Source of the DNA: Hydrogenobaculum sp. 3684
GTDB taxonomy: Bacteria > Aquificota > Aquificia > Aquificales > Aquificaceae
Direction of reading: 5' to 3'
Length of the DNA: 64,000 nt
NCBI RefSeq assembly: GCF_000213785.1
Contig: NC_015557.1
Span: 806,001 to 870,000 of the forward strand
Positions 1-64,000 of this stretch are shown here, in pieces. The position numbers and the translations under genes are program-made. The notes beneath the pieces are model-generated. The model saw only the letters and a list, made by a program, of their open reading frames with translations. It was not told the origin of the DNA and did no database searches. Within the stretch, counting starts at the first letter, position 1. Each line of letters begins with the position of its first letter.

Positions 1-1988
1 GTAGTAAAACCATAGATACAAAAACCTTTAAAGGTTTCGAATCTCAAGGTATGCTTTTGTCAGCTTCAGAGCTTGGCTTGGATGATATAGAAGAAGGTAT
101 CCTAATACTAGATAACAACGTTGAAGTAGGCAAGGATGTAGCGTCTTTGCTTGATTTTGGAGAATATGTGTTAGAATGCGAGATTACACCAAACAGAGGA
201 GATTTACTTTCTATAGTTGGCATAGCAAGAGAGATAAGCGCCATCACGAACAAACCGTTTAATCTCAACATAGAAAAAGATTTGCCAGAAAAAATAGATA
301 TAGATATATCAATTGATACTAAAGGATGCTATAGATATGTAGGAAGTGTTGTAGAAGATGTATCTGTTAAAAGCTCAACACTTTTGCTTAAAAAAACTCT
401 TTGGAAGATGGGTCTTAAAACTATTTCCAACGTTGTGGATATAACAAACTACGTTATGATGATGTTAGGACAACCTCTTCATGCTTTTGATAAAGACAAA
501 ATTGGCAGTAAAATTGTTATAAGGCAGGCAAAACAAAAAGAGAAACTTATAGCTTTAGATAAAAAAGAATATGAACTTGATGAGTCTATTATGGTTATAG
601 CCAACGACAAAGGACCAATAGCTTTGGCTGGTGTTATAGGTGGATTAGATAGCTCCATATCTCATGACACAAAAAACATACTTTTAGAATCTGCTCTTTT
701 TGATCCAATTTTTGTAAGAAAAGCCTCAAAGACTCTAAAGTTATCAACAGATGCCTCTTACAGGTTTGAAAGAGGTATAGATATAGATATGGCTTTAAAA
801 GCTTCTTTTTTTGCTTTAAAACTCATAGAGAAAGAAGCGGGTGGCAAAGTGATAGGTTATAATGAAGTAATAAGAGAAGCATTACCTGTTAAAAGGTTCT
901 TCTTACCTATGAACGATTATATAAGATACACTGCCATTAATTTTGAAAAAGAAAAAATATCAGAAATAGCTAACAAATTAGGTATTCCCAACAAACCTAT
1001 GAGATGCGGTATAGAGTTTGAAGCTCCGTCTCACAGATACTACGATATTGACTCTTCCATAGACCTTATAGAAGAAATCGTAAGAATAACAGATTTTAAC
1101 ACCTTTGAAACAGACCCATTAACACTCTTACCAAAGCCCAACGACAAGAAAGATTATACATATGAAATAAAGAATAAATTGGTAGCCAACGGATTAAAGG
1201 AAGTAATAAATTTAAGCTTCGACAAAATAGAAGACTATGAAGCTCTTGGCTTAGAAAAACCCACTATAGAAATCAAAAATCCCATACTACCTTCTTTTAG
1301 GTTTTTAAGAAGATATCTAACGCCATCTATGATAAGGTTGGCAGATCAAAATGTTAAAAAGCACATATACGACTTTGCTATATTTGAGATATCAGATATT
1401 TTTAAAGAAGATTCCCAATCCACACATATATGTATATTGTTAAGAGGGCACAAGAGAATATACCCTAAAACAAAATGGAATATAAACCATATAAAGGAGA
1501 TAATAAAAGCTATAAACAAAGATGTTATGTTTGGCTTTTCTAATTTATCGTTCCTTCATCCTTATCAACAGGGAAGCCTAAAGTTTGACGATAAAGATAT
1601 AGGGTTTTTTGGTGTTTTGAAAAGCGATATACTACAAGATACAATTATCTGTGAGTTTGAAATTCCTAATAAAGCAAAATATCGTGAAATAAAAGAAATA
1701 TCAAAATATCCACCAATAGTAAGAGACATCTCACTGATAATGAGCATTGATTTTGATGTTCAAAAGCTTATTATTCTCATAAGAGAGTTTTTTGGAAGCA
1801 TGCTAGAAAATGTTTTAGTATTTGATTTTTATAAAGGAGAGCAAATAGAAGAAGATAAGAAGAGCGTAGGTTTGAGACTTAGCTTAAGAGCCCTTGATAG
1901 AAGTTTAGAAGATGAAGAAGTAAACGTTCTAATAGAAAAACTGTTAGAACGTCTTAAAGAAGAGGGTATAGAGCTTAGATTTGCTTAG
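1..1988 (+). CDS. pheT: Phenylalanine-tRNA ligase beta subunit, 5' end cut off by window edge
   Basis: This is the beta subunit of the alpha2-beta2 enzyme that charges tRNA-Phe in the cytoplasm. The reading frame is open to the left edge (first full codon at base 3), and the codons before the ATG at 51 read into the usual PheT stretch ending GMLLSASELGL. The gene therefore starts outside the window and about 661 residues are visible. The part seen covers the B3/B4 editing domain, B5, the catalytic-like core and a C-terminal ferredoxin-fold anticodon-binding domain (last 90 or so residues, from YPPIVRDISL to the end). Full-length PheT is usually 770-800 residues, so roughly 100 N-terminal residues are missing. 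A structured RNA follows directly. Confidence 0.95.
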   Translation, partial: SKTIDTKTFKGFESQGMLLSASELGLDDIEEGILILDNNVEVGKDVASLLDFGEYVLECEITPNRGDLLSIVGIAREISAITNKPFNLNIEKDLPEKIDIDISIDTKGCYRYVGSVVEDVSVKSSTLLLKKTLWKMGLKTISNVVDITNYVMMMLGQPLHAFDKDKIGSKIVIRQAKQKEKLIALDKKEYELDESIMVIANDKGPIALAGVIGGLDSSISHDTKNILLESALFDPIFVRKASKTLKLSTDASYRFERGIDIDMALKASFFALKLIEKEAGGKVIGYNEVIREALPVKRFFLPMNDYIRYTAINFEKEKISEIANKLGIPNKPMRCGIEFEAPSHRYYDIDSSIDLIEEIVRITDFNTFETDPLTLLPKPNDKKDYTYEIKNKLVANGLKEVINLSFDKIEDYEALGLEKPTIEIKNPILPSFRFLRRYLTPSMIRLADQNVKKHIYDFAIFEISDIFKEDSQSTHICILLRGHKRIYPKTKWNINHIKEIIKAINKDVMFGFSNLSFLHPYQQGSLKFDDKDIGFFGVLKSDILQDTIICEFEIPNKAKYREIKEISKYPPIVRDISLIMSIDFDVQKLIILIREFFGSMLENVLVFDFYKGEQIEEDKKSVGLRLSLRALDRSLEDEEVNVLIEKLLERLKEEGIELRFA

Positions 1989-1995
1989 TTTAAAT

Positions 1996-2187
1996 AAAAG
2001 CCTGCCCTACTCGTTAGTGTGAAGATATTTTTGGGGCCTACATGTGAGCTATTAGGGAGCTCGGAAGTTCAGGGGCGTCTCCTTGTAGACCCTCTGACAG
2101 GGCACCCACCTAAAAATAGGAGGCCCGCATGTATGTTTGCACGACGGTAGGGTGGGTATAAACCCTTCTTGTCTTTCTTCTTTTGCC
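1996..2187 (+). ncRNA. ssrS: 6S RNA (regulator of RNA polymerase), approximate ends
   Basis: The gap between pheT and ygfA holds a GC-richer, strongly structured stretch. The terminal stem can form from CCCTAC at 2005-2010 with GTAGGG at 2147-2152, extended by CGT 2012-2014 with ACG 2141-2143. An inner stem GGGCCT 2034-2039 with AGGCCC 2121-2126 encloses a large central region with further hairpins. A GGGT-ATAA-ACCC hairpin followed by a pyrimidine-rich run (2153-2187) could end it. 6S RNA sits directly upstream of ygfA in many bacteria, which is the main support together with the long rod shape. 6S RNA mimics an open promoter and binds sigma-70 holoenzyme. Exact ends and fold were judged by eye. 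Confidence 0.72.
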
Positions 2188-2205
2188 TCCTAGTTATGGA
2201 GGTAT

Positions 2206-2763
2206 ATGTCAAAAAAGGAATTACGAAGTATTTTTTTAAAAAGACGTGATATGCTCTCTGAGGAAGACGTATACAAGGCTTCCTTAGAGATAGCAAAAAA
2301 CCTTTCACAAGATAAAGATTTTAAAAGGGCCAAGTCTGTGATGGCTTATATTCCCATAAGAAAAGAAGTCGATCCGCTTGTGGATATGAGTATATACGAA
2401 GGAAAGATTGTTTCTGTACCAAAAATTGTTGACAATACACTTGTACCATGCCTTTACAAAGGTCCTTTCGTAAAATCTGTTTACAATACTTTAGAACCAG
2501 AAGAATGCCAAAAAACTAATATAGATCTTTGTTTGGTACCCGGTGTTTGCTTTGATAAACATCTTTATCGCGTAGGTTTTGGTAAGGGCTTCTACGATAG
2601 ATTTTTATCGGCAAACAAAAACATTTTTTCTATAGGTATATGCTATGATTTTCAAATTGTTGACTCTATAGAAAAAGACCCTTTTGATGTAAAGCTTAAC
2701 AAAATCATTTCTGAAAATTATGTAATAGAAGGAGGTAATTACCAATGGAAACTGTTGTTATAG
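2206..2763 (+). CDS. ygfA: 5-formyltetrahydrofolate cyclo-ligase
   Basis: It converts 5-formyl-THF to 5,10-methenyl-THF with ATP, in cytoplasmic one-carbon metabolism. The 185-residue length is normal for the family. The phosphate/ATP-binding motif GFGKGFYDRFL is at residues 124-134 and the RKEVD folate-side segment at 52-56. GGAGG at 2198-2202 lies only three bases before the ATG, unusually close, so initiation may be weak or the site may be shared with the upstream RNA's 3' region. The 3' end overlaps rny by 19 bases, suggesting co-transcription. The 6S RNA-ygfA linkage is a classic arrangement. Confidence 0.92.
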   Translation: MSKKELRSIFLKRRDMLSEEDVYKASLEIAKNLSQDKDFKRAKSVMAYIPIRKEVDPLVDMSIYEGKIVSVPKIVDNTLVPCLYKGPFVKSVYNTLEPEECQKTNIDLCLVPGVCFDKHLYRVGFGKGFYDRFLSANKNIFSIGICYDFQIVDSIEKDPFDVKLNKIISENYVIEGGNYQWKLLL

Positions 2764-4472
2764 GTATCCTATCAATCTTAGTGTTAGCGTTAGCTGGTTT
2801 TGGGTTTTTAGCTTTTAAAAAGCTAAGCGAAAAACAAGTGGTGAATACGCCAAGCACATCCGAAGAGTCAAAGATACTCTTAGAAGAGGCCAAGAGGCAA
2901 GCAGACGCTATATTAGAAGAAGCTAAAAGACAGCTAGAGTATTCAAAAGAACTAGCCGAAAGAGAAGCTTCCAAATATATGGAGTTTATCAAGAAAGAAA
3001 ACGAAAAACTAGAGAAAGAAAAAGAAGCTATAAAAAAAGAGTTAGAGCTTAGAAAGGAAGAGCTAGAAAAAGACTACGCCAGAAAACAAGAAGAGCTTTC
3101 CTCAAAAGAGCAATCTCTTTTACAAAGGGAAAAAAGCTTAGAATCCAAAGAGACAAACCTAGAAAGAAAGCTACAAAGCCTTGAGAAAAAAGAAGAGGAG
3201 CTTTACGCAAAAGAAAGAGAGCTAAGAGAATTAGAAAAAGCTCTTCAAAAGAGAGAAAAAGAGATAGAACAGCAGTATAAAAACGTGGAAACCATTAAAA
3301 GCGAAATAGAAGAACTCAAAAACAAGGAACTTATAGAACTCCAAAGAATAGCATCTTTAACCAAGGAAGAGGCTTATCAAGAGATATTAAGAAAAGCTGA
3401 AGAAGAGGCTAAGATAGAAAGCATAAGGATAGCAAAAGCCATAGAGGAAAAAGCAAAAGAAGAAGCTGAAAGGGAAGCAAAAAGAATTATCACCACATCT
3501 ATTCAAAGGCTATCCCCAGAAATAGCAATAAATTACAGCACGTCTACTATAGAACTACCAAGCAATGAATTTAAAGGACGTATCATAGGAAGGGAAGGAA
3601 GAAATATAAGGGCTTTTGAAATACTAACGGGTGTTGATATTATAATAGACGACACTCCAGATACCGTTACGCTTTCGTCTTTTGATCCTATGAGAAGAGA
3701 GATAGCCAAACAAGCCCTTGAAAAACTTATAATTGATGGCAGAATACACCCAGCTCGTATAGAGGAGGTTGTAGAAGAAGTTAAAAAAGAAATGGACAAC
3801 AACATTAGAAAGCTAGGTGAAGAAACTGTTATGGAGTTAGGCATCCACGATATGAACCCAGGGCTTTATTATTACATAGGTAAACTTTACTACAGGACGT
3901 CTTATTCACAAAACGTATTGCTTCATTCAAAAGAGGTAGCAACGATAGCCGGGCTCATGGCCGCTGAACTGGGCTTAAACGAAAAAGCCGCTAAAAGAGC
4001 TGGGCTCTTGCACGATATAGGAAAAGCCATATCAAACGAAATGGGTGGTTCCCACACAGATATAGGTATAGAGTTGTGCAAAAAGTATAAAGAGCCTGAT
4101 TATGTTCTAAACGCCATAAAAGCACATCACGAGGAAGAACCCGTTAAATATCCTGAGGTAGCTTTAGTTTGTGCGGCAGATGCTCTTTCCGCAGCAAGAC
4201 CAGGAGCAAGAAGAGAATCCCTAGAGGCTTACATTAAAAGGTTAGAAAAACTTGAAGAGATTGTAAAAAGTTTCCCAGGTGTATCAAACGTATATGCTAT
4301 GCAAGCCGGTAGAGAAGTAAGGGTTATAGTATCACCTTCTGAACTTACAGATGAACAAGCTTACGATCTGTCTAAGAAAATTGCCAAGAAGATAGAGGAG
4401 GAAATGGATTATCCCGGCAACATAAAAGTTGTGGTTATAAGAGAAAACAGGTTTGTAGAGTATGCAAGATGA
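2745..4472 (+). CDS. rny: Ribonuclease Y
   Basis: This membrane-anchored endoribonuclease initiates mRNA decay. Residues 3-25 form one transmembrane helix. About residues 40-240 are an extremely Glu/Lys-rich coiled coil. A KH RNA-binding domain follows (about 265-330, with GRIIGREGRNIRAFE). The HD phosphohydrolase domain comes next (about 365-480, with the metal-binding HD in AGLLHDIGKA). At 575 residues it is slightly longer than the usual 510-520, mostly in the coiled coil. A strong GGAGG at 2731-2735 precedes the ATG by nine bases. The start lies inside the ygfA end, so the two genes are probably translationally linked. Confidence 0.96.
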   Translation: METVVIGILSILVLALAGFGFLAFKKLSEKQVVNTPSTSEESKILLEEAKRQADAILEEAKRQLEYSKELAEREASKYMEFIKKENEKLEKEKEAIKKELELRKEELEKDYARKQEELSSKEQSLLQREKSLESKETNLERKLQSLEKKEEELYAKERELRELEKALQKREKEIEQQYKNVETIKSEIEELKNKELIELQRIASLTKEEAYQEILRKAEEEAKIESIRIAKAIEEKAKEEAEREAKRIITTSIQRLSPEIAINYSTSTIELPSNEFKGRIIGREGRNIRAFEILTGVDIIIDDTPDTVTLSSFDPMRREIAKQALEKLIIDGRIHPARIEEVVEEVKKEMDNNIRKLGEETVMELGIHDMNPGLYYYIGKLYYRTSYSQNVLLHSKEVATIAGLMAAELGLNEKAAKRAGLLHDIGKAISNEMGGSHTDIGIELCKKYKEPDYVLNAIKAHHEEEPVKYPEVALVCAADALSAARPGARRESLEAYIKRLEKLEEIVKSFPGVSNVYAMQAGREVRVIVSPSELTDEQAYDLSKKIAKKIEEEMDYPGNIKVVVIRENRFVEYAR

Positions 4473-4528
4473 TTTTTGTTGTATAGCTTTTAGAAAAAAT
4501 GGTTTATATTTAACTGTAGGAGTGTGTT

Positions 4529-5902
4529 ATGTACAAAAATACTAAGATAGATTTTAACCTTATAAAAAAGTACGATAAGCCAGGGCCAAGGTACACTAGC
4601 TATCCCACGGCGGTGGAGTTTAAGCCTTTATCCTCTGATATTTATAAAAAAGAGCTAGAAGACATATTGCACGATGAAAGACCTCTTTCTTTATATGTCC
4701 ATATACCTTTTTGTGAAAATGCATGCTGGTTTTGCGGTTGCAACGTCATAATTTCTCACAGAACAGATGTGGCAAAACCATATCTTAACTATCTCTTTAA
4801 AGAAGTTGATATGCTAAAAGATGTTTTAAAAGATTATAAGAAAATTGATCAGTTTCATATAGGCGGGGGAACACCAAATTTTCTAGATAATGAAGATTTT
4901 TACGATATGATGTCCTTTATCAAAGATAGATTCGATTTTACAGAAGACCCTGAGGTATCAATAGAAATAGATCCACGTCATATAGATTACAAAAAACTAA
5001 AACTATATAAAGAGCTTGGATTCAACAGAATTAGCATGGGGATACAAGACTTTGATAGAAATGTGCAAGAACGCATAAACAGAGTACAAGATGAAGAGCT
5101 TTTAAAAAATGTAATTTACGATATAAGGAGCTTAGGTTACAAAAGCTTAAACATAGACCTTATGTATGGATTACCGGGTCAAACGGTTGATACTTTTAAA
5201 AGCACCATAGAAAAAACGATAGAACTTTCTCCAGATAGGGTGGCGGTTTTTAATTTTGCATATGTGCCTTGGCTAAAACCCCTTCAACGTAAAATTGACG
5301 CTACAGCTCTTCCAGAAGCATCTATGAAACTTGACATGTTAAAGTTAGCGATAGAGTTGTTTGAAGCCAGCGATTACGCTTTTATAGGTATGGATCACTT
5401 TGCAAAAAAAACAGACGATCTTTATTTAGCCCAAAAGCATAGAAAACTTTGGAGAAACTTCCAAGGTTATACTACCAGAAAAGGGGATCATCTAATAGGA
5501 ATTGGCGCCACATCCATAGGCATGTTAGACAAAGCTTATTTCCAGAATCATAAAACCTTAAGAGATTACTATAGCGCTTTAGATAAAAGCGTTTTTCCTA
5601 TTATGAGAGGGTATATCTTAAACCAAGATGACATAATAAGAAGAGAAGTGATAATGGATATCATGTGTAATCTTTACGTAGATAAAATGAACATATCTTC
5701 TATGTTTGGTATAGACTTTGACGAATACTTTGAAAAAGAGCTTTTAGAACTAGAAGAACTAGAATGTGATGGTCTTGTTAGCATAAATAAAGATAAGATA
5801 GAGGTAAACCCAGAAGGTAGACTATTGGTAAGAAATATAGCCATAGTTTTTGATATATATTCAAAAGCCAAAGAAAAACCAACATTTTCTAGGACAATAT
5901 AA
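4529..5902 (+). CDS. hemN: Oxygen-independent coproporphyrinogen III oxidase (radical SAM)
   Basis: It decarboxylates two propionates of coproporphyrinogen III to give protoporphyrinogen IX without oxygen, using a radical SAM mechanism. The [4Fe-4S] ligands are in CENACWFCGC (C62, C66, C69, C71), the CX3CX2CXC pattern of true HemN rather than the HemW-type. The GGGTPN motif follows at about 110-115. At 457 residues the length matches HemN. A TAGGAG ribosome site lies at 4517-4522. HemN fits an organism that lives at low oxygen and needs cytochromes. Confidence 0.95.
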   Translation: MYKNTKIDFNLIKKYDKPGPRYTSYPTAVEFKPLSSDIYKKELEDILHDERPLSLYVHIPFCENACWFCGCNVIISHRTDVAKPYLNYLFKEVDMLKDVLKDYKKIDQFHIGGGTPNFLDNEDFYDMMSFIKDRFDFTEDPEVSIEIDPRHIDYKKLKLYKELGFNRISMGIQDFDRNVQERINRVQDEELLKNVIYDIRSLGYKSLNIDLMYGLPGQTVDTFKSTIEKTIELSPDRVAVFNFAYVPWLKPLQRKIDATALPEASMKLDMLKLAIELFEASDYAFIGMDHFAKKTDDLYLAQKHRKLWRNFQGYTTRKGDHLIGIGATSIGMLDKAYFQNHKTLRDYYSALDKSVFPIMRGYILNQDDIIRREVIMDIMCNLYVDKMNISSMFGIDFDEYFEKELLELEELECDGLVSINKDKIEVNPEGRLLVRNIAIVFDIYSKAKEKPTFSRTI

Positions 5903-5942
5903 AAAAGATAAAAAAAAATTTAGGGAAATTTTTATATTGTTA

Positions 5943-5951
5943 TGCTATAAT
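5943..5951 (+). promoter_or_regulatory. Extended -10 promoter of atpB (predicted leaderless)
   Basis: TGcTATAAT reads TG at 5943-5944 and TATAAT at 5946-5951. The atpB ATG begins at 5960, only eight bases after the box, and no Shine-Dalgarno sequence lies between. Transcription should start at or within two bases of the start codon. Confidence 0.6.
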
Positions 5952-5959
5952 ATTTTTGT

Positions 5960-6613
5960 ATGGAACATTATGAGCATGTTATAACTAGTATAGTAGCCAT
6001 GGTAGTGGCACTGGGTGTTGTGTTAGTTGCTGGCAAACCCAAAATCATGCCATCAAAATTGCAGTTTGTAATTGAATCTTATATAAATTTCTGCAAAGCT
6101 ATGGTCACTGAAAATATAGGGGAGCAAGGTTTACGCTATTTACCTCTTATAGCCTCCATAGGGCTCTTTGTATTCTTTGGAAATGTTATGGAGCTTTTAC
6201 CTTTTGTAGATGCTCCTACTGGCAACATGAACACCACTTTAGCACTTACACTTATAGTATTTTTCCTATACCACTTTGAAGGTTTTAGAGTAAATGGCCT
6301 CGGTTATATAAAACACTTTATGGGACCCATAAAAGCTTTAGCGCCCTTCTTCTTTATAATAGAAATCATGTCTCATTTGGGAAGGGTTGTATCTTTATCT
6401 TTACGTCTTTTTGCCAACATGAAAGGCGGTGCTATACTTCTTATTTCAATAATAGGTGTTTTAATAGGAAATCCATTTACTTGGGCTGTTTCTCCTATCA
6501 TATTGGTATTTGTGATAGCTATAAAGGTGTTAGCCATTGTTCTTCAAACTTTTATATTTATGATATTAAGTACAATATATATAGCTGGTGCCGTGGCTCA
6601 CGAGGAATATTGA
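5960..6613 (+). CDS. atpB: ATP synthase F0 subunit a
   Basis: Subunit a forms the two proton half-channels beside the c-ring in the inner membrane. The 217 residues are almost all membrane helices. The essential arginine lies in SLRLFANMKGG (about residues 147-157), matching the family motif SLRLFGN. The last helix has the conserved Gln context VLQTFIFMILS. It is shorter than the E. coli protein (271) but normal for thermophiles. There is no ribosome binding site; an extended -10 box sits directly upstream. The UspA-like gene and atpE follow immediately. Confidence 0.93.
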   Translation: MEHYEHVITSIVAMVVALGVVLVAGKPKIMPSKLQFVIESYINFCKAMVTENIGEQGLRYLPLIASIGLFVFFGNVMELLPFVDAPTGNMNTTLALTLIVFFLYHFEGFRVNGLGYIKHFMGPIKALAPFFFIIEIMSHLGRVVSLSLRLFANMKGGAILLISIIGVLIGNPFTWAVSPIILVFVIAIKVLAIVLQTFIFMILSTIYIAGAVAHEEY

Positions 6614-6614
6614 T

Positions 6615-7022
6615 ATGAATATAAATAAGATTCTTCTAATAATGGATATGGAAAATGGCGATTGCACTAAGCTTATAGGTAAGATATTGGATGTTGTGAA
6701 CAATTTTAAAGCAAGCTTGGATGTTCTTGTGGTACTAGAGTCTGTAAAAAAAATAGAGGATATAGCAACTTCTTTCGGTATGCCGTTTGACCCATATATG
6801 AAGGAAAATAGTATAAAACAAGCCACATATAAACTAAAACACCTTTTCCCAAAACATATGAATGTAAATTTTCACGTAAAAGTAGGTGATTTTGATGAAG
6901 AAGCCCAAGCAGTCTATAAAGAAGTAAATCCAGATATGATTTTATTAGCTTGTAACAATTTTAACAAAGATATATCAAAGTTCTCTAAATCCACAGGTAA
7001 ACCCATTTTATTAATAAATTAG
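6615..7022 (+). CDS. UspA-like small protein between F0 genes
   Basis: I chose ATG 6615, not an upstream in-frame ATG at 6588 inside atpB, because GAGGA at 6602-6606 is well spaced and the protein then begins [11 protein letters not shown], a typical Usp first beta strand. The 135 residues show alternating strands and helices, with [16 protein letters not shown] and [11 protein letters not shown] matching the second half of the universal stress protein fold. The usual ATP-binding GX2GX9GS motif is not visible, so nucleotide binding is doubtful. It lies one base after the atpB stop and ten bases before atpE, so it is almost certainly co-transcribed with F0 genes. Function unknown; a role in ATP synthase assembly or in sensing energy state is conjecture. 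Confidence 0.65.
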
Positions 7023-7032
7023 GAGGATATTT

Positions 7033-7380
7033 ATGAAGCTTAAAACTCTCATGCTTTTAACTCTTGCTAGTAGCATAGCAATGGCTGACACTGCAGGTTC
7101 AAGTGGCTCAGATGCCCATGCAAGAGCCCTGTTTTATGGTTTGATGGCGGTTGCTGCAGGTGTATCTATAGGTCTTGGTGCTTTGGGTGCTGGTGTGGGT
7201 TCTGGTTCAGCTATTAGAGGTGCCGAAGAAGGTATGGCCAGAAACCCTAACATGGCTGGTAAGTTGCAAACTATAATGTTCATAGGTTTGGCATTCATTG
7301 AAACCTTTGCACTTTACGCAATGCTTTTCTCCATTATATTTGTATTTACTAGTATATTTTCAAGAAAAGCCGGATTCTAA
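7033..7380 (+). CDS. atpE: ATP synthase F0 subunit c with signal peptide
   Basis: This is the rotor-ring subunit. Residues 1-18 ([18 protein letters not shown]) form a cleavable-looking signal peptide, as in Aquifex. A glycine-rich first helix ([14 protein letters not shown]), the polar loop ARNPN and a second helix with the ion-binding carboxylate E90 (FIETFALY) follow. Serine 57 replaces the glutamine (GVGQG) of sodium-type rings, so the site looks proton-specific. A strong AGGAGG precedes the ATG. Codon use looks optimised for high expression. Confidence 0.94.
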
Positions 7381-7392
7381 AACTTTAAAGCG

Positions 7393-7428
7393 TCGCCTTG
7401 GGTAGAGGCGATTATAAATATCTACCCA
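7393..7428 (+). promoter_or_regulatory. Possible pseudoknot in the rpmH leader
   Basis: The stem TCGCCT 7393-7398 with AGGCGA 7406-7411 closes a 7-nt loop TGGGTAG (7399-7405). The whole loop is the exact reverse complement of CTACCCA at 7422-7428. Both helices together would make an H-type pseudoknot that ends about eight bases before the rpmH ribosome site. The first hairpin could instead be a weak terminator after atpE, but no clear U-run follows. Confidence 0.45.
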
Positions 7429-7445
7429 TTTAAAAAGAGGTAACT

Positions 7446-7586
7446 ATGACAAATGCTTTAAAGCCTCATATTTCAAATAGGAAAAGAAAACGTGTTAGTG
7501 GATTTTTGGCTCGTATGTCGTCAAGATCTGGTAGAAATATTATAAAAAGAAGAAGACAAAAGGGAAAAAAGAGACTGGCCCCTTGA
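7446..7586 (+). CDS. rpmH: 50S ribosomal protein L34
   Basis: This 46-residue basic protein contains the L34 core [17 protein letters not shown] and a Lys/Arg-rich tail ending KKRLAP. It sits in the large ribosomal subunit. An AGAGG ribosome site (7437-7441) precedes the ATG. Its stop codon overlaps the TTG start of yidD (TTGA), so the usual rnpA gene between rpmH and yidD is absent. The N-terminal MTNALKPHI is atypical compared with the usual KRTYQP start. Confidence 0.93.
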
Positions 7587-7789
7587 AATATTTGCTTATA
7601 AAATTTATTAGGTTTTGGCAAATTTTCATATCGCCTTTATACCCTAGCTCATGTAGGTTTTATCCTACGTGTTCTCATTATGCTATTTTATCCATTGAAA
7701 AGTATGGAGCTTTTAAAGGTAGCATGAAAGCTTTTTGGCGCATATTAAGATGCAATCCTTGGAATAAGGGCGGTGTAGATTATCCATAA
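7583..7789 (+). CDS. yidD: Membrane protein insertion efficiency factor YidD
   Basis: This 68-residue protein assists YidC-dependent insertion at the inner membrane face. The family signature is clear: [19 protein letters not shown] followed by [19 protein letters not shown]. The start is TTG at 7583, overlapping the rpmH stop as TTGA. The end overlaps yidC by one base (TAATG). The amphipathic N-terminal helix precedes the cysteine motif. Confidence 0.93.
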
Positions 7790-9333
7790 TGGAACGGATA
7801 GATTTAAAAAGATTAATTGCAATATTTTTTGCAGTATCTATTACTATACTTGCTTATCAATATATAACTGAATACTTTTTTAAAAGCCCAACAGTAACAA
7901 CCCCCCAGCAAAAAGCTAAAAAAACAACCACTAATCAAGCAATTTTTGCTTATCAATATCAAGGCGGTATAAACTTATTTCTCAACAACCAAAGACAAGC
8001 CCAGAATATACAAAACGGAGTTTTACTTCATTTTAAAGATGCAGATATAAAATTTGCTTACAACGGTGGTAAGATAACATACTATTATATCAAAAACTTT
8101 AAACAAAACCTTATAACCCCCCAAGAATACGCACTAAAGATTTTTCCTTTAGAAGTTTACACTGGTAACCCCGCTATAGATGAAGCTATAAACTTTAGCA
8201 ACTACAACATCTCAGCAACTAACAACAACATCGTTATGACACTAAGGCTACCAAACATAAGCGTTGTTAAAGATATATCCTTTGATAAAGAGGGTTTTAT
8301 ATCAAAAATAAGCGTATCCTTGATAGGTTATAACAAACCCTATTTTGTAATGATTGGCAACAACCTAAACGAGGAGGATTTACATACTCACCAAGGACCA
8401 GTTTTTGATATAAACGGAAATGTTAAAAGACTAGACAATGGCGATATAAAAACTTACAAAGTAATCACCGGTAACATATCTTTTGCAGGCGAAGAAAGTA
8501 GATTCTTCTTTCAAGGAATAAAAGGCCATATAAATTCTATACAGATATACAAAGAAAGACTAGGTAAAGATGACTTTACATTCATGCTTGTCTCCTTTGA
8601 TGGCAAAGCTCTTATGTTTTTTGGACCAAAAGAGTACGATTGGCTTAAGAAAGCAGGTCTTACCGACGTGCTTGATTTCGGAGACTTTAGGATAGTGGTA
8701 GAACCTTTATTTAAATTCTTATATTATATATATATAAAAACAGGAAACTGGATAATATCTATTTTTGTTTTGACGCTTTTAATAAGAATATTGTTCTTCC
8801 CGCTAAACTACAAATCCACGCTATCAATGTCAAAACTTTCAGAAGTAGCTCCAAAAATGGAAAAAATCAAAGAAAAATATAAAGATGACCCCGTTAAAAT
8901 GCAAGAAGAAATTATGAAACTATATAAGGAAGTGGGTTTTAATCCAGCTTCAGGATGCTTACCCATACTTGTGCAAATCCCAATATTTTTCTCCCTTTAC
9001 AAGGTTATTGTAATAACGGCAGATTTAAAACTGGCTCATTTTCTATGGATACACGACCTAACCCAAAAAGACCCATATTATATTTTGCCCATTTTAATGG
9101 GTATAACCATGGTTATGTCTTTGAGACTAACCCCAAATCCAGACCCAAGACAAAACTCTATTATGTATATAAGTTCTTTATTTTTTGTATTCTTGTTTGC
9201 TTCGTTCCCAGCAGCTTTAGTAATTTATTGGACTATAAACAACATACTTAGCTTTTTACAAACTTACCTCATTAGAAAAGTTTTATTAAAAGATAAATTA
9301 AACCCGCCAACAAAACCCCAAAAAACAAAATAA
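7789..9333 (+). CDS. yidC: Membrane protein insertase YidC
   Basis: YidC inserts and folds inner-membrane proteins, including subunit c encoded just upstream. It has the gram-negative architecture: an N-terminal transmembrane helix (about 10-30), a large periplasmic beta domain (about 50-310), then five helices in the conserved 60KD_IMP domain (about 320-500). The positive coiled segment YKDDPVKMQEEIMKLYKEVG and the motif NPASGCLPILVQIPIFFSLY are typical. The C-terminus is short and basic. The start overlaps the yidD stop. Confidence 0.95.
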   Translation: MERIDLKRLIAIFFAVSITILAYQYITEYFFKSPTVTTPQQKAKKTTTNQAIFAYQYQGGINLFLNNQRQAQNIQNGVLLHFKDADIKFAYNGGKITYYYIKNFKQNLITPQEYALKIFPLEVYTGNPAIDEAINFSNYNISATNNNIVMTLRLPNISVVKDISFDKEGFISKISVSLIGYNKPYFVMIGNNLNEEDLHTHQGPVFDINGNVKRLDNGDIKTYKVITGNISFAGEESRFFFQGIKGHINSIQIYKERLGKDDFTFMLVSFDGKALMFFGPKEYDWLKKAGLTDVLDFGDFRIVVEPLFKFLYYIYIKTGNWIISIFVLTLLIRILFFPLNYKSTLSMSKLSEVAPKMEKIKEKYKDDPVKMQEEIMKLYKEVGFNPASGCLPILVQIPIFFSLYKVIVITADLKLAHFLWIHDLTQKDPYYILPILMGITMVMSLRLTPNPDPRQNSIMYISSLFFVFLFASFPAALVIYWTINNILSFLQTYLIRKVLLKDKLNPPTKPQKTK

Positions 9334-9336
9334 AAG

Positions 9337-9345
9337 TGTTATAAT
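9337..9345 (+). promoter_or_regulatory. Extended -10 promoter, predicted leaderless
   Basis: TGtTATAAT at 9337-9345 ends six bases before the ATG at 9352, so the predicted +1 is the A of the start codon. No ribosome site is visible. It overlaps nothing coding; yidC ends at 9333. Confidence 0.6.
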
Positions 9346-9351
9346 ATTGAT

Positions 9352-10662
9352 ATGTTTGAGTTTATAAGAAAACACAAAGAAACGTTTGCCATATTATCAG
9401 GTATAGTAACAGCAGCTTTTTTCCTATGGAACTTTGCAGCTGGTAACATCACATCTTTGTTTCATTCATCAGAAAACTGCATAGCAAAAGTAAATGGTGA
9501 TTGCATAAGTATAGCAGATTTTAGAAGAGTAGCCATGAGAGCCAACCAACAAATGACACCCATATTAAAGCAAGAGATTTTAAATTCTTTGATAGATGAT
9601 GATCTTTTATACGAACAAGCTAAAAAAGAAGGCTTTTTAGTATCCAATAAAGAAGTGGCAGATATAATATCTAAAGATCCTTCTTTCCAAGTGGATGGAA
9701 AATTCAACTTCGAAAGATACAAAGCAGTACTGGCAGAAGCTGGATATACACCAGAAACCTATGAAGCATATATAAAAAAGCAACTTACCATACAAAAATA
9801 TACGTTGTTTATTACAAACGCATCCTATGTTAGCGATATAGAATTAAATGCAGCTAATACGATAAACAACACACTTCTATCTGGAAAAGCTTATATAATA
9901 GACCCAAACTCCGTAAACATAAACTATACACCAACAGAACAAGAAATAGAAGACTATTACAACAAACATAAAGATGAGTTTAAAGTAGTAAACCCATCAT
10001 CTATAATATATTGGGAAACCACAGACAAAAATAAGGCAAGAGAAATATATATGGCTCTTAAATCTGGTAAAATACCTCCTGGTTTCAAAGCTTTTGATGA
10101 AAAAACAATGTCAAAAACCTTTGGTGCAGTAGTAAAAGCCCTAAACCCACAAAATCCTATAATAGTAGGAAACGTTGGCAACAACATATACATCTTCACG
10201 TATCAAAATACCAAAAACACTGCTATAATGCCGCTTTCTCAAGCAAAAAACCAAGTGATCCAAGATTTAATAATGGAAAAAAAGATATTGGCTTTAAAAG
10301 ATTTTGCTAAAAATATATACAATAGCTTAAAAGCTAAAAAACCTGTAAGTATAAAGCCTGTGGCATTTAACAACTTACCTTTGTCTAGAATATCTACAAT
10401 GGTGGATATAAAATCTTCCGATATAGTGCCGATGGTTACAGAAAAAACACCTGCGTTTTTTGGCCCTTACGTATCTGCCAACGGTAGTGCTTACGTAATA
10501 ATAGAAGTAGATTCAAGAAGCATAAAAAATCAGCAAAATCCAGAAAAGACGTTTGCTCAATTGCTAAGCCTAAAAGCAAACGTTTTAATGAATTACCTTA
10601 TAAAAGATTTAAGAGCTCATGCCAAGATAGATATAAACAAGAGTTTATACAACAACCTTTAA
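9352..10662 (+). CDS. SurA/PpiD-like periplasmic chaperone
   Basis: A single N-terminal membrane anchor (about residues 12-30) is followed by a SurA_N-type helical chaperone domain: CIAKVNGDCISIADFRRV, then EILNSLIDDDLLYEQAKKEGFLVSNKEV. A parvulin-like PPIase region should follow at about 210-330, but its sequence is diverged and I cannot see an intact catalytic signature. At 436 residues it is shorter than PpiD (about 620) and near SurA (430). It most likely helps outer-membrane or secreted proteins fold, tethered to the inner membrane. Catalytic activity is uncertain. Confidence 0.75.
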   Translation: MFEFIRKHKETFAILSGIVTAAFFLWNFAAGNITSLFHSSENCIAKVNGDCISIADFRRVAMRANQQMTPILKQEILNSLIDDDLLYEQAKKEGFLVSNKEVADIISKDPSFQVDGKFNFERYKAVLAEAGYTPETYEAYIKKQLTIQKYTLFITNASYVSDIELNAANTINNTLLSGKAYIIDPNSVNINYTPTEQEIEDYYNKHKDEFKVVNPSSIIYWETTDKNKAREIYMALKSGKIPPGFKAFDEKTMSKTFGAVVKALNPQNPIIVGNVGNNIYIFTYQNTKNTAIMPLSQAKNQVIQDLIMEKKILALKDFAKNIYNSLKAKKPVSIKPVAFNNLPLSRISTMVDIKSSDIVPMVTEKTPAFFGPYVSANGSAYVIIEVDSRSIKNQQNPEKTFAQLLSLKANVLMNYLIKDLRAHAKIDINKSLYNNL

Positions 10663-10664
10663 TG

Positions 10665-10673
10665 TGCTAAAAT
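10665..10673 (+). promoter_or_regulatory. Extended -10 promoter, predicted leaderless
   Basis: TGcTAAAAT at 10665-10673 ends six bases before the ATG at 10680, with no Shine-Dalgarno. Its first bases follow directly on the previous stop codon (10660-10662). Confidence 0.55.
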
Positions 10674-10679
10674 AATCTT

Positions 10680-11648
10680 ATGAAAGAGAAAGAATTTATA
10701 CTGTGGTCTAAAGAGAAAAGTGCTATCACAACCGCTTTAGAGTCTGGCGTAAAAGCTATAATAGTAGAATCAGAAGAAGAGGCAAAAAACGTAAGTAAGT
10801 TAGGTAAAATAGAAACGTGGGTACTGGGAGAAGATATAGAGTATATAAAGATTTTAAATAAAGAAGATGAGTTAAGGGCTGCCAAATCTCCGAAAAAGGT
10901 ATTGGTAGAAACCACAGATTGGACTATAATTCCATTGGAAAACATTATAGCTCAAAAAGAAGATGTATATGTTATAGTAAAATCTGAAGAAGAAGCAAAA
11001 ACTGCATTAAATATATTGGAAAAAGGCGTAAAGGGTGTTGTTTTAAAAGACCCTGATTTAAACCTTATAAAGAAAATATCAAACGTAGTAGAACCAAAAG
11101 AAAAATTAAACCTTGTAGAAGCTGAAATTTTAAGAGTATTGCCAGTAGGCATGGGAGATAGAGTTTGTGTAGACACAACTTCTATATTAAAGAAAGCAGA
11201 AGGTATGCTAGTGGGCAACTCTTCCGGCGGAATGCTTTTGGTGGCGGCAGAAACAGAAGAAAACCCCTACGTTGCTTCAAGACCTTTTAGAGTGAACGCT
11301 GGTGCTGTACATATGTATACCAAAGTACCCAACAATAAAACTATATACTTGTGTGAAGCAGAAGCTGGAAAACCTGTGATGGTATACGATAAAGACGGCA
11401 ACGGAAGGACAGTTTACGTAGGAAGAGCAAAGATCGAAAGAAGACCTATGCTTTTAGTAGAAGCTATCTCAAACGGCAAAAAACTATCAGCGGTGCTTCA
11501 AAACGCAGAAACTATAAGGCTTGTAAAACCAGATGGAGAACTTATATCTGTGGTAGAACTAAAAAAAGGCGATAGTGTGTTAGGATATATAGAACAAGAA
11601 GGAAGACATTTTGGTATGAAAGTAGACGAAACCATCACAGAAAAATGA
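10680..11648 (+). CDS. 3-dehydroquinate synthase II (archaeal type)
   Basis: The family converts 2-amino-3,7-dideoxy-D-threo-hept-6-ulosonate to 3-dehydroquinate in the DAHP-independent entry to aromatic amino acids, as in Methanocaldococcus MJ1249. It is unrelated in sequence to classical AroB. The signature is unambiguous: GMGDRVCVDTTSIL, GMLVGNSSGGMLLVAAETEE, NPYVASRPFRVNAG and AVHMY (about residues 157-225). The 322-residue length is normal. There is no ribosome site; a -10-like box abuts the ATG. The stop overlaps the rpe start (ATGA). Confidence 0.9.
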   Translation: MKEKEFILWSKEKSAITTALESGVKAIIVESEEEAKNVSKLGKIETWVLGEDIEYIKILNKEDELRAAKSPKKVLVETTDWTIIPLENIIAQKEDVYVIVKSEEEAKTALNILEKGVKGVVLKDPDLNLIKKISNVVEPKEKLNLVEAEILRVLPVGMGDRVCVDTTSILKKAEGMLVGNSSGGMLLVAAETEENPYVASRPFRVNAGAVHMYTKVPNNKTIYLCEAEAGKPVMVYDKDGNGRTVYVGRAKIERRPMLLVEAISNGKKLSAVLQNAETIRLVKPDGELISVVELKKGDSVLGYIEQEGRHFGMKVDETITEK

Positions 11649-12304
11649 AATACCTTGCTCCTTCAATACTTTCTGCTGATTTTTGGAATTTAGGTAAAGA
11701 TATAGAGGCTACGTTAAAAGGCGGGGCAGATATAATACACTTTGATGTAATGGACGGGGCTTTTGTACCAAATATCACAGTAGGACCTTATGTTTTAGAG
11801 CGTTTAAAAGAAAAAATACCTCATGTTACTTTTGACGCTCATCTTATGATAAACAATCCAGATGCCTATATAAAAGAGTTTGTAGAAGCTGGGGCGTCTA
11901 TGGTATCTGTTCACATAGAAAATGTACCTCATATTCATAGGACTGTTGAGCTGATAAAAAGCTTGGGAGCAAAAGCAGGTGTTGCCATCAATCCCGGTAC
12001 ATCCTTAGAAGCTATTGATGAAATAATACACTATGTAGACTATATACTGCTTATGTCTGTTAATCCAGGTTTTGGTGGTCAGAGCTTTATAGATCGTTCA
12101 ACTGTTCGTGCTAAAAGCCTAAAACAAAGAATTTTAGAAAAAGGTTTAAATTGTCTTGTAGAAATGGATGGTGGATTGAAATTTAGCAATTTGCACCTTG
12201 TAAAAGAATATGTCGATATATTTGTTATAGGCTCTGGTATATTTAAAGAAAAAGACATAGAATCCATCACTAGAAAAATAAAAGATTTTATAAACAATGT
12301 TTAA
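11645..12304 (+). CDS. rpe: Ribulose-phosphate 3-epimerase
   Basis: It interconverts ribulose-5-phosphate and xylulose-5-phosphate in the pentose phosphate pathway. The TIM-barrel markers are present: LAPSILSADF at the start, HFDVMDGAFVPN (metal and catalytic Asp), FDAHLMI, and the phosphate-binding VNPGFGGQSF. The 219-residue length is typical. It starts inside the preceding stop (ATGA) and ends eight bases inside the aminotransferase gene, so the three are a single operon. Confidence 0.96.
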   Translation: MKYLAPSILSADFWNLGKDIEATLKGGADIIHFDVMDGAFVPNITVGPYVLERLKEKIPHVTFDAHLMINNPDAYIKEFVEAGASMVSVHIENVPHIHRTVELIKSLGAKAGVAINPGTSLEAIDEIIHYVDYILLMSVNPGFGGQSFIDRSTVRAKSLKQRILEKGLNCLVEMDGGLKFSNLHLVKEYVDIFVIGSGIFKEKDIESITRKIKDFINNV

Positions 12305-13394
12305 ACATATAAAACCCTTTATCGTAATGGACATTCTAAAAAAAGCATCATCCTTTGAAGATGCGATACATCTTGAAATTGGAGAACCTGATTTAGCACC
12401 ATCCCCAAATGTTTTAAAACATCTTCAAAATGCTATAAATAGCAGTTATTTTGGTTATACTGAAGCAAAAGGCTTAAAAACCCTAAGAGATGCTATATCA
12501 ACTTACTACAGAAATTTCTACAACATAGAAATATCACCAGAAAGAATCATCATAACTACTGGTTCCTCAGGAGCTTTTTCTTTGATATTTGGGCTTTTAG
12601 AAGGAAAAAACATAGCTTTACAAGATCCAGGTTATCCTTGCTACGAAAACATAGCTTACGCTTTTGATAAAAATATAGTAAAAATACCTGTTTTCGAGGA
12701 TACAAGCTTCCAAATCACAAAAGAGCATTTAAAAAACGTTGAATTTGATTTACTTTTAATCTCTTCAGTTTCAAATCCCACTGGTATTGTATACAGCGAA
12801 GATAATCTACAAGATATAATAGAATTTTGTGAAGCAAATAAAAAGATCTTTGTGTGTGATGAAATATATCATGGACTTACTTACGATAAAAGCATAAAAA
12901 CTGCCCTTTCTTTTAGCGATAACGCTTTTATAATAAATAGCTTTTCTAAGTTCTTTTGTATGCCAGGATTTAGAATAGGTTGGATGATAGTACCAGAACG
13001 GTATATAGAGGACGTAGAAAGGCTATCTCAGAATATGTTTATAAGCGCTCCTACTTTATCCCAATACGCTGCTTTAGGAGCTTTTGATTATGAATATCTT
13101 AACTTCGTTAGGGATACTTTTAAAGAAAGAAGAGACTTCTTTTATAAAGAATTAAAAGACATATTTAATATACCAGTAAAACCAGAAGGAGCTTTTTATG
13201 TATGGGCTGATATATCAAAATACAATATTCCATCGAAAGAATTTTGCGATTTTCTGTTTGAAAAAACAAGGGTGGCAATTACACCTGGAATAGATTTTGG
13301 CACCAATCAAACCGATAGATTTGTAAGATTTTCTTTTGCAAAGGATATAGCATATTTAAAAGAAGCTATATCTCGCATAAAAAACGTGCTATAA
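12297..13394 (+). CDS. PLP-dependent aminotransferase, class I/II
   Basis: This 365-residue fold-type I aminotransferase carries the PLP lysine in INSFSKFFCMPGFRIGW (SKxFxMxGxRxGW), the CDEIYHGLTY Asp/Tyr pair, and the SNPTGIVY asparagine motif. The C-terminal RFVRFSFA holds the substrate-carboxylate arginine. The substrate cannot be told from sequence. The neighbouring DHQ synthase II and hisD suggest an amino-acid biosynthetic role, perhaps aspartate, aromatic or alanine transamination. It overlaps rpe by eight bases and has no obvious ribosome site, so it likely depends on translational coupling. Confidence 0.88.
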   Translation: MFKHIKPFIVMDILKKASSFEDAIHLEIGEPDLAPSPNVLKHLQNAINSSYFGYTEAKGLKTLRDAISTYYRNFYNIEISPERIIITTGSSGAFSLIFGLLEGKNIALQDPGYPCYENIAYAFDKNIVKIPVFEDTSFQITKEHLKNVEFDLLLISSVSNPTGIVYSEDNLQDIIEFCEANKKIFVCDEIYHGLTYDKSIKTALSFSDNAFIINSFSKFFCMPGFRIGWMIVPERYIEDVERLSQNMFISAPTLSQYAALGAFDYEYLNFVRDTFKERRDFFYKELKDIFNIPVKPEGAFYVWADISKYNIPSKEFCDFLFEKTRVAITPGIDFGTNQTDRFVRFSFAKDIAYLKEAISRIKNVL

Positions 13395-13395
13395 T
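13387..13395 (+). promoter_or_regulatory. Extended -10 promoter of speE
   Basis: TGcTATAAT at 13387-13395 overlaps the aminotransferase stop. Unlike the leaderless cases, about 27 bases with an AGAGGAG ribosome site separate the expected start of transcription from the speE ATG. Confidence 0.5.
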
Positions 13396-13429
13396 TTGAA
13401 TAAAACTTGTTTAGAGAGGAGAAGAAACT

Positions 13430-14272
13430 ATGAAAGATGTATATTTTATGGAGAGAGATCCTTATGCACCTATAAGACATTGTTATGGCATAAGCAAAAT
13501 CCTTTACGAAGGCAAGTCAAAATATCAAGAGATTCAAGTAGTAGAGTCCCATTACTTTGGTAAAATGTTGATACTCGATGGTGTAGTACAATTTACAGAA
13601 AAAAATGAGTTTTTCTATCACGAAATGCTAACTCATCCTGTAATGTTTGCCCATAAAAATCCCCAAAATGTGCTAATAATAGGTGGAGGAGACGGTGGCA
13701 TCCTAAGAGAGGTTTTAAAACACAAGTCTGTAAAGAAAGCTGTATTGGTGGATATAGACAAAGACGTAGTAGAAGTGTCCAAAAAGTTTTTCCCCACCGT
13801 CGCTTGTTCGATGGATGATCCTAGAGCTATAATACTAAATGAAGATGGTTTTAAATACATTCAAGACTATAAAAATGAATTTGACGTTATCATAGTAGAC
13901 TCTACAGATCCTGTTGGTTTTGCACATGTACTTACCACAGAAGAATTCTTTAAATATGTGTTTGAAGCTTTAAAAGAAGATGGTATATATGTTGGCCAAT
14001 CTGAATCTTTGCACTATCATCTTGATATAGTTGTGCGTTTTCAAAAAGCTTTGAAAAAAAACTTTCCTATAGTAGACCTTTACACCACCGTTATACCAGT
14101 ATACGCTGGGTATTGGTGGAGTTTTTCAGTGGGTTCCAAAGTTTACAATCCACGGGAAATATCAAGAGAAGTTGATGTAGAAACGAGATTTTACTCAGAT
14201 GAAATACACAAAAACGCATTTTTGCCACCAAACTTTTATCAAAAGATTTTAAACGGTAATTTTAAATATTGA
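13430..14272 (+). CDS. speE: Spermidine synthase-type polyamine aminopropyltransferase
   Basis: It transfers the aminopropyl group of decarboxylated SAM to a diamine or polyamine. The Rossmann core shows GGGDGGILREVLKH, the acidic VDIDKDVVEVSKKFF, NEDGFKYI and the catalytic VDSTDPVG. The 280-residue length and compact N-terminal beta domain match the SpeE family, which in thermophiles can also make longer or branched polyamines. AGAGGAG precedes ATG 13430. The stop lies just before the glycosyltransferase ribosome site. Confidence 0.93.
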   Translation: MKDVYFMERDPYAPIRHCYGISKILYEGKSKYQEIQVVESHYFGKMLILDGVVQFTEKNEFFYHEMLTHPVMFAHKNPQNVLIIGGGDGGILREVLKHKSVKKAVLVDIDKDVVEVSKKFFPTVACSMDDPRAIILNEDGFKYIQDYKNEFDVIIVDSTDPVGFAHVLTTEEFFKYVFEALKEDGIYVGQSESLHYHLDIVVRFQKALKKNFPIVDLYTTVIPVYAGYWWSFSVGSKVYNPREISREVDVETRFYSDEIHKNAFLPPNFYQKILNGNFKY

Positions 14273-14283
14273 TAGGAGAGCTT

Positions 14284-15804
14284 ATGAGAGTTTTATTGGT
14301 AGGATGGGCGCCGCCTTCGGAACCACAAAGCGGAGAAGATAAGCATATCTATATTCTTGCTAAAAACCTAAAAAACTTAGGCCATCATGTAGAAGTGTTT
14401 ACCATATTACCACCTTTTATGATAGGAAAGCAAAATGAATACGATCTTTTAAACGCCCAATACGAAGGTATTACATACAATGTTTTCACTAGAAGAGAAT
14501 GGTTTATATATCAGCACGGATACTCTCCTATGACAGAAGTTTACGAAGAACCCACAACCCAGATTTGGTTTAAATTTTTAGCTATGAAGCCCGATTGGGA
14601 CTTCATACATTTTCAATCTATTATGCCCCTTTCTATAATAGAAAAAACTAAGCAACTTGGATATAAGGTCCTAAATACTATGCATTCTATGTACTTATTA
14701 GAACCCTCTTGGCATATGTTTTCTACTTATAAATACGAGCAAAACAAATTTCAATGTATAGCCCAAGATGAGTTTACACCAGAAAGGTTTGTGGAAGAAT
14801 ACAACATTATGATGGGGCTAAACCTAACAGAAGCCCAGAAAAAGGTAGTGGCTGTAGAGATGAAAAGAAGGTTAGATTATGGCAAATATCTTATGGAAGA
14901 TGTCATAGACCTAAATATATCAAACGGCGGTTACGGGGCTTATGCTATATTAGATTTTGGCGTAAAACCAGATAACATAATAAACTTAGTATTACCAGAG
15001 CAAGGTTTTGCCGCCAACAAAAGGGATGAAAAAAGATCAAAAGATATCATAGAAAAAACCAAAGCCAAATACTCGAAACCAAGAGAAAAAACAATCTTTG
15101 CCTTCTTATCCAACTGGCAAGTAACAAAAGGCCATCACATCATATTAAAAGCGGTAGACTATCTTAGGGATTTGGAAGGTAAGTTTGAAGTAAGGCTTTA
15201 CGGCAATCCAGAGATAAATCAAAACTACAAATACTTTATGTTATCTTTGTTTAAAGATAAGTTTATAAAATCCCATGTGAAAGTAATGGGTATATACACC
15301 CATGCACAGCTTGATGCTATATGCGATGAAATACATCTTCACATAAACCCCCACATATGGGCTATGGGTCCTACTACTGCTTTTAACGAAACCGCCCAAA
15401 GAGGCGTTATGCAAATGTGGACCAAAGCAAGACATGCCGATATATTTGAAAAGTTTCAAGAAGAGCTTATCTTTGGCAAAAAACTTCTTGATGAAGAGTT
15501 AAGCAACAAGCTAAGAAAGGTAAATAGATATTATATCTCTGAGACAAACTTAAACTATGAAAGAAAGAAGTTTGAGGCTTTTAATATTAAAAGCATCGAA
15601 GACCAAAACAAAAAATTAGCAAACTATATATTAGAATGCGGAAACCCAGAAGACTTAGCAAAGAAAATGAGATTTTTTATAGAAAACACCGACTACAATA
15701 TATTTGACGATTGGTATTTTCTCACAGGTTATAGCATGGAAAATCCACCACCTTTGTCAGAAATTGCTGATACCACCAAGTATATAGAACTTATATACAA
15801 ATAA
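14284..15804 (+). CDS. GT-B fold glycosyltransferase (GT4-like)
   Basis: I chose ATG 14284 with an AGGAG site over the in-frame TTG at 14269, since the protein then begins MRVLLVGWAPPSEPQSGEDK, a normal GT-B N-terminal strand with a donor-side glycine loop. The 506 residues include the GT4-like second domain (about 275 on: FAFLSNWQVTKGHHIILKA, VRLYGNPE, VKVMGIYTHAQLDAI). The usual E-x7-E pair is replaced by AMGPTTAFNETAQRG, which keeps one Glu. The substrate is unknown; polysaccharide, glycogen-like polymer or compatible solute synthesis are all possible. The next gene starts directly at its stop. Confidence 0.75.
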   Translation: MRVLLVGWAPPSEPQSGEDKHIYILAKNLKNLGHHVEVFTILPPFMIGKQNEYDLLNAQYEGITYNVFTRREWFIYQHGYSPMTEVYEEPTTQIWFKFLAMKPDWDFIHFQSIMPLSIIEKTKQLGYKVLNTMHSMYLLEPSWHMFSTYKYEQNKFQCIAQDEFTPERFVEEYNIMMGLNLTEAQKKVVAVEMKRRLDYGKYLMEDVIDLNISNGGYGAYAILDFGVKPDNIINLVLPEQGFAANKRDEKRSKDIIEKTKAKYSKPREKTIFAFLSNWQVTKGHHIILKAVDYLRDLEGKFEVRLYGNPEINQNYKYFMLSLFKDKFIKSHVKVMGIYTHAQLDAICDEIHLHINPHIWAMGPTTAFNETAQRGVMQMWTKARHADIFEKFQEELIFGKKLLDEELSNKLRKVNRYYISETNLNYERKKFEAFNIKSIEDQNKKLANYILECGNPEDLAKKMRFFIENTDYNIFDDWYFLTGYSMENPPPLSEIADTTKYIELIYK

Positions 15805-16479
15805 GTGAAAAAAACTGATATACCTAAGATATTTAAGATTTTAAAAAAAGATTACGAAGAAAACCATGCACCGGTTGTTACCCTTATAGCCCACACCACA
15901 AAAGACCCTTTCAGGGTGCTTGTATGCGCTATTCTTTCCACCAGAACAAAAGATGAGACTACTGCAAAAGTTTGTGAGAGACTTTTTGTTAAGGTAAAAT
16001 CTATAGAGGATTTGTACAACATCAAAGAAGAAGAGCTAAAGGAGCTTATATACGGCGTTGGATTTTACAACACAAAAGCAAAAAACCTAAAAGAGCTTGC
16101 CAAGATAATAGTACAATCATACGATTCAAAAATACCAAAAGAAAAAGAAAAACTCATGGAGCTTCCTGGTGTAGGTCTAAAAGTAGCTAACTTGGTGTTG
16201 GCAGAAGGATTTGGCATACCAGCCATCTGTGTAGATGTACATGTGCATCGTATTACCAACAGATGGTGCTTAGTAAAAACAAAAACCCCAGAACAAACAG
16301 AAGAGGCGCTAAAAAACATACTACCTAAAAAATATTGGATTGATATAAATAGATATTTGGTATCCTTTGGTCAGCGTATATGTAAACCCACAAAACCTCT
16401 TTGTGAAATATGTCCTATTGAGCGCTTTTGCGGAAAATGTATTGATAAAAAGAGCCGATCAAAACCACAAAAAGATTGA
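15805..16479 (+). CDS. nth: Endonuclease III (HhH-GPD DNA glycosylase/AP lyase)
   Basis: This base-excision repair enzyme removes oxidised pyrimidines. The HhH motif LPGVGLKVANLVLAEGF carries the catalytic lysine, and CVDVHVHRITNRW holds the catalytic aspartate. The C-terminal [4Fe-4S] loop CKPTKPLCEICPIERFC shows exact C-X6-C-X2-C-X5-C spacing. The 224-residue length is typical. The start is GTG immediately after the preceding TAA. The 3' end overlaps the convergent symporter gene by 65 bases, so antisense pairing of the two mRNAs is likely. Confidence 0.95.
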   Translation: MKKTDIPKIFKILKKDYEENHAPVVTLIAHTTKDPFRVLVCAILSTRTKDETTAKVCERLFVKVKSIEDLYNIKEEELKELIYGVGFYNTKAKNLKELAKIIVQSYDSKIPKEKEKLMELPGVGLKVANLVLAEGFGIPAICVDVHVHRITNRWCLVKTKTPEQTEEALKNILPKKYWIDINRYLVSFGQRICKPTKPLCEICPIERFCGKCIDKKSRSKPQKD

Positions 16480-17893
16480 TAGCCAAAGCTGGCAAACCTA
16501 TAAATATAGGACCAAAAGAAGATGGCATTAGAACGTTTTGTATGATACCAAAATGATTTACTTTTTCAAGCTCGTAAATACCAAACACGATACCAGCTAA
16601 AAGCCCTATTGTAAGGCTTTCTTTGTTTAAATGCTTTACAAAAAGCCCTAAAAATATAGAAGGAAGCGTTTGAAGTATAACAATACCACCAATTAGCTGC
16701 AACGCTATTGCAAAAGTTGGAGGCACCAAAAACACAAAGAAAAGAGGGATTAGCTTAAACAAAAATGAAAACCATTTTGCAAGCTTCGTCTCGTTTGAAG
16801 GACTTGCGATGTTTAACTCTCTAAGTATATTTACCATAAGATTTGAGCTTGCTATAGCCATTATAGAAGCTGGCACAAGCCCACCTATAAATATTCCAAG
16901 TAAAGCTACACCGCTAAACCACTGGGGCATTGTGGAAACTATCAATGCTGGTACCACAAAAGAACCCCGTGCCGAGGCTGGTATATGGTTTAACATATCC
17001 ATAGCTGGTTTAACTTCGTATATAAGTACACCAAAAAGCGCCAAAATAGCAAGCCCGATTCCATAAATAGGTAAAAAGGCTATAGATTTTTTCAAAACTT
17101 TCACATCGCTTGAGCTAAGACAACCCGTTATAGCGTGAGGATATAAGAATAACGCTAAGGCGCTCATAACAGATAAGCTTATATATGCGCTTATAAGTTT
17201 TGGATTCAACGTGGAGTATGCTTTTTTTATTTCAAAAGCATGATAAAAACCATGGTAATGCAAAGGTATATAAACGCTAAGCACTAAAACAGTCCCAAGT
17301 ATGAGAAAATCCTTTAGCACCGCCGTAAGAGTAGCTCCTCTAAGCCCTGATTTATAAGTAAACCAAGATAGTATCAAAAACGCTAAACTAAGAGATATCT
17401 CGTTTACAAGATTTTGATTTATACCTTTAAACTGCATAAGAAGTGTAGATAACACTACCTTCATACCAACGATTTGAAGGGCTATATAAGGAAGCTCTGC
17501 GGTTATACCAACAAGTGCCACCATAATGGCTAAGCTTTTAGAGTTATATCTATCTTTTATAAAATCCACAGCCGTTATATGACACTTTTCTTTTGAAACT
17601 GCAAAAAACTTTGGCATAACCGCCAAAGCCACTCCGAATCCCATAGCCACATAAGGCACTGCAAAGAAAAATACAGGTCCTTTGGCAAATAATCCAGAAG
17701 GTACCGCTATAAAAGTATAAGCTGTAAAAAGATCAGCCCCTATCAAAAACCAAAGTAGCCAAGCACCAAATCTCTGCCCCCCAAGAGCCCATTCGTGCAA
17801 CAGATCGAGATTTCCAGCCCTAAAGTCTTTACCCTTTAAACCAAGGTAAGAAAACACGATAAAAAGTGCCAAAAACACTATCAGACTAACCAT
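16415..17893 (-). CDS. Sodium:solute symporter, MctP-like
   Basis: This 492-residue protein has about 12-13 hydrophobic helices and SSS-family features, including FLIGADLFTAYTFIAVPSG near the N-terminus and the PHAITGCLSSSD loop. The paired small DUF3311 protein upstream is characteristic of MctP-type carriers for monocarboxylates such as lactate, pyruvate or acetate. The start overlaps the DUF3311 stop by eight bases. The exact substrate cannot be seen. For an autotroph, organic-acid uptake would point to some mixotrophy or to acid-stress export/import of acetate. Confidence 0.85.
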   Translation of the reverse strand: MVSLIVFLALFIVFSYLGLKGKDFRAGNLDLLHEWALGGQRFGAWLLWFLIGADLFTAYTFIAVPSGLFAKGPVFFFAVPYVAMGFGVALAVMPKFFAVSKEKCHITAVDFIKDRYNSKSLAIMVALVGITAELPYIALQIVGMKVVLSTLLMQFKGINQNLVNEISLSLAFLILSWFTYKSGLRGATLTAVLKDFLILGTVLVLSVYIPLHYHGFYHAFEIKKAYSTLNPKLISAYISLSVMSALALFLYPHAITGCLSSSDVKVLKKSIAFLPIYGIGLAILALFGVLIYEVKPAMDMLNHIPASARGSFVVPALIVSTMPQWFSGVALLGIFIGGLVPASIMAIASSNLMVNILRELNIASPSNETKLAKWFSFLFKLIPLFFVFLVPPTFAIALQLIGGIVILQTLPSIFLGLFVKHLNKESLTIGLLAGIVFGIYELEKVNHFGIIQNVLMPSSFGPIFIGLPALAINLFVVLIGSFYQYIFRKSAQ

Positions 17894-18062
17894 CGTCTTT
17901 TCCCAAAAACACCGCCAAAGCGTAAAAAATAGATGTTATTATAAGCATAAATATCTGAAACCAATAAAAAAATGGCATCCCTAAAAACTCTGGGCTTTTA
18001 TGGTTATATAAAAATATAAGCATATAAATCAAAGCTGGAATACCAAGAAATATATAATACAT
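17886..18062 (-). CDS. DUF3311 small membrane partner of the symporter
   Basis: This protein of about 58 residues has two hydrophobic helices (IPALIYMLIFLYNHKSPEFLG and an MLIITSIFYALAVFL helix). The small DUF3311 protein directly upstream of an MctP-like carrier is a known pairing, probably a transporter subunit. I start at ATG 18062; a TTG at 18080 would add six residues. No clear ribosome site is seen for either. The divergent hisD promoter lies in the 59 bases upstream. Confidence 0.75.
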   Translation of the reverse strand: MYYIFLGIPALIYMLIFLYNHKSPEFLGMPFFYWFQIFMLIITSIFYALAVFLGKDDG

Positions 18063-18106
18063 AATAAATATTATAAACAAATTTTTTATGCTTTTAGAAA
18101 AAAATC

Positions 18107-18115
18107 TGATAAAAT
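18107..18115 (+). promoter_or_regulatory. Extended -10 promoter of hisD, predicted leaderless
   Basis: TGaTAAAAT at 18107-18115 ends six bases before the hisD ATG at 18122. No Shine-Dalgarno is present. Confidence 0.55.
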
Positions 18116-18121
18116 ATATCT

Positions 18122-19402
18122 ATGATTACTATTGAAGATTTTACAATTAAAGATTTTAAAAGCTCAAAAATCTTAGAGAAGATTTTAAACAGAGCTAAGG
18201 TGTTTGAACAGCAGTATCTAGATAAGGTAAGAGAGATAATAGAAAACGTTATAAAATACAAAGATGAGGCTTTATATAAATACGCCCTTGAGTTTGATAA
18301 CATTGACCTTAGAAAAGAAGGCATAGAGATACCAAAAGAAGCCATAGAAAACGCTTACAAAGAGTTGGATGAGAACACCAAAAAGGCTCTTCAATTTTCT
18401 TATGAAAGGGTGTATAAATTCCATGAAAATCAAAAAGAGAAATCTTTCATAACAGAAGAAGAAGGTATAATGTTGGGGCAAAGGGTATTACCAGTAGAAA
18501 GTGCAGGTCTTTATGTACCAGGAGGCAAAGCCGCCTATCCATCTTCTGTTATTATGAACGCAGTGCCTGCAAAAGTAGCTGGTGTTTCTAATATTTATAT
18601 GGTATGTCCAAAACCCACAAAAGAAGTTTTAGCCGCTGCTTATATATGTGGCATAGATAGAGTATTTAGAATAGGTGGAGCTCAAAGTATAGCAGCATTA
18701 GCTTATGGCACTGAGACAATACCAGCTGTAGAAAAGATAGTCGGCCCTGGTAATATATACGTTGCCACTGCAAAAAGATTGGTGTATGGCATAGTGGGCA
18801 TAGATATGATAGCTGGTCCTTCGGAAGTGCTTATTATAGCCGATGCTTCTGCAGATCCAAGCTTTGTTGCCATGGATATGCTATCCCAAGCTGAACATGA
18901 TGAACTAGCTAGTGCTATTTTGATAACAAACTGTGAAGATTTGGCTTACTCAGTGGCCAAAGAGATTGATGTTTTCTTATCACAGTTAGAAAGAAAAGAT
19001 ATAGCCTCAAAATCTATAGAAAACTACGGAGCTATATTTATAGTAAAAAACTTAGAAAAAGCCTGTGAACTATCCAATATGATAGCCCCAGAGCATCTTG
19101 AAATAAATACAGAAAACCCTTTTGAGCTTTTAGGATTTATAAAAAATGCCGGTGCTATATTCTTAGGAGAGTATACGGTGGAAGCTTTGGGAGATTATTG
19201 TCTTGGTCCAAACCATACGCTACCTACTGGAAGAAGTGCAAGGTTTTCATCGGCTTTAGGTGTTTATGATTTTGTAAAACGCTCTTCGGTGCTTTACGTG
19301 TCAAAAAAAGGCTTTGACAAAGTAAAACACCATGCCCACAACCTTGCAAAAGCCGAAGGTCTTCACGCTCATGCATCCTCTATAGAATTAAGAGGTTTAT
19401 GA
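18122..19402 (+). CDS. hisD: Histidinol dehydrogenase
   Basis: This zinc enzyme oxidises L-histidinol to L-histidine with two NAD+. The zinc and catalytic residues are in SQAEHDE (Gln, His), IAPEHLEI (Glu-His) and LGDYCLGPNHTLPTGRSARF (Asp, His). The NAD site includes the KIVGPGN segment. The 426-residue length is normal. It heads a tight operon hisD-lipoprotein-folD-ligA where each stop overlaps the next start by four bases. The -10 box abuts the start codon. Confidence 0.96.
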   Translation: MITIEDFTIKDFKSSKILEKILNRAKVFEQQYLDKVREIIENVIKYKDEALYKYALEFDNIDLRKEGIEIPKEAIENAYKELDENTKKALQFSYERVYKFHENQKEKSFITEEEGIMLGQRVLPVESAGLYVPGGKAAYPSSVIMNAVPAKVAGVSNIYMVCPKPTKEVLAAAYICGIDRVFRIGGAQSIAALAYGTETIPAVEKIVGPGNIYVATAKRLVYGIVGIDMIAGPSEVLIIADASADPSFVAMDMLSQAEHDELASAILITNCEDLAYSVAKEIDVFLSQLERKDIASKSIENYGAIFIVKNLEKACELSNMIAPEHLEINTENPFELLGFIKNAGAIFLGEYTVEALGDYCLGPNHTLPTGRSARFSSALGVYDFVKRSSVLYVSKKGFDKVKHHAHNLAKAEGLHAHASSIELRGL

Positions 19403-19937
19403 AAAAAATACTTTTTCTTGTTTGTTTTGGGTTTTTAATATACTCTTGTGCTCCTGTTACAAAGTGCAAGCCCTATAAATATCAAAATGTTTCTATCCCG
19501 CAAGATTTTACCACTGAAGGTTACGCTTCTTACGGCATTTTAAAATATCCTTTTTCTTTGGTAAAAGCCAAAGACAACTATACGTTGGAAACGTTTATCG
19601 GCAATTTAAACTTTAAAAAAGACCTTTGTTTTGGATCTGGTTGCATCAATCTGCCTATTGATCTATCAAAGCTTTTTTACGGTGATGTGATAACCAAAGA
19701 CGATAAAGTGCTTTGCAAAGACGGTTATACGATATATGAAAGTGAAAACGGAGTCTATAAAAAAATGGTTTACGTAAAAGATGGAAAACTTTACAAAATG
19801 GATATACTTGATAACGCTCACAACAAAGAATTTAGTGTATATTTTAAAGATAGATCTAAAGCTGGTTATTATAAAAACTTAGAGATAAAAGCTGATAATC
19901 TTGATTTGAATATAAATATAAAGGATTTAAAGAGCGT

Positions 19938-19941
<4 letters not shown>
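19399..19941 (+). CDS. Putative lipoprotein of unknown function
   Basis: This 180-residue protein has a short lipoprotein-type signal, MKKILFLVCFGFLIYSC, with the probable lipidated cysteine at residue 17. The rest is beta-rich with several lysines and aspartates and two more cysteines in LCFGSGC. The shape recalls small outer-membrane lipoproteins of the LolB/DUF type, but I see no diagnostic motif and give no function. It overlaps hisD and folD by four bases each, so it is co-expressed with unrelated housekeeping genes. Confidence 0.7.
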
Positions 19942-22873
<2,932 letters not shown>

Positions 22874-22897
22874 AAGAAGCTATTTCTTTAGATATTT

Positions 22898-22922
22898 TAG
22901 CCCTAGAAGAAAACTAGGGCTA
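22898..22922. terminator. Hairpin between convergent ligA and DsrE-like gene
   Basis: A perfect 9-bp stem (TAGCCCTAG at 22898-22906, CTAGGGCTA at 22914-22922) encloses the loop AAGAAAA. It lies midway between two convergent genes, so it probably works for both strands, although neither side has a long U-run. Confidence 0.6.
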
Positions 22923-22948
22923 CTAAGAAAACAATTTAAAGATTTAGT

Positions 22949-23404
22949 TTAAGGTTTTACGTACATATATCCTTCTTTTTGAAACTTATACATATCTATC
23001 AAAGCACCTTTGACAGGTTTGACAAAATTTCCCATCATAGCTTTCGTGATGTGGAATTTATGCATAGTATTTTCACAAACATGAAATTGTATTCTACCAT
23101 CGCTTTGTTTAACAAACTTCTCAAAATCTTTTTCCTCTTTTGAGTTTTTAAGCATATACTTTATAGTAGGTCCCCATACTTCCACTACCACATGGGCTTT
23201 TTTGTTTTTAGAAGTATGCTCTAAAATATTATCTACCATTTTAATGCTTTTAGGATTATGAAAATCCAATATCACATTAAGAGACTCTTCAGAATTGGCC
23301 GACTTGTTAACAGTAGAATCTTTTACCGAAGCACCAAAGCCCAAACCCAAATACGCCATTCCAAACACCAATAAAGTTAGTATGTATAAACTATCTCTTT
23401 TCAT
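22949..23404 (-). CDS. DsrE-family-like protein with N-terminal signal or anchor
   Basis: I use the ATG at 23404, giving MKRDSLYILTLLVFGMAYLG, a normal signal or anchor sequence; an in-frame ATG at 23440 would add 12 residues. The mature part has a DsrE/F-like alpha/beta pattern: LNVILDFHNPKSIKMVDNILEH, HVVVEVWGPTIKYML, and a cysteine in FHVCENTMHKF. The equivalent cysteine can carry persulfide in DsrE relatives. Periplasmic location and sulfur handling are inferred. It lies downstream of DUF3501 and the Fe-S protein, so it is probably the last gene of the rubrerythrin cluster. Confidence 0.62.
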   Translation of the reverse strand: MKRDSLYILTLLVFGMAYLGLGFGASVKDSTVNKSANSEESLNVILDFHNPKSIKMVDNILEHTSKNKKAHVVVEVWGPTIKYMLKNSKEEKDFEKFVKQSDGRIQFHVCENTMHKFHITKAMMGNFVKPVKGALIDMYKFQKEGYMYVKP

Positions 23405-23448
23405 GATATATAATCTATATATAATTTCTATCTTTTCCATGATATATA

Positions 23449-24033
23449 TTACTCACTATAAAGATCTTTCACCAACTCTTCCTTTACTTCTTGCGGTATC
23501 TCTTGTTTTATATTTATATCTTTATGGTTTATCTCTATGAAAGCTTTTTCATTTTTAAAGAGCTCTTTTTGATAGTTGTCAAAATCAAATTTTATGAAGT
23601 GGATTGTGGCAGCCTTACCAAATTTATAATCCATATCACTTTGTTCGTTGGCTTTTGCTTTTATCTTTTGGTCTTTAAAAGATATAAAAATACCATCGTG
23701 TATTCCAACAAGTTCTTTTAATTTACGCTTTCTCTCGTTCTCATCTGGTATTTCTATAAAAAATGTGGCGCTCAGTTGGTTTTGTTCCGGTATCAAATCG
23801 TTGTAAACCTCTATTTCAAAATTTATATCTTCGTCTTTTACCATACGCTCAGCTCTTATCATTTCCTGGATTTGAAACCATACGCTAAACGTATTTTCAA
23901 AAAATAAGTGAAATATATCACCTAAAAAAATGCTTCTTTTTTTCTTTATACCTAAAAGTTCTTCCACCTTTTGAGGTCTTACCTTCTCGTATTCGTACAA
24001 GTTCAATATATCTTCAAACACTACTTTTTTCAT
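23449..24033 (-). CDS. DUF3501 family protein
   Basis: This 194-residue protein begins at ATG 24033 with GGAG seven bases upstream; a TTG at 24039 gives a longer but weaker option. The sequence, from VVFEDILNLYEYEKVRP through RSIFLGDIFHLFFENTFSVWFQIQEMIRAER, matches DUF3501, whose genes usually travel with rubrerythrin and a GlpC-like Fe-S protein, as here. The biochemical function is unknown; the context points to peroxide or oxygen detoxification. The start lies two bases after the upstream stop. Confidence 0.83.
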   Translation of the reverse strand: MKKVVFEDILNLYEYEKVRPQKVEELLGIKKKRSIFLGDIFHLFFENTFSVWFQIQEMIRAERMVKDEDINFEIEVYNDLIPEQNQLSATFFIEIPDENERKRKLKELVGIHDGIFISFKDQKIKAKANEQSDMDYKFGKAATIHFIKFDFDNYQKELFKNEKAFIEINHKDINIKQEIPQEVKEELVKDLYSE

Positions 24034-24035
24034 AA

Positions 24036-25319
24036 TCAATCTCCATAAGCCATAGACAATACTTCTATTGGGCTTTTAACAGTTCTTGAAGTATTTAACT
24101 CTATAAAGTTTCCTGCCAAAGGACAGTCTGAAACCACCAAATCTGCCTTTTGGTTTAGTATATTCTCAAACAAAGGCTTTCCTACACTAACGGCCATATC
24201 AAAAGTATCTTTTTTAACACCAAAAGTACCGTCGTGTCCAGAGCATATCTCTACTATCCTAACTTTTGTATTTGGTATCATCCTCATTAGCGCTGCAGAT
24301 TTATAACCTACCCCTAAAGACTTTAGATGGCAAGCTATGTGATAATCTATCTTACCCATAGGATTTTTAAAATCTTTATTAAAAAGATTTTCTTGATTTA
24401 AAGAAAACAAATAATCTCCTATTTCATAAACCTTTTCAGATAGCTCTTTGGCCTCAGGTGTTCTTAAAAGCAGTGGATACTCATGTTTAAGTTGCAATGC
24501 ACATGTTGGCACTGGCACTATCACATCGTAGCCGTTTCTTACGTAGTCTATCATCATGTCTACGTTGTATTTGGCTTTTCTGATGGAGCTATCTATATCC
24601 CCTATATCAAAAAATGGTATACCACAGCAATTTTGCTCTGGTACTTCTATGTGGATGTTGTTTTTGTATAGGACATGTAAAAGAGCTTTACCTTTTTCAA
24701 GAAAATTGTAATTTAATAAACATGTATAAAATAAAACAGCTTTTCTAACTGGATTTTTCACTGGCACTAAGTTATCTTTTAAAAAGCTTCTAAAAGAATG
24801 TTCGTTTATAGGTGGTAGTTTTGCCCTTTGGTCAATACCTGCGGTTTTTTCCATTATAAGTCTAACTGGTTTTACATCCATTGTTTTATTTACAACTTTT
24901 CCAAACGGCACAGACAATTTACCCACCAAATCTGTATCAAGCATTAGTTTATCTGTTATTTTAGCTCCTTGATTTTTAAATTTTATAGCTTTATATCTCA
25001 AAGATAAATGAGGAAAATCTAATTTCCATTCATGGGGCGGTGTGTAAGGACATTTAAAATAGCATTGCTTGCAATGAAAACAAAGCTCTAAAGGTTTTAC
25101 CAGCTCTTCTTTTGTAAGTGCTTCTATATCATCATGTTTTGAATCTACGGCATCAAAAAGCGCCGGAAAAGAAGGACAAAAATTTACACACATTCTGCAA
25201 TCTTTACACTTTAAATAAACTCTCTTGGCTTCTTCATAAAGAGCTTCTTCATCGTAAAATCTTGGATCATCTAAATCAAAGTTAAACTCCTTTAACCCGC
25301 CTATTGACATTTCAGGCAT
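24036..25319 (-). CDS. GlpC/HdrD-like Fe-S oxidoreductase
   Basis: Two [4Fe-4S] ferredoxin motifs are visible, CKDCRMCVNFCP (about residues 36-47) and CFHCKQCYFKCP (about 79-90). A CCG-type half follows with CCGIPFFDIGD at about 212. The second CCG position is altered to CSGHDGTFG. GlpC-like proteins pass electrons to or from quinones or a partner oxidase. Its position between rubrerythrin and DUF3501 suggests it feeds electrons to rubrerythrin, replacing the missing rubredoxin domain. That role is inferred. AAGGAG precedes the ATG at 25319. Confidence 0.85.
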   Translation of the reverse strand: MPEMSIGGLKEFNFDLDDPRFYDEEALYEEAKRVYLKCKDCRMCVNFCPSFPALFDAVDSKHDDIEALTKEELVKPLELCFHCKQCYFKCPYTPPHEWKLDFPHLSLRYKAIKFKNQGAKITDKLMLDTDLVGKLSVPFGKVVNKTMDVKPVRLIMEKTAGIDQRAKLPPINEHSFRSFLKDNLVPVKNPVRKAVLFYTCLLNYNFLEKGKALLHVLYKNNIHIEVPEQNCCGIPFFDIGDIDSSIRKAKYNVDMMIDYVRNGYDVIVPVPTCALQLKHEYPLLLRTPEAKELSEKVYEIGDYLFSLNQENLFNKDFKNPMGKIDYHIACHLKSLGVGYKSAALMRMIPNTKVRIVEICSGHDGTFGVKKDTFDMAVSVGKPLFENILNQKADLVVSDCPLAGNFIELNTSRTVKSPIEVLSMAYGD

Positions 25320-25363
25320 AAATACTCCTTATAAAAAAAATATATTTTTATTACTTATAAAAT

Positions 25364-25386
25364 AAGGAGGGCTTTGACCCCTCCTG
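25364..25386 (-). terminator. Terminator downstream of rubrerythrin
   Basis: Read on the minus strand, AGGAGGG (25385-25379), a 7-nt loop, and CCCTCCT (25371-25365) form a perfect stem followed by TATTTTAT. It separates rubrerythrin from the Fe-S gene, so rubrerythrin can be made in excess of the downstream genes. Confidence 0.7.
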
Positions 25387-25397
25387 TTTTGTTGTTT

Positions 25398-25832
25398 TTA
25401 ACCGTTCTTTACGCTTTCTAGAACCTTTTGGAACCTACCAGCATGAGATTTTTCTGCTTTTGCCAATGTTTCAAACCAAGCTGCTATATCATCAAAACCT
25501 TCTTCTCTAGCGGTTTTTGCAAAGCCAGGATACATTTCAGAATATTCGTAAACCTCACCAGCTACAGCAGACTCTAACATTTCTTCAAGAGTTGAAATCG
25601 GTTTATCGGTAGCTGGGTCTACGCCGTTGTATTTTCTTAGATAATCAAGATGTCCAAACGCATGTCCAGTTTCGCCTTCTGCGGTTTCTCTGAAGTTGTT
25701 GGCTACATCTGGATAGCCTTGAACATCGGCTTCTCTTGCAAAATAAAGATATCTTCTGTTTGCTTGGGATTCCCCAGCAAATGCGTGTTTGAGACACTCA
25801 AGTGTCTTTGTGCCTTTTAAGTCCTTGCTCAT
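25398..25832 (-). CDS. Rubrerythrin without rubredoxin domain (sulerythrin-like)
   Basis: This four-helix diiron protein reduces hydrogen peroxide. The start is ATG 25832 with AAAGGAGG upstream (25841-25848). Diiron ligands are visible as E21, E54-x2-H57, E93/E96 and E127-x2-H130. At 144 residues there is no C-terminal rubredoxin CxxC domain, as in sulerythrin, so an external electron donor is needed. The neighbouring Fe-S oxidoreductase is the natural candidate. A promoter and a possible PerR-type operator lie directly upstream. Confidence 0.92.
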   Translation of the reverse strand: MSKDLKGTKTLECLKHAFAGESQANRRYLYFAREADVQGYPDVANNFRETAEGETGHAFGHLDYLRKYNGVDPATDKPISTLEEMLESAVAGEVYEYSEMYPGFAKTAREEGFDDIAAWFETLAKAEKSHAGRFQKVLESVKNG

Positions 25833-25860
25833 AGGCCTTACCTCCTTTAAAATAAATTTT

Positions 25861-25902
25861 AATTTAGAACTATTCTTAATTATAGGATACAAAATCCAAA
25901 AA
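25861..25902 (-). promoter_or_regulatory. Rubrerythrin promoter with possible repressor site
   Basis: On the minus strand, TTGTTT (25906-25901) and TATAAT (25884-25879) are 16 bases apart. An inverted repeat with one mismatch (arms AATTTAGAA 25861-25869 and TTCTTAATT 25873-25881) covers the end of the -10 box and the expected start of transcription. Ten of 14 defined positions agree with the PerR box. A repressor here would block the promoter. Confidence 0.42.
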
Positions 25903-25980
25903 ACAATGATTATATGTCATAAATTTTATTTTTTTAATAAATATATGAAAATTTTATATTGTGATGTTAATATATTTGTT

Positions 25981-26379
25981 ATGAGGAAAAAAATTTCAGT
26001 TATTTTCGGTGTGGCTGCATCAATAATATTTTTATCTGGATGTTCTCCTCAAACCATAAACAACAATAATCCTGAAACTGTATTAAAAAACTTTGACAAA
26101 GATATAGAAAATGGTGATTTTAAAGATGCTGTAAAACTTCTAAATCCAGATATCGTATCTTCAAGAGGTGGGATATGGGCAGAAAGATGGGTAAAGCTAA
26201 ACGCTTACAACGTAAAAAGCATAACCATAAAAGATATAAGTATTTTGGGAGGCACTGCACATGCAACCGTAGAGATAACATATAAAGACGGGAAAACCCA
26301 AAAAAATGCTATAGATCTCATCAAAAACAACGGCACTTGGTATATAAGTCCATCTTTTAGCTTTAAGGAGGGTAAATAA
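25981..26379 (+). CDS. Small lipoprotein with NTF2-like (DUF4878-type) domain
   Basis: The start is ATG 25981; the frame is open further upstream, but only this start gives a lipoprotein signal, MRKKISVIFGVAASIIFLSGC, with the lipobox LSGC. The 132-residue product has a cone-like alpha+beta pattern: PETVLKNFDKDIENGDFKDAVKLLNPD, then beta strands ending GTWYISPSF, which resembles DUF4878/NTF2-like lipoproteins. Ligand and partner are unknown. The stop overlaps the next start (TAATG). Confidence 0.68.
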   Translation: MRKKISVIFGVAASIIFLSGCSPQTINNNNPETVLKNFDKDIENGDFKDAVKLLNPDIVSSRGGIWAERWVKLNAYNVKSITIKDISILGGTAHATVEITYKDGKTQKNAIDLIKNNGTWYISPSFSFKEGK

Positions 26380-27161
26380 TGAATTCTATGAGTATATGGG
26401 AAATTTTTAAAAGTTTATTTGATTACACTCAAGCATTTATAACAAAAAAACCTGGCCCAGTTATAATTTATATAACGCTTTTGTTAATATTTGTTGTAGC
26501 AGACAACTATTTACCTATGAATTTAGTTTTTGTGAGCGTTTTTGCCTCTATATTTTGGAATATCCTTTCCAACGCTTTTTTGATAAACGTCGGTCATATT
26601 GTAAAAGATAACAAAGATATCATTTCCTTTGAAAAAGCCCTAAAACAAAGGAATACTATAGATTTCTTTACACAATATTGGAAAGAGTCTTTAGGTATGA
26701 TGTTTGGCAACGCTGTAGTATTTTTCATAATTTTTTTAGGAGAAGCTTTAGTGTTAAATTTTAGTGGCTTCTTAGCAGCTTACTATGCTACAAAAAATCA
26801 TGACATCTTTGCTATAAATTATACAGTTCCAATAGCTTTGGCTCTTATTTTTGTAATAACAACGCTTTCTATGATATCCTACGTAGCACCTTATGTGTAT
26901 GCTGGTGTTTATACTACGGATAGTTTTAAAGAGGCTTTTGCAAGGGTATTTGATCTTATATCTTTTGGAGTTTGGAAAAAAACTCTGAATCTTCAGTATT
27001 TTTTTGATATTAGCATGTGGTTTGTTTACTCTACTATGGTCATTGTTATGATAATACCGCTTATGTTTTATGCTATCGTTGCACCTTTTGGACTTATAGT
27101 ACTAGCTATATACATCATACAATTTCCCATGTTTAGTGTTATGATAAGATATTGGAGATGA
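26379..27161 (+). CDS. Polytopic membrane protein of unknown function
   Basis: This 260-residue protein has about six hydrophobic helices (near 27-45, 49-72, 100-130, 138-165, 205-225 and 225-255). Its polar loops carry no recognisable motif, although the overall arrangement resembles DUF4013-type or glycerophosphodiester-type membrane-domain proteins. It lies between a lipoprotein and gspG, overlapping both by one to four bases. This suggests a function connected with the pseudopilus, or simple co-transcription. Confidence 0.6.
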   Translation: MNSMSIWEIFKSLFDYTQAFITKKPGPVIIYITLLLIFVVADNYLPMNLVFVSVFASIFWNILSNAFLINVGHIVKDNKDIISFEKALKQRNTIDFFTQYWKESLGMMFGNAVVFFIIFLGEALVLNFSGFLAAYYATKNHDIFAINYTVPIALALIFVITTLSMISYVAPYVYAGVYTTDSFKEAFARVFDLISFGVWKKTLNLQYFFDISMWFVYSTMVIVMIIPLMFYAIVAPFGLIVLAIYIIQFPMFSVMIRYWR

Positions 27162-27559
27162 GAAGAAGGGGCTTTACTCTTATTGAGCTTTTAGTAGTAA
27201 TAGTAATAATAGGCATACTTTCTGCCATAATAATACCGCGTATCACAAATAGAATTGGAGAAGCAAAGATAAAAGCTACAAAAGTCCAGCTAAAAAATCT
27301 TCAAGGAGCTTTAGAGCAGTATTATATAGATACTGGCATGTACCCTACAACAGCACAAGGGCTTCAAGCTTTGGTAGAAAAGCCTACGATACCACCAATC
27401 CCAGACAATTGGCATCAAGAGTTGGACAAAGTTCCTACCGACGGCTGGGGACACAAATTTTACTACATCTCACCAGCCCCCAATCATCCTTACGACCTTT
27501 TTGCTAAAACTCCAGATGGTAAAAAAATAGATGTATGGACAATGCATCTCAAAAAATAA
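27158..27559 (+). CDS. gspG: Type II secretion major pseudopilin GspG-like
   Basis: This is the main subunit of the type II secretion pseudopilus. The leader MRRRG is cut before F of FTLIELLVVIVIIGILSAII, with the conserved Glu5. The C-terminal domain has the GspG hallmark of calcium-loop and DGWG residues: TDGWGHKFYYISP and YDLFAKTPDG. I start at ATG 27158, overlapping the previous stop as ATGA, rather than TTG 27152. The 133-residue length is typical. Confidence 0.92.
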   Translation: MRRRGFTLIELLVVIVIIGILSAIIIPRITNRIGEAKIKATKVQLKNLQGALEQYYIDTGMYPTTAQGLQALVEKPTIPPIPDNWHQELDKVPTDGWGHKFYYISPAPNHPYDLFAKTPDGKKIDVWTMHLKK

Positions 27560-27815
27560 CCAAAAAGGCTTTACGCTTTTAGAAACTATAGCAGCTTTTA
27601 TTGTATTTGTAGTGATGATAGCAGGAGCTTATTCTCTTCTAATTCAAGCTATAAAACTCCACCAAAGACAACAAGCTCTAACAAAAGATGCTTTTATTCT
27701 ATTCAACAAGCTAAAATATACTTCTAAACATAACTCCATAAAACATATTCATCATTTTAACTATCAAGTGATTCGGTACCATAACCTAAAAGTGGTAAAA
27801 TTTTTACCCCAATGA
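27531..27815 (+). CDS. Minor pseudopilin, GspI-like
   Basis: This 94-residue protein has a type IV prepilin N-terminus with a 13-residue leader ending KG before FTLLETIAAFIVFVVMIAG, and Glu5 present. Its globular part is very short, without a recognisable family domain. Position after gspG suggests the GspI/GspH slot. It starts 29 bases inside gspG at ATG 27531 and has no clear ribosome site, so translation may depend on gspG. The end overlaps the next gene (ATGA). Confidence 0.75.
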   Translation: MYGQCISKNNQKGFTLLETIAAFIVFVVMIAGAYSLLIQAIKLHQRQQALTKDAFILFNKLKYTSKHNSIKHIHHFNYQVIRYHNLKVVKFLPQ

Positions 27816-28297
27816 AATGTTATAAAGAAAAAGCTTTTGGTTTTACGCTTTTAGAAATATTGGTGGTTATCGTTATCGTATCTTTGTTTTTCAGTACATT
27901 GATAGGGTCCTATTTTTTTATAGTTAAAAAAAGCCTAAAAACCATGAAAGGCTCTAGAAATCTTTATAAATATGCAAAAGCTATATACAATTTAGAAAAT
28001 GCTATAAAATGCTCAAAAAATATAAAAATAGACAATTCAAAAAACTTTTCTACATTATATTTATATACATACTGCGGTATATATAAAGGTTTTTCCAAAG
28101 AGGTATTTTTTGTAAAAGATAACACTTTGTACGTTTATGCCTATCCTTACGAGTTTGGAGACATATTTTTTTACGATGAAAAAAAAGCCATAAAGTTGAT
28201 ACCTGTAATAAATTTTAGAGCAGAGTTTATTAACAACAATATAATCAAGTTTAATATAAACAACAAACATTTTATAGTGCCTATTTTGATAAAATAA
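27812..28297 (+). CDS. Minor pseudopilin, GspJ-like
   Basis: The N-terminus MKCYKEKAFG precedes FTLLEILVVIVIVSLFFSTL, a standard prepilin cleavage site and helix with Glu5. The 161-residue length and the position third in the pseudopilin run fit GspJ, but the C-terminal domain is Lys/Tyr/Phe-rich and diverged. Low GC and high Phe/Lys/Asn content stand out. It starts in the preceding stop. The stop codon forms part of the -10-like box of the SPOR gene. Confidence 0.72.
   Translation: MKCYKEKAFGFTLLEILVVIVIVSLFFSTLIGSYFFIVKKSLKTMKGSRNLYKYAKAIYNLENAIKCSKNIKIDNSKNFSTLYLYTYCGIYKGFSKEVFFVKDNTLYVYAYPYEFGDIFFYDEKKAIKLIPVINFRAEFINNNIIKFNINNKHFIVPILIK
28287..28295 (+). promoter_or_regulatory. Extended -10-like box before the SPOR gene
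   Basis: TGaTAAAAT at 28287-28295 ends seven bases before ATG 28303, with no Shine-Dalgarno. It is built from the last codons of the GspJ-like gene, so chance is harder to exclude here. Confidence 0.35.
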
Positions 28298-28302
28298 AAA
28301 TT

Positions 28303-28941
28303 ATGTTTAACACAAAAAATGCAATAACTGTACTTTTGATAATCTTGGGCTTAACGCTTTTTTACCTTTGGTATAGCACCTGGCACAGAAATATATCTAC
28401 AAATAGTTTAAACAAACAACTTCTCCAAGAAAAAATAAACAATTCTCCCACTTACAAGCCAATAAGCAATCAACCTACCAAAGAAGCAAACGTCGAACCA
28501 TCAAACAACACAATAAATGTAACAAAAAACCAAAACAAGACCGAAAAATCTCAGGAGAAAGAACAAAGCGATACAAACAAAGTTAATACTAAAGCTTCGG
28601 AAAAAACTATACCCAAAAAACCTTTACATTTAAAAACTAAAAAAGCTGTTGTTTATAGAAACAAAATTTCAAAACCAACAATAAAAAAACCTACTATAAA
28701 GAAACCTACTAAACCGTATGTAGAAAAATCTTTTTCAAAATCAAATTCTGGCATAAAGCTTCAGCTTCAGAAGAACTATAAAAACAGTATAGAAGGAATA
28801 AAATTAAAAAATGGCGCTTATCAAGTAGGAGCCTTTAAACATTTTTACGATGCTTTAAGCCTTATTATTCAATTAAAATCAGAAGGAAAACATGCTAAAA
28901 TTATCCATCAAAACGGATTTTATAAGGTGATTGTTTATTAG
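28303..28941 (+). CDS. SPOR-domain membrane protein
   Basis: Residues 7-24 form one transmembrane helix. A low-complexity Lys/Pro/Thr/Asn linker (about 30-150, with two PTIKKPTIKKP-type repeats) leads to a C-terminal SPOR domain of about 45 residues: GAYQVGAFKHFYDALSLIIQ, then GKHAKIIHQNGFYKVIVY. SPOR domains bind denuded septal peptidoglycan made by amidases. The gene lies tail to tail with an AmiC-type amidase (4-nt overlap), which supports a cell-wall role rather than secretion. Confidence 0.8.
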   Translation: MFNTKNAITVLLIILGLTLFYLWYSTWHRNISTNSLNKQLLQEKINNSPTYKPISNQPTKEANVEPSNNTINVTKNQNKTEKSQEKEQSDTNKVNTKASEKTIPKKPLHLKTKKAVVYRNKISKPTIKKPTIKKPTKPYVEKSFSKSNSGIKLQLQKNYKNSIEGIKLKNGAYQVGAFKHFYDALSLIIQLKSEGKHAKIIHQNGFYKVIVY

Positions 28942-30155
28942 CTACCTTTTAAAGCTAAATTGTTTTGTGGTACTTCGTGGTGCTGGCCAAAGAAATAATC
29001 TACTATAGCCTCGTACATAGCTTTTGCAAATTCCCATTGGTAAGAAGGATTTGTAAGTTCTTTTACATCGTGAGGGTTACTAATAAATCCAGTTTCCACT
29101 AAAACAGATGGTATACCAGGAGTTCTAAGTACTACAAAATTTCTTCTATGTATGTTGTGAATATCAACATGCTTATGCAAATCTTTGTCTAAGGTATAAG
29201 CTAAATCTTTAGCAAATTCAAAGCTTTGGTTTTTCGTCACATCCAAAGCCAGTCTAGCTAGCACTCTCCTAGCGCTTAAGCTTGGTTCGTACAAAGCATT
29301 ACCAAACACAAGATGGGAAAAAGCTTCGTTGTTTACCAATTCGTTATATTTCATGTTTATACCTGGAGTAGATAGAAAATATATGTTGGTGCCATGTGGC
29401 CACGTAATATGACCAGGTGCCATGTTACAATGTATACTTATAAACAAATCCGCTCTATTCTCTATGGCTATCCTAGCCCTTTCTTGAAGCGGTACAAACA
29501 CATCTTTATCCCTTGTCATTATTACTTTAAACCTTGGGTCATGTTTTAAGAAAAAATCCAACTTTTTACCTATAGACAATACAATATTTTTCTCTTCTAC
29601 CCCGCCTATTCCTATAGCACCGGAATCCTTACCGCCGTGTCCTGGATCTATCACCACTACTTTTACCCCATATGGATGTGGTATATATTTGTAAGTTTTT
29701 TGAGGTCTTTCATAGTTTTCTATAGCTTCCAAATACTTTTTATCTACTACGCTTAAAGGATCTTGATCTTTATCGTAAACCGTATTTTTCAAACTTGGTT
29801 TTTCCTTTAATAGGTAAGCGTACTTTGGGGATATTATATTTAAAATACTATCTTGAGAGGTCTTAGGCTTATAAATATCTATTACTATTCTTTCTGGGTT
29901 TTGTAGCATAAAGCTTTTTACTGCGGTCGGTACGTATGGCATGGTATATATAAACTTCCTATCGCCTATTTCTATAATAATGTTTCTGCCCTCCTGACGC
30001 ACTTTATATGTGTTTACATCTTTAACGTCAAAAACATAGCGCGTTTTGTCCTGATATATACCCTTTCTTACATCTATTATTTTAGACCAAGAAAAACCAA
30101 CAAAGCTAACCAAAAATATTACGAAAATCGTCAAGTACTTTTTTACTTTCTTCAT
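28938..30155 (-). CDS. amiC: N-acetylmuramoyl-L-alanine amidase, AmiC type with AMIN domain
   Basis: It cleaves the peptide from MurNAc in septal peptidoglycan. A signal peptide (residues 1-24) is followed by a beta-rich AMIN domain (about 25-115), a linker, and an Amidase_3 domain (about 167-390). Zinc ligands are His in VVIDPGHGGKDSGA, Glu in GGVEEKN and His in FISIHCN. The late catalytic Glu is in VLVETGFISNP. At 405 residues it is standard. The start lies 50 bases inside the upstream ATPase gene, with GAGGTG as ribosome site. Confidence 0.92.
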   Translation of the reverse strand: MKKVKKYLTIFVIFLVSFVGFSWSKIIDVRKGIYQDKTRYVFDVKDVNTYKVRQEGRNIIIEIGDRKFIYTMPYVPTAVKSFMLQNPERIVIDIYKPKTSQDSILNIISPKYAYLLKEKPSLKNTVYDKDQDPLSVVDKKYLEAIENYERPQKTYKYIPHPYGVKVVVIDPGHGGKDSGAIGIGGVEEKNIVLSIGKKLDFFLKHDPRFKVIMTRDKDVFVPLQERARIAIENRADLFISIHCNMAPGHITWPHGTNIYFLSTPGINMKYNELVNNEAFSHLVFGNALYEPSLSARRVLARLALDVTKNQSFEFAKDLAYTLDKDLHKHVDIHNIHRRNFVVLRTPGIPSVLVETGFISNPHDVKELTNPSYQWEFAKAMYEAIVDYFFGQHHEVPQNNLALKGS

Positions 30156-31821
30156 CGTCTTTCACCTCTTCTTTTCTTGTAGCCCAAGGTGGCATTGGTA
30201 CACTCACCACTGTTGGGGTGGGTATATCCGGTTGGTAAAGCACCATTGAACCTTTCTTCAGCATGCTTACCCTTTGTTTCAAGCTTTTAGAGAGAAAACC
30301 GTATTGTTCACCAGATAGTTCCGCCGTATCAAGCCTACCTACTACTTTTATAGCACTGTTTGCCACTATGCGCTTTTCTACTTCGCTGGCTGTTTGCTGA
30401 GCACCTATTAATATCACACCAAGACTTCTGCCTCTTTCCGCTATATCAAGCAAAGTATCTTTTATAGGGCTCCACTCTTCTTTTGGAGCATATTTATTTA
30501 ATTCGTCTAAAAGCACAAAAATTTTAGGATCAGATACACCACTTTCTTCTCTTTGTTTGAAGATTTTATCCAAAATAACACCTACCACAAACATCTTGCC
30601 TACACTATGAAGGTCGCTTATATCAATAACGTTCAACGTATGCATATTTTCTAAAAATTCTTTTGTGATATTTTTAATATGCGTTGAAGTTTCCTTCTTT
30701 ATAAGGTTTCTAATATACTTCTTACCAAAGGCAAACCTTCTTAAAAAAGCTTCTATGCTCTGACTACTAGTATTTCTACCAAACCATGAGTAATATCTTT
30801 CCTTATCGTTATCTTTGTCGTCATACACTTCTTGTAGAAGCTCGTGCAAATCATCTAAATCTTTAATCTCTCTTCCAGCTTTATCATCTATCAACGTATC
30901 ACTTGTTTTAGAAAGTTCGTAAAGCTTACTTGCAATTCTATCTATTATAAAGTTTAAATTTGATATCTCTTGATCGTTTTCTACAAACATATATTTTAAA
31001 AGTCTTTCTGAAGCAAAATCTTTCATACTAAAGCCGTATTTATCTACATCGTATCTTGCAGCACCCATTGGATTTTGAGAATCTGGTTTTTCTGGAGGAC
31101 AATAAAAAGCTACATCTTTAAAGGGCTTTGGCTCTAAGCCCATAATATCAAATTTTTTCTTATCTTCTTCTTTAAACCTTACATTTTCTTTGTCTAAAAA
31201 TAATAGATCTTTTCCTTTTACATTAAAAATGACAAATTTTGGTTTATCTTGAGATTTTTGAATTATAGAATTTATCAAAAACAAAGAGTAAGAAGTTTTT
31301 GTAGCCACTCCAGACATCCCGCTTATAGATATGTGAGCACCATCTTTTCCATTTATAAAATTGTAATTTATATACACAGGCAGACCATCTTGGGACAGTC
31401 CAGCTGGAATTTTTGTCTCCATAGTATCAAAAAATAAACCTTTGTCTCTATCTTCACCAAAAGCTTTAAAAACCTCATCACCGGGTTTTGGAGGTAGGTA
31501 GTATTGAGGTTCTATGCGGTTTACGTTTATTTTTGCAAGATATACAGGATGAACTGGTAAAACACCTTCTTTTGCTTTTATCTCCTGGTAAAGTATGTCA
31601 ACACCTTCCAAATATTTTATAAGCTCAATAACAACCCCGTAGAATTTCACTTCTATACTTTCGTTGTATTTTTTAACAACGGATTTGCACACCAACACAT
31701 CATCAAGCTGTACAAAAGAGCTTTCGTCTAAAAGCACATCAAAAGACAAAGGAGAAGCCGTTTTCACCACTATTCCCACTGGTTTATTAAACAAGTTATC
31801 CAAGCTTTTATCGGCTTCCAT
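30106..31821 (-). CDS. HerA-like ATPase (DUF87) with variant P-loop
   Basis: This 571-residue protein has an N-terminal HAS-barrel-like beta domain (about 10-110) and a FtsK/HerA RecA-like core. The P-loop at 168-177 reads GMSGVATKTS, where the Gly before Lys is Thr; I recall the same ATKT variant in related bacterial DUF87 proteins. Walker B is IFVLLDELNKYAP. The motif GRSLGVILIGAQQTASEV follows, with an arginine-finger candidate in NSAIKVVGRLD. HerA relatives translocate DNA with nucleases such as NurA, but no NurA is adjacent. It diverges from the GspE-like gene across 23 bases. Confidence 0.8.
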   Translation of the reverse strand: MEADKSLDNLFNKPVGIVVKTASPLSFDVLLDESSFVQLDDVLVCKSVVKKYNESIEVKFYGVVIELIKYLEGVDILYQEIKAKEGVLPVHPVYLAKINVNRIEPQYYLPPKPGDEVFKAFGEDRDKGLFFDTMETKIPAGLSQDGLPVYINYNFINGKDGAHISISGMSGVATKTSYSLFLINSIIQKSQDKPKFVIFNVKGKDLLFLDKENVRFKEEDKKKFDIMGLEPKPFKDVAFYCPPEKPDSQNPMGAARYDVDKYGFSMKDFASERLLKYMFVENDQEISNLNFIIDRIASKLYELSKTSDTLIDDKAGREIKDLDDLHELLQEVYDDKDNDKERYYSWFGRNTSSQSIEAFLRRFAFGKKYIRNLIKKETSTHIKNITKEFLENMHTLNVIDISDLHSVGKMFVVGVILDKIFKQREESGVSDPKIFVLLDELNKYAPKEEWSPIKDTLLDIAERGRSLGVILIGAQQTASEVEKRIVANSAIKVVGRLDTAELSGEQYGFLSKSLKQRVSMLKKGSMVLYQPDIPTPTVVSVPMPPWATRKEEVKDDEESKKVLDDFRNIFG

Positions 31822-31828
31822 AGGAATA

Positions 31829-31838
31829 TATTATAATA
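31829..31838. promoter_or_regulatory. Palindromic two-way -10 between divergent ATPase genes
   Basis: TATTATAATA is its own reverse complement. It supplies TATAAT on the plus strand (31832-31837, seven bases before ATG 31845) and on the minus strand (31835-31830, eight bases before ATG 31821). Neither gene has a ribosome site, so both messages would be leaderless or nearly so, and the two polymerases would compete. Confidence 0.55.
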
Positions 31839-31844
31839 GATTTT

Positions 31845-33551
31845 ATGAAGTACAAAGAATATTTAGAAGCAAAGGGATTACCAGATACGGAAGAATCAAA
31901 AAACAAATACTTTGAAGAGTATGGAAATCAGCTTCATAAATTTATATATAGAGATTTTTTAGAAAGGGTAAAACTTATTTTGAAAGATAAGTATGACATA
32001 TTTTTACAAAAAAGAAGAGAGCTTGGAGAGCATGATTTAAAAGTACTAAATATACTTGGCTTCATCACATTTCAAGAGCAGGTTAAACTTTTTATAGAGA
32101 TAGCAAAAGATTATGCCTTAGAACCAGAGGATGGCTATAATGTAAACTTTACTATAAAAAGCGTAGAAGCGGATAGAATAATAGCTGATGAGGGGATAAT
32201 CACATATATCCCAATATATACTAAAGACAAGAAAAATTATCTTGTTTCTATATCAAAATTTGAGGCTATAAAAAGAGATTACGCAGCTATATCCGAAGAA
32301 TCGCAAACTATTACAGATTTTAAGGATATAGTAAAAGTAGCCCTTGCTAAAAATGCTTCAGACATTCATATAAAGCCAAAAGACAACTTTTACTATGTAT
32401 TTTTCAGGATAAATAAAGATTTTGTAATGATGCCAAATCTAACCATGCCAAAATCTCAAGGTATTCAGCTTGTTAGAAGCTTAAAAACTCAAGCTTCAAG
32501 ATATACAAAAGGTGCATTTAACCCATCTATATCTTCGCAAGTCCAAGATGCTCGCATGTCTTATGAAGATCTTTCTACCGATGTAAGGCTTGTGTTTGCC
32601 CCGATGCCAAACTTAGAAGATGAAATGGTGGCAGGAAGGCTTTTAAGAAAAAGAGGGATACAAGGTAATCTTTCAAGGCTTGGTTATTTGGAAGATGATA
32701 TCAGAATCCTCCAAGACGCATTGTCAAGGAAAGGTGGTTTAATAGCAATAAGCGGTATCACAAACTCCGGCAAAAGCATGGCTATAGCTAGCATGCTATC
32801 TACAGTGCAAGATAGGAACGTGCTTACCGTTGAAGACCCGGTGGAATACCAGATTATAAACAAAAACGTAACACAGTTTCAAATATTTGAAGCTCAAGTA
32901 GAAGAGTTAAAATCAACGTTTGTAGATTTTACAAAAGCCTTCAAAAGAGCAGATCCAGACATAGTTTTTGTAGGTGAATGGAGAAACGAACAAGAACTTT
33001 CAAAGGCTATAGAAGAGCTAGCTTTTGCAGGTCAGCTTGTTTTTACCACACTTCATATAAATTCTGCTTTTGTATTTTACGACGCTGTTAGTTCAATATT
33101 TCACGTAGCTTACGAAAGCTCCATAAGAATGCTTATACTTAGCCTAAACCAGACTCTAGTTAAAAGCGTTTGTCCTCATTGTGCTATAGAAATGCCCATA
33201 AAAGATGCATCACGGACAATCTCCGATATAACATTAAGGACACTTCCATATGTCAACAAAGATGAATTTAGAGATTTTATAAACCAAGATTTCCCTATAA
33301 AAGTAAGAAATGAGGCCGGTTGTCCTAAATGTGGCTTTACAGGATATAGTGGCCTTACCCCTATCTACGAATACATGTATCCAGACGTAAACACAAAAGA
33401 ATGGATAAGAAAAGATAGACCATCCTCTTATGAAATAGAAGATCATATAAGAAGAGAAGGCCTTGGTAAAAACAAATTGGATGTTTATATGGAAAAGTTA
33501 AAAATTGGTTTAGTTGACTTAAGCCCTTCTACAATAAACGCTTTAAGATAA
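31845..33551 (+). CDS. GspE/PilB-family secretion or pilus ATPase, divergent
   Basis: Walker A GITNSGKS is at 304-311, with the Asp box TVEDPVEYQI at 328-337. Walker B is altered to GEWRNEQE (377-384) where GEIRDxET is usual; the catalytic Glu378 is kept but the Asp becomes Asn. The His box reads TTLHINSA. The zinc tetracysteine is intact (C443/C446, C493/C496). The N-terminal 155 residues do not resemble the usual GspE N1 domain. It probably powers the pseudopilins encoded upstream or a type IV pilus. A leaderless promoter is predicted. Confidence 0.85.
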   Translation: MKYKEYLEAKGLPDTEESKNKYFEEYGNQLHKFIYRDFLERVKLILKDKYDIFLQKRRELGEHDLKVLNILGFITFQEQVKLFIEIAKDYALEPEDGYNVNFTIKSVEADRIIADEGIITYIPIYTKDKKNYLVSISKFEAIKRDYAAISEESQTITDFKDIVKVALAKNASDIHIKPKDNFYYVFFRINKDFVMMPNLTMPKSQGIQLVRSLKTQASRYTKGAFNPSISSQVQDARMSYEDLSTDVRLVFAPMPNLEDEMVAGRLLRKRGIQGNLSRLGYLEDDIRILQDALSRKGGLIAISGITNSGKSMAIASMLSTVQDRNVLTVEDPVEYQIINKNVTQFQIFEAQVEELKSTFVDFTKAFKRADPDIVFVGEWRNEQELSKAIEELAFAGQLVFTTLHINSAFVFYDAVSSIFHVAYESSIRMLILSLNQTLVKSVCPHCAIEMPIKDASRTISDITLRTLPYVNKDEFRDFINQDFPIKVRNEAGCPKCGFTGYSGLTPIYEYMYPDVNTKEWIRKDRPSSYEIEDHIRREGLGKNKLDVYMEKLKIGLVDLSPSTINALR

Positions 33552-33560
33552 TAAAAGTTT

Positions 33561-36500
33561 ATGAGCGTTGTAGTAAAAGTATCAAAAGAACTTTATATAG
33601 ACGATTTAAAAGCATCTTTAGAACCAGGTAAGTTTTACGTCTTACCAAAAGACGTTTATGAATCTTATATAAAAGCTGGATATACCATAGAGTATGTAGA
33701 TAGTCTAAAGACAGTATTTGATAAAACTAACGATTTTAACAACAAAAAAATTCTAATGCTAACTATGCAAGCTCTGGGCGATGGGCTTATGCTCACCCCA
33801 TTTTTAAGATTTTTAAAAGAACATTTTCAAAATATCCATATAACCCTTGAAACAAAAAAAGAGTTTAACCTTCTAAAAAACTGTCCCTATGTGGATGAAT
33901 TTGTTTATTCTCCTTTGGAGCTCTCTTTCGTTAAAAGCTTTGATACCGTTCTAAACCTTCATATGCTTGTGGGCTCCCCCATGTTTGATTTAAATTTAGT
34001 GGCCTCTTATTATTTCAAACTATTTGGTTTTAATATACCACCCAAAGAAAAGCTTATACCTTATGTTTATATAGATGAAGAAAAAGACAAATATATAAAA
34101 TCTCTTTTTGATGAGTATAGAAATATATACAAAAAACCTATTTTAGGTTTTCATTTTTCAGCCTCTTCCCCTCATAGAATGCCTCCTGTAGATATATTTT
34201 GCGAAGCTATAGGATCTTTGTCAAAGTTTTTTACAATAGTTTACTCTTATCCAAAAGCCCATCAAGACTATGCAAAAGAAATACCAAAATATATCCCAAA
34301 ATCTATAGATATATCTTCTCATATAAAAGATATAGAGTATATTCCCCCTTATGTAAAAAACCTTGATGCTCTTATATCAGTAGAAACGGTATTGCCTCAT
34401 ATTGCCGCTGCTGTAGGTACTCCTACCCTTGTAGTGCTTGGACCAGGCAGTTTTAAAAATATCTATGACTACGGCGTTCCGCATCTAAAAGCTCTTGAGA
34501 TGAACTACAAAGGTCAAGTATGCTCAAGCCCATGCCAGCTTCACGTATCACAAAAATGCCCAGAAGCCGTAGTAAAACAAACAAACCTCTCTCCTTGTTT
34601 TTCAAATTTGAACTCTTTTTCTCTTACAAATAAGTTTTTAGAGCTTTTAAAAGCTACAAACAAAAAAGATTTACTAAAACAAATAGAGCCCAAAATAACC
34701 ACAGAGGAAAATATTAATAAAGTTATCTTTAGGCTAATATCTACATTAGCTATTAGCTTTTTTTATGAAGAAGGACTTCCTTTTATTTCAGGTATTCCTT
34801 ACCTAAAAAATATAATGAGTTTTGTAATAAATTCCTTATTTGTTAAATCCCTCAATTGGAAAGATTTGACACCGATCTTGATAGTAAGAGGATTTGAAAG
34901 CATTGGTGCTTCAGTGTTTATAAAAGAGCTTTGGAAAGACAGGAATTATCTTATTTATGTGGAAAATGAACACTACAAAAAGATATTACATTATCTTGAT
35001 ATAGACTCAAATATCCTCGACTATAAAACTCTTCAAATACTTCATCAAGCTCTTGTGATAGATTTATCGCTATCTTCTGAAGAACCTTTTGATTACAAAA
35101 AGCATATTGATAAATTATCAAAAAAACTAAAAGAAGATACTGTTTTCTTTTCTTTTATATTCAACAAAGACAGATTAAAAAACACCATGCAAAAAGGACA
35201 AGATGTCTACCAACCTCCTTTTGATAATTATATAAAAGACATATCTTATAAGGAACTATTGGATTTTAAAAATTATTACATAAATTATATTTATATAAAT
35301 CCTGTGGATTTTACAAACACTTTTGGAGATTACTCTATATTTAAAGAAATATCTCCACACAATCAAACTTTCAGGCTTTTAATAAAAAATGACAATCTCT
35401 ACAAAAGTTATTGCCAAATATTTGCTATATCAAACTTAGAACACGAGGATAACTACGAGGATATTACAAGACTTTACTCTTTCATTGAAAAAACGTACCT
35501 AAAAGCCGAATATTCAGTTTATACAAACATATCCAATGATAACATTAAAACGTTATGTTTTTTAGATAGAGGTTTATCAAAATATATAAAAGATCACATA
35601 AAGACTTACTTTGAAAACACGCTTACAATTAAAATGCCTATTTTTGATAAAAATATTGTAGAAAAATACATAGAAAAATATACAGATATTGAAAATATAT
35701 GGTTTTTAGGAGACAATTTTATAGAGCATTTCAAACAAGACTTAAATTTTCTTAAAAATATGCTTTTTGGACCATACTTAAATATATTGATAGACAAAAA
35801 TCCGTTTTTAGACGAGAATTATCTAAATACGTTTGTAAGCTTTTTAAGAGATTTCCCCAACATAAATTTTTATACTACTCATAAAGGTGTATACGATATT
35901 CTTGGCAAAAAGCATCAAAACCTAAAATATTTTGAGATAAGCCTCAATGATATTGAGCCTTTAATCACCAAAGATAAAAAATTAATAGATATCCTTATAG
36001 TAAGCTCTTCAAATTTTATCAGAAATATCAAGCATAGCAACGAACTTGATACAGAAGAGTTTTATAGCTCTTATATAAACGGTTTTTCCAAAAACCTTCA
36101 AAGGACTGTGCTTGATTTTATCAAAGAAAAGCTTGGTAAAAAAGATGTTTACTATGAGGATAAAGTATTTTTGGATTTTTACAAAGACATTGTGAATAAC
36201 AGCGCTAGTTTAAACTACTTTATAGCCCAAGAAATAAAAAATATAGCCTCTAAATTTACAAAAAATATACTTCATATAGGCAATCTAAACTTTTTAAAAC
36301 CAACATCTTTAAAAGAATTAGCAGCTGAGCATTTAAAAAGCAGTAGATACTTTCCAGACATCTTAATTGCAAAAGAAGATGTTTTTGATTTTATGATTAA
36401 AAACTCTAAACTTATCGTTTATCTTGACGGTCTTGAAAACTTCCAAAAAATTCCTTACTTTTGTTTGAAAGCTTCAAAATCTGGCATTACATGTATTACA

Positions 36501-36602
36501 AAATATCAAAAATTTCTAGAAGATATGAGAATACCAAACATCATACTCCCCAAAAATATAGAAGAGCTATTAAGAATAATAGCTAATCTTTTCAATCATT
36601 GA
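33561..36602 (+). CDS. Large protein with GT9 (heptosyltransferase-like) domain
   Basis: Residues 55-370 resemble ADP-heptose-type GT9 transferases: ILMLTMQALGDGLMLTPFLR, the donor-domain motif LDALISVETVLPHIAAAVGT and PTLVVLGPGSFKN. A cysteine pair region follows at about 323-345. The second half begins with another GT-B-like strand, ILIVRGFESIGASVFIKELW (about 440), and may be a degenerate second copy; the rest is Lys/Asn/Tyr/Phe-rich without recognisable motifs. At 1013 residues it is about three times the family length. It may glycosylate surface or pilus components. GATAAT lies eight bases before the ATG. Confidence 0.62.
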   Translation: MSVVVKVSKELYIDDLKASLEPGKFYVLPKDVYESYIKAGYTIEYVDSLKTVFDKTNDFNNKKILMLTMQALGDGLMLTPFLRFLKEHFQNIHITLETKKEFNLLKNCPYVDEFVYSPLELSFVKSFDTVLNLHMLVGSPMFDLNLVASYYFKLFGFNIPPKEKLIPYVYIDEEKDKYIKSLFDEYRNIYKKPILGFHFSASSPHRMPPVDIFCEAIGSLSKFFTIVYSYPKAHQDYAKEIPKYIPKSIDISSHIKDIEYIPPYVKNLDALISVETVLPHIAAAVGTPTLVVLGPGSFKNIYDYGVPHLKALEMNYKGQVCSSPCQLHVSQKCPEAVVKQTNLSPCFSNLNSFSLTNKFLELLKATNKKDLLKQIEPKITTEENINKVIFRLISTLAISFFYEEGLPFISGIPYLKNIMSFVINSLFVKSLNWKDLTPILIVRGFESIGASVFIKELWKDRNYLIYVENEHYKKILHYLDIDSNILDYKTLQILHQALVIDLSLSSEEPFDYKKHIDKLSKKLKEDTVFFSFIFNKDRLKNTMQKGQDVYQPPFDNYIKDISYKELLDFKNYYINYIYINPVDFTNTFGDYSIFKEISPHNQTFRLLIKNDNLYKSYCQIFAISNLEHEDNYEDITRLYSFIEKTYLKAEYSVYTNISNDNIKTLCFLDRGLSKYIKDHIKTYFENTLTIKMPIFDKNIVEKYIEKYTDIENIWFLGDNFIEHFKQDLNFLKNMLFGPYLNILIDKNPFLDENYLNTFVSFLRDFPNINFYTTHKGVYDILGKKHQNLKYFEISLNDIEPLITKDKKLIDILIVSSSNFIRNIKHSNELDTEEFYSSYINGFSKNLQRTVLDFIKEKLGKKDVYYEDKVFLDFYKDIVNNSASLNYFIAQEIKNIASKFTKNILHIGNLNFLKPTSLKELAAEHLKSSRYFPDILIAKEDVFDFMIKNSKLIVYLDGLENFQKIPYFCLKASKSGITCITKYQKFLEDMRIPNIILPKNIEELLRIIANLFNH

Positions 36603-36614
36603 AATTTAAAATTT

Positions 36615-36629
36615 TTATAATGATTATAA
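36615..36629 (+). promoter_or_regulatory. PerR-box match upstream of the glycine-rich protein
   Basis: TTATAATGATTATAA is a perfect 7-1-7 inverted repeat and fits the Bacillus PerR box TTATAATnATTATAA at every defined position. It lies 39 bases before the ATG of the glycine-rich gene, where it would overlap a promoter. The AT-rich context makes coincidence possible. Confidence 0.5.
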
Positions 36630-36667
36630 TTCATGAATTTATTATAAAATTATAAAAGAGGTGTTTT

Positions 36668-37720
36668 ATGAAAAAAATTAATATTGGAGAGCTTATAGCT
36701 GGTCTTAGCGTAATAACATTTACAGGCATAACCACTGTTTATCACTTTTCTGATGCAGCTGTTTTTTCAAATACAAGTAATACTCCAACTCCTGTGATAT
36801 CAAACACTCCTCCTTCTAGTGCCACACCGATAACTATATTTGGTGGTGTATTAAATGGTGGTGGTGTTGTAAGTGGGGGTGGTGGAGGTGGAGGCGTTAG
36901 CTGTGTTCATAGTAGCACTACTTATCAATACAATGGACAACACGGTTATGACGGCTCGCCACAGTATTTTTATATTACACCAAGTATGACAGCATGTGGG
37001 AGTTTAAGCTTCACACTTTATGGCGCTGGTGGTGGTGGTAGTGGCGTTTTTGGTTATTATGGTGGATCTGGTGGTTTAACTACTGGAGTAATACCAATAG
37101 CTAACTTGCCTATTAATACATTAACTATTATTGTTGGTGGAGGTGGTACTGGTAATGAAGCTGCTGGTGGTGGAGGTGGAGGTGGTGGTTCATTCGTTTG
37201 CTTAGGTACAACTTGTAGTCAAAGTACTGTGTTGTTAGCTGCTGGCGGAGGAGGGGGAGGTAGTCAAAGTAATAATCCTGGAAATGGAGGGAATGGTGGA
37301 GGAGGTAACCAAAATGGTCAAAATGGAAGTGGTAGTTGTGCTGGAATGGGCGGTACTTTAAGGGCTGGCGGAGCAGCTGGTAGCGGTAGAAATTGTACTA
37401 CCGCTGGTACCAGTGGTACGCTTGGAGCAGGTGGCGCCGCTCCTTACGCTGGCAGTAGTACTCCTTTTGGTCAAGGTGGTTCTCCTGGTGGTGGCTATGG
37501 TGGTGGGGGTAGCGCCTGTGGTGGAGGCGGTGGGGGTTGGTATGGTGGAGGAGGCGCAGGATATATTTCTTCTGAAGCTGGTTCTAATGGTGGAGGTGGT
37601 GGTGGATCTGGATATTGTGCGTCTATAGTTCAAAAATGTGGTGGTAGTGTTGGAGGAGCCTACAACGGTGGAGCACCATTAAGTAATGGTGGCAATGGAC
37701 AGGTTATTATATCTTGGTAA
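36668..37720 (+). CDS. Secreted glycine-rich protein
   Basis: The 350-residue product starts with a membrane/signal helix, MKKINIGELIAGLSVITFTG, then a Thr/Pro/Ser linker. A long glycine-rich domain follows, with runs of G and many cysteines. Segments YGAGGGGSGVFGYYGGSGGL, LTIIVGGGGTGNEAAGGGGG, LLAAGGGGGG and the closing GNGQVIISW match the ALK/LTK-type glycine-rich fold found in secreted bacterial proteins. It is probably a surface or pilus-associated adhesin. GAGG precedes the ATG, and a PerR-like box lies upstream. GC content is raised by GGN codons. Confidence 0.72.
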   Translation: MKKINIGELIAGLSVITFTGITTVYHFSDAAVFSNTSNTPTPVISNTPPSSATPITIFGGVLNGGGVVSGGGGGGGVSCVHSSTTYQYNGQHGYDGSPQYFYITPSMTACGSLSFTLYGAGGGGSGVFGYYGGSGGLTTGVIPIANLPINTLTIIVGGGGTGNEAAGGGGGGGGSFVCLGTTCSQSTVLLAAGGGGGGSQSNNPGNGGNGGGGNQNGQNGSGSCAGMGGTLRAGGAAGSGRNCTTAGTSGTLGAGGAAPYAGSSTPFGQGGSPGGGYGGGGSACGGGGGGWYGGGGAGYISSEAGSNGGGGGGSGYCASIVQKCGGSVGGAYNGGAPLSNGGNGQVIISW

Positions 37721-37773
37721 TACAACATAGGCTCGGGTTAATTCTCGGGCCTTTTGGGTTTTGCTGGTTATCG

Positions 37774-37801
37774 TTGACATATCGCTTCAAGATTTTATAT
37801 T
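37774..37801 (+). promoter_or_regulatory. TTGACA-16-TATATT promoter, predicted leaderless
   Basis: TTGACA at 37774-37779 and TATATT at 37796-37801 are 16 bases apart. The -10 ends six bases before ATG 37808, placing the predicted +1 on the start codon. No ribosome site is present. Confidence 0.65.
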
Positions 37802-37807
37802 TAATAT

Positions 37808-38545
37808 ATGGAAACTTTAGAAAATAAAATAGAAGAAATTAAAGATATATTAAAAGATTTTGCCATGGGCCTTCTGAGGTTAGAACATACCACAGAAAGG
37901 CTAGGACAAGAAATAGAAAGAATAGGACATGAAATAAATAAACTAAAAGATAGCATAGATGAGGTCAATAAACAGCGAGAAGAAGATAGGAAATATTGGA
38001 ATGAGCAATGGGAAAAAGTCAATAAACAGCGAGAAGAAGATAGGAAATATTGGAATGAGCAATGGGAAAAAGCTAAGAAAGAAAGAGAAGAAGATAGGAA
38101 ACGCTTTAACAAAGAATGGGGAGCTTTGTCAAACAAACTTGGTACTATAGTAGAAGATATCATATTTCCAGCTACAAGACCTGTTTTAGAAAGCTACTTT
38201 AAGTGCAAAATAACAGACTTATCTTTGAACAGAGAAAAAATAAAAGATGGTTTACAAGATGAGTTTGACGTAATAGCAGTAAGCGATGAGTGTAAAACTG
38301 TATTTCTTATAGAGGTAAAATCAACACCAAAGATAGATTATATAGATGATTTTAGAAACAACAAGATAGAAAGGTTTAGAAAGCTTTTCGATGAGTATAA
38401 AGACTACAAGCTTGTACCTATCTTTGCCTCTTTGAGGCTTCAAGATAACATTATCAACTATCTTACCAAGCACAAGATATACGCTATGGCTTTTAGAGAA
38501 TGGGAGTATATGGATTTGTTGAATTTTGATAGTATAAAAAGCTAA
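37808..38545 (+). CDS. Coiled-coil protein with PD-(D/E)XK nuclease-like domain
   Basis: Residues 1-115 are charged coiled coil. An 18-residue unit VNKQREEDRKYWNEQWEK occurs twice exactly and once in weaker form (AKKEREEDRKRFNKEWG). The C-terminal 115 residues carry EFDVIAVSDE and FLIEVKST, the D..ExK core of restriction-like nucleases in DUF3782-type proteins. These proteins are common in thermophiles and of unknown function. DNA cleavage is not demonstrated. It has its own TTGACA/TATATT promoter and appears monocistronic. Confidence 0.78.
   Translation: METLENKIEEIKDILKDFAMGLLRLEHTTERLGQEIERIGHEINKLKDSIDEVNKQREEDRKYWNEQWEKVNKQREEDRKYWNEQWEKAKKEREEDRKRFNKEWGALSNKLGTIVEDIIFPATRPVLESYFKCKITDLSLNREKIKDGLQDEFDVIAVSDECKTVFLIEVKSTPKIDYIDDFRNNKIERFRKLFDEYKDYKLVPIFASLRLQDNIINYLTKHKIYAMAFREWEYMDLLNFDSIKS
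37964..38071 (+). repeat. Two exact 54-bp tandem repeats within a coding sequence
   Basis: Units at 37964-38017 and 38018-38071 appear identical at every base, and a decayed third unit follows (38072 to about 38119). Each encodes 18 residues of coiled coil. Because synonymous positions are identical, the duplication looks recent or maintained by recombination. Confidence 0.9.
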
Positions 38546-38616
38546 AAATATAAGAATTGTTTATAGGATTTTAACTTAAATAATATTTTATAAAAATATG
38601 ATAAACTAATAAAAGT

Positions 38617-39555
38617 ATGGCTCAGCAAAGTGGTTTAGATAGCATTAGAAAAAGAATAGAGCTTGCTCTTAGCGAAAATTTAGATAGTTCTGTAGATACC
38701 ATATTAAAAGCTGGTAATTCTATTATAGAAGCTGGTGGCAAGAGGATTAGACCGCTGTTGTTGGTATATCTGGTGGAAAGCTTGGGCGGTGATATTGACA
38801 AAGCCATCATTCTTGGATGCGGTATAGAGTACATACACATAGCTTCTTTGCTTCACGATGATGTGGTTGATAAAGCTGATTCCCGAAGAGGTAAACCTTC
38901 TGTCAACAAAGTTTTTGGTGCTGAAGTGGCGGTACTAACGGGGGATTATCTTTACGCTAAAGCCCTATTTTTATATGCTAATTACGGCAACGCAAAGATG
39001 ATAGACATTTTATCAAAAGCCGTTATGAACATGGCAGAAGGACAACTTTTAGAGCTTAAAAGCATAGGTTCTATAATAGACGAAAAAACATATTTTGACA
39101 TCATAGACGGTAAAACTGCATACCTTATAGGGGCTTGTTTTGGGATTGGGGCTTTGATATCAAACTATGAAGAGTACGAAAAATTCTTTAATATTGGTTT
39201 AAAGCTTGGTAGGGCTTTTCAGCTTATAGACGATGCTCTTGATTATGAGGTAGATAGCCAAAAACTAGGAAAACCCTCAAGAAGCGATTTAAAAGAGGGT
39301 AAAGTAACATATCCAGTTATATCTGTGTTAGACAAATTAGACAAAGAGCTTTTACAAAAGATATTGATCTCTCAAAACCCTTCTCAAGAAGAATTAGATA
39401 GTGTAATTGACACAGTTATTGAAAAAGGCGGGGTTATGCGTACGAAAGAACTTGCTTTTAGGCTTTTAGAAGAGGTAAAGCAAGAGCTATCTTATTATTC
39501 TATCTCAGAAAAACTTATGGAGCTTATAGAGAAAACCGTCAAAAGAGATTTTTGA
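38617..39555 (+). CDS. ispB: Polyprenyl diphosphate synthase
   Basis: This all-trans prenyl chain elongation enzyme (312 residues) probably makes the C35-C40 side chain of the respiratory quinone. Both aspartate-rich motifs are present: HDDVVDKADSRRGKPS with DDxxD and QLIDDALDYEVD. The substrate lysine/arginine motif GGKRIRPLL is at about 40. Product length cannot be fixed by eye, though small residues near the first motif allow a long chain. TGaTAAACT lies nine bases before the ATG with no ribosome site. It overlaps the next gene. Confidence 0.9.
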   Translation: MAQQSGLDSIRKRIELALSENLDSSVDTILKAGNSIIEAGGKRIRPLLLVYLVESLGGDIDKAIILGCGIEYIHIASLLHDDVVDKADSRRGKPSVNKVFGAEVAVLTGDYLYAKALFLYANYGNAKMIDILSKAVMNMAEGQLLELKSIGSIIDEKTYFDIIDGKTAYLIGACFGIGALISNYEEYEKFFNIGLKLGRAFQLIDDALDYEVDSQKLGKPSRSDLKEGKVTYPVISVLDKLDKELLQKILISQNPSQEELDSVIDTVIEKGGVMRTKELAFRLLEEVKQELSYYSISEKLMELIEKTVKRDF

Positions 39556-40781
39556 TGGAGCTTATAGGCTATATATTAGGAATCATATTTTTTATACTGC
39601 TTGAGGGCTTATTCTCAGGCTCGGAAATGGCTATCTTATCTTCAAATAAGTCAAGGCTTGAGGCTTTTGTCAAAAAATCCAATAACTCTTACAAAGATAT
39701 GGTTTCAAAGTTTTTGAAAAACCAAGAAGAGTTTCTAACGTTTACGCTATTTGGATACACCATAAGCATAGTGTTTGCAGCAAGCCTTTACACCATAATG
39801 CTTTTTGAAATATCTAAAGATGTACCTATTTTAAAACACGCTTACATATTTTTTTCAGAAACCCTTGTTCTAATAACAATAATATTTGGAGAAATAATAC
39901 CTAAAATAATATTCCAAAAGTACGCCGATAAAGTAATTTTACCTGTTATATTTATTTTGTACAAGCTAAGATTTTTATTCGGTTTTTCTTCTTTTCTATC
40001 AAAAGCCATAAAACATATATTTTTCAAATTCATGTCAAAACCGCACTCTCATGTCAGTAGAAACACGATTTTAAAAATTATCTCAAAAGAGCTTGATGTA
40101 GATAAATTTGAATCTTTAATTTTATCAAATATAGTATCTTTTAAAGAAAGAAGAGCCGGCGAAATAGTAAGACCTATTTATGAAGTAGCCATGATAGAAG
40201 AAGGAGCGGTTGTAGAACAAGCCATATATCAGATGAAGTCTAGTGGATATTCAAGATTGCCGGTGTTTAGAAATACTGTAAACGATATACTTGGCTATAT
40301 CAGAGCTTTTGATATAATAGACAAGGACCCAAATACACCTATAGGCATATCTATAAGGCCTATACAACTTTTTTCAGAGTTTTCATTTTTAAAAGATGTA
40401 TTACATGAGTTTAAAAGAAAAAAAGAACATATAGGGGCTGTGGTAGACGAAAGAGGAGTTATACTTGGCATTATCACGTTGGAAGATGTTTTAAAAGAAA
40501 TCGTAGGACAGATATCCGACGACATTAGAAAAGAAGACCAGCTTTTAAGAGAAATAGCAAAGGATAAATGGCTTGTAGATGGGAGGCTTGAAATAAGCGA
40601 GTTCTCCAGAATACTTGGTATAGACCTAACAGGTGGGCCTTATACCACTGTGTCTGGTTATATAACCTACCATCTTGGTAGGATACCACAAAGAAACGAA
40701 GTAGTAAACATAGGCAAATTCAAATTTAAAATTATAGATAGCGATAGAAGAAGGATATTGAAAATTATAGTAGAAATGTAA
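39555..40781 (+). CDS. CNNM/CorC-HlyC family transporter-like protein
   Basis: A DUF21/CNNM membrane domain (about residues 1-180, four helices, with LLEGLFSGSEMAILSSNKSRL) is followed by a CBS pair (about 195-320: IVRPIYEVAMIEEGA, YSRLPVFRNTVNDILGYI, GVILGIITLEDVLKEIVGQI) and a C-terminal CorC_HlyC domain (about 330-408). Such proteins handle magnesium or cobalt efflux. I start at ATG 39555, which shares its A with the ispB stop; TTG 39552 is the alternative. Confidence 0.88.
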   Translation: MELIGYILGIIFFILLEGLFSGSEMAILSSNKSRLEAFVKKSNNSYKDMVSKFLKNQEEFLTFTLFGYTISIVFAASLYTIMLFEISKDVPILKHAYIFFSETLVLITIIFGEIIPKIIFQKYADKVILPVIFILYKLRFLFGFSSFLSKAIKHIFFKFMSKPHSHVSRNTILKIISKELDVDKFESLILSNIVSFKERRAGEIVRPIYEVAMIEEGAVVEQAIYQMKSSGYSRLPVFRNTVNDILGYIRAFDIIDKDPNTPIGISIRPIQLFSEFSFLKDVLHEFKRKKEHIGAVVDERGVILGIITLEDVLKEIVGQISDDIRKEDQLLREIAKDKWLVDGRLEISEFSRILGIDLTGGPYTTVSGYITYHLGRIPQRNEVVNIGKFKFKIIDSDRRRILKIIVEM

Positions 40782-40786
40782 AATCA

Positions 40787-40814
40787 TTGACAACTGTTAA
40801 TATATTTTTATATT
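40787..40814 (+). promoter_or_regulatory. TTGACA-16-TATATT promoter
   Basis: TTGACA (40787-40792) and TATATT (40809-40814) with a 16-base spacer lie 28 bases before the DUF2892 start, leaving room for the GGAGGTGA ribosome site. Confidence 0.7.
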
Positions 40815-40842
40815 TAGCTTATATTTTATTTGGAGGTGACGT

Positions 40843-41034
40843 ATGCAAAAGAATATGGCAAGTTGGGACAGAATAGGAAGAGTTATATTGGGTATTGTGT
40901 TTATAATCTTGGCTTTTACGCATCATAGCTTACTATTTTATATCCTTGGTCTTATAGGGCTTGTATTTTTAGTAACCGCCGCTATAGGCTTTTGTCCACT
41001 TTATACTGTGCTTGGTTTTAAGACAGGCGAGTAA
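40843..41034 (+). CDS. DUF2892 (YgaP-like) small membrane protein
   Basis: This 63-residue protein begins with a short polar stretch, MQKNMASWDRIGRVILG, and has two membrane helices joined by a short turn, ending GFCPLYTVLGF, the cysteine-containing signature of the DUF2892/YgaP transmembrane family. In other bacteria the domain is often linked to rhodanese or sulfur-transfer proteins. It has a strong ribosome site and its own promoter. The Ttr/Psr-type reductase operon lies downstream, consistent with sulfur chemistry. Confidence 0.85.
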   Translation: MQKNMASWDRIGRVILGIVFIILAFTHHSLLFYILGLIGLVFLVTAAIGFCPLYTVLGFKTGE

Positions 41035-41107
41035 TATTTTATTAACTTTGTAAAAGCTATAAAATTTTAAATATAAGATTTAGGATTTTTTGATTTTCTT
41101 AATAATC

Positions 41108-41120
41108 AAGGTCTGACCTT
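41108..41120. promoter_or_regulatory. Operator-like palindrome upstream of the reductase operon
   Basis: AAGGTC-T-GACCTT is a perfect 6-1-6 inverted repeat in the 212-base gap between DUF2892 and ttrB. It overlaps the end of a looser TTGATT/AATCAA repeat. A possible promoter (TTGTTA, 17 bases, TATGTT) lies about 55-80 bases downstream. No regulator can be named. Confidence 0.4.
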
Positions 41121-41246
41121 CAAAATATAAATAAATCTTTCATATATAAACTTATTTTATGTAATCTTAACTAATTGTTATAAGAATATTACGTCTATAT
41201 GTTATTATTTTTAATAATGGCATTAATTGTTTTGGAGGTTTAATAT

Positions 41247-42086
41247 ATGGATAGAAGAGGTTTTTTCAAAGCCATAGGCGCCGCTATTGGCGTTGTAGCA
41301 TCTGAAAAAGCTGCAGAAGCTATGGAAATACCTCCTATGCTTACAATACCTGGAAGAGAGGAAAACAATCCTCAGTGGGTAGGCCAAAAAGGCAAGAAAT
41401 TTGCCATGGTTATGGATTTAAGGAAATGCATAGGATGCCAAGCTTGCACGTCTGCTTGTGTTATAGAAAACGATGTACCCACAGATCAATACAGAACATA
41501 CGTACCTGAATATGAAGTTGGCACTTTTCCAAACGTAAGAAAAGTTTTTTTACCTCAGCTTTGTAACCACTGCGAAAATCCTCCTTGCGTTCCTGTTTGT
41601 CCAACCGGTGCCACTTACAAAAGACAAGATGGTATAGTGGTAGTTGACAACACGATATGCTGGGGTTGTGGATACTGTGTAAACGCTTGCCCTTACGACA
41701 AAAGATTCATGAACGAAAAAAGTCATGTAGCAGACAAGTGTACTTTTTGCGCTCACAGGGTAGATAACGGCATGCTACCAGCTTGCGTAGAATCGTGCGT
41801 AGGCGGGGCGAGAATATTTGGAGATTTAAACGATCCAAACAGTGAAGTTTCAAGGCTTATAAGAACATATCCGGTAAACGTTTTAAGACCTGAGCAAGGC
41901 ACTATACCAAACGTATTTTACATAAACCTCTACGGAGAGCTTCAAGATACACCACCTACTAACTTTGAAAGCTTGGATGACCTTGCCAGAGAATATTACA
42001 AAATAAAATCTGAAGAGTCCGAGTGGATGATTTTAAAGCCGCTTCAAGATATAGTAAATGTGGAGGATTACAAACATGATGCTTGA
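41247..42086 (+). CDS. ttrB: Tetrathionate/polysulfide reductase-type Fe-S subunit
   Basis: This 279-residue electron-transfer subunit holds four [4Fe-4S] clusters: CIGCQACTSAC, CNHCENPPCVPVCP, CWGCGYCVNACP, and CTFCAHRV with a later CVESC. A Tat-like RRGFFKAIG motif begins the protein, so it is exported folded. It would carry electrons from the NrfD quinol-oxidising subunit to the molybdopterin subunit. GGAGG lies 11 bases before the ATG. It overlaps the NrfD gene by 11 bases. Gene order B-C-A resembles ttr clusters. The name is by type only. Confidence 0.85.
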   Translation: MDRRGFFKAIGAAIGVVASEKAAEAMEIPPMLTIPGREENNPQWVGQKGKKFAMVMDLRKCIGCQACTSACVIENDVPTDQYRTYVPEYEVGTFPNVRKVFLPQLCNHCENPPCVPVCPTGATYKRQDGIVVVDNTICWGCGYCVNACPYDKRFMNEKSHVADKCTFCAHRVDNGMLPACVESCVGGARIFGDLNDPNSEVSRLIRTYPVNVLRPEQGTIPNVFYINLYGELQDTPPTNFESLDDLAREYYKIKSEESEWMILKPLQDIVNVEDYKHDA

Positions 42087-43260
42087 TACTTACCACAAAA
42101 TTTTGGTGTTTGCATCTTCTATAACCCCTTCAAGACCTTGGGGTGTAAATATACCAAACTATTTTTGGACAGGTGGTATAAGTGTAGGTGCTTTTTTCAT
42201 ATACAGCCTTTACACGGTGTTTGGTATAGAAAAATTTAAAAGATTGGCAAGCATGTGTCTTTTAATAGCATTTTCATTTATAGCCATAGCCCCTTTAAAC
42301 TTAGTAGACGATCTAAAACAACCAGGTAGAATGATCCACGTATTTTTATACGGATGGTCTCACTTCCCAACATCTCCCATGAAGTGGGGTGTTATACTGT
42401 TAACCACTTATACGATTCTTACTTTGCTTAGCTTGATAGCCTACTATAGACCGTTTTTTGTAAGCTTATACAATAGCGTTGAAGACAATAGGTTGAAGTT
42501 GGTTTTTAAGCTTCTAACGCTAAATAGACTAGAGTTAACAGAAGAAGCCATCAAAAAAGATAGAAAGATATTGTTTTATCTTGGTGCAATAGGTCTTTTG
42601 TTTGGTATAGGTGTTGAATTTTATACAGGTTATATTGTAGGAATATTGGTGGCTTTCCCGCTCGTACATTTTCCAGCGTTGCCGCTTGTTATGCTCGCAT
42701 CCGCTTTAGTGTCTGGTTCTGGGTTTGTATTGTTTTTTTATCCTATATATCAAAAGCTTATGGGTAAAGAAATAGATAGAGACGATATAGCCGCAGTAGC
42801 CAATATAATGGCTTGGGCTATAGTAGGTGAACTTGTTTTAGACTTATTCTGGTACTCTTTTAGTCTTGCTTTTAGTGGCATTACAAAATATTATATGAGA
42901 GCTTACTTTAAAGAAGACCTTATCGGCATATTAGTATTTGATTTAGGGTTATTCTTATTTGTGCCTATGATTTTGGCTTTTAGTAGATTTAAAAAATCTG
43001 CTTTCTTTATGTTTATAGCTGGTACTTTGGCAGCTTTTGGAGCCTGGTATTTCAAATACAGCCTTGTAATAGGTGGACAAAGCTTTCCAAAGATGATAGG
43101 TGGTTTTCTTACTTATACAATGCCAATATTTGGACATAACAGCTTACAATCTTTGATAGCAAACTGGAGTGGTATAATAGGGCTTTTGGCAGCAACTATA
43201 GCTTTGTTACCACATACAGACGACCTGTACAAAGGCTTTGGCAAGGAGGTTAAAGGATGA
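42076..43260 (+). CDS. ttrC: NrfD/PsrC-family quinol-interacting membrane subunit
   Basis: The start is ATG 42076 (MMLDTYHKIL), with GGAGG at 42062-42066; an in-frame ATG at 42058 precedes that site and is unlikely. The 394 residues hold about nine to ten membrane helices with the NrfD hallmark PNYFWTGGISVGAFFIYSL. This subunit oxidises menaquinol and passes electrons to the Fe-S subunit outside the membrane, without heme. The stop overlaps the catalytic gene by four bases. Confidence 0.88.
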   Translation: MMLDTYHKILVFASSITPSRPWGVNIPNYFWTGGISVGAFFIYSLYTVFGIEKFKRLASMCLLIAFSFIAIAPLNLVDDLKQPGRMIHVFLYGWSHFPTSPMKWGVILLTTYTILTLLSLIAYYRPFFVSLYNSVEDNRLKLVFKLLTLNRLELTEEAIKKDRKILFYLGAIGLLFGIGVEFYTGYIVGILVAFPLVHFPALPLVMLASALVSGSGFVLFFYPIYQKLMGKEIDRDDIAAVANIMAWAIVGELVLDLFWYSFSLAFSGITKYYMRAYFKEDLIGILVFDLGLFLFVPMILAFSRFKKSAFFMFIAGTLAAFGAWYFKYSLVIGGQSFPKMIGGFLTYTMPIFGHNSLQSLIANWSGIIGLLAATIALLPHTDDLYKGFGKEVKG

Positions 43261-46200
43261 ATACTACTCGTAGAAAGTTTCTTTTAGGCGTATCGGCCGC
43301 TGGCCTTGGTACGATGGCTTTAGGATATTTAAAAACATTTAAATACCTTTTTACGTTTGGAAGAAGAGGTGAAAAACCAAGATTTCCCATATATGGAAAC
43401 GTACACCTTCCAGAAATACTAAAAACCAAAGCCACGACAAACGAAAATGGTAATTACGTAATAAACAAAGATTATTATTATGCCAATACCGTTTGTATAG
43501 GCTGCACTACCCAATGTGGAGTACGTATTAAGGTTGATAAAAAAACTGGTAAAGTAGTGAGGGTATTTGGAAATCCTTACAACTTGCTTTCATCAGACCC
43601 ATGGCTTGATTACGATAAGCCTATAAAAGAGAGTATCTTTTGGGTATCTGGTATAGACGAGTCTGGCCTCAAAAACCGCTCTACGGTCTGCGCCAGAGGA
43701 AATGTAGTATTTGATAAGTTATATACAAGATATAGGGTTACAAAACCACTTAAAAGAGTAGGACCAAGAGGTTCTCACAAGTGGGTAGAGATAGAACCAG
43801 AACAACTTATTCAAGAGATTGTAAACGGTGGTAATTTGTTCGGTGAAGGTTTTGTAGAAGGTCTCAAAAGCATCAGAGACATAAATACACCCATAGATCC
43901 AAACAATCCAGAGTATGGTCCAAAATCAAATCAACTTGGTATACTTGGCACCAACGACGACGGAAGAAAAACCTTTATAGTACATAGATTTGTCAAAGCT
44001 TTTGGTACAGTAAACTTCTCTGGACATACTTCTATGTGCGGTCTTGCAATGAGAATAGGTCAAGCAGCTTATTTTGGTGATTTCAAAAAACTCCCTCACG
44101 CCAAACCAGATTTTGACAACACAGAGTATATACTTTCTATAGGTACAGCACCAGCTCAGGCAGGAAACCCCTTCAAACGTCAAGGTAAGCTTTTAGCAAG
44201 AGCTAGAACCGAAGGACCTTTGAAAAAGATAGTGGTAGTAACCCCAACCGCTGTAAATAGCGATAATATGTCAATAGGCGCAAAATACGAATGGGTACCT
44301 ATTTATCCGGGTCAAGACTTGGCTTTTGTAATGGGGCTTTTTAGATATATCATTGAAAATAACCTATACAATGCTCCTTATCTATCTATACCAAGCGAAG
44401 AAGCTATGAAAGCTGCCAACGAAGTAAGTTATACCAACGCTACACATCTTGTTATACAAGATCAAGGAGAAGACTACGGTAAAATCCTAAGAGATCAAAA
44501 CGGTGATCCATATGTCATAGATGCTGCTACAAACTCACTCCAAAATGCCAAAAATGTAAGAACCGGCGTTTTGTTTGTAGACCAGCAAGTTAGTTTAAAT
44601 GGAAAAACCTATCATGTAAAAAGTGCTTTTCAGCTTTTAAAAGAAGCGGCTTTTGAATATTCGTTAGATGAGTATGCTAAAATGTGCGGTGTACCAAAAG
44701 AAACCATCGTAAGAATAGCTAAAGAGTTTACCTCTTATGGGAGAAAAGCCACTACAGATATACACGGCGGGGCTATGAACACCGTTGGTATGTACGCTGC
44801 TTACGCTGTGGCTATGCTTGGAGCTATGGTAGGCAATATGAACTATAAAGGTGGTATGGCTGTAAAAGGTGGGGCCTACGACGCTTACAAGGGTCCTGTT
44901 TACGATCTTCTTGATTACGATGGAAAGGTAAAAACCCACGGAGTCAGAATAGATAGAGCTGGCTTTAAGTATCAAGATACCACAGAATATAAAAATAAAA
45001 AAGCTCAAGGTTTAAATCCTTATCCTGCAAAAGACAAATGGTATCCATTCTCAAATGCCATTGAATCTGATTGGATAGCCTCATCAGCCCATGGATATCC
45101 ATATTCTTTAAAGGCTCTTATAACGGTAAACTCAAATCCAGCTTACGCTCAATCTGGTTTCTCAAATGTTATAGAATATCTGAAAGATCCGAAAAAGATA
45201 CCTCTTTTTATAGCAATAGATCCATTTATAAATGAAACAAGCACATACGCAGATTATATTGTACCAGATAACGTATTGTACGAAGAATGGGGTGCCATGG
45301 CCCCTTGGGGTGCTTATCTTACAAAAATCACCACCATAAGATATCCCGCTATAGAAAGTCCCAATGCAAAGTTTAAAAACGGTGAAGCTGTTTACGCCGA
45401 AAGCTTTTTTATAGAACTTGGTAAAGCTCTAAATCTACCGGGTTTTGGAGACAACGCCATAAAAGGAAAAGACGGTAAAACTTATCCTTTACATAGACCT
45501 CACGATTTCTATTTAAGAGCTTTTGAGAACTTAGCTATGCAAGATACACCTGTACCAGACGCTACAGATGAAGATATAGAATTAGCGGGTCTTACAAACT
45601 GGGTACCTCTTCTAAAATCCATAAACGGCAACAATTGGCGAAAAGTAGCCACAATCATGAGTAGAGGCGGCAGATATGCCCCTTATGATACAGCATATGA
45701 CGGTATATATGTAAATCATAAATACAAGAAAATACTAAATATTTATAACGAAGAACTAGGTAGCACTCAAGATGCCATAACAGGCGAATATTATCATGGA
45801 GTACCAAAGTATATAGAAGGTCCAATATGTGCAGATGGTTCAAGCTTATGGACAAAAGTTGATAGAAACCAATACTCTCTTATAGCCTTTGGTTATAAAT
45901 CAAACGTGTTATCATCACCAAACGCCTCTTCGGATAAGCTAAGAGATATTAAACTTTGTACCTACATAGATATAAACTCTAAAACCGCCAAGGAGTTTGG
46001 TATAAAGTATGGTGACTTGGTAAAAGTTTCAAATCCCTTTGGCCAATACATAATAGGTATAGTTAGAGTAAAAGAGGGCATAATGCCAGGTACAATAGGT
46101 ATAGAACATGGGCTCGGAAGGTTGGCAGAAGGTGCAGATACTATATACATAAACAACAAAAAACTCCCAGCCATGCCTCTACGTCAAACTGGAGTCAACA

Positions 46201-46325
46201 TAAATATGCTTGGTATTCAAGACCCAACACGTCCAAAAGGACATGTGCTCACTGATTTTGTCACTGGGGCCACCGCAAGAAACACCATACCAGTAAAGAT
46301 AGAAAAGATAAGAAGTTTAGCCTAA
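43257..46325 (+). CDS. ttrA: Molybdopterin catalytic subunit, TtrA/SreA type
   Basis: This 1022-residue DMSO-reductase-family enzyme has a Tat signal, TTRRKFLLGVSAAGLGTMAL. The [4Fe-4S] motif CIGCTTQCGVRIK is followed by a distant fourth Cys in STVCARGN. The metal-ligand candidate is Cys in SGHTSMCGLAMR. The large size matches TtrA (about 1020) and archaeal SreA better than PsrA (about 750). The substrate could be tetrathionate, polysulfide or elemental sulfur. All three subunits are translationally linked. Confidence 0.86.
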   Translation: MNTTRRKFLLGVSAAGLGTMALGYLKTFKYLFTFGRRGEKPRFPIYGNVHLPEILKTKATTNENGNYVINKDYYYANTVCIGCTTQCGVRIKVDKKTGKVVRVFGNPYNLLSSDPWLDYDKPIKESIFWVSGIDESGLKNRSTVCARGNVVFDKLYTRYRVTKPLKRVGPRGSHKWVEIEPEQLIQEIVNGGNLFGEGFVEGLKSIRDINTPIDPNNPEYGPKSNQLGILGTNDDGRKTFIVHRFVKAFGTVNFSGHTSMCGLAMRIGQAAYFGDFKKLPHAKPDFDNTEYILSIGTAPAQAGNPFKRQGKLLARARTEGPLKKIVVVTPTAVNSDNMSIGAKYEWVPIYPGQDLAFVMGLFRYIIENNLYNAPYLSIPSEEAMKAANEVSYTNATHLVIQDQGEDYGKILRDQNGDPYVIDAATNSLQNAKNVRTGVLFVDQQVSLNGKTYHVKSAFQLLKEAAFEYSLDEYAKMCGVPKETIVRIAKEFTSYGRKATTDIHGGAMNTVGMYAAYAVAMLGAMVGNMNYKGGMAVKGGAYDAYKGPVYDLLDYDGKVKTHGVRIDRAGFKYQDTTEYKNKKAQGLNPYPAKDKWYPFSNAIESDWIASSAHGYPYSLKALITVNSNPAYAQSGFSNVIEYLKDPKKIPLFIAIDPFINETSTYADYIVPDNVLYEEWGAMAPWGAYLTKITTIRYPAIESPNAKFKNGEAVYAESFFIELGKALNLPGFGDNAIKGKDGKTYPLHRPHDFYLRAFENLAMQDTPVPDATDEDIELAGLTNWVPLLKSINGNNWRKVATIMSRGGRYAPYDTAYDGIYVNHKYKKILNIYNEELGSTQDAITGEYYHGVPKYIEGPICADGSSLWTKVDRNQYSLIAFGYKSNVLSSPNASSDKLRDIKLCTYIDINSKTAKEFGIKYGDLVKVSNPFGQYIIGIVRVKEGIMPGTIGIEHGLGRLAEGADTIYINNKKLPAMPLRQTGVNINMLGIQDPTRPKGHVLTDFVTGATARNTIPVKIEKIRSLA

Positions 46326-46356
46326 CGTTTTAAAGATGTGGAAACGGAGGGAGGGT

Positions 46357-47061
46357 TTATTTATACAAACTTGATAACTTTAATAAAAGCCTAAAAACGT
46401 TGGTGTTGTGTCTCATGTGAAGTCTTTTTAGGTTGTAGAGGTTATCTCCTTTTTTTATATGCCCAGAATCCACGCTAAAAGCTAACTTATACCCAGCATC
46501 TTTCACAGCATCCATTACCCTTTCATCGTAATCTCCATATGGATAACAAAAAGTTTTTATATCTACGCCAAGCTTATCTTCCAAAATGCTCTTAGAGAGC
46601 TCTACCTCTTGTTTTAGGCTTTTAGTGTCAAGATGGGTAAGAGGCATATGAGTGATCGTATGAGAGCCAATCTCAAAGCCCTCTTTTAGAGCAGACCTTA
46701 TATCTTCCCAAGAAGCTATCGGTTTTTTGACATTTAATCTATTTGCATCCCACTTGTTGTATTCGCCTACAAAACCAACCGGCACAAAGACAATCGCTTT
46801 AAAATCATATTTTTTAAGTATAGGTAAAGCGTTTTCAAAAACATCTTTGTAAGCATCATCAAAGGTTATACATACACTTTTTTTTAAATCCTTACCTTTT
46901 ACAAAATCTAAAATTTCATCGGAAGTGATGCTTTTAAAACCTAAAACTTTTAAGAGTTTAATTTGTTTTTCAAAAAGCCTTGGGTTTGTATATAAGCTTT
47001 TTAGCAAAGCTTCCTTTGGTGGTATTCCTACGCTGTGATACATCAACGCTTTTATACTCAT
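46357..47061 (-). CDS. Polysaccharide deacetylase (CE4, NodB-like)
   Basis: I use ATG 47061, overlapping the TSUP stop as ATGA, giving MSIKALMYHSVG, the standard start of this family. The 234 residues include the metal motif ITFDDAYKD (first Asp pair), GSHTITHMPLTH (H-x3-H) and CYPYGDYDERV. It removes acetyl groups from peptidoglycan or a surface polysaccharide. No signal peptide is visible, so it may act on precursors inside the cell. It ends 31 bases from the convergent ttrA. Confidence 0.88.
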   Translation of the reverse strand: MSIKALMYHSVGIPPKEALLKSLYTNPRLFEKQIKLLKVLGFKSITSDEILDFVKGKDLKKSVCITFDDAYKDVFENALPILKKYDFKAIVFVPVGFVGEYNKWDANRLNVKKPIASWEDIRSALKEGFEIGSHTITHMPLTHLDTKSLKQEVELSKSILEDKLGVDIKTFCYPYGDYDERVMDAVKDAGYKLAFSVDSGHIKKGDNLYNLKRLHMRHNTNVFRLLLKLSSLYK

Positions 47062-47798
47062 AAAATATATATCTTTAAAAAGTAATATATTGCCAAAAAA
47101 TACCCTACTATATTTATGAAAAGCCTGATATACTTTCTTTCTATCTTTTGAGATATCAAAGAAGACATCAATCCACCAACGGCAAAACCTATCATCATAA
47201 GTATAGCATAGTGCCATTCTACTTTCCCGTATGCAATAAACAAAAGCGCAGCGCTTAAGTTTATCAAAAAAGCCAACGTATTTTTTATCGTATTTGCTAT
47301 ATGTATATCATCAATGCCAATAGCTGTAATACTTCCAAGCATCACTATACCCATACCAGCACCAAAGTATCCGCCGTAAATAGCAGTTATAAGCTGTATT
47401 AAAAATACGTATCTAGCTTTTATACGAGAAGTAAATCTTGATATTTTTGGCCCAAAACTAAACAATATCGCAGCAAACAATATAAGAAAGGGGACTATGA
47501 AGTTAAAAGTTTTCTGAGGTGTATACAAAAGCAAAAAACCACCCAATACACCACCTATCAAAGACGGTATGAAAAGCTTTTTGATATTAGGCAAGGCATC
47601 TTTAAAATAGCTTTTATAACCTATCGCTCCAAGCAGTGAACCAGTCCACAGAGCAACGGTGTTTGTTGTGTTTGATAGCTTTGAAGATAAGCCAAGTTCT
47701 ATAAGCGTAGGAAAGCTTATTAAAGTACCCCCACCTGCTACAGCATTGATACCACCGGCAAACAAAGATGAAAAAAATGCCAAAGCGTAATTTATCAT
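47058..47798 (-). CDS. TSUP family permease (TauE/SafE)
   Basis: This 246-residue membrane protein has about seven to eight helices in two related halves, each with a glycine-rich loop: GGINAVAGGGTLISFPTLI in the first half and YGGYFGAGMGIVMLG in the second. TSUP proteins export sulfite, sulfoacetate or related anions. Next to sulfur-reducing and sulfur-handling genes, sulfite or thiosulfate export is plausible but not shown. It overlaps both neighbours by four bases. Confidence 0.88.
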   Translation of the reverse strand: MINYALAFFSSLFAGGINAVAGGGTLISFPTLIELGLSSKLSNTTNTVALWTGSLLGAIGYKSYFKDALPNIKKLFIPSLIGGVLGGFLLLYTPQKTFNFIVPFLILFAAILFSFGPKISRFTSRIKARYVFLIQLITAIYGGYFGAGMGIVMLGSITAIGIDDIHIANTIKNTLAFLINLSAALLFIAYGKVEWHYAILMMIGFAVGGLMSSLISQKIERKYIRLFINIVGYFLAIYYFLKIYIL

Positions 47799-49654
47799 TT
47801 TTTCGGTTTATAAGTACCGGCTCTATATTCTATAAAAAAGTTCCAATTTGGAAATTGTTTTGGCAATTGTAATATATTGTATACCATAACGCCTGTAAAT
47901 ATACGTTCAAACCAAGAAGACAAAGGCCATCCAAAATGTATATTGAAAACTTTATCTTTATAATGATTGTTTATATCCTCTAAAAGTTTTTTAGAGCTAT
48001 AGCCTATCCCCCAAAAAGCGTTTACTGGCAATATAAAATGGCTTTTAAAAAGTTTTTTAGGTGGCCTTTTTTGTCTTAGAAAGAAAAATGTTATATATAT
48101 CATATTTTCACCTATCTCGTATACATTTTCAGAAGGTCTTCTAAAATATATATGAATTGGCTTATCTTTCGGCAAAGAACCTATATAATCTAATACATCA
48201 GCATATTTATCCATTTGGGCCAACTTTTCTTCTTCTTCGGTGGTTTTAATACGAGTTACAATATTTCCAGCTATGATGAAAAATAACACCACAGACGTCC
48301 ACATAAGAGTACCGTAAGGCTTATGAACGACTATATAAATAAACGTTGATAGAAACACTATAAATAGTATTAAATTTCTAAATATACCAGTTCTGTATTC
48401 TTTGGTTTGCGCGCTTCCTCTTACAATTTTATAAAGTATGATAGTACCTGTGTTTATAACAAACGTTGCTATAAGCCCTATAGCGTACATATCGGCAACT
48501 ATATCTTGGTTTCCCTGAGTGATTAGCACTATAAATGAGAAAAATACGCTCATAAATATTATAATGCGGTAATGGGCGTGAAACTTGTTGGTGGTGGATA
48601 TCCAATAAGCTTTATGGTTATCAGCCATTGTAGATATTAATTCTGTAGCACCTACCAAGGCAGTATTCACAGCAAAAGCAAGGGTCAATGAAGCAAGTAT
48701 AACAACCGCTATAGCCATTATATTTGTTCCCACTAGCTTAGAATAGTAAGTTATAAGATCATCCACATGATCTAATGGATTTTCTACCCTTGCCAAAGCT
48801 AATGTACCTATTAAAGGTGTAAATATTCCTACTGTCAATCCAAGCATGATGTAGGCTTTATGTATAGTTCTCCAATTTTCCACTAATTTGTGGGTTTGAA
48901 GCACAGATTCTATACCTGAGTAAGCCAAAATCGTTGATCCAAATCCAATGGATATAAGTTCTATAGTCTTTACAGGATCCAAATTTAAGAAATCTTGTGA
49001 AAGTGTTGTTTTATAAGATGCTACAACTTTATAAACTTGAGCATGATCTAACTGAGATATACCTAAAAAAGCCAAAATCGTAAGCACGTAAGCTGTTATC
49101 CCAAACAAAACGTACGTTACTTTTGCATTTTCCCTTGCCCCTATAAGGTTTAAACCAGCTATCAACCATATTATCAAAAGCTCTAAACCAAGTTTAAATA
49201 CAAGGGGCCAATGAAAAAAAAAGTTTAAATTCTCTACAGCGCTTATTGAAGATATAACAGCTGTATTTACATAATCTACTATAATAGAGCCCGCCGCTAT
49301 AAAAGATGCTGTAGCACCAAATACAAAATAGGAAAAACTATAGACACCTCCTCCTTTTATCTTGTTGTTTTCAAGTATCTCAGCTATTTCGGTCATGGTA
49401 AGAGAGTATAAAAATATCAAAAGTGAGGTAAGGGCCAAGTAAGTGATAGCTTTATAGCCTATAAACCTAAAAGCCTCACCAGGGGCGTAAAATATGCTGG
49501 TGAGCTCGTCCATCATGGTAATAACCGCAACCCCAGCAAAACCTAACCATAATTTACCTTTTTTAGTGTAATAAAGGTATTCTCTTTTTCTTGTAAGGAA
49601 AAACAAGACTAGGCTGACAAATAAAACTGCCAACAATACTGCCAATACCCTCAT
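47795..49654 (-). CDS. APC-superfamily permease with C-terminal cytoplasmic domain
   Basis: This protein of 619 residues has about 12 helices with an APC-type first-helix region (MDELTSIFYAPGEAF) and the GGGVYSFSYFVFG segment. The last 150 residues are soluble, starting at DKYADVLDYIGSLPKD, and do not match a known regulatory domain that I recognise. The substrate is unknown; amino acids or polyamines are family possibilities. A strong AGGGGG precedes the ATG. It overlaps TSUP by four bases. Confidence 0.8.
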   Translation of the reverse strand: MRVLAVLLAVLFVSLVLFFLTRKREYLYYTKKGKLWLGFAGVAVITMMDELTSIFYAPGEAFRFIGYKAITYLALTSLLIFLYSLTMTEIAEILENNKIKGGGVYSFSYFVFGATASFIAAGSIIVDYVNTAVISSISAVENLNFFFHWPLVFKLGLELLIIWLIAGLNLIGARENAKVTYVLFGITAYVLTILAFLGISQLDHAQVYKVVASYKTTLSQDFLNLDPVKTIELISIGFGSTILAYSGIESVLQTHKLVENWRTIHKAYIMLGLTVGIFTPLIGTLALARVENPLDHVDDLITYYSKLVGTNIMAIAVVILASLTLAFAVNTALVGATELISTMADNHKAYWISTTNKFHAHYRIIIFMSVFFSFIVLITQGNQDIVADMYAIGLIATFVINTGTIILYKIVRGSAQTKEYRTGIFRNLILFIVFLSTFIYIVVHKPYGTLMWTSVVLFFIIAGNIVTRIKTTEEEEKLAQMDKYADVLDYIGSLPKDKPIHIYFRRPSENVYEIGENMIYITFFFLRQKRPPKKLFKSHFILPVNAFWGIGYSSKKLLEDINNHYKDKVFNIHFGWPLSSWFERIFTGVMVYNILQLPKQFPNWNFFIEYRAGTYKPKK

Positions 49655-49665
49655 ATTTGCCCCCT

Positions 49666-49842
49666 TTATTTCTTAAACACATCCATAAATATTAGTAAGC
49701 CTATAAGTATTGTCTCCGTTACAACACCAAAAATAAACTGAGAGCTGCTTATGTATGGTTTTAATATAATTATTAAAAGCCCGTAAACTATAGCTATTAT
49801 AGTAACTACTCTTGGATTTGAAAGCTTTTTTAAAAAATTCAT
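49666..49842 (-). CDS. Small two-helix membrane protein
   Basis: This 58-residue frame (MNFLKKLSNPRVVTIIAIVY start, IFMDVFKK end) lies exactly between the MBL-fold gene and the APC permease. It starts inside the MBL stop (ATGA) and ends 11 bases before the permease start. Two hydrophobic segments (about 12-28 and 37-53) are separated by a polar turn. No family is recognised. Tight packing in the operon and an uninterrupted membrane pattern argue for a real gene, perhaps a permease accessory subunit. Confidence 0.7.
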   Translation of the reverse strand: MNFLKKLSNPRVVTIIAIVYGLLIIILKPYISSSQFIFGVVTETILIGLLIFMDVFKK

Positions 49843-50594
49843 AATATTATTTTAGCACCGTCAAAGGCTGCTATGGTTTTTACATTTGTTTTATCTTCTA
49901 TTTCTTTTGCCACATTCTCTGGACCAGCTTCAAGCATATCAGAGGCAAAATGCGTAATAATAGCCATTTTTGGTTTTACTATATTTAATATATCTATTAC
50001 ATCGTCTTTACAAAGATGGTCTATATTTTGTCTTTTTCTATAAAAGGTTGTATTTAAGATAAGCGCTTCTATGCTTTTTGGATAATGTTCTACTATATGC
50101 GGTTCAAACTTTGCACATGGATGATATGCTATTTTTTCGTTAAAAACGATACCGTACGTTATAGCACCATGATGAGTATGTTTTTTCAATATATCAATCT
50201 TTAAATCTTTCCAGACATAGCTGGCATCTTCTTTGAAGATAAAATGTTTATCGGTTTTCTTGAGTATAAAATCCAATATAACCTTCGTGTTTCCATAAAA
50301 AGCATCTTCTGGGGCACCTACAGCTAATTGCTTAGTAGATTCTTTTGTACCTACTTTAGCAGACTCAACCATAGTGTTTATATCTGCCGAATGGTCTAAG
50401 TGAATATGAGAAAGAATGAATATATCCATATCCCAAGGTTTAAAACCAAGAGATAAAACGTTTAGAAAGGCTCCAGGACCAGGATCTATATGAGCTGTTG
50501 TGTTTTTGGCTTTTATAATAAAACCACCTGATTTTCTTATATATTTAAAAGTAGAAACACGGCCTCCGGCCGTGCCTACAAAATATATTTCTAT
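49839..50594 (-). CDS. MBL-fold metallohydrolase with probable AUA start
   Basis: The first ATG is at 50429, but conserved MBL sequence extends 55 residues upstream in frame: EIYFVGTAGGRVSTF and HIDPGPGAFLNVL, before the metal motif SHIHLDH (His63, His65, Asp67, His68). No ATG, GTG or TTG occurs in that extension back to a stop. AAAGGAG lies seven bases before an ATA codon at 50594, giving 251 residues. An AUA start, or a sequence error, is required. The metal site is completed by HHGAITYGI and ITHFASDML. The substrate is unknown. Confidence 0.78.
   Translation of the reverse strand: MEIYFVGTAGGRVSTFKYIRKSGGFIIKAKNTTAHIDPGPGAFLNVLSLGFKPWDMDIFILSHIHLDHSADINTMVESAKVGTKESTKQLAVGAPEDAFYGNTKVILDFILKKTDKHFIFKEDASYVWKDLKIDILKKHTHHGAITYGIVFNEKIAYHPCAKFEPHIVEHYPKSIEALILNTTFYRKRQNIDHLCKDDVIDILNIVKPKMAIITHFASDMLEAGPENVAKEIEDKTNVKTIAAFDGAKIIL
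50558..50574 (-). repeat. GC-rich hairpin just inside the MBL-fold gene
   Basis: CACGGCC-TCC-GGCCGTG is a perfect 7-bp stem with a 3-nt loop, in otherwise AT-rich DNA. It starts 20 bases downstream of the proposed AUA codon and encodes part of GTAGGRV. Confidence 0.7.
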
Positions 50595-50616
50595 AGAAAA
50601 TCTCCTTTCCGAGATA

Positions 50617-50829
50617 TCATTCTTCTATTACTTCTGTAGATATAGCGCCGCTTGGGCACTCATCCGTTACTTCTAAAACCGCATCTTGAAGCTCTGGCGG
50701 TACATCTGATTTAACAACTTCAGCTATACCGTCTCCGCGGTTTTTATATATCTCTGGAACCCTATCATAGCACACCTCACAGGCTGTGCATAAATCAGGG
50801 TCAACTATGGTCTTGACGATTTTAGCCAT
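50617..50829 (-). CDS. Small ferredoxin, single [4Fe-4S] or [3Fe-4S] cluster
   Basis: This 70-residue acidic protein carries CTACEVC and a distant CP (DECPSGAI), which fits a single-cluster ferredoxin with C-x2-C-x2-C plus a fourth Cys. It carries low-potential electrons, for example to the reductive TCA oxidoreductases of an autotroph. AAGGAGG precedes the ATG. A TATAAT (50863-50858 on this strand) marks a possible promoter in the 69-base gap after sucD. Confidence 0.88.
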   Translation of the reverse strand: MAKIVKTIVDPDLCTACEVCYDRVPEIYKNRGDGIAEVVKSDVPPELQDAVLEVTDECPSGAISTEVIEE

Positions 50830-50898
50830 AACAAAATACCTCCTTAAAAATAGTCTTATTATAATATAACAATTTGTTAATTTTTGCTACCTTTTTAA

Positions 50899-51774
50899 TC
50901 ATGATAATGCATCAGCAATAACTTTACCTATAAAAGCTGGATTTTCTATCACAGTCACATTAGCCTCTTTCAAAGCCTTCATTTTAGATTCAGCTGTCCC
51001 CTTACCACCGCTTATAATAGCACCAGCGTGCCCCATTCTCTTGCCAGGAGGAGCTGTAATACCAGCTATATAAGCAAAAACTGGCTTTTTAACGTTAGAG
51101 GCTATGTATTCTGCTGCCTCTTCTTCGGACGTACCCCCTATCTCACCTATCATGAGTATAGCTTTTGTCTCATCGTCTTCATTAAAAAGCGCTATCACAT
51201 CCTTATGAGAAAGACCATGCACTGGATCACCGCCTATACCTATGGCACTAGATTGCCCTATACCGAGGTTTGAAAGTTGAAAAGCAGCTTCATAAGTTAA
51301 TGTCCCGCTTCTTGAGACTATGCCAACGTTGCCTTTTTTAAATATATGCCCTGGCATAATCCCTACTTTCGCCTCTTCCGGGGTAATAGCTCCAGGACAA
51401 TTTGGACCTATTAGTTTTGTATTGGGATAATTTTTCTTAAGATAGTATTTTACAGGTATCATATCTTTTACAGGAATACCTTCTGTTATACATATTATAA
51501 GCTCAATACCAGCATCTGCTGCTTCTACTATAGCATCTGCTGCAAAAGGTGGTGGTACAAATATTAAAGAACAATTAGCCCCGGTGTTTTTCACTGCATT
51601 TTCTACCGTGTTAAAAACTGGTATACCTTCTACCTCTATACCCTCTTTGCCTGGGGTTACTCCAGCCACTACTTGTGTGCCATAGTTTTTACATTGTATA
51701 GCATGGAAAGAACCTTCTTTACCAGTTATACCTTGAACTACCACTTTCGTATTTTTATTCACCAATATAGACAT
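50899..51774 (-). CDS. sucD: Succinyl-CoA ligase alpha subunit
   Basis: With SucC it interconverts succinate and succinyl-CoA with ATP or GTP; in an autotroph it runs in the reductive TCA direction. The CoA-binding Rossmann domain begins [38 protein letters not shown] follows, and the phosphohistidine is in [14 protein letters not shown]. The 291-residue length is normal. Related citryl-CoA synthetase subunits exist in Aquificales, but lengths here fit succinyl-CoA ligase. AAGGAGG precedes the ATG; it follows sucC by 12 bases. Confidence 0.94.
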
Positions 51775-51786
51775 ACAAAACCTCCT

Positions 51787-52935
51787 TTATTGTGCAAGTT
51801 TTATAGCTTTCTGAGCGCCGTCCCACATGTCTACAGCACTCTCAAAGTTTAAACCGGATTCTTTTAAGAGTTTTCTTCCTTCTTCTACGTTTGTGCCCTC
51901 TAATCTTACCACCACAGGGATTTTTATGTTTACCATTTTAGCAGCTTCTATCAAACCTTGGGCAAGCCTATCGCACCTCAATATCCCACCAAATATATTT
52001 ATAAAAACAGCTTTTACATTTTCATCGGATGTAAGTATCCTAAAGGCGTTGGCTATTTGTTCCACAGAAGCACCACCTCCTACATCAAGGAAGTTTGCAG
52101 GTGCCCCACCAGCCAATTTAATAATATCCATAGTAGTCATGGCAAGCCCAGCTCCATTTACCATACATCCTATATTACCTTCTAGCTTTATATAATTTAA
52201 ACCGTACTTTTCGGCTTCCACTTCAAGCGGATCTATTTGAGTGATATCTTCAAGCTCTTCTATATCTTTGTGTCTAAAAGCTGCGTTATCATCTATTTCT
52301 ACTTTTGCATCCAAAAGCACTATATCTCCATCTTTTGTGAGTACAAGAGGATTTATCTCCACCAAAGAAGCATCCAAATCCATATAAGCTTGATATAGCT
52401 TTGAAACTATTTTACCAAACAAAGATGGATTTAAACCAAGTGCAAAAGAGAGTTTTCTAGTCTGATAAGGCATTATGCCAAGAACTGGGTCCACATACTC
52501 TTTTATGATGGCATCTGGTTTTTCTTTAGATAACTCCTCTATCTCCATACCACCTTCTTTAGAAGCCATTATAAGTATTTTTGAATTTGATCTATCTAAT
52601 GTGATGCTAAGATAAAACTCTTTTTCTATAGGAGTAGCTCTTTCTATTAAAAGCCTTGAAACTACTTTTCCATTTGGACATTGAACCGTTTTTAGGATTT
52701 TACCAAGTATAGATTCAGAAAACGCTTCCAGTTCCTCATCAGATTTTACTATTTTTACACCGCCAGCTTTTCCTCTGGCGCCACAATGAATCTGGGCTTT
52801 TACCACCAATGGATAACCTCCCAGAGCCTGAGCTGCTTCTTTTGCTTCTTTAACGTTAAAAGCAGCATACCCTTCAGGAACAGGTAAGCCATATTTCTTG
52901 AGCAATTCCTTGGATTGATGCTCATGTAATTTCAT
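51787..52935 (-). CDS. sucC: Succinyl-CoA ligase beta subunit
   Basis: This subunit has an ATP-grasp domain (about residues 1-230; [46 protein letters not shown]) and a C-terminal CoA-ligase domain with [11 protein letters not shown] and [13 protein letters not shown]. At 382 residues it is standard. It binds the nucleotide and completes the active site with SucD. CTGGAGG precedes the ATG. An extended -10 promoter and an AT-rich upstream tract lie in the gap before it. Confidence 0.95.
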
Positions 52936-52964
52936 AGAAAACCTCCAGCTAAGATTAGACTAAT

Positions 52965-52973
52965 ATTATATCA
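52965..52973 (-). promoter_or_regulatory. Extended -10 promoter of sucCD
   Basis: On the minus strand TGaTATAAT occupies 52973-52965, about 30 bases before the sucC ATG. Upstream lies an AT-only-rich tract with several TTTTGAT repeats (52984-53021), which could act as an UP element. No good -35 is seen. Confidence 0.55.
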
Positions 52974-53093
52974 GAGGTTATATTTTGATTTTGATAAAAT
53001 TTTGATTTAATTTGATTAAAGAAAATTTTTATAGATTTTATATATTGATTTTGAATAAATTATTTATTTTTTTATATAATTTTAAAAGATCCA

Positions 53094-53119
53094 TATGCCC
53101 CGCTAAAAGCAAGGGCATA
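53094..53119 (-). terminator. Possible terminator after the cold-shock gene
   Basis: TATGCCC (53094-53100) and GGGCATA (53113-53119) form a perfect 7-bp stem with a 12-nt loop just past the stop codon. A U-run is weak on both strands. Confidence 0.4.
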
Positions 53120-53133
53120 GGATTTTATATCAT

Positions 53134-53349
53134 TTAAGATAAAACGCGAACGTTTTTTGCTCTTGGACCTTTTGAATCTTGGTCTACCTCAAATTCAACT
53201 CTTTGCCCCTGAACCAAAGTTTTGAAACCTTGTCTGTTTGGGTCGATTGCTGAGAAGTGAACGAAAACGTCGCCTTGGTTATCATCCCTTGTGAGGAATC
53301 CATAACCTTTTTCTTTGCTGAACCACTTAACTGTGCCTGTGATGCCCAT
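53134..53349 (-). CDS. cspA: Cold-shock-domain protein
   Basis: This 71-residue nucleic-acid-binding OB fold starts at [19 protein letters not shown], including RNP1 (KGYGFL) and RNP2 (DVFVHFSAI). I start at ATG 53349 with GGAGG upstream; the frame is open further back, but that region is leader. The C-terminal third, [18 protein letters not shown], is standard. It acts as an RNA chaperone, and in thermophiles it is often constitutive. It is a separate transcription unit from truB. Confidence 0.95.
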
Positions 53350-53429
53350 GGAACTAAAACCTCCTAAAATTTGAGACGCGGGAATACTTGAATTGTTATA
53401 TTCAAATATACCTTTATCTCTTGCATTTA

Positions 53430-53457
53430 ATAATAACATATTTTTATATTTTGTCAA
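53430..53457 (-). promoter_or_regulatory. Promoter of the cold-shock gene
   Basis: On the minus strand, TTGACA (53457-53452) and TATTAT (53435-53430) are separated by 16 bases. Transcription would start near 53423, giving a leader of about 75 bases, as is usual for cold-shock genes. Confidence 0.65.
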
Positions 53458-53468
53458 TATGATTGTCA

Positions 53469-54293
53469 TCATTGACTCTGCATTCTGACAGCTTTTAAAA
53501 GATTATTTTTTATCTGCGCTAATCCTTGAAATGTACCATCTTCCCCTAAAATTTTATACATTCCATCCTGAGATTGATATGTAAGTATTTTGCCTTGTTT
53601 TAGGCTTTTAATAAAAGAATGATCTAAAACCAAAGACGGTATAAAATAAAGACCTTCTTCAATAGAATAAACCTTACCTACGCTTTCATTGTCAAATTTA
53701 CCTATGGCGGTACGCTTTATAATAAGCGTAGTAGCACCCACTTTTAAAGTGTCTCCTATATCGTTTATAAGCGTTCTTATGTAAGTGCCGGTTGAAACAA
53801 CAGCTTTTATATAAAACTTTGGTATGTCGCATTCTAAAAGCTCAATACTATAGATGTTTACCGTTATAGGTTTCAGCTCTATGCTTTGGACTTGATTTTT
53901 TCTTGCCAATTTGTAAGCTTTTTTACCGTTTATCTTTTTGGCGGAGTAGATGGGGGGTATTTGGGTTATTTTGCCTTTGAATTTTTCAATGGTGCTTTTT
54001 AGCTCTTCACAGGTTATATTTACATTTTCTATTTTTTGTATAACATTTCCTGAGATATCTTGAGTATCTGTTTTTATACCAAGTATACCTTTTGCCTCGT
54101 AAGTTTTTGGAAGTACATTGAAATACTGTGTATACTTAGTGGCTTGACCAAGAGCTACTATCATAATACCTTCTGCTTCTAAATCAAGGGTACCAGTGTG
54201 TCCTGCTTTTGTGTTTAGGCTTTTAGAAATATCAAGTACAAACTTCGAAGACGATATACCAACTGGCTTATAGCCTATATAAAAACCATCCAT
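53469..54293 (-). CDS. truB: tRNA pseudouridine-55 synthase
   Basis: It makes pseudouridine 55 in the T-loop of tRNAs. The catalytic aspartate is in [16 protein letters not shown] (about residues 30-45). Other markers are [26 protein letters not shown] and [17 protein letters not shown]. At 274 residues with a C-terminal PUA-like segment it is near the bacterial norm. It abuts the sigma-factor stop, so it is the last gene of that operon. Confidence 0.95.
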
Positions 54294-55229
54294 TTAGCTT
54301 AAGAAATCTTTTAAATGTCTTTTTAAAGCAAAACTTCTTAGTTTTTTAATAGCCCTTGTTTCTAACTGCCTTACCCTTTCCCTTGAAATACCCAAAGCAT
54401 CTCCTATCTCTCTTAGCGTTAGAGGTTCATTGCCATTGAGACCATACCTTAGCTCAAGGACTTTTCTTTCTTTCTCCGGAAGTTTACTGATTATATCGTG
54501 CAACTCCTTTTCCAATACATCTTTTATAACACCCTCTTCTATCTCGTCTGTGTCAGATATGCTAAGAAGATCTACAAAAAGAGTATCTGGATTGTCTCCC
54601 ACCGGCGTATCCAAAGAAAGAGGCGTTTTACATATCTGAAGGCATTTTTTTACATCCTCTTCAGTTACAGTATACTTATGCTCTTGGTTCATCGATTGCT
54701 CTAACTCCTCTTCCGTAGGTGCAAAACCGGTTTCTTTTTTAAACTCTCTAATAATATTCTTCTTGTTTATATAATCTGCTATTTCTTTATAAGTAGGTTC
54801 TCTTTCAAGTTCTTTTAAAAGCTCATTATAAGCAAGACCCACTGCACTTATAAGATGAGAGTGCTTTACAGGTATTCTCACCGCTCCGGTTTGTTGAGAC
54901 AAAGCTTGCATTATAGCTTGTCTTACCCACCACACAGCATAGGATATAAATTTTACGTTTTTATCTGGATCAAACCTTGTAGCCGCTTCTAAAAGACCCA
55001 AGTTTCCAGCCGCTATTAACTCAGACAAGGGTATGCCATATCCCATATACTGCTTTGCTACGCTTACCACAAATCTTAGATTTGCTTCTACTAAAGCTTT
55101 TAAGGCTTCCTTATCGCCAGCTTTCGCTCTTTTAGCAAGCTCTTTTTCTTCTTGAGGCGTTAAAAGCTTTACACTAGAGACTCGCTTCATATATTGATTG
55201 ATAATCTCTTGTTCGCTATCAGAATACAT
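54294..55229 (-). CDS. Sigma-70 family RNA polymerase sigma factor
   Basis: This 311-residue factor has regions 1.2 (about 8-40), 2.1-2.4 (ANLRFVVSVAKQYMGYGI, GLLEAATRFDPDKNVKFISY, AVWWVRQAIMQAL), 3 and 4 (LPEKERKVLELRYGLNGNE, TLREIGDALGISRERVRQLE). An extra segment of about 30 residues (ENKKNIIREFKKETGFAPTE region) lengthens region 3. It lacks the large N-terminal extension of primary RpoD, so it is either a group-2 (RpoS-like) factor or a compact main sigma. AGGGG precedes the ATG. Confidence 0.88.
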   Translation of the reverse strand: MYSDSEQEIINQYMKRVSSVKLLTPQEEKELAKRAKAGDKEALKALVEANLRFVVSVAKQYMGYGIPLSELIAAGNLGLLEAATRFDPDKNVKFISYAVWWVRQAIMQALSQQTGAVRIPVKHSHLISAVGLAYNELLKELEREPTYKEIADYINKKNIIREFKKETGFAPTEEELEQSMNQEHKYTVTEEDVKKCLQICKTPLSLDTPVGDNPDTLFVDLLSISDTDEIEEGVIKDVLEKELHDIISKLPEKERKVLELRYGLNGNEPLTLREIGDALGISRERVRQLETRAIKKLRSFALKRHLKDFLS

Positions 55230-55250
55230 AATAAACCCCTTATATATGTT

Positions 55251-56672
55251 TCACCTTGTCTGTATGCTTACATAAAACCTTTGCCCATCCCTTGCCACCA
55301 AAAACAGCACATATCCAGATTTTACATACTGAGATACAAGCGATTTAAAATCATTTACAGAGTTCACAGGATGGTTGTTTACCATTAGTATCACGTCTCC
55401 AGGTTGAAGAGAACCAGCTGCTGGACTATTTGGGGCTACGCTTACCACATAAACACCACCGCCGTAAGTTTGCATCTGTTGTGGAGTTAGGTTTGCTACA
55501 GATATACCAATATCTGTCGTAGTTTGAGTTTCACTAACAGACATTGGGTTTGTAGGCATTTTTCCTATAGTTACTTTTAAGTCCATGGGCTTTCCATTTC
55601 TTACTATGTGAAATGTAAGAGTAGTACCAGGTTTTGTCTCCATCACTTTAAATTGAAGCTGTTGCACAGTGTTTATATTTTCGTTGTCTATACCCACTAT
55701 AACATCCCCTACTTTTATACCGGCTTTATCTGCAGGGCCGTTTGGCATAACCTGAACTACCACAGCTCCGTTTTGAACTTTTAAAGCTTTTGCTAAACTA
55801 GGTGTTACTTGTTGTATCATTACACCTATCCATCCCCTTGTAACAGAACCATGTTTTATAATTTGAGAAGATACCCATTTTGCTAAATTTATAGGGATGG
55901 CAAAGCCAAGACCTTGACCACCTTCTACCATAGCAGAGTTTATACCTATTACCTGGCCTTGTATATTCACAAGAGGACCACCGCTGTTGCCTGGGTTTAT
56001 AGCAGCGTCCGTTTGTATGTAATTTTCATATTGAGTTAAACCTATGCTCCTATGTAAAGCAGATATAACCCCCATCGTCACAGTCCTATCTAGACCATAA
56101 GGATTACCTATGGCTAGTACGATTTGGCCCACTTGGAGTGTATCTGAATTACCAAGCGTTGCTACTCTAGAGCTTGGATCACTTACTCCTTTTGCGCTTA
56201 CTTTCAATACAGCTAAATCTGTTTTTGGATCAGCTCCCACTATTGTAGCTCTATGTTGCTCGTTGTTGCCGAAACTTACCACTACGCTTTTGCTATGAGC
56301 TATAACATGGTTGTTTGTAAGTATATAAAATGTATCGTTTTGCTTGTTGTATTCAAATATAACACCGGACCCAAGAGCTTTTGTTTCTTGTGGTATCGAA
56401 GGTGTTGGAAGGTCAAAACCAGGTATTTGCGGGAAAAGAGGTACGTTTATCTCTTGGGTAGAGAATATCGTTACCACAGAAGGAGAGACTCTTTTTACAA
56501 TCTGCACAAGTTCATCTTGCATCTGTGCCAATACTGGTACATTTAAGTTTAACTTATAATTAGAAGATGATGTTTGGCCTGTAGAATGCTCTTCCACTCT
56601 GCTTTTTTTTACACAAGAGCTTGCAAAAAACAAAAGGGCAAACACAGATAATATTGCAAAAATCTTTTTCAT
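55251..56672 (-). CDS. degP: HtrA/DegP-type periplasmic serine protease, lipoprotein
   Basis: A lipoprotein signal (MKKIFAILSVFALLFFASSC, Cys20) is followed by a trypsin-like domain with the triad His122 (TNNHVIAH), Asp152 (DPKTDLAVL) and Ser230 (NPGNSGGPL). Two PDZ domains follow (about 270-360 and 385-473). At 473 residues this is full DegP length. It degrades or refolds misfolded envelope proteins. The lipid anchor is unusual for DegP, which is normally soluble. The ribosome site is GAGGTG. It lies 21 bases before the sigma gene. Confidence 0.94.
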   Translation of the reverse strand: MKKIFAILSVFALLFFASSCVKKSRVEEHSTGQTSSSNYKLNLNVPVLAQMQDELVQIVKRVSPSVVTIFSTQEINVPLFPQIPGFDLPTPSIPQETKALGSGVIFEYNKQNDTFYILTNNHVIAHSKSVVVSFGNNEQHRATIVGADPKTDLAVLKVSAKGVSDPSSRVATLGNSDTLQVGQIVLAIGNPYGLDRTVTMGVISALHRSIGLTQYENYIQTDAAINPGNSGGPLVNIQGQVIGINSAMVEGGQGLGFAIPINLAKWVSSQIIKHGSVTRGWIGVMIQQVTPSLAKALKVQNGAVVVQVMPNGPADKAGIKVGDVIVGIDNENINTVQQLQFKVMETKPGTTLTFHIVRNGKPMDLKVTIGKMPTNPMSVSETQTTTDIGISVANLTPQQMQTYGGGVYVVSVAPNSPAAGSLQPGDVILMVNNHPVNSVNDFKSLVSQYVKSGYVLFLVARDGQRFYVSIQTR

Positions 56673-56676
56673 GTCT

Positions 56677-57288
56677 TCACACCTCTATTAAAAATGATAA
56701 CACAACAAAAGAAGGATTTTCTACTTTTAATAATGTATTTTTTATCTGTGATTTACTAATGAAATAATTGCTGTATTTTTTCTTTGGCTTACCGGTTTTG
56801 TTAATAAACTTAAGTAGCTCAAGCTTTGTAAAATCAAGATAGTATACTCTTTTTTCAAATACTTTTATATTTTTTGATTTTAAAAGCTCAAAAACTCTAT
56901 TCTCATCTGGAAATTCGTATATCCAATTTTCTAAACTCCCCCTTACCGGCAAAGAACAAGCTACATATTTTTTTGATACCCTAATCATCTCTTTTATAGA
57001 TAGCTCTGTGTTGCACAAATGCAAAGCAAAATTGCTAATTACCATATCAAAACTCTTATCTTTAAAAGGTAGTTCTTCAGCGCTTCCTACCAAAAAGCTT
57101 TTATGATAAATTTTTAGGCTTTTATCAATATCAAGAGCTACGCATTTATTGAGGTGTTTAGCCAAAAATCCAGTACCAGCCCCTACATCGAGGGCATTTT
57201 CGTAGTCTAAATGTTTTATAATTTCTAAAAGGTCATTTGCCGCTTGTTTTTGTACAACGGCATATTTTTCGTATAAGGTTTTATTCAT
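56677..57288 (-). CDS. SAM-dependent methyltransferase, BioC-like
   Basis: This 203-residue class I methyltransferase has motif I in ALDVGAGTGFLAKHL, the acidic ALDIDKSL, and SAEELPFKDKSFDMVISNFALH. The N-terminal YAVVQKQAANDLLEII resembles the start of BioC, which methylates malonyl-ACP for biotin synthesis. Its neighbours fabZ and the lipoate ligase support a link to fatty-acid or cofactor metabolism. It is shorter than most BioC proteins (about 250), and the substrate remains a guess. It overlaps the ligase by eight bases. Confidence 0.7.
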   Translation of the reverse strand: MNKTLYEKYAVVQKQAANDLLEIIKHLDYENALDVGAGTGFLAKHLNKCVALDIDKSLKIYHKSFLVGSAEELPFKDKSFDMVISNFALHLCNTELSIKEMIRVSKKYVACSLPVRGSLENWIYEFPDENRVFELLKSKNIKVFEKRVYYLDFTKLELLKFINKTGKPKKKYSNYFISKSQIKNTLLKVENPSFVVLSFLIEV

Positions 57289-58312
57289 TTATAGCTTTTA
57301 AAATAATATCAGACAACTCTTCATCTGTCATAAAAGAAATTTTTAGGTTTGTATTGCCAAAAAATGTTTTTATCTTTTGTTTTATCTCATCAAAGTAAGA
57401 AAATTTAAGGTAGCTTTCTAAATCCTTGATAGCACTTGGTGGTGTGGCAAAAAAATCTCCATTTATAATTATATATTCTAAAAGCCTTTTAGTTTTATCT
57501 ATTTTAAAACTTATTTTAAAAGTCCCTGCTCTGGTGCGTATGGTTTTTGTGCTTATAAGCTTATCTGCAATCTCATTTTCAAATACCCATTCTTTTGAGT
57601 TTAATTTGTTAGAAATCTCATTCAAAAGTTTAATCTCTTCTTGTGTTAAATCTTCTTGTTCTAAACCAAACTCTTCAAACTCTTTTTCTATGGCTTTTGC
57701 AATATCTTCAAAAGATGGAGCATAACCAAGTTCTTGTTTTAAAGAAGTTACTCTTTCTTTGGCAGAGGATATATTTTTGTCTTGAAGCTTTTCGTAAGGT
57801 ATTTTTAGCAAAGAGGCCATTTTGTCTGGATCAAAATCTATAAGTATCGTACCTTGATACAAAAAAGCCCCATCTTGTAAAACCCCGCCAGTACCAGATA
57901 TTTTTTTAGAGTTTATCTCGATGTCGTTTCTTGGTCTATACTTGGCGTTTAGACCAAAACTTGACAAAGCCTTTGCCACTTTTTCACACATGAATTGAGA
58001 AAGCTCCTCGTAGTTTTTTATATTAAAATCCTTTAAAGAGGCCACTACTTCCCATCCTATTTGAGCTTTGTTAAAGTATATAGCTCCTCCTCCTGTTTTT
58101 CTTCTTCCTATATCTATATTTAAAAATTTACAAAGCTCTAAATTTACCTCATCGTAGGGATTTTGATGATAACCTATTAGTACACATTCTGGATCAAAAC
58201 TCAAAAATCTAAGCGTATTTGGTATTTTGTTTTGGGCTTTTAAAGAAAGTAAAACCCCGTCAAGGGCCATGTGGTAATACCAAGGTTTATTAAAAGTATA
58301 CAAAACCCTCAT
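57281..58312 (-). CDS. lplA: Lipoate-protein ligase A family
   Basis: This 343-residue protein attaches lipoate to lipoyl-domain lysines. Motifs include GYHQN (first strand), [18 protein letters not shown] (about residues 71-88) and the catalytic lysine region [22 protein letters not shown]-terminal accessory domain of about 90 residues is present. Targets could include glycine-cleavage H protein, or LbpA of a sulfur-oxidising Hdr-like system as in other sulfur bacteria; neither is in this window. It overlaps fabZ by four bases. Confidence 0.88.
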
Positions 58313-58755
58313 TTTTTAATAGATTCAAGTTCTCTAGCAGCTGCCATCAAAATTGCCTCTGCCACCACTTGATTGTTTACCTTAGCTACTCCTTTCATTT
58401 TTGATATGGTTTTTTTAAGAGATATGGTTTCAAGTTCCATTATAAGCTGATCTCCTGGATATACTGGCCTTTTAAACCTCGCCTCATCTATACCGGCAAA
58501 CACCACTGCATATTTTCCTATTTCAAGCCCAAGACTTTTTATCATCAATATTCCACCCACTTGAGCCATAGCCTCAAGCATATAAACACCTGGCATCAAA
58601 GGATATCCGGGGAAATGCCCTTGAAAAAAAGGCTCGTTCATACTTACATTTTTAAGTCCAACTATACGTTTTCCAAGTTCTATCTCCAATATTTTATCCA
58701 CCAACAAAAGCGGATATCTGTGTGGTATTATCTTCATAATTTCTAAGACATCCAT
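58309..58755 (-). CDS. fabZ: 3-hydroxyacyl-[acyl-carrier-protein] dehydratase
   Basis: This hot-dog fold enzyme dehydrates 3-hydroxyacyl-ACP in fatty-acid elongation. The catalytic His is in [10 protein letters not shown] and Glu in [17 protein letters not shown], with the QGHFPGYP loop between. The 148-residue length is standard. GGAGG lies nine bases before ATG 58755. It heads the minus-strand operon that runs to truB, and the intergenic gap also carries the divergent promoter of the MEMO1-like gene. Confidence 0.95.
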
Positions 58756-58788
58756 ATCTTGCCTCCAGTTAAATTAGATATTTTATTA

Positions 58789-58794
58789 TATAAT
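58789..58794 (+). promoter_or_regulatory. -10 box of the MEMO1-like gene, predicted leaderless
   Basis: TATAAT at 58789-58794 ends six bases before ATG 58801. No Shine-Dalgarno lies in between and no extended TG is present. Confidence 0.5.
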
Positions 58795-58800
58795 ATTTTT

Positions 58801-59589
58801 ATGATTAGAGAGGAAGCTGTAGCTGGACTTTTTTATCCGGGGGATAAGGATATACTTTTACAAGCCATAAACTTGGTATGCGAAAATGAGGTTATCCAAG
58901 ATGTAGATGCAAAAGGTGTCATAGTACCACATGCTGGTTATATATACTCTGGGCATACGGCTTGTAGTGTTTATAAAAGACTAAAACCAAAGAAAAACAT
59001 TATAATGATGGGACCAAACCACACCGGTCAAGGCCCAGTAATATCAATAGACAGCTCGGATGCCTGGAAAACGCCCCTTGGGGAAGTACCTATAAACAAA
59101 GAACTACGAGACAAGATAGCCTCTTTTGGTATAGAGATAGAACCCAAAGCCCATATAAAAGAGCATTCTTTAGAAGTACAACTTCCTTTTTTACAGGTGT
59201 ATTTTAAAGATTTTACCATAGTACCTATGATATTGGGATTTTTAGATTATGAGACCATAGTAAAACTTGGTAAATTTTTATCGTCTTTTGTAGATGATGA
59301 TACCCTCATATTAGTTAGCTCTGATATGTCTCACTACATATCCCAACAAGAGGCCCAGAAAAAAGATAGCTTTCTTTACGACGCTATATCAAAACTTGAC
59401 TCTAAAGAGCTTTACAGAAGAGCTATCCAATACAACATCACAATGTGTGGATTTATACCGGCAGCGGTGACCATAGAATCCCTAAAAGATAAAGTTAAAA
59501 AAGTATATCCAGTGGAATATACAAATTCTGGTATGGTCACAAAAGATTTTGAAAAAGTAGTGGCATATCTTAGTGTTATCTTTGAATGA
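58801..59589 (+). CDS. MEMO1-like protein (AmmeMemoRadiSam system protein B)
   Basis: This 262-residue protein starts MIREEAVAGLFYPGDKD at ATG 58801; TTG 58759 would add an unlikely tail in front. The MEMO fold signature includes GVIVPHAGYIYSGHTA, MMGPNHTG, the SLEVQLPFLQVYF segment and LVSSDMSHYIS. Three conserved histidines match the metal-binding site of MEMO and class III dioxygenases. It belongs to the system of MEMO, AMMECR1 and a radical SAM enzyme, whose partners are not in this window. The stop overlaps the next gene (ATGA). Confidence 0.85.
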   Translation: MIREEAVAGLFYPGDKDILLQAINLVCENEVIQDVDAKGVIVPHAGYIYSGHTACSVYKRLKPKKNIIMMGPNHTGQGPVISIDSSDAWKTPLGEVPINKELRDKIASFGIEIEPKAHIKEHSLEVQLPFLQVYFKDFTIVPMILGFLDYETIVKLGKFLSSFVDDDTLILVSSDMSHYISQQEAQKKDSFLYDAISKLDSKELYRRAIQYNITMCGFIPAAVTIESLKDKVKKVYPVEYTNSGMVTKDFEKVVAYLSVIFE

Positions 59590-60065
59590 AAATAGCCACC
59601 ATAGGCTTTTCTGGAAGCGGTAAATCCTACATTGCATCTATTTTAGAAGGCATGGGCTTTTATTGGCTACGCTCAGACGCCATTAGAAAATCTTTGTTTG
59701 GAAGCTTTTACGATAAAGAAACCACTAAAAAAGTCTACGAAGAGCTTATAAAAAGGGCAAAAGAGCACAAAGATGCGGTTTTAGATGCAACGTTTCTTAA
59801 AAAATGGCAAAGAAAACTCGTTGTAGATAACTTCCCCGATGAGTATTATTTTATTTTAATAAAAGCCGATGAAAGCATCATAAAACAAAGGCTTCAAACG
59901 AGAAAAGATATATCTGATGCAGATTTTAATATCTATCTTATGCAAAAAGCCTCTTTTGAACCCCCAGACGAGATTCCACCAGATAGACTAATAAGCGTTG
60001 AAAACAATGGAAAAGAAGACATAAGCCTATTTTTAAAAAGCTTAATAAATAAAATAAAAGCTTGA
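59586..60065 (+). CDS. P-loop kinase, AAA_33/zeta-toxin-like fold
   Basis: This 159-residue protein opens with MKIATIGFSGSGKSYIA (Walker A). It has a lid-like RSDAIRKSLFG segment and an ILIKADESIIKQRLQTRK motif with basic residues typical of small-molecule or nucleotide kinases. The length and layout recall gluconate/shikimate-kinase-like members of the AAA_33 group. The substrate is unknown. It overlaps the MEMO1-like gene by four bases and ends 185 bases before glnB. Confidence 0.78.
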   Translation: MKIATIGFSGSGKSYIASILEGMGFYWLRSDAIRKSLFGSFYDKETTKKVYEELIKRAKEHKDAVLDATFLKKWQRKLVVDNFPDEYYFILIKADESIIKQRLQTRKDISDADFNIYLMQKASFEPPDEIPPDRLISVENNGKEDISLFLKSLINKIKA

Positions 60066-60127
60066 ATATATTAAATCTTTCAATGCATACGTTCGTAATA
60101 TTTATAACTTGTCAATTGTTAACATTT

Positions 60128-60145
60128 TTGTAAACATATTTACAA
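60128..60145 (+). promoter_or_regulatory. Upstream activator site (TGT-N10-ACA) for glnB
   Basis: TTGTAAACATATTTACAA is a perfect 7-4-7 inverted repeat containing TGT-N10-ACA (60129-60144), the NifA-type activator consensus. Its centre lies about 89 bases before the predicted sigma-54 transcription start. Confidence 0.5.
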
Positions 60146-60198
60146 TCAGTGCAAAGTAGCATTTCAGCGATTCCCAGACATATTAACAATTTTGTATA

Positions 60199-60214
60199 TG
60201 GTATAAAATTTGCT
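60199..60214 (+). promoter_or_regulatory. Sigma-54 promoter of glnB-amtB-porin
   Basis: TGGTATAAAATTTGCT fits TGGYAYRNNNNTTGCW at every defined position, with the invariant GG and GC separated by ten bases. Transcription should begin near 60225, leaving a leader of about 26 bases with the GGAGG site. Confidence 0.82.
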
Positions 60215-60247
60215 AGACCATATTTAGAAAACTTTTTTAGGAGGTAG

Positions 60248-61887
<1,640 letters not shown>

Positions 61888-61908
61888 CATTTTAAGGAGG
61901 TTTATTGT

Positions 61909-63054
61909 ATGAAAAACTTTAAAACTTACAAACAAAATTACAAACGCTTTTTTATGGCCTTGGCCATCCTATCTCTCCCCCTCTCCTTCGGGGGGGCTTA
62001 TGCCTTCCAACTAGATGAAGGGGCTTTTGGCAAGCTAAATATAGACGGTGCTGTAAGTGGCTACTACCTTTACTCAAACAACGTACCTCCAAATTCTACT
62101 CCTCCTCCTAATGGAGATAAGAAAAATCGTTACGATATATCAAACGCCCTTGTAAATATATCAAAACCAGACGGTGTAGTAAGGTTTACTATAGTAGCTG
62201 GTGCTTACGCTTTTCCTACAGTAGGTGAAACCACGGCCAAAACCACCCAAAGCGGATATAACACAGATCTATACTCTGCTTTGCCCATAGCTTACTTGGA
62301 GTTTGATCCAAATTCAAGCGTATCTATAAAAGCTGGTAAGCTTCCTACGATGATAGGATATGAGTCAGCTTTTACCTATCAAAACATAGATATCCAAAGA
62401 AGCATACTTTGGGGTATGCAACCTGTAGTAAGTAGAGGTATTAGGTTTACTTACACAAAAGGTATCTTTTCAGGTAATATTGAACTAAACGATGGTTTTT
62501 ACTCTGAGAACAAACTAGCTGTAGAAGGCTCTTTTAGTTTGGCTCCAAATCAAAACTCCTCTATAAGCTTTAACTTTATATATCCAGATAAAAGTACAAA
62601 ACCAAACTCAACAGCCAATCCTGCCAACAAACAAGAGTATGAACTCACTGGTTCTTATACATTATCTAAATTTACATTTGCCTTTGATTCTATGTATGTA
62701 CATGTGCCTACCGAGACAGATCCATCGGTGAATACTCAATCAAACCACGCTTTTGGTATAGCTGGTTATGCCACTTACAATATAAACGATGCATGGTCTT
62801 TGAATGCGAGGACCGAGTATGATCAAGAAGGAAGCTCTGGCACCGATATAATGGGCTTTGGTCTTGGAGCTCACGTTTATTCTATCACTATAACACCAGA
62901 ATACAAATATAAGCAATTTTTCATAAGACCTGAAGTATCTTATGTCCATATTACAAACGTAGCTTCAGCTTACTATTACACCTCACCATCTGATACTACA
63001 GCTACAAAAAATACTCAAATAAGGCTTGGTTTAGAAGCTGGATTTGTATTTTAA
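61909..63054 (+). CDS. Outer-membrane porin-like beta-barrel protein
   Basis: This 381-residue protein has a signal peptide (cut near AYAFQ, about residue 32) and an alternating polar/aromatic pattern of beta strands throughout. It ends LGLEAGFVF with the terminal Phe typical of outer-membrane barrels. Segments such as KAGKLPTMIGYESAFTYQN resemble the BBP2/OprB-like porin group. Sharing the sigma-54 operon with glnB and amtB suggests it lets ammonium or another nitrogen compound through the outer membrane. AAGGAGG precedes the ATG. A GC-rich hairpin lies in the signal region. Confidence 0.8.
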   Translation: MKNFKTYKQNYKRFFMALAILSLPLSFGGAYAFQLDEGAFGKLNIDGAVSGYYLYSNNVPPNSTPPPNGDKKNRYDISNALVNISKPDGVVRFTIVAGAYAFPTVGETTAKTTQSGYNTDLYSALPIAYLEFDPNSSVSIKAGKLPTMIGYESAFTYQNIDIQRSILWGMQPVVSRGIRFTYTKGIFSGNIELNDGFYSENKLAVEGSFSLAPNQNSSISFNFIYPDKSTKPNSTANPANKQEYELTGSYTLSKFTFAFDSMYVHVPTETDPSVNTQSNHAFGIAGYATYNINDAWSLNARTEYDQEGSSGTDIMGFGLGAHVYSITITPEYKYKQFFIRPEVSYVHITNVASAYYYTSPSDTTATKNTQIRLGLEAGFVF

Positions 63055-63081
63055 AAAACATGGGTGAATGAGTGAGGGAGT

Positions 63082-63143
63082 AAAAGATGGGCTTTTTTGA
63101 AGGTATAGAAATTAAGTCTTACCTTCAGACCATCTTTTCTTTT
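63082..63143 (+). terminator. Probable terminator of the nitrogen operon
   Basis: AAAAGATGG (63082-63090) pairs with CCATCTTTT (63130-63138), and inside it GAAGGT (63099-63104) pairs with ACCTTC (63121-63126). CTTTT follows. It may end the glnB-amtB-porin mRNA, or form a small stable RNA 3' end. Confidence 0.55.
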
Positions 63144-63248
63144 AAAACCCAAGATATGATATATATCATTGTATTTCTTAGAGCGTTATGTTAAACTATA
63201 CATAACGAAAGATTAAAGTACTTTAAAGTATATTTAGGAGGAAAAACA

Positions 63249-63383
63249 ATGAGGTACAAAGTAGGTAGTAGTATTTTGCTTTTTAGTGGGTTATATATAT
63301 TAAGCCATAACGCCGATGCGATCTTGCTAAAAGCTTCAAACGATGAGTTTGCACAATTCAAGACATATCCTACACAATGGTAA
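63249..63383 (+). CDS. Short exported peptide or gene remnant
   Basis: This 44-residue frame has a strong AGGAGG site and a signal peptide, MRYKVGSSILLFSGLYILSH followed by NADA, then ILLKASNDEFAQFKTYPTQW and a stop. Only about 20 residues would remain after cleavage. It may be the 5' remnant of a larger exported or outer-membrane protein cut short by mutation, since other frames after the stop stay briefly open (for example VRGHKGSLFGTIRWL). It could also be a true small peptide gene. Confidence 0.4.
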   Translation: MRYKVGSSILLFSGLYILSHNADAILLKASNDEFAQFKTYPTQW

Positions 63384-63392
63384 GGAAATGCA

Positions 63393-63443
63393 AACGTGGG
63401 TTAGAGGCCACAAGGGTAGTCTTTTTGGGACTATACGTTGGCT
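63393..63443 (+). other. Structured stretch upstream of the modE-type gene
   Basis: AACGT and ACGTT can close a structure containing hairpins GTGG-GTTAGAGG-CCAC and TAGTC-TTTTTGG-GACTA. It is GC-richer than its flanks and has no open frame. It could be a leader RNA element, but a promoter-like -35 (TTGGCT, 63438-63443) overlaps its end. Confidence 0.3.
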
Positions 63444-63476
63444 TTGAGGACGGTATTTTAATATAAAATATTGCTT

Positions 63477-64000
63477 ATGATAGAAATTAAAGGTGATATC
63501 TTTATAAACAAAGACGGTGAAGGTTTCTTTGGACAAGGTCGTTATAAGCTTTTAAAGCTTATAGACAAATACGGTTCTATATCAAAAGCTGCAAAAGAGA
63601 TGAAGATGAGCTATAAAGCAGCTTGGGACCATATACAGTCTATAAATAACTTAGCCCAAGAGCCTGTTGTTTATACAAAAGCTGGTGGTAAAGATGGTGG
63701 GCAAACTATACTTACACCATACGGCAAAAGACTTCTTAAGCATTATGAGCGTATTCAAGAAGAATACCAAAAGTTTTTGGAGCTTTTAAAAGAAGAAGAG
63801 TTAGAAAGTTTATACGTTATAAGGAGATTAGATATGAAATTGTCCGCAAGGAATCAGCTTCTTGGAAAAGTAAGCGCTGTAGAAAAAGCCCAAGCGGTTT
63901 CAGAGGTTGTAATCTCAATAAGAAACGGCGCCACAATAAAGTCTGTAATAACTACAGAAGCGGTAGATACCATAGACTTAAAACCTGGTAAAGACGTGGT
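63477..64000 (+). CDS. modE: ModE-family molybdate-responsive regulator, 3' end cut off
   Basis: The frame runs to the right edge (174 codons visible). The N-terminal winged helix matches ModE: FGQGRYKLLKLIDKYGSISK, AAKEMKMSYKAAWDHIQSIN and GGKDGGQTILTPYGKRLL. A molybdate-binding Mop/TOBE domain begins at about residue 122 (SARNQLLGKVSAVEKAQA). It represses or activates molybdate uptake genes when molybdate is plentiful, which fits a cell with a molybdopterin reductase. There is no ribosome site; TATAAA at 63462-63467 lies nine bases before the ATG, so it may be nearly leaderless. Confidence 0.9.
   Translation, partial: MIEIKGDIFINKDGEGFFGQGRYKLLKLIDKYGSISKAAKEMKMSYKAAWDHIQSINNLAQEPVVYTKAGGKDGGQTILTPYGKRLLKHYERIQEEYQKFLELLKEEELESLYVIRRLDMKLSARNQLLGKVSAVEKAQAVSEVVISIRNGATIKSVITTEAVDTIDLKPGKDV

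Follow-up and report, generated by a model that had tools for sequence, protein, structure and literature searches.

Where does translation begin in a gene whose conserved N-terminal part lies ahead of its first ATG? The question was raised by a gene for an MBL-fold metallo-hydrolase found in the window, that is, the whole 64,000-nucleotide stretch analysed here from the genome of Hydrogenobaculum sp. 3684 (1,552,775 bp, a single contig). A first-pass annotation had proposed that this gene starts at AUA, and the observations on which it was based could be read again from the sequence. The 55 codons that precede the first ATG (50429-50427) include no ATG, GTG or TTG, nor does the frame further back to the upstream stop; the AAAGGAG element is located 7 nt before the AUA, with the coordinates, strand and sequence that had been claimed; and the first strand of the fold, as well as the DPGPG motif, are encoded within these 55 codons. 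The in-frame codons running from the side of the upstream stop to the ATA (50594-50592) are AAG AAT GAT ATC TCG GAA AGG AGA TTT TCT, the spacer between AAAGGAG and ATA is ATTTTCT, and 22 nt separate the stop of the preceding ferredoxin gene from the AUA. The parts of the locus are collected in Table 1.

Table 1. Parts of the MBL-fold locus (positions in the window)
Feature	Position	Strand	Remarks
Putative AUA start codon of the MBL-fold gene	50592..50594	-	no in-frame canonical codon upstream; Shine-Dalgarno (SD) 7 nt before; kept in congeners
Shine-Dalgarno AAAGGAG	50602..50608	-	8-nt match is GAAAGGAG
MBL-fold metallo-hydrolase gene	49839..50594	-	251 aa plus stop; PF12706; structure model
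N-terminal part, 55 codons before the first ATG	50430..50594	-	third-position-biased substitution in five species; strands in the model
DPGPG motif, residues 37-41	50472..50486	-	conserved among 109 orthologues
Metal-binding motif HIHLDH, residues 63-68	50391..50408	-	HxHLDH in all 109 orthologues
First in-frame ATG, codon 56, not the start	50427..50429	-	Ile in L005; no SD match ahead
Upstream 4Fe-4S ferredoxin gene, ATG start	50617..50829	-	PF13370 (Fer4_13), 51.6 bits; place of ATG kept in congeners
Mini-ORF MISRKGDFL*	50591..50620	-	present in L001-L003, absent from L004 and L005; not required

The start region in the genus Hydrogenobaculum

The start codon of orthologues had been named in the first-pass annotation as a check, and this was carried out on five Hydrogenobaculum species (L001-L005). 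In all five of them ATG, GTG and TTG are absent ahead of the conserved strand. An SD followed by ATA is found in four (L001-L004), where the leader varies (GGAAAGGAGATTTTCT, CAGAAAGGAGATTTTTT, ACGGAGGGTTATTAAC) and the ATA is retained. The fifth, L005, is about 75% identical and presents the leader TTAGGAG TATTTCT ATT ATA, in which AUU (spacer of 7) fits as a start as well as AUA (spacer of 10). Conservation of the protein begins at the ATA, and the in-frame residues preceding it vary between species. The features by which conserved AUU/AUA-type starts are recognized, that is, the lack of a canonical codon back to the upstream stop, an SD and conservation, are thus found together at this gene.

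The rarity of such an arrangement was evident from a survey of 464 kb of the host genome (about 30% of it, 359 genes), which scanned for non-canonical codons provided with an SD, placed before the first canonical start and lying in coding-like sequence. In this survey the ATA of the MBL-fold gene ranked first by a wide margin as a candidate non-canonical start. In addition, an SD match of at least 8 nt at a usable distance accompanied only 10 of 10,007 sampled ATA triplets (about 0.1%). A separate observation concerns an LptD-like gene (G000:C1:371412, minus strand; loci L162-L166), which presents an apparent AUU start in all five species: ATT ATT/ATC follows leaders of the GGAGGA or AGGGTTT type, the signal peptide is IIKFRILVFLLLIVALS, and the sole canonical codon nearby, a TTG, falls within the hydrophobic core. 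For relatives of this gene in other genera, GTG or ATG are candidate starts.

The 55-codon extension is protein-coding. Within codons 2-55, L001 and L004 differ at 5, 0 and 17 first, second and third positions, respectively, and L001 and L005 at 12, 7 and 27, so that about half of the third positions (27 of 54) differ between the outer species. Residues G7, G10, R12, F16, G23, G24 and D37-P40 are invariant among 109 orthologues, and the final G of DPGPG is present in 107 of them. In an AlphaFold model built with 33 orthologues (mean pLDDT 93.7), residues 2-36 are predicted to form three strands of the core, strands 1-3 (2-5, 25-29 and 32-36).

Two further possibilities were considered for the start region. 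Altered tRNA decoding of AUA was dismissed, since ARAGORN, run on the sampled stretches and covering most of the 45 tRNA matches of the genome, detected three tRNA-Met(CAU) and no tRNA with a UAU anticodon; most of the tRNA genes inspected in this genome are devoid of an encoded CCA. A conserved mRNA structure at the start was not recovered either: z values were about -2.2 and -1.7, yet the folds predicted for L001 and L004 differ. Our search of the literature found no paper describing an AUA start for this gene, and nothing specific on start codons in Hydrogenobaculum; a re-annotation of Aquificales published in 2014 took account of ATT and CTG starts generally (PMC4227106).

Start codons of the gene across the Aquificota

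Of 136 Aquificota genomes, 119 had a match to the MBL-fold gene. Among 110 Aquificota orthologues the start was TTG in 77, ATG in 13, ATT in 10, ATA in 5 and GTG in 5, that is, a non-ATG start in 97, with the proviso that a rule was used to assign starts beyond the genus and that single errors are possible, chiefly at loci where the gene and the upstream ferredoxin overlap. As a background, the 359 genes of the host genome comprise 307 with ATG (86%), 33 with TTG and 19 with GTG, and the SD-supported flanking genes of relatives show ATG, TTG and GTG in a ratio of 33/9/5 (33 of 47 with ATG), so that non-ATG starts amount to roughly 14-30% in the sampled genes. The neighboring ferredoxin begins with an ATG whose place is conserved. 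For the MBL-fold gene, ATG prevails in two genera for no visible reason, and a distant archaeal homolog (L161) also starts with ATG. Avoidance of AUG at this gene in nearly all of the phylum speaks for selection acting on the MBL-fold gene in particular, and lends indirect support to the low expression or IF3 control that the first-pass annotation had suggested as a possible reason for the AUA.

The ten ATT cases (L046, L048, L050-L055, L094 and L095) correspond to genera g15, g16 and g17 of a second family. There, ATT is placed 9 nt after AGGAGG, no canonical codon lies ahead of the conserved strand, and the sister genera have TTG or ATG at that place; in one member, L055, a GTG is found four codons further in. 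In a maximum-likelihood tree, the ATA sequences form one clade (support 100/100), as do those with ATT (98/99), and the tree requires a minimum of 9 start-codon changes, compared with a mean of 31.9 after shuffling, a difference that is partly expected from shared ancestry. As judged from this tree, the putative AUA and AUU starts represent two independent origins. With regard to the surroundings of the gene, several Aquificaceae (L008, L013, L015, L017 and others) carry two ferredoxin genes of the same type near it, and in these the upstream ferredoxin often runs into the TTG start of the MBL-fold gene.

Nature of the MBL-fold protein

The protein matches PF12706 with 42.3 bits (cutoff 27), and so do all 33 orthologues of set A2 at E<=0.001. 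Sequence searches against solved structures gave distant hits only. When the model was compared by Foldseek, TM values of 0.73-0.82 were obtained with YhfI, Apyc1 and RNase Z, and of about 0.69 with PhnP; with sequence identities of 12-18%, the YhfI-like and ElaC-like proteins, Apyc1, RNase Z and PhnP are the nearest solved folds. The protein shares with RNase Z/ElaC and with MBL phosphodiesterases (B. subtilis YhfI, Apyc1, PhnP) the MBL fold with HxHxDH but, unlike them, it has signatures of its own, FLGT[AG]GGR and DPGPG. By its predicted fold, a phosphodiesterase is the most likely class.

An identity as RNase Z was ruled out by the curated score and by a missing motif: TIGR02651 (RNase Z) gave 38.4 bits on the protein and 33 on the genome, far from its cutoff of 292.95, and HEAT, the catalytic motif of RNase Z, is absent, the corresponding stretch being ILNTTF, with N181 invariant. 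The notion that it replaces RNase Z was dropped as well, given that some Aquificota carry both a near-cutoff RNase Z and the MBL-fold gene and that the HEAT motif is missing. In the host genome no protein reaches the RNase Z cutoff, and full-length RNase Z scoring just below it occurs in some genera of the phylum, none of them in the same family as Hydrogenobaculum. The fourth metal-ligand position, residue 160 (HPCAKFE), is Cys in most of the Aquificales orthologues shown and Asp, the usual residue in the MBL fold, in two deeper families.

A probably weak start and its possible meaning

The absence of a canonical start in the extension is all that could be adduced for a sequencing error or a pseudogene, with the true start at an ATG or a protein beginning at Met 50429, and we give this explanation practically no weight. 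An error that restores ATG, which the first-pass annotation had named as a possible refutation, is ruled out because all five congeneric species, each represented by an independent genome, lack a canonical start there; in addition, the third-position-biased change across the gene and the invariant metal ligands indicate that the gene is intact. Its other named refutation, a start at Met 50429, does not hold either: this residue cannot be a general start because codon 56 encodes Ile in L005, no SD match precedes the ATG, and the preceding 55 residues are conserved across the phylum. Because neither of these possibilities holds, translation beginning at AUA 50594, presumably with Met as the first residue, is the best explanation of the sequence data. 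The frame might instead be entered by -1 frameshifting from the 9-codon mini-ORF, or by reinitiation after it. The ATG of this mini-ORF belongs to the ATGA that contains the ferredoxin stop, its TAG shares bases with the AUA and, in L001-L003, it spans the SD. However, it is missing from L004 and L005, which retain the SD and also the ATA, and about 3 nt separate the SD from the site where slippage might occur, a distance too short for a -1 shift as judged by established examples such as dnaX. Such a route is therefore highly improbable.

The AUA could also be a genuine but non-adaptive start, arising from a mildly harmful or neutral change that became fixed a single time, in the ancestor of the genus, and that a good SD or lax initiation made tolerable. 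ATA did arise once on the tree, and the conserved ATT start of the LptD-like gene in the same genomes, with GTG or ATG candidates in other genera, might indicate that the genus is lax. Against this, a single A-to-G transition would yield AUG and is seen in none of the five species, despite the extent of third-position change in the extension; three other genera independently fixed AUU in the same gene, UUG being retained almost everywhere; and among 359 genes no more than two non-canonical candidates were conspicuous. We consider this explanation unlikely.

We hold it probable, and with good confidence, that this is a true AUA start representing one extreme of a phylum-wide tendency to initiate translation of the gene weakly and so keep the protein scarce, plausibly via IF3. 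AUA 50594 would be initiated with the help of a good SD by the ordinary initiator tRNA, whose CAU anticodon would mispair at the third position of the codon, leading to weak initiation. Selection would maintain the weak start, and the metallo-hydrolase would be kept scarce relative to the ferredoxin, which is made from the adjoining upstream ATG. The UUG of most Aquificota and the AUU of the second, independent clade would follow the same pattern. We infer the low protein level, the discrimination by IF3 and the action of selection rather than drift from sequence comparison.

When the initiator tRNA reads AUA or AUU, the third position is mismatched, and IF3 rejects these codons; an AUU start limits the expression of E. 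coli infC and pcnB. By likeness to these two genes, the Hydrogenobaculum start may be a weak, IF3-discriminated one that limits expression; unlike in them, the codon is AUA, not AUU, and infC in Hydrogenobaculum starts with UUG. The classic sign of IF3 autoregulation is thus absent from the genus, and infC was dismissed as a parallel AUA/AUU example. In S. aureus, mapping by Ribo-Ret placed the starts of infC and ccpN at conserved AUA codons and that of cvfC1 at a conserved AUU; reporter activity was about 10% of that obtained with AUG when the medium was poor and, for ccpN, reached up to 30% when it was rich (PMC13009471). The Hydrogenobaculum gene resembles these cases in its AUA/AUU start, its good SD and its retention among relatives. 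It differs from them in that theirs were mapped by ribosome profiling and their weakness measured, while ours is read from comparative data, in that it encodes a metallo-hydrolase, and in that the codon switches between clades (AUA, AUU, UUG).

Conserved AUA/AUU starts are therefore an established kind, known from infC, pcnB and S. aureus ccpN, and the Hydrogenobaculum MBL-fold gene adds one to it. It comes with unusually deep comparative support and with two apparently independent origins in one gene. Since gene finders accept only ATG, GTG and TTG at most loci, such starts are missed and the proteins are annotated in truncated form; here, the N-terminus is corrected in the genus and probably in ten further genomes. 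We would propose, tentatively, that throughout the phylum a single metabolic or RNA-processing hydrolase is held low by its start codon alone, UUG, AUU and AUA being swapped between lineages, in which case discrimination by IF3 would be a conserved means of controlling the expression of a gene that lies outside translation. The conserved AUA of this deep-branching thermophile, together with an independent AUU clade, makes it possible to test why weak starts are needed in some genes.
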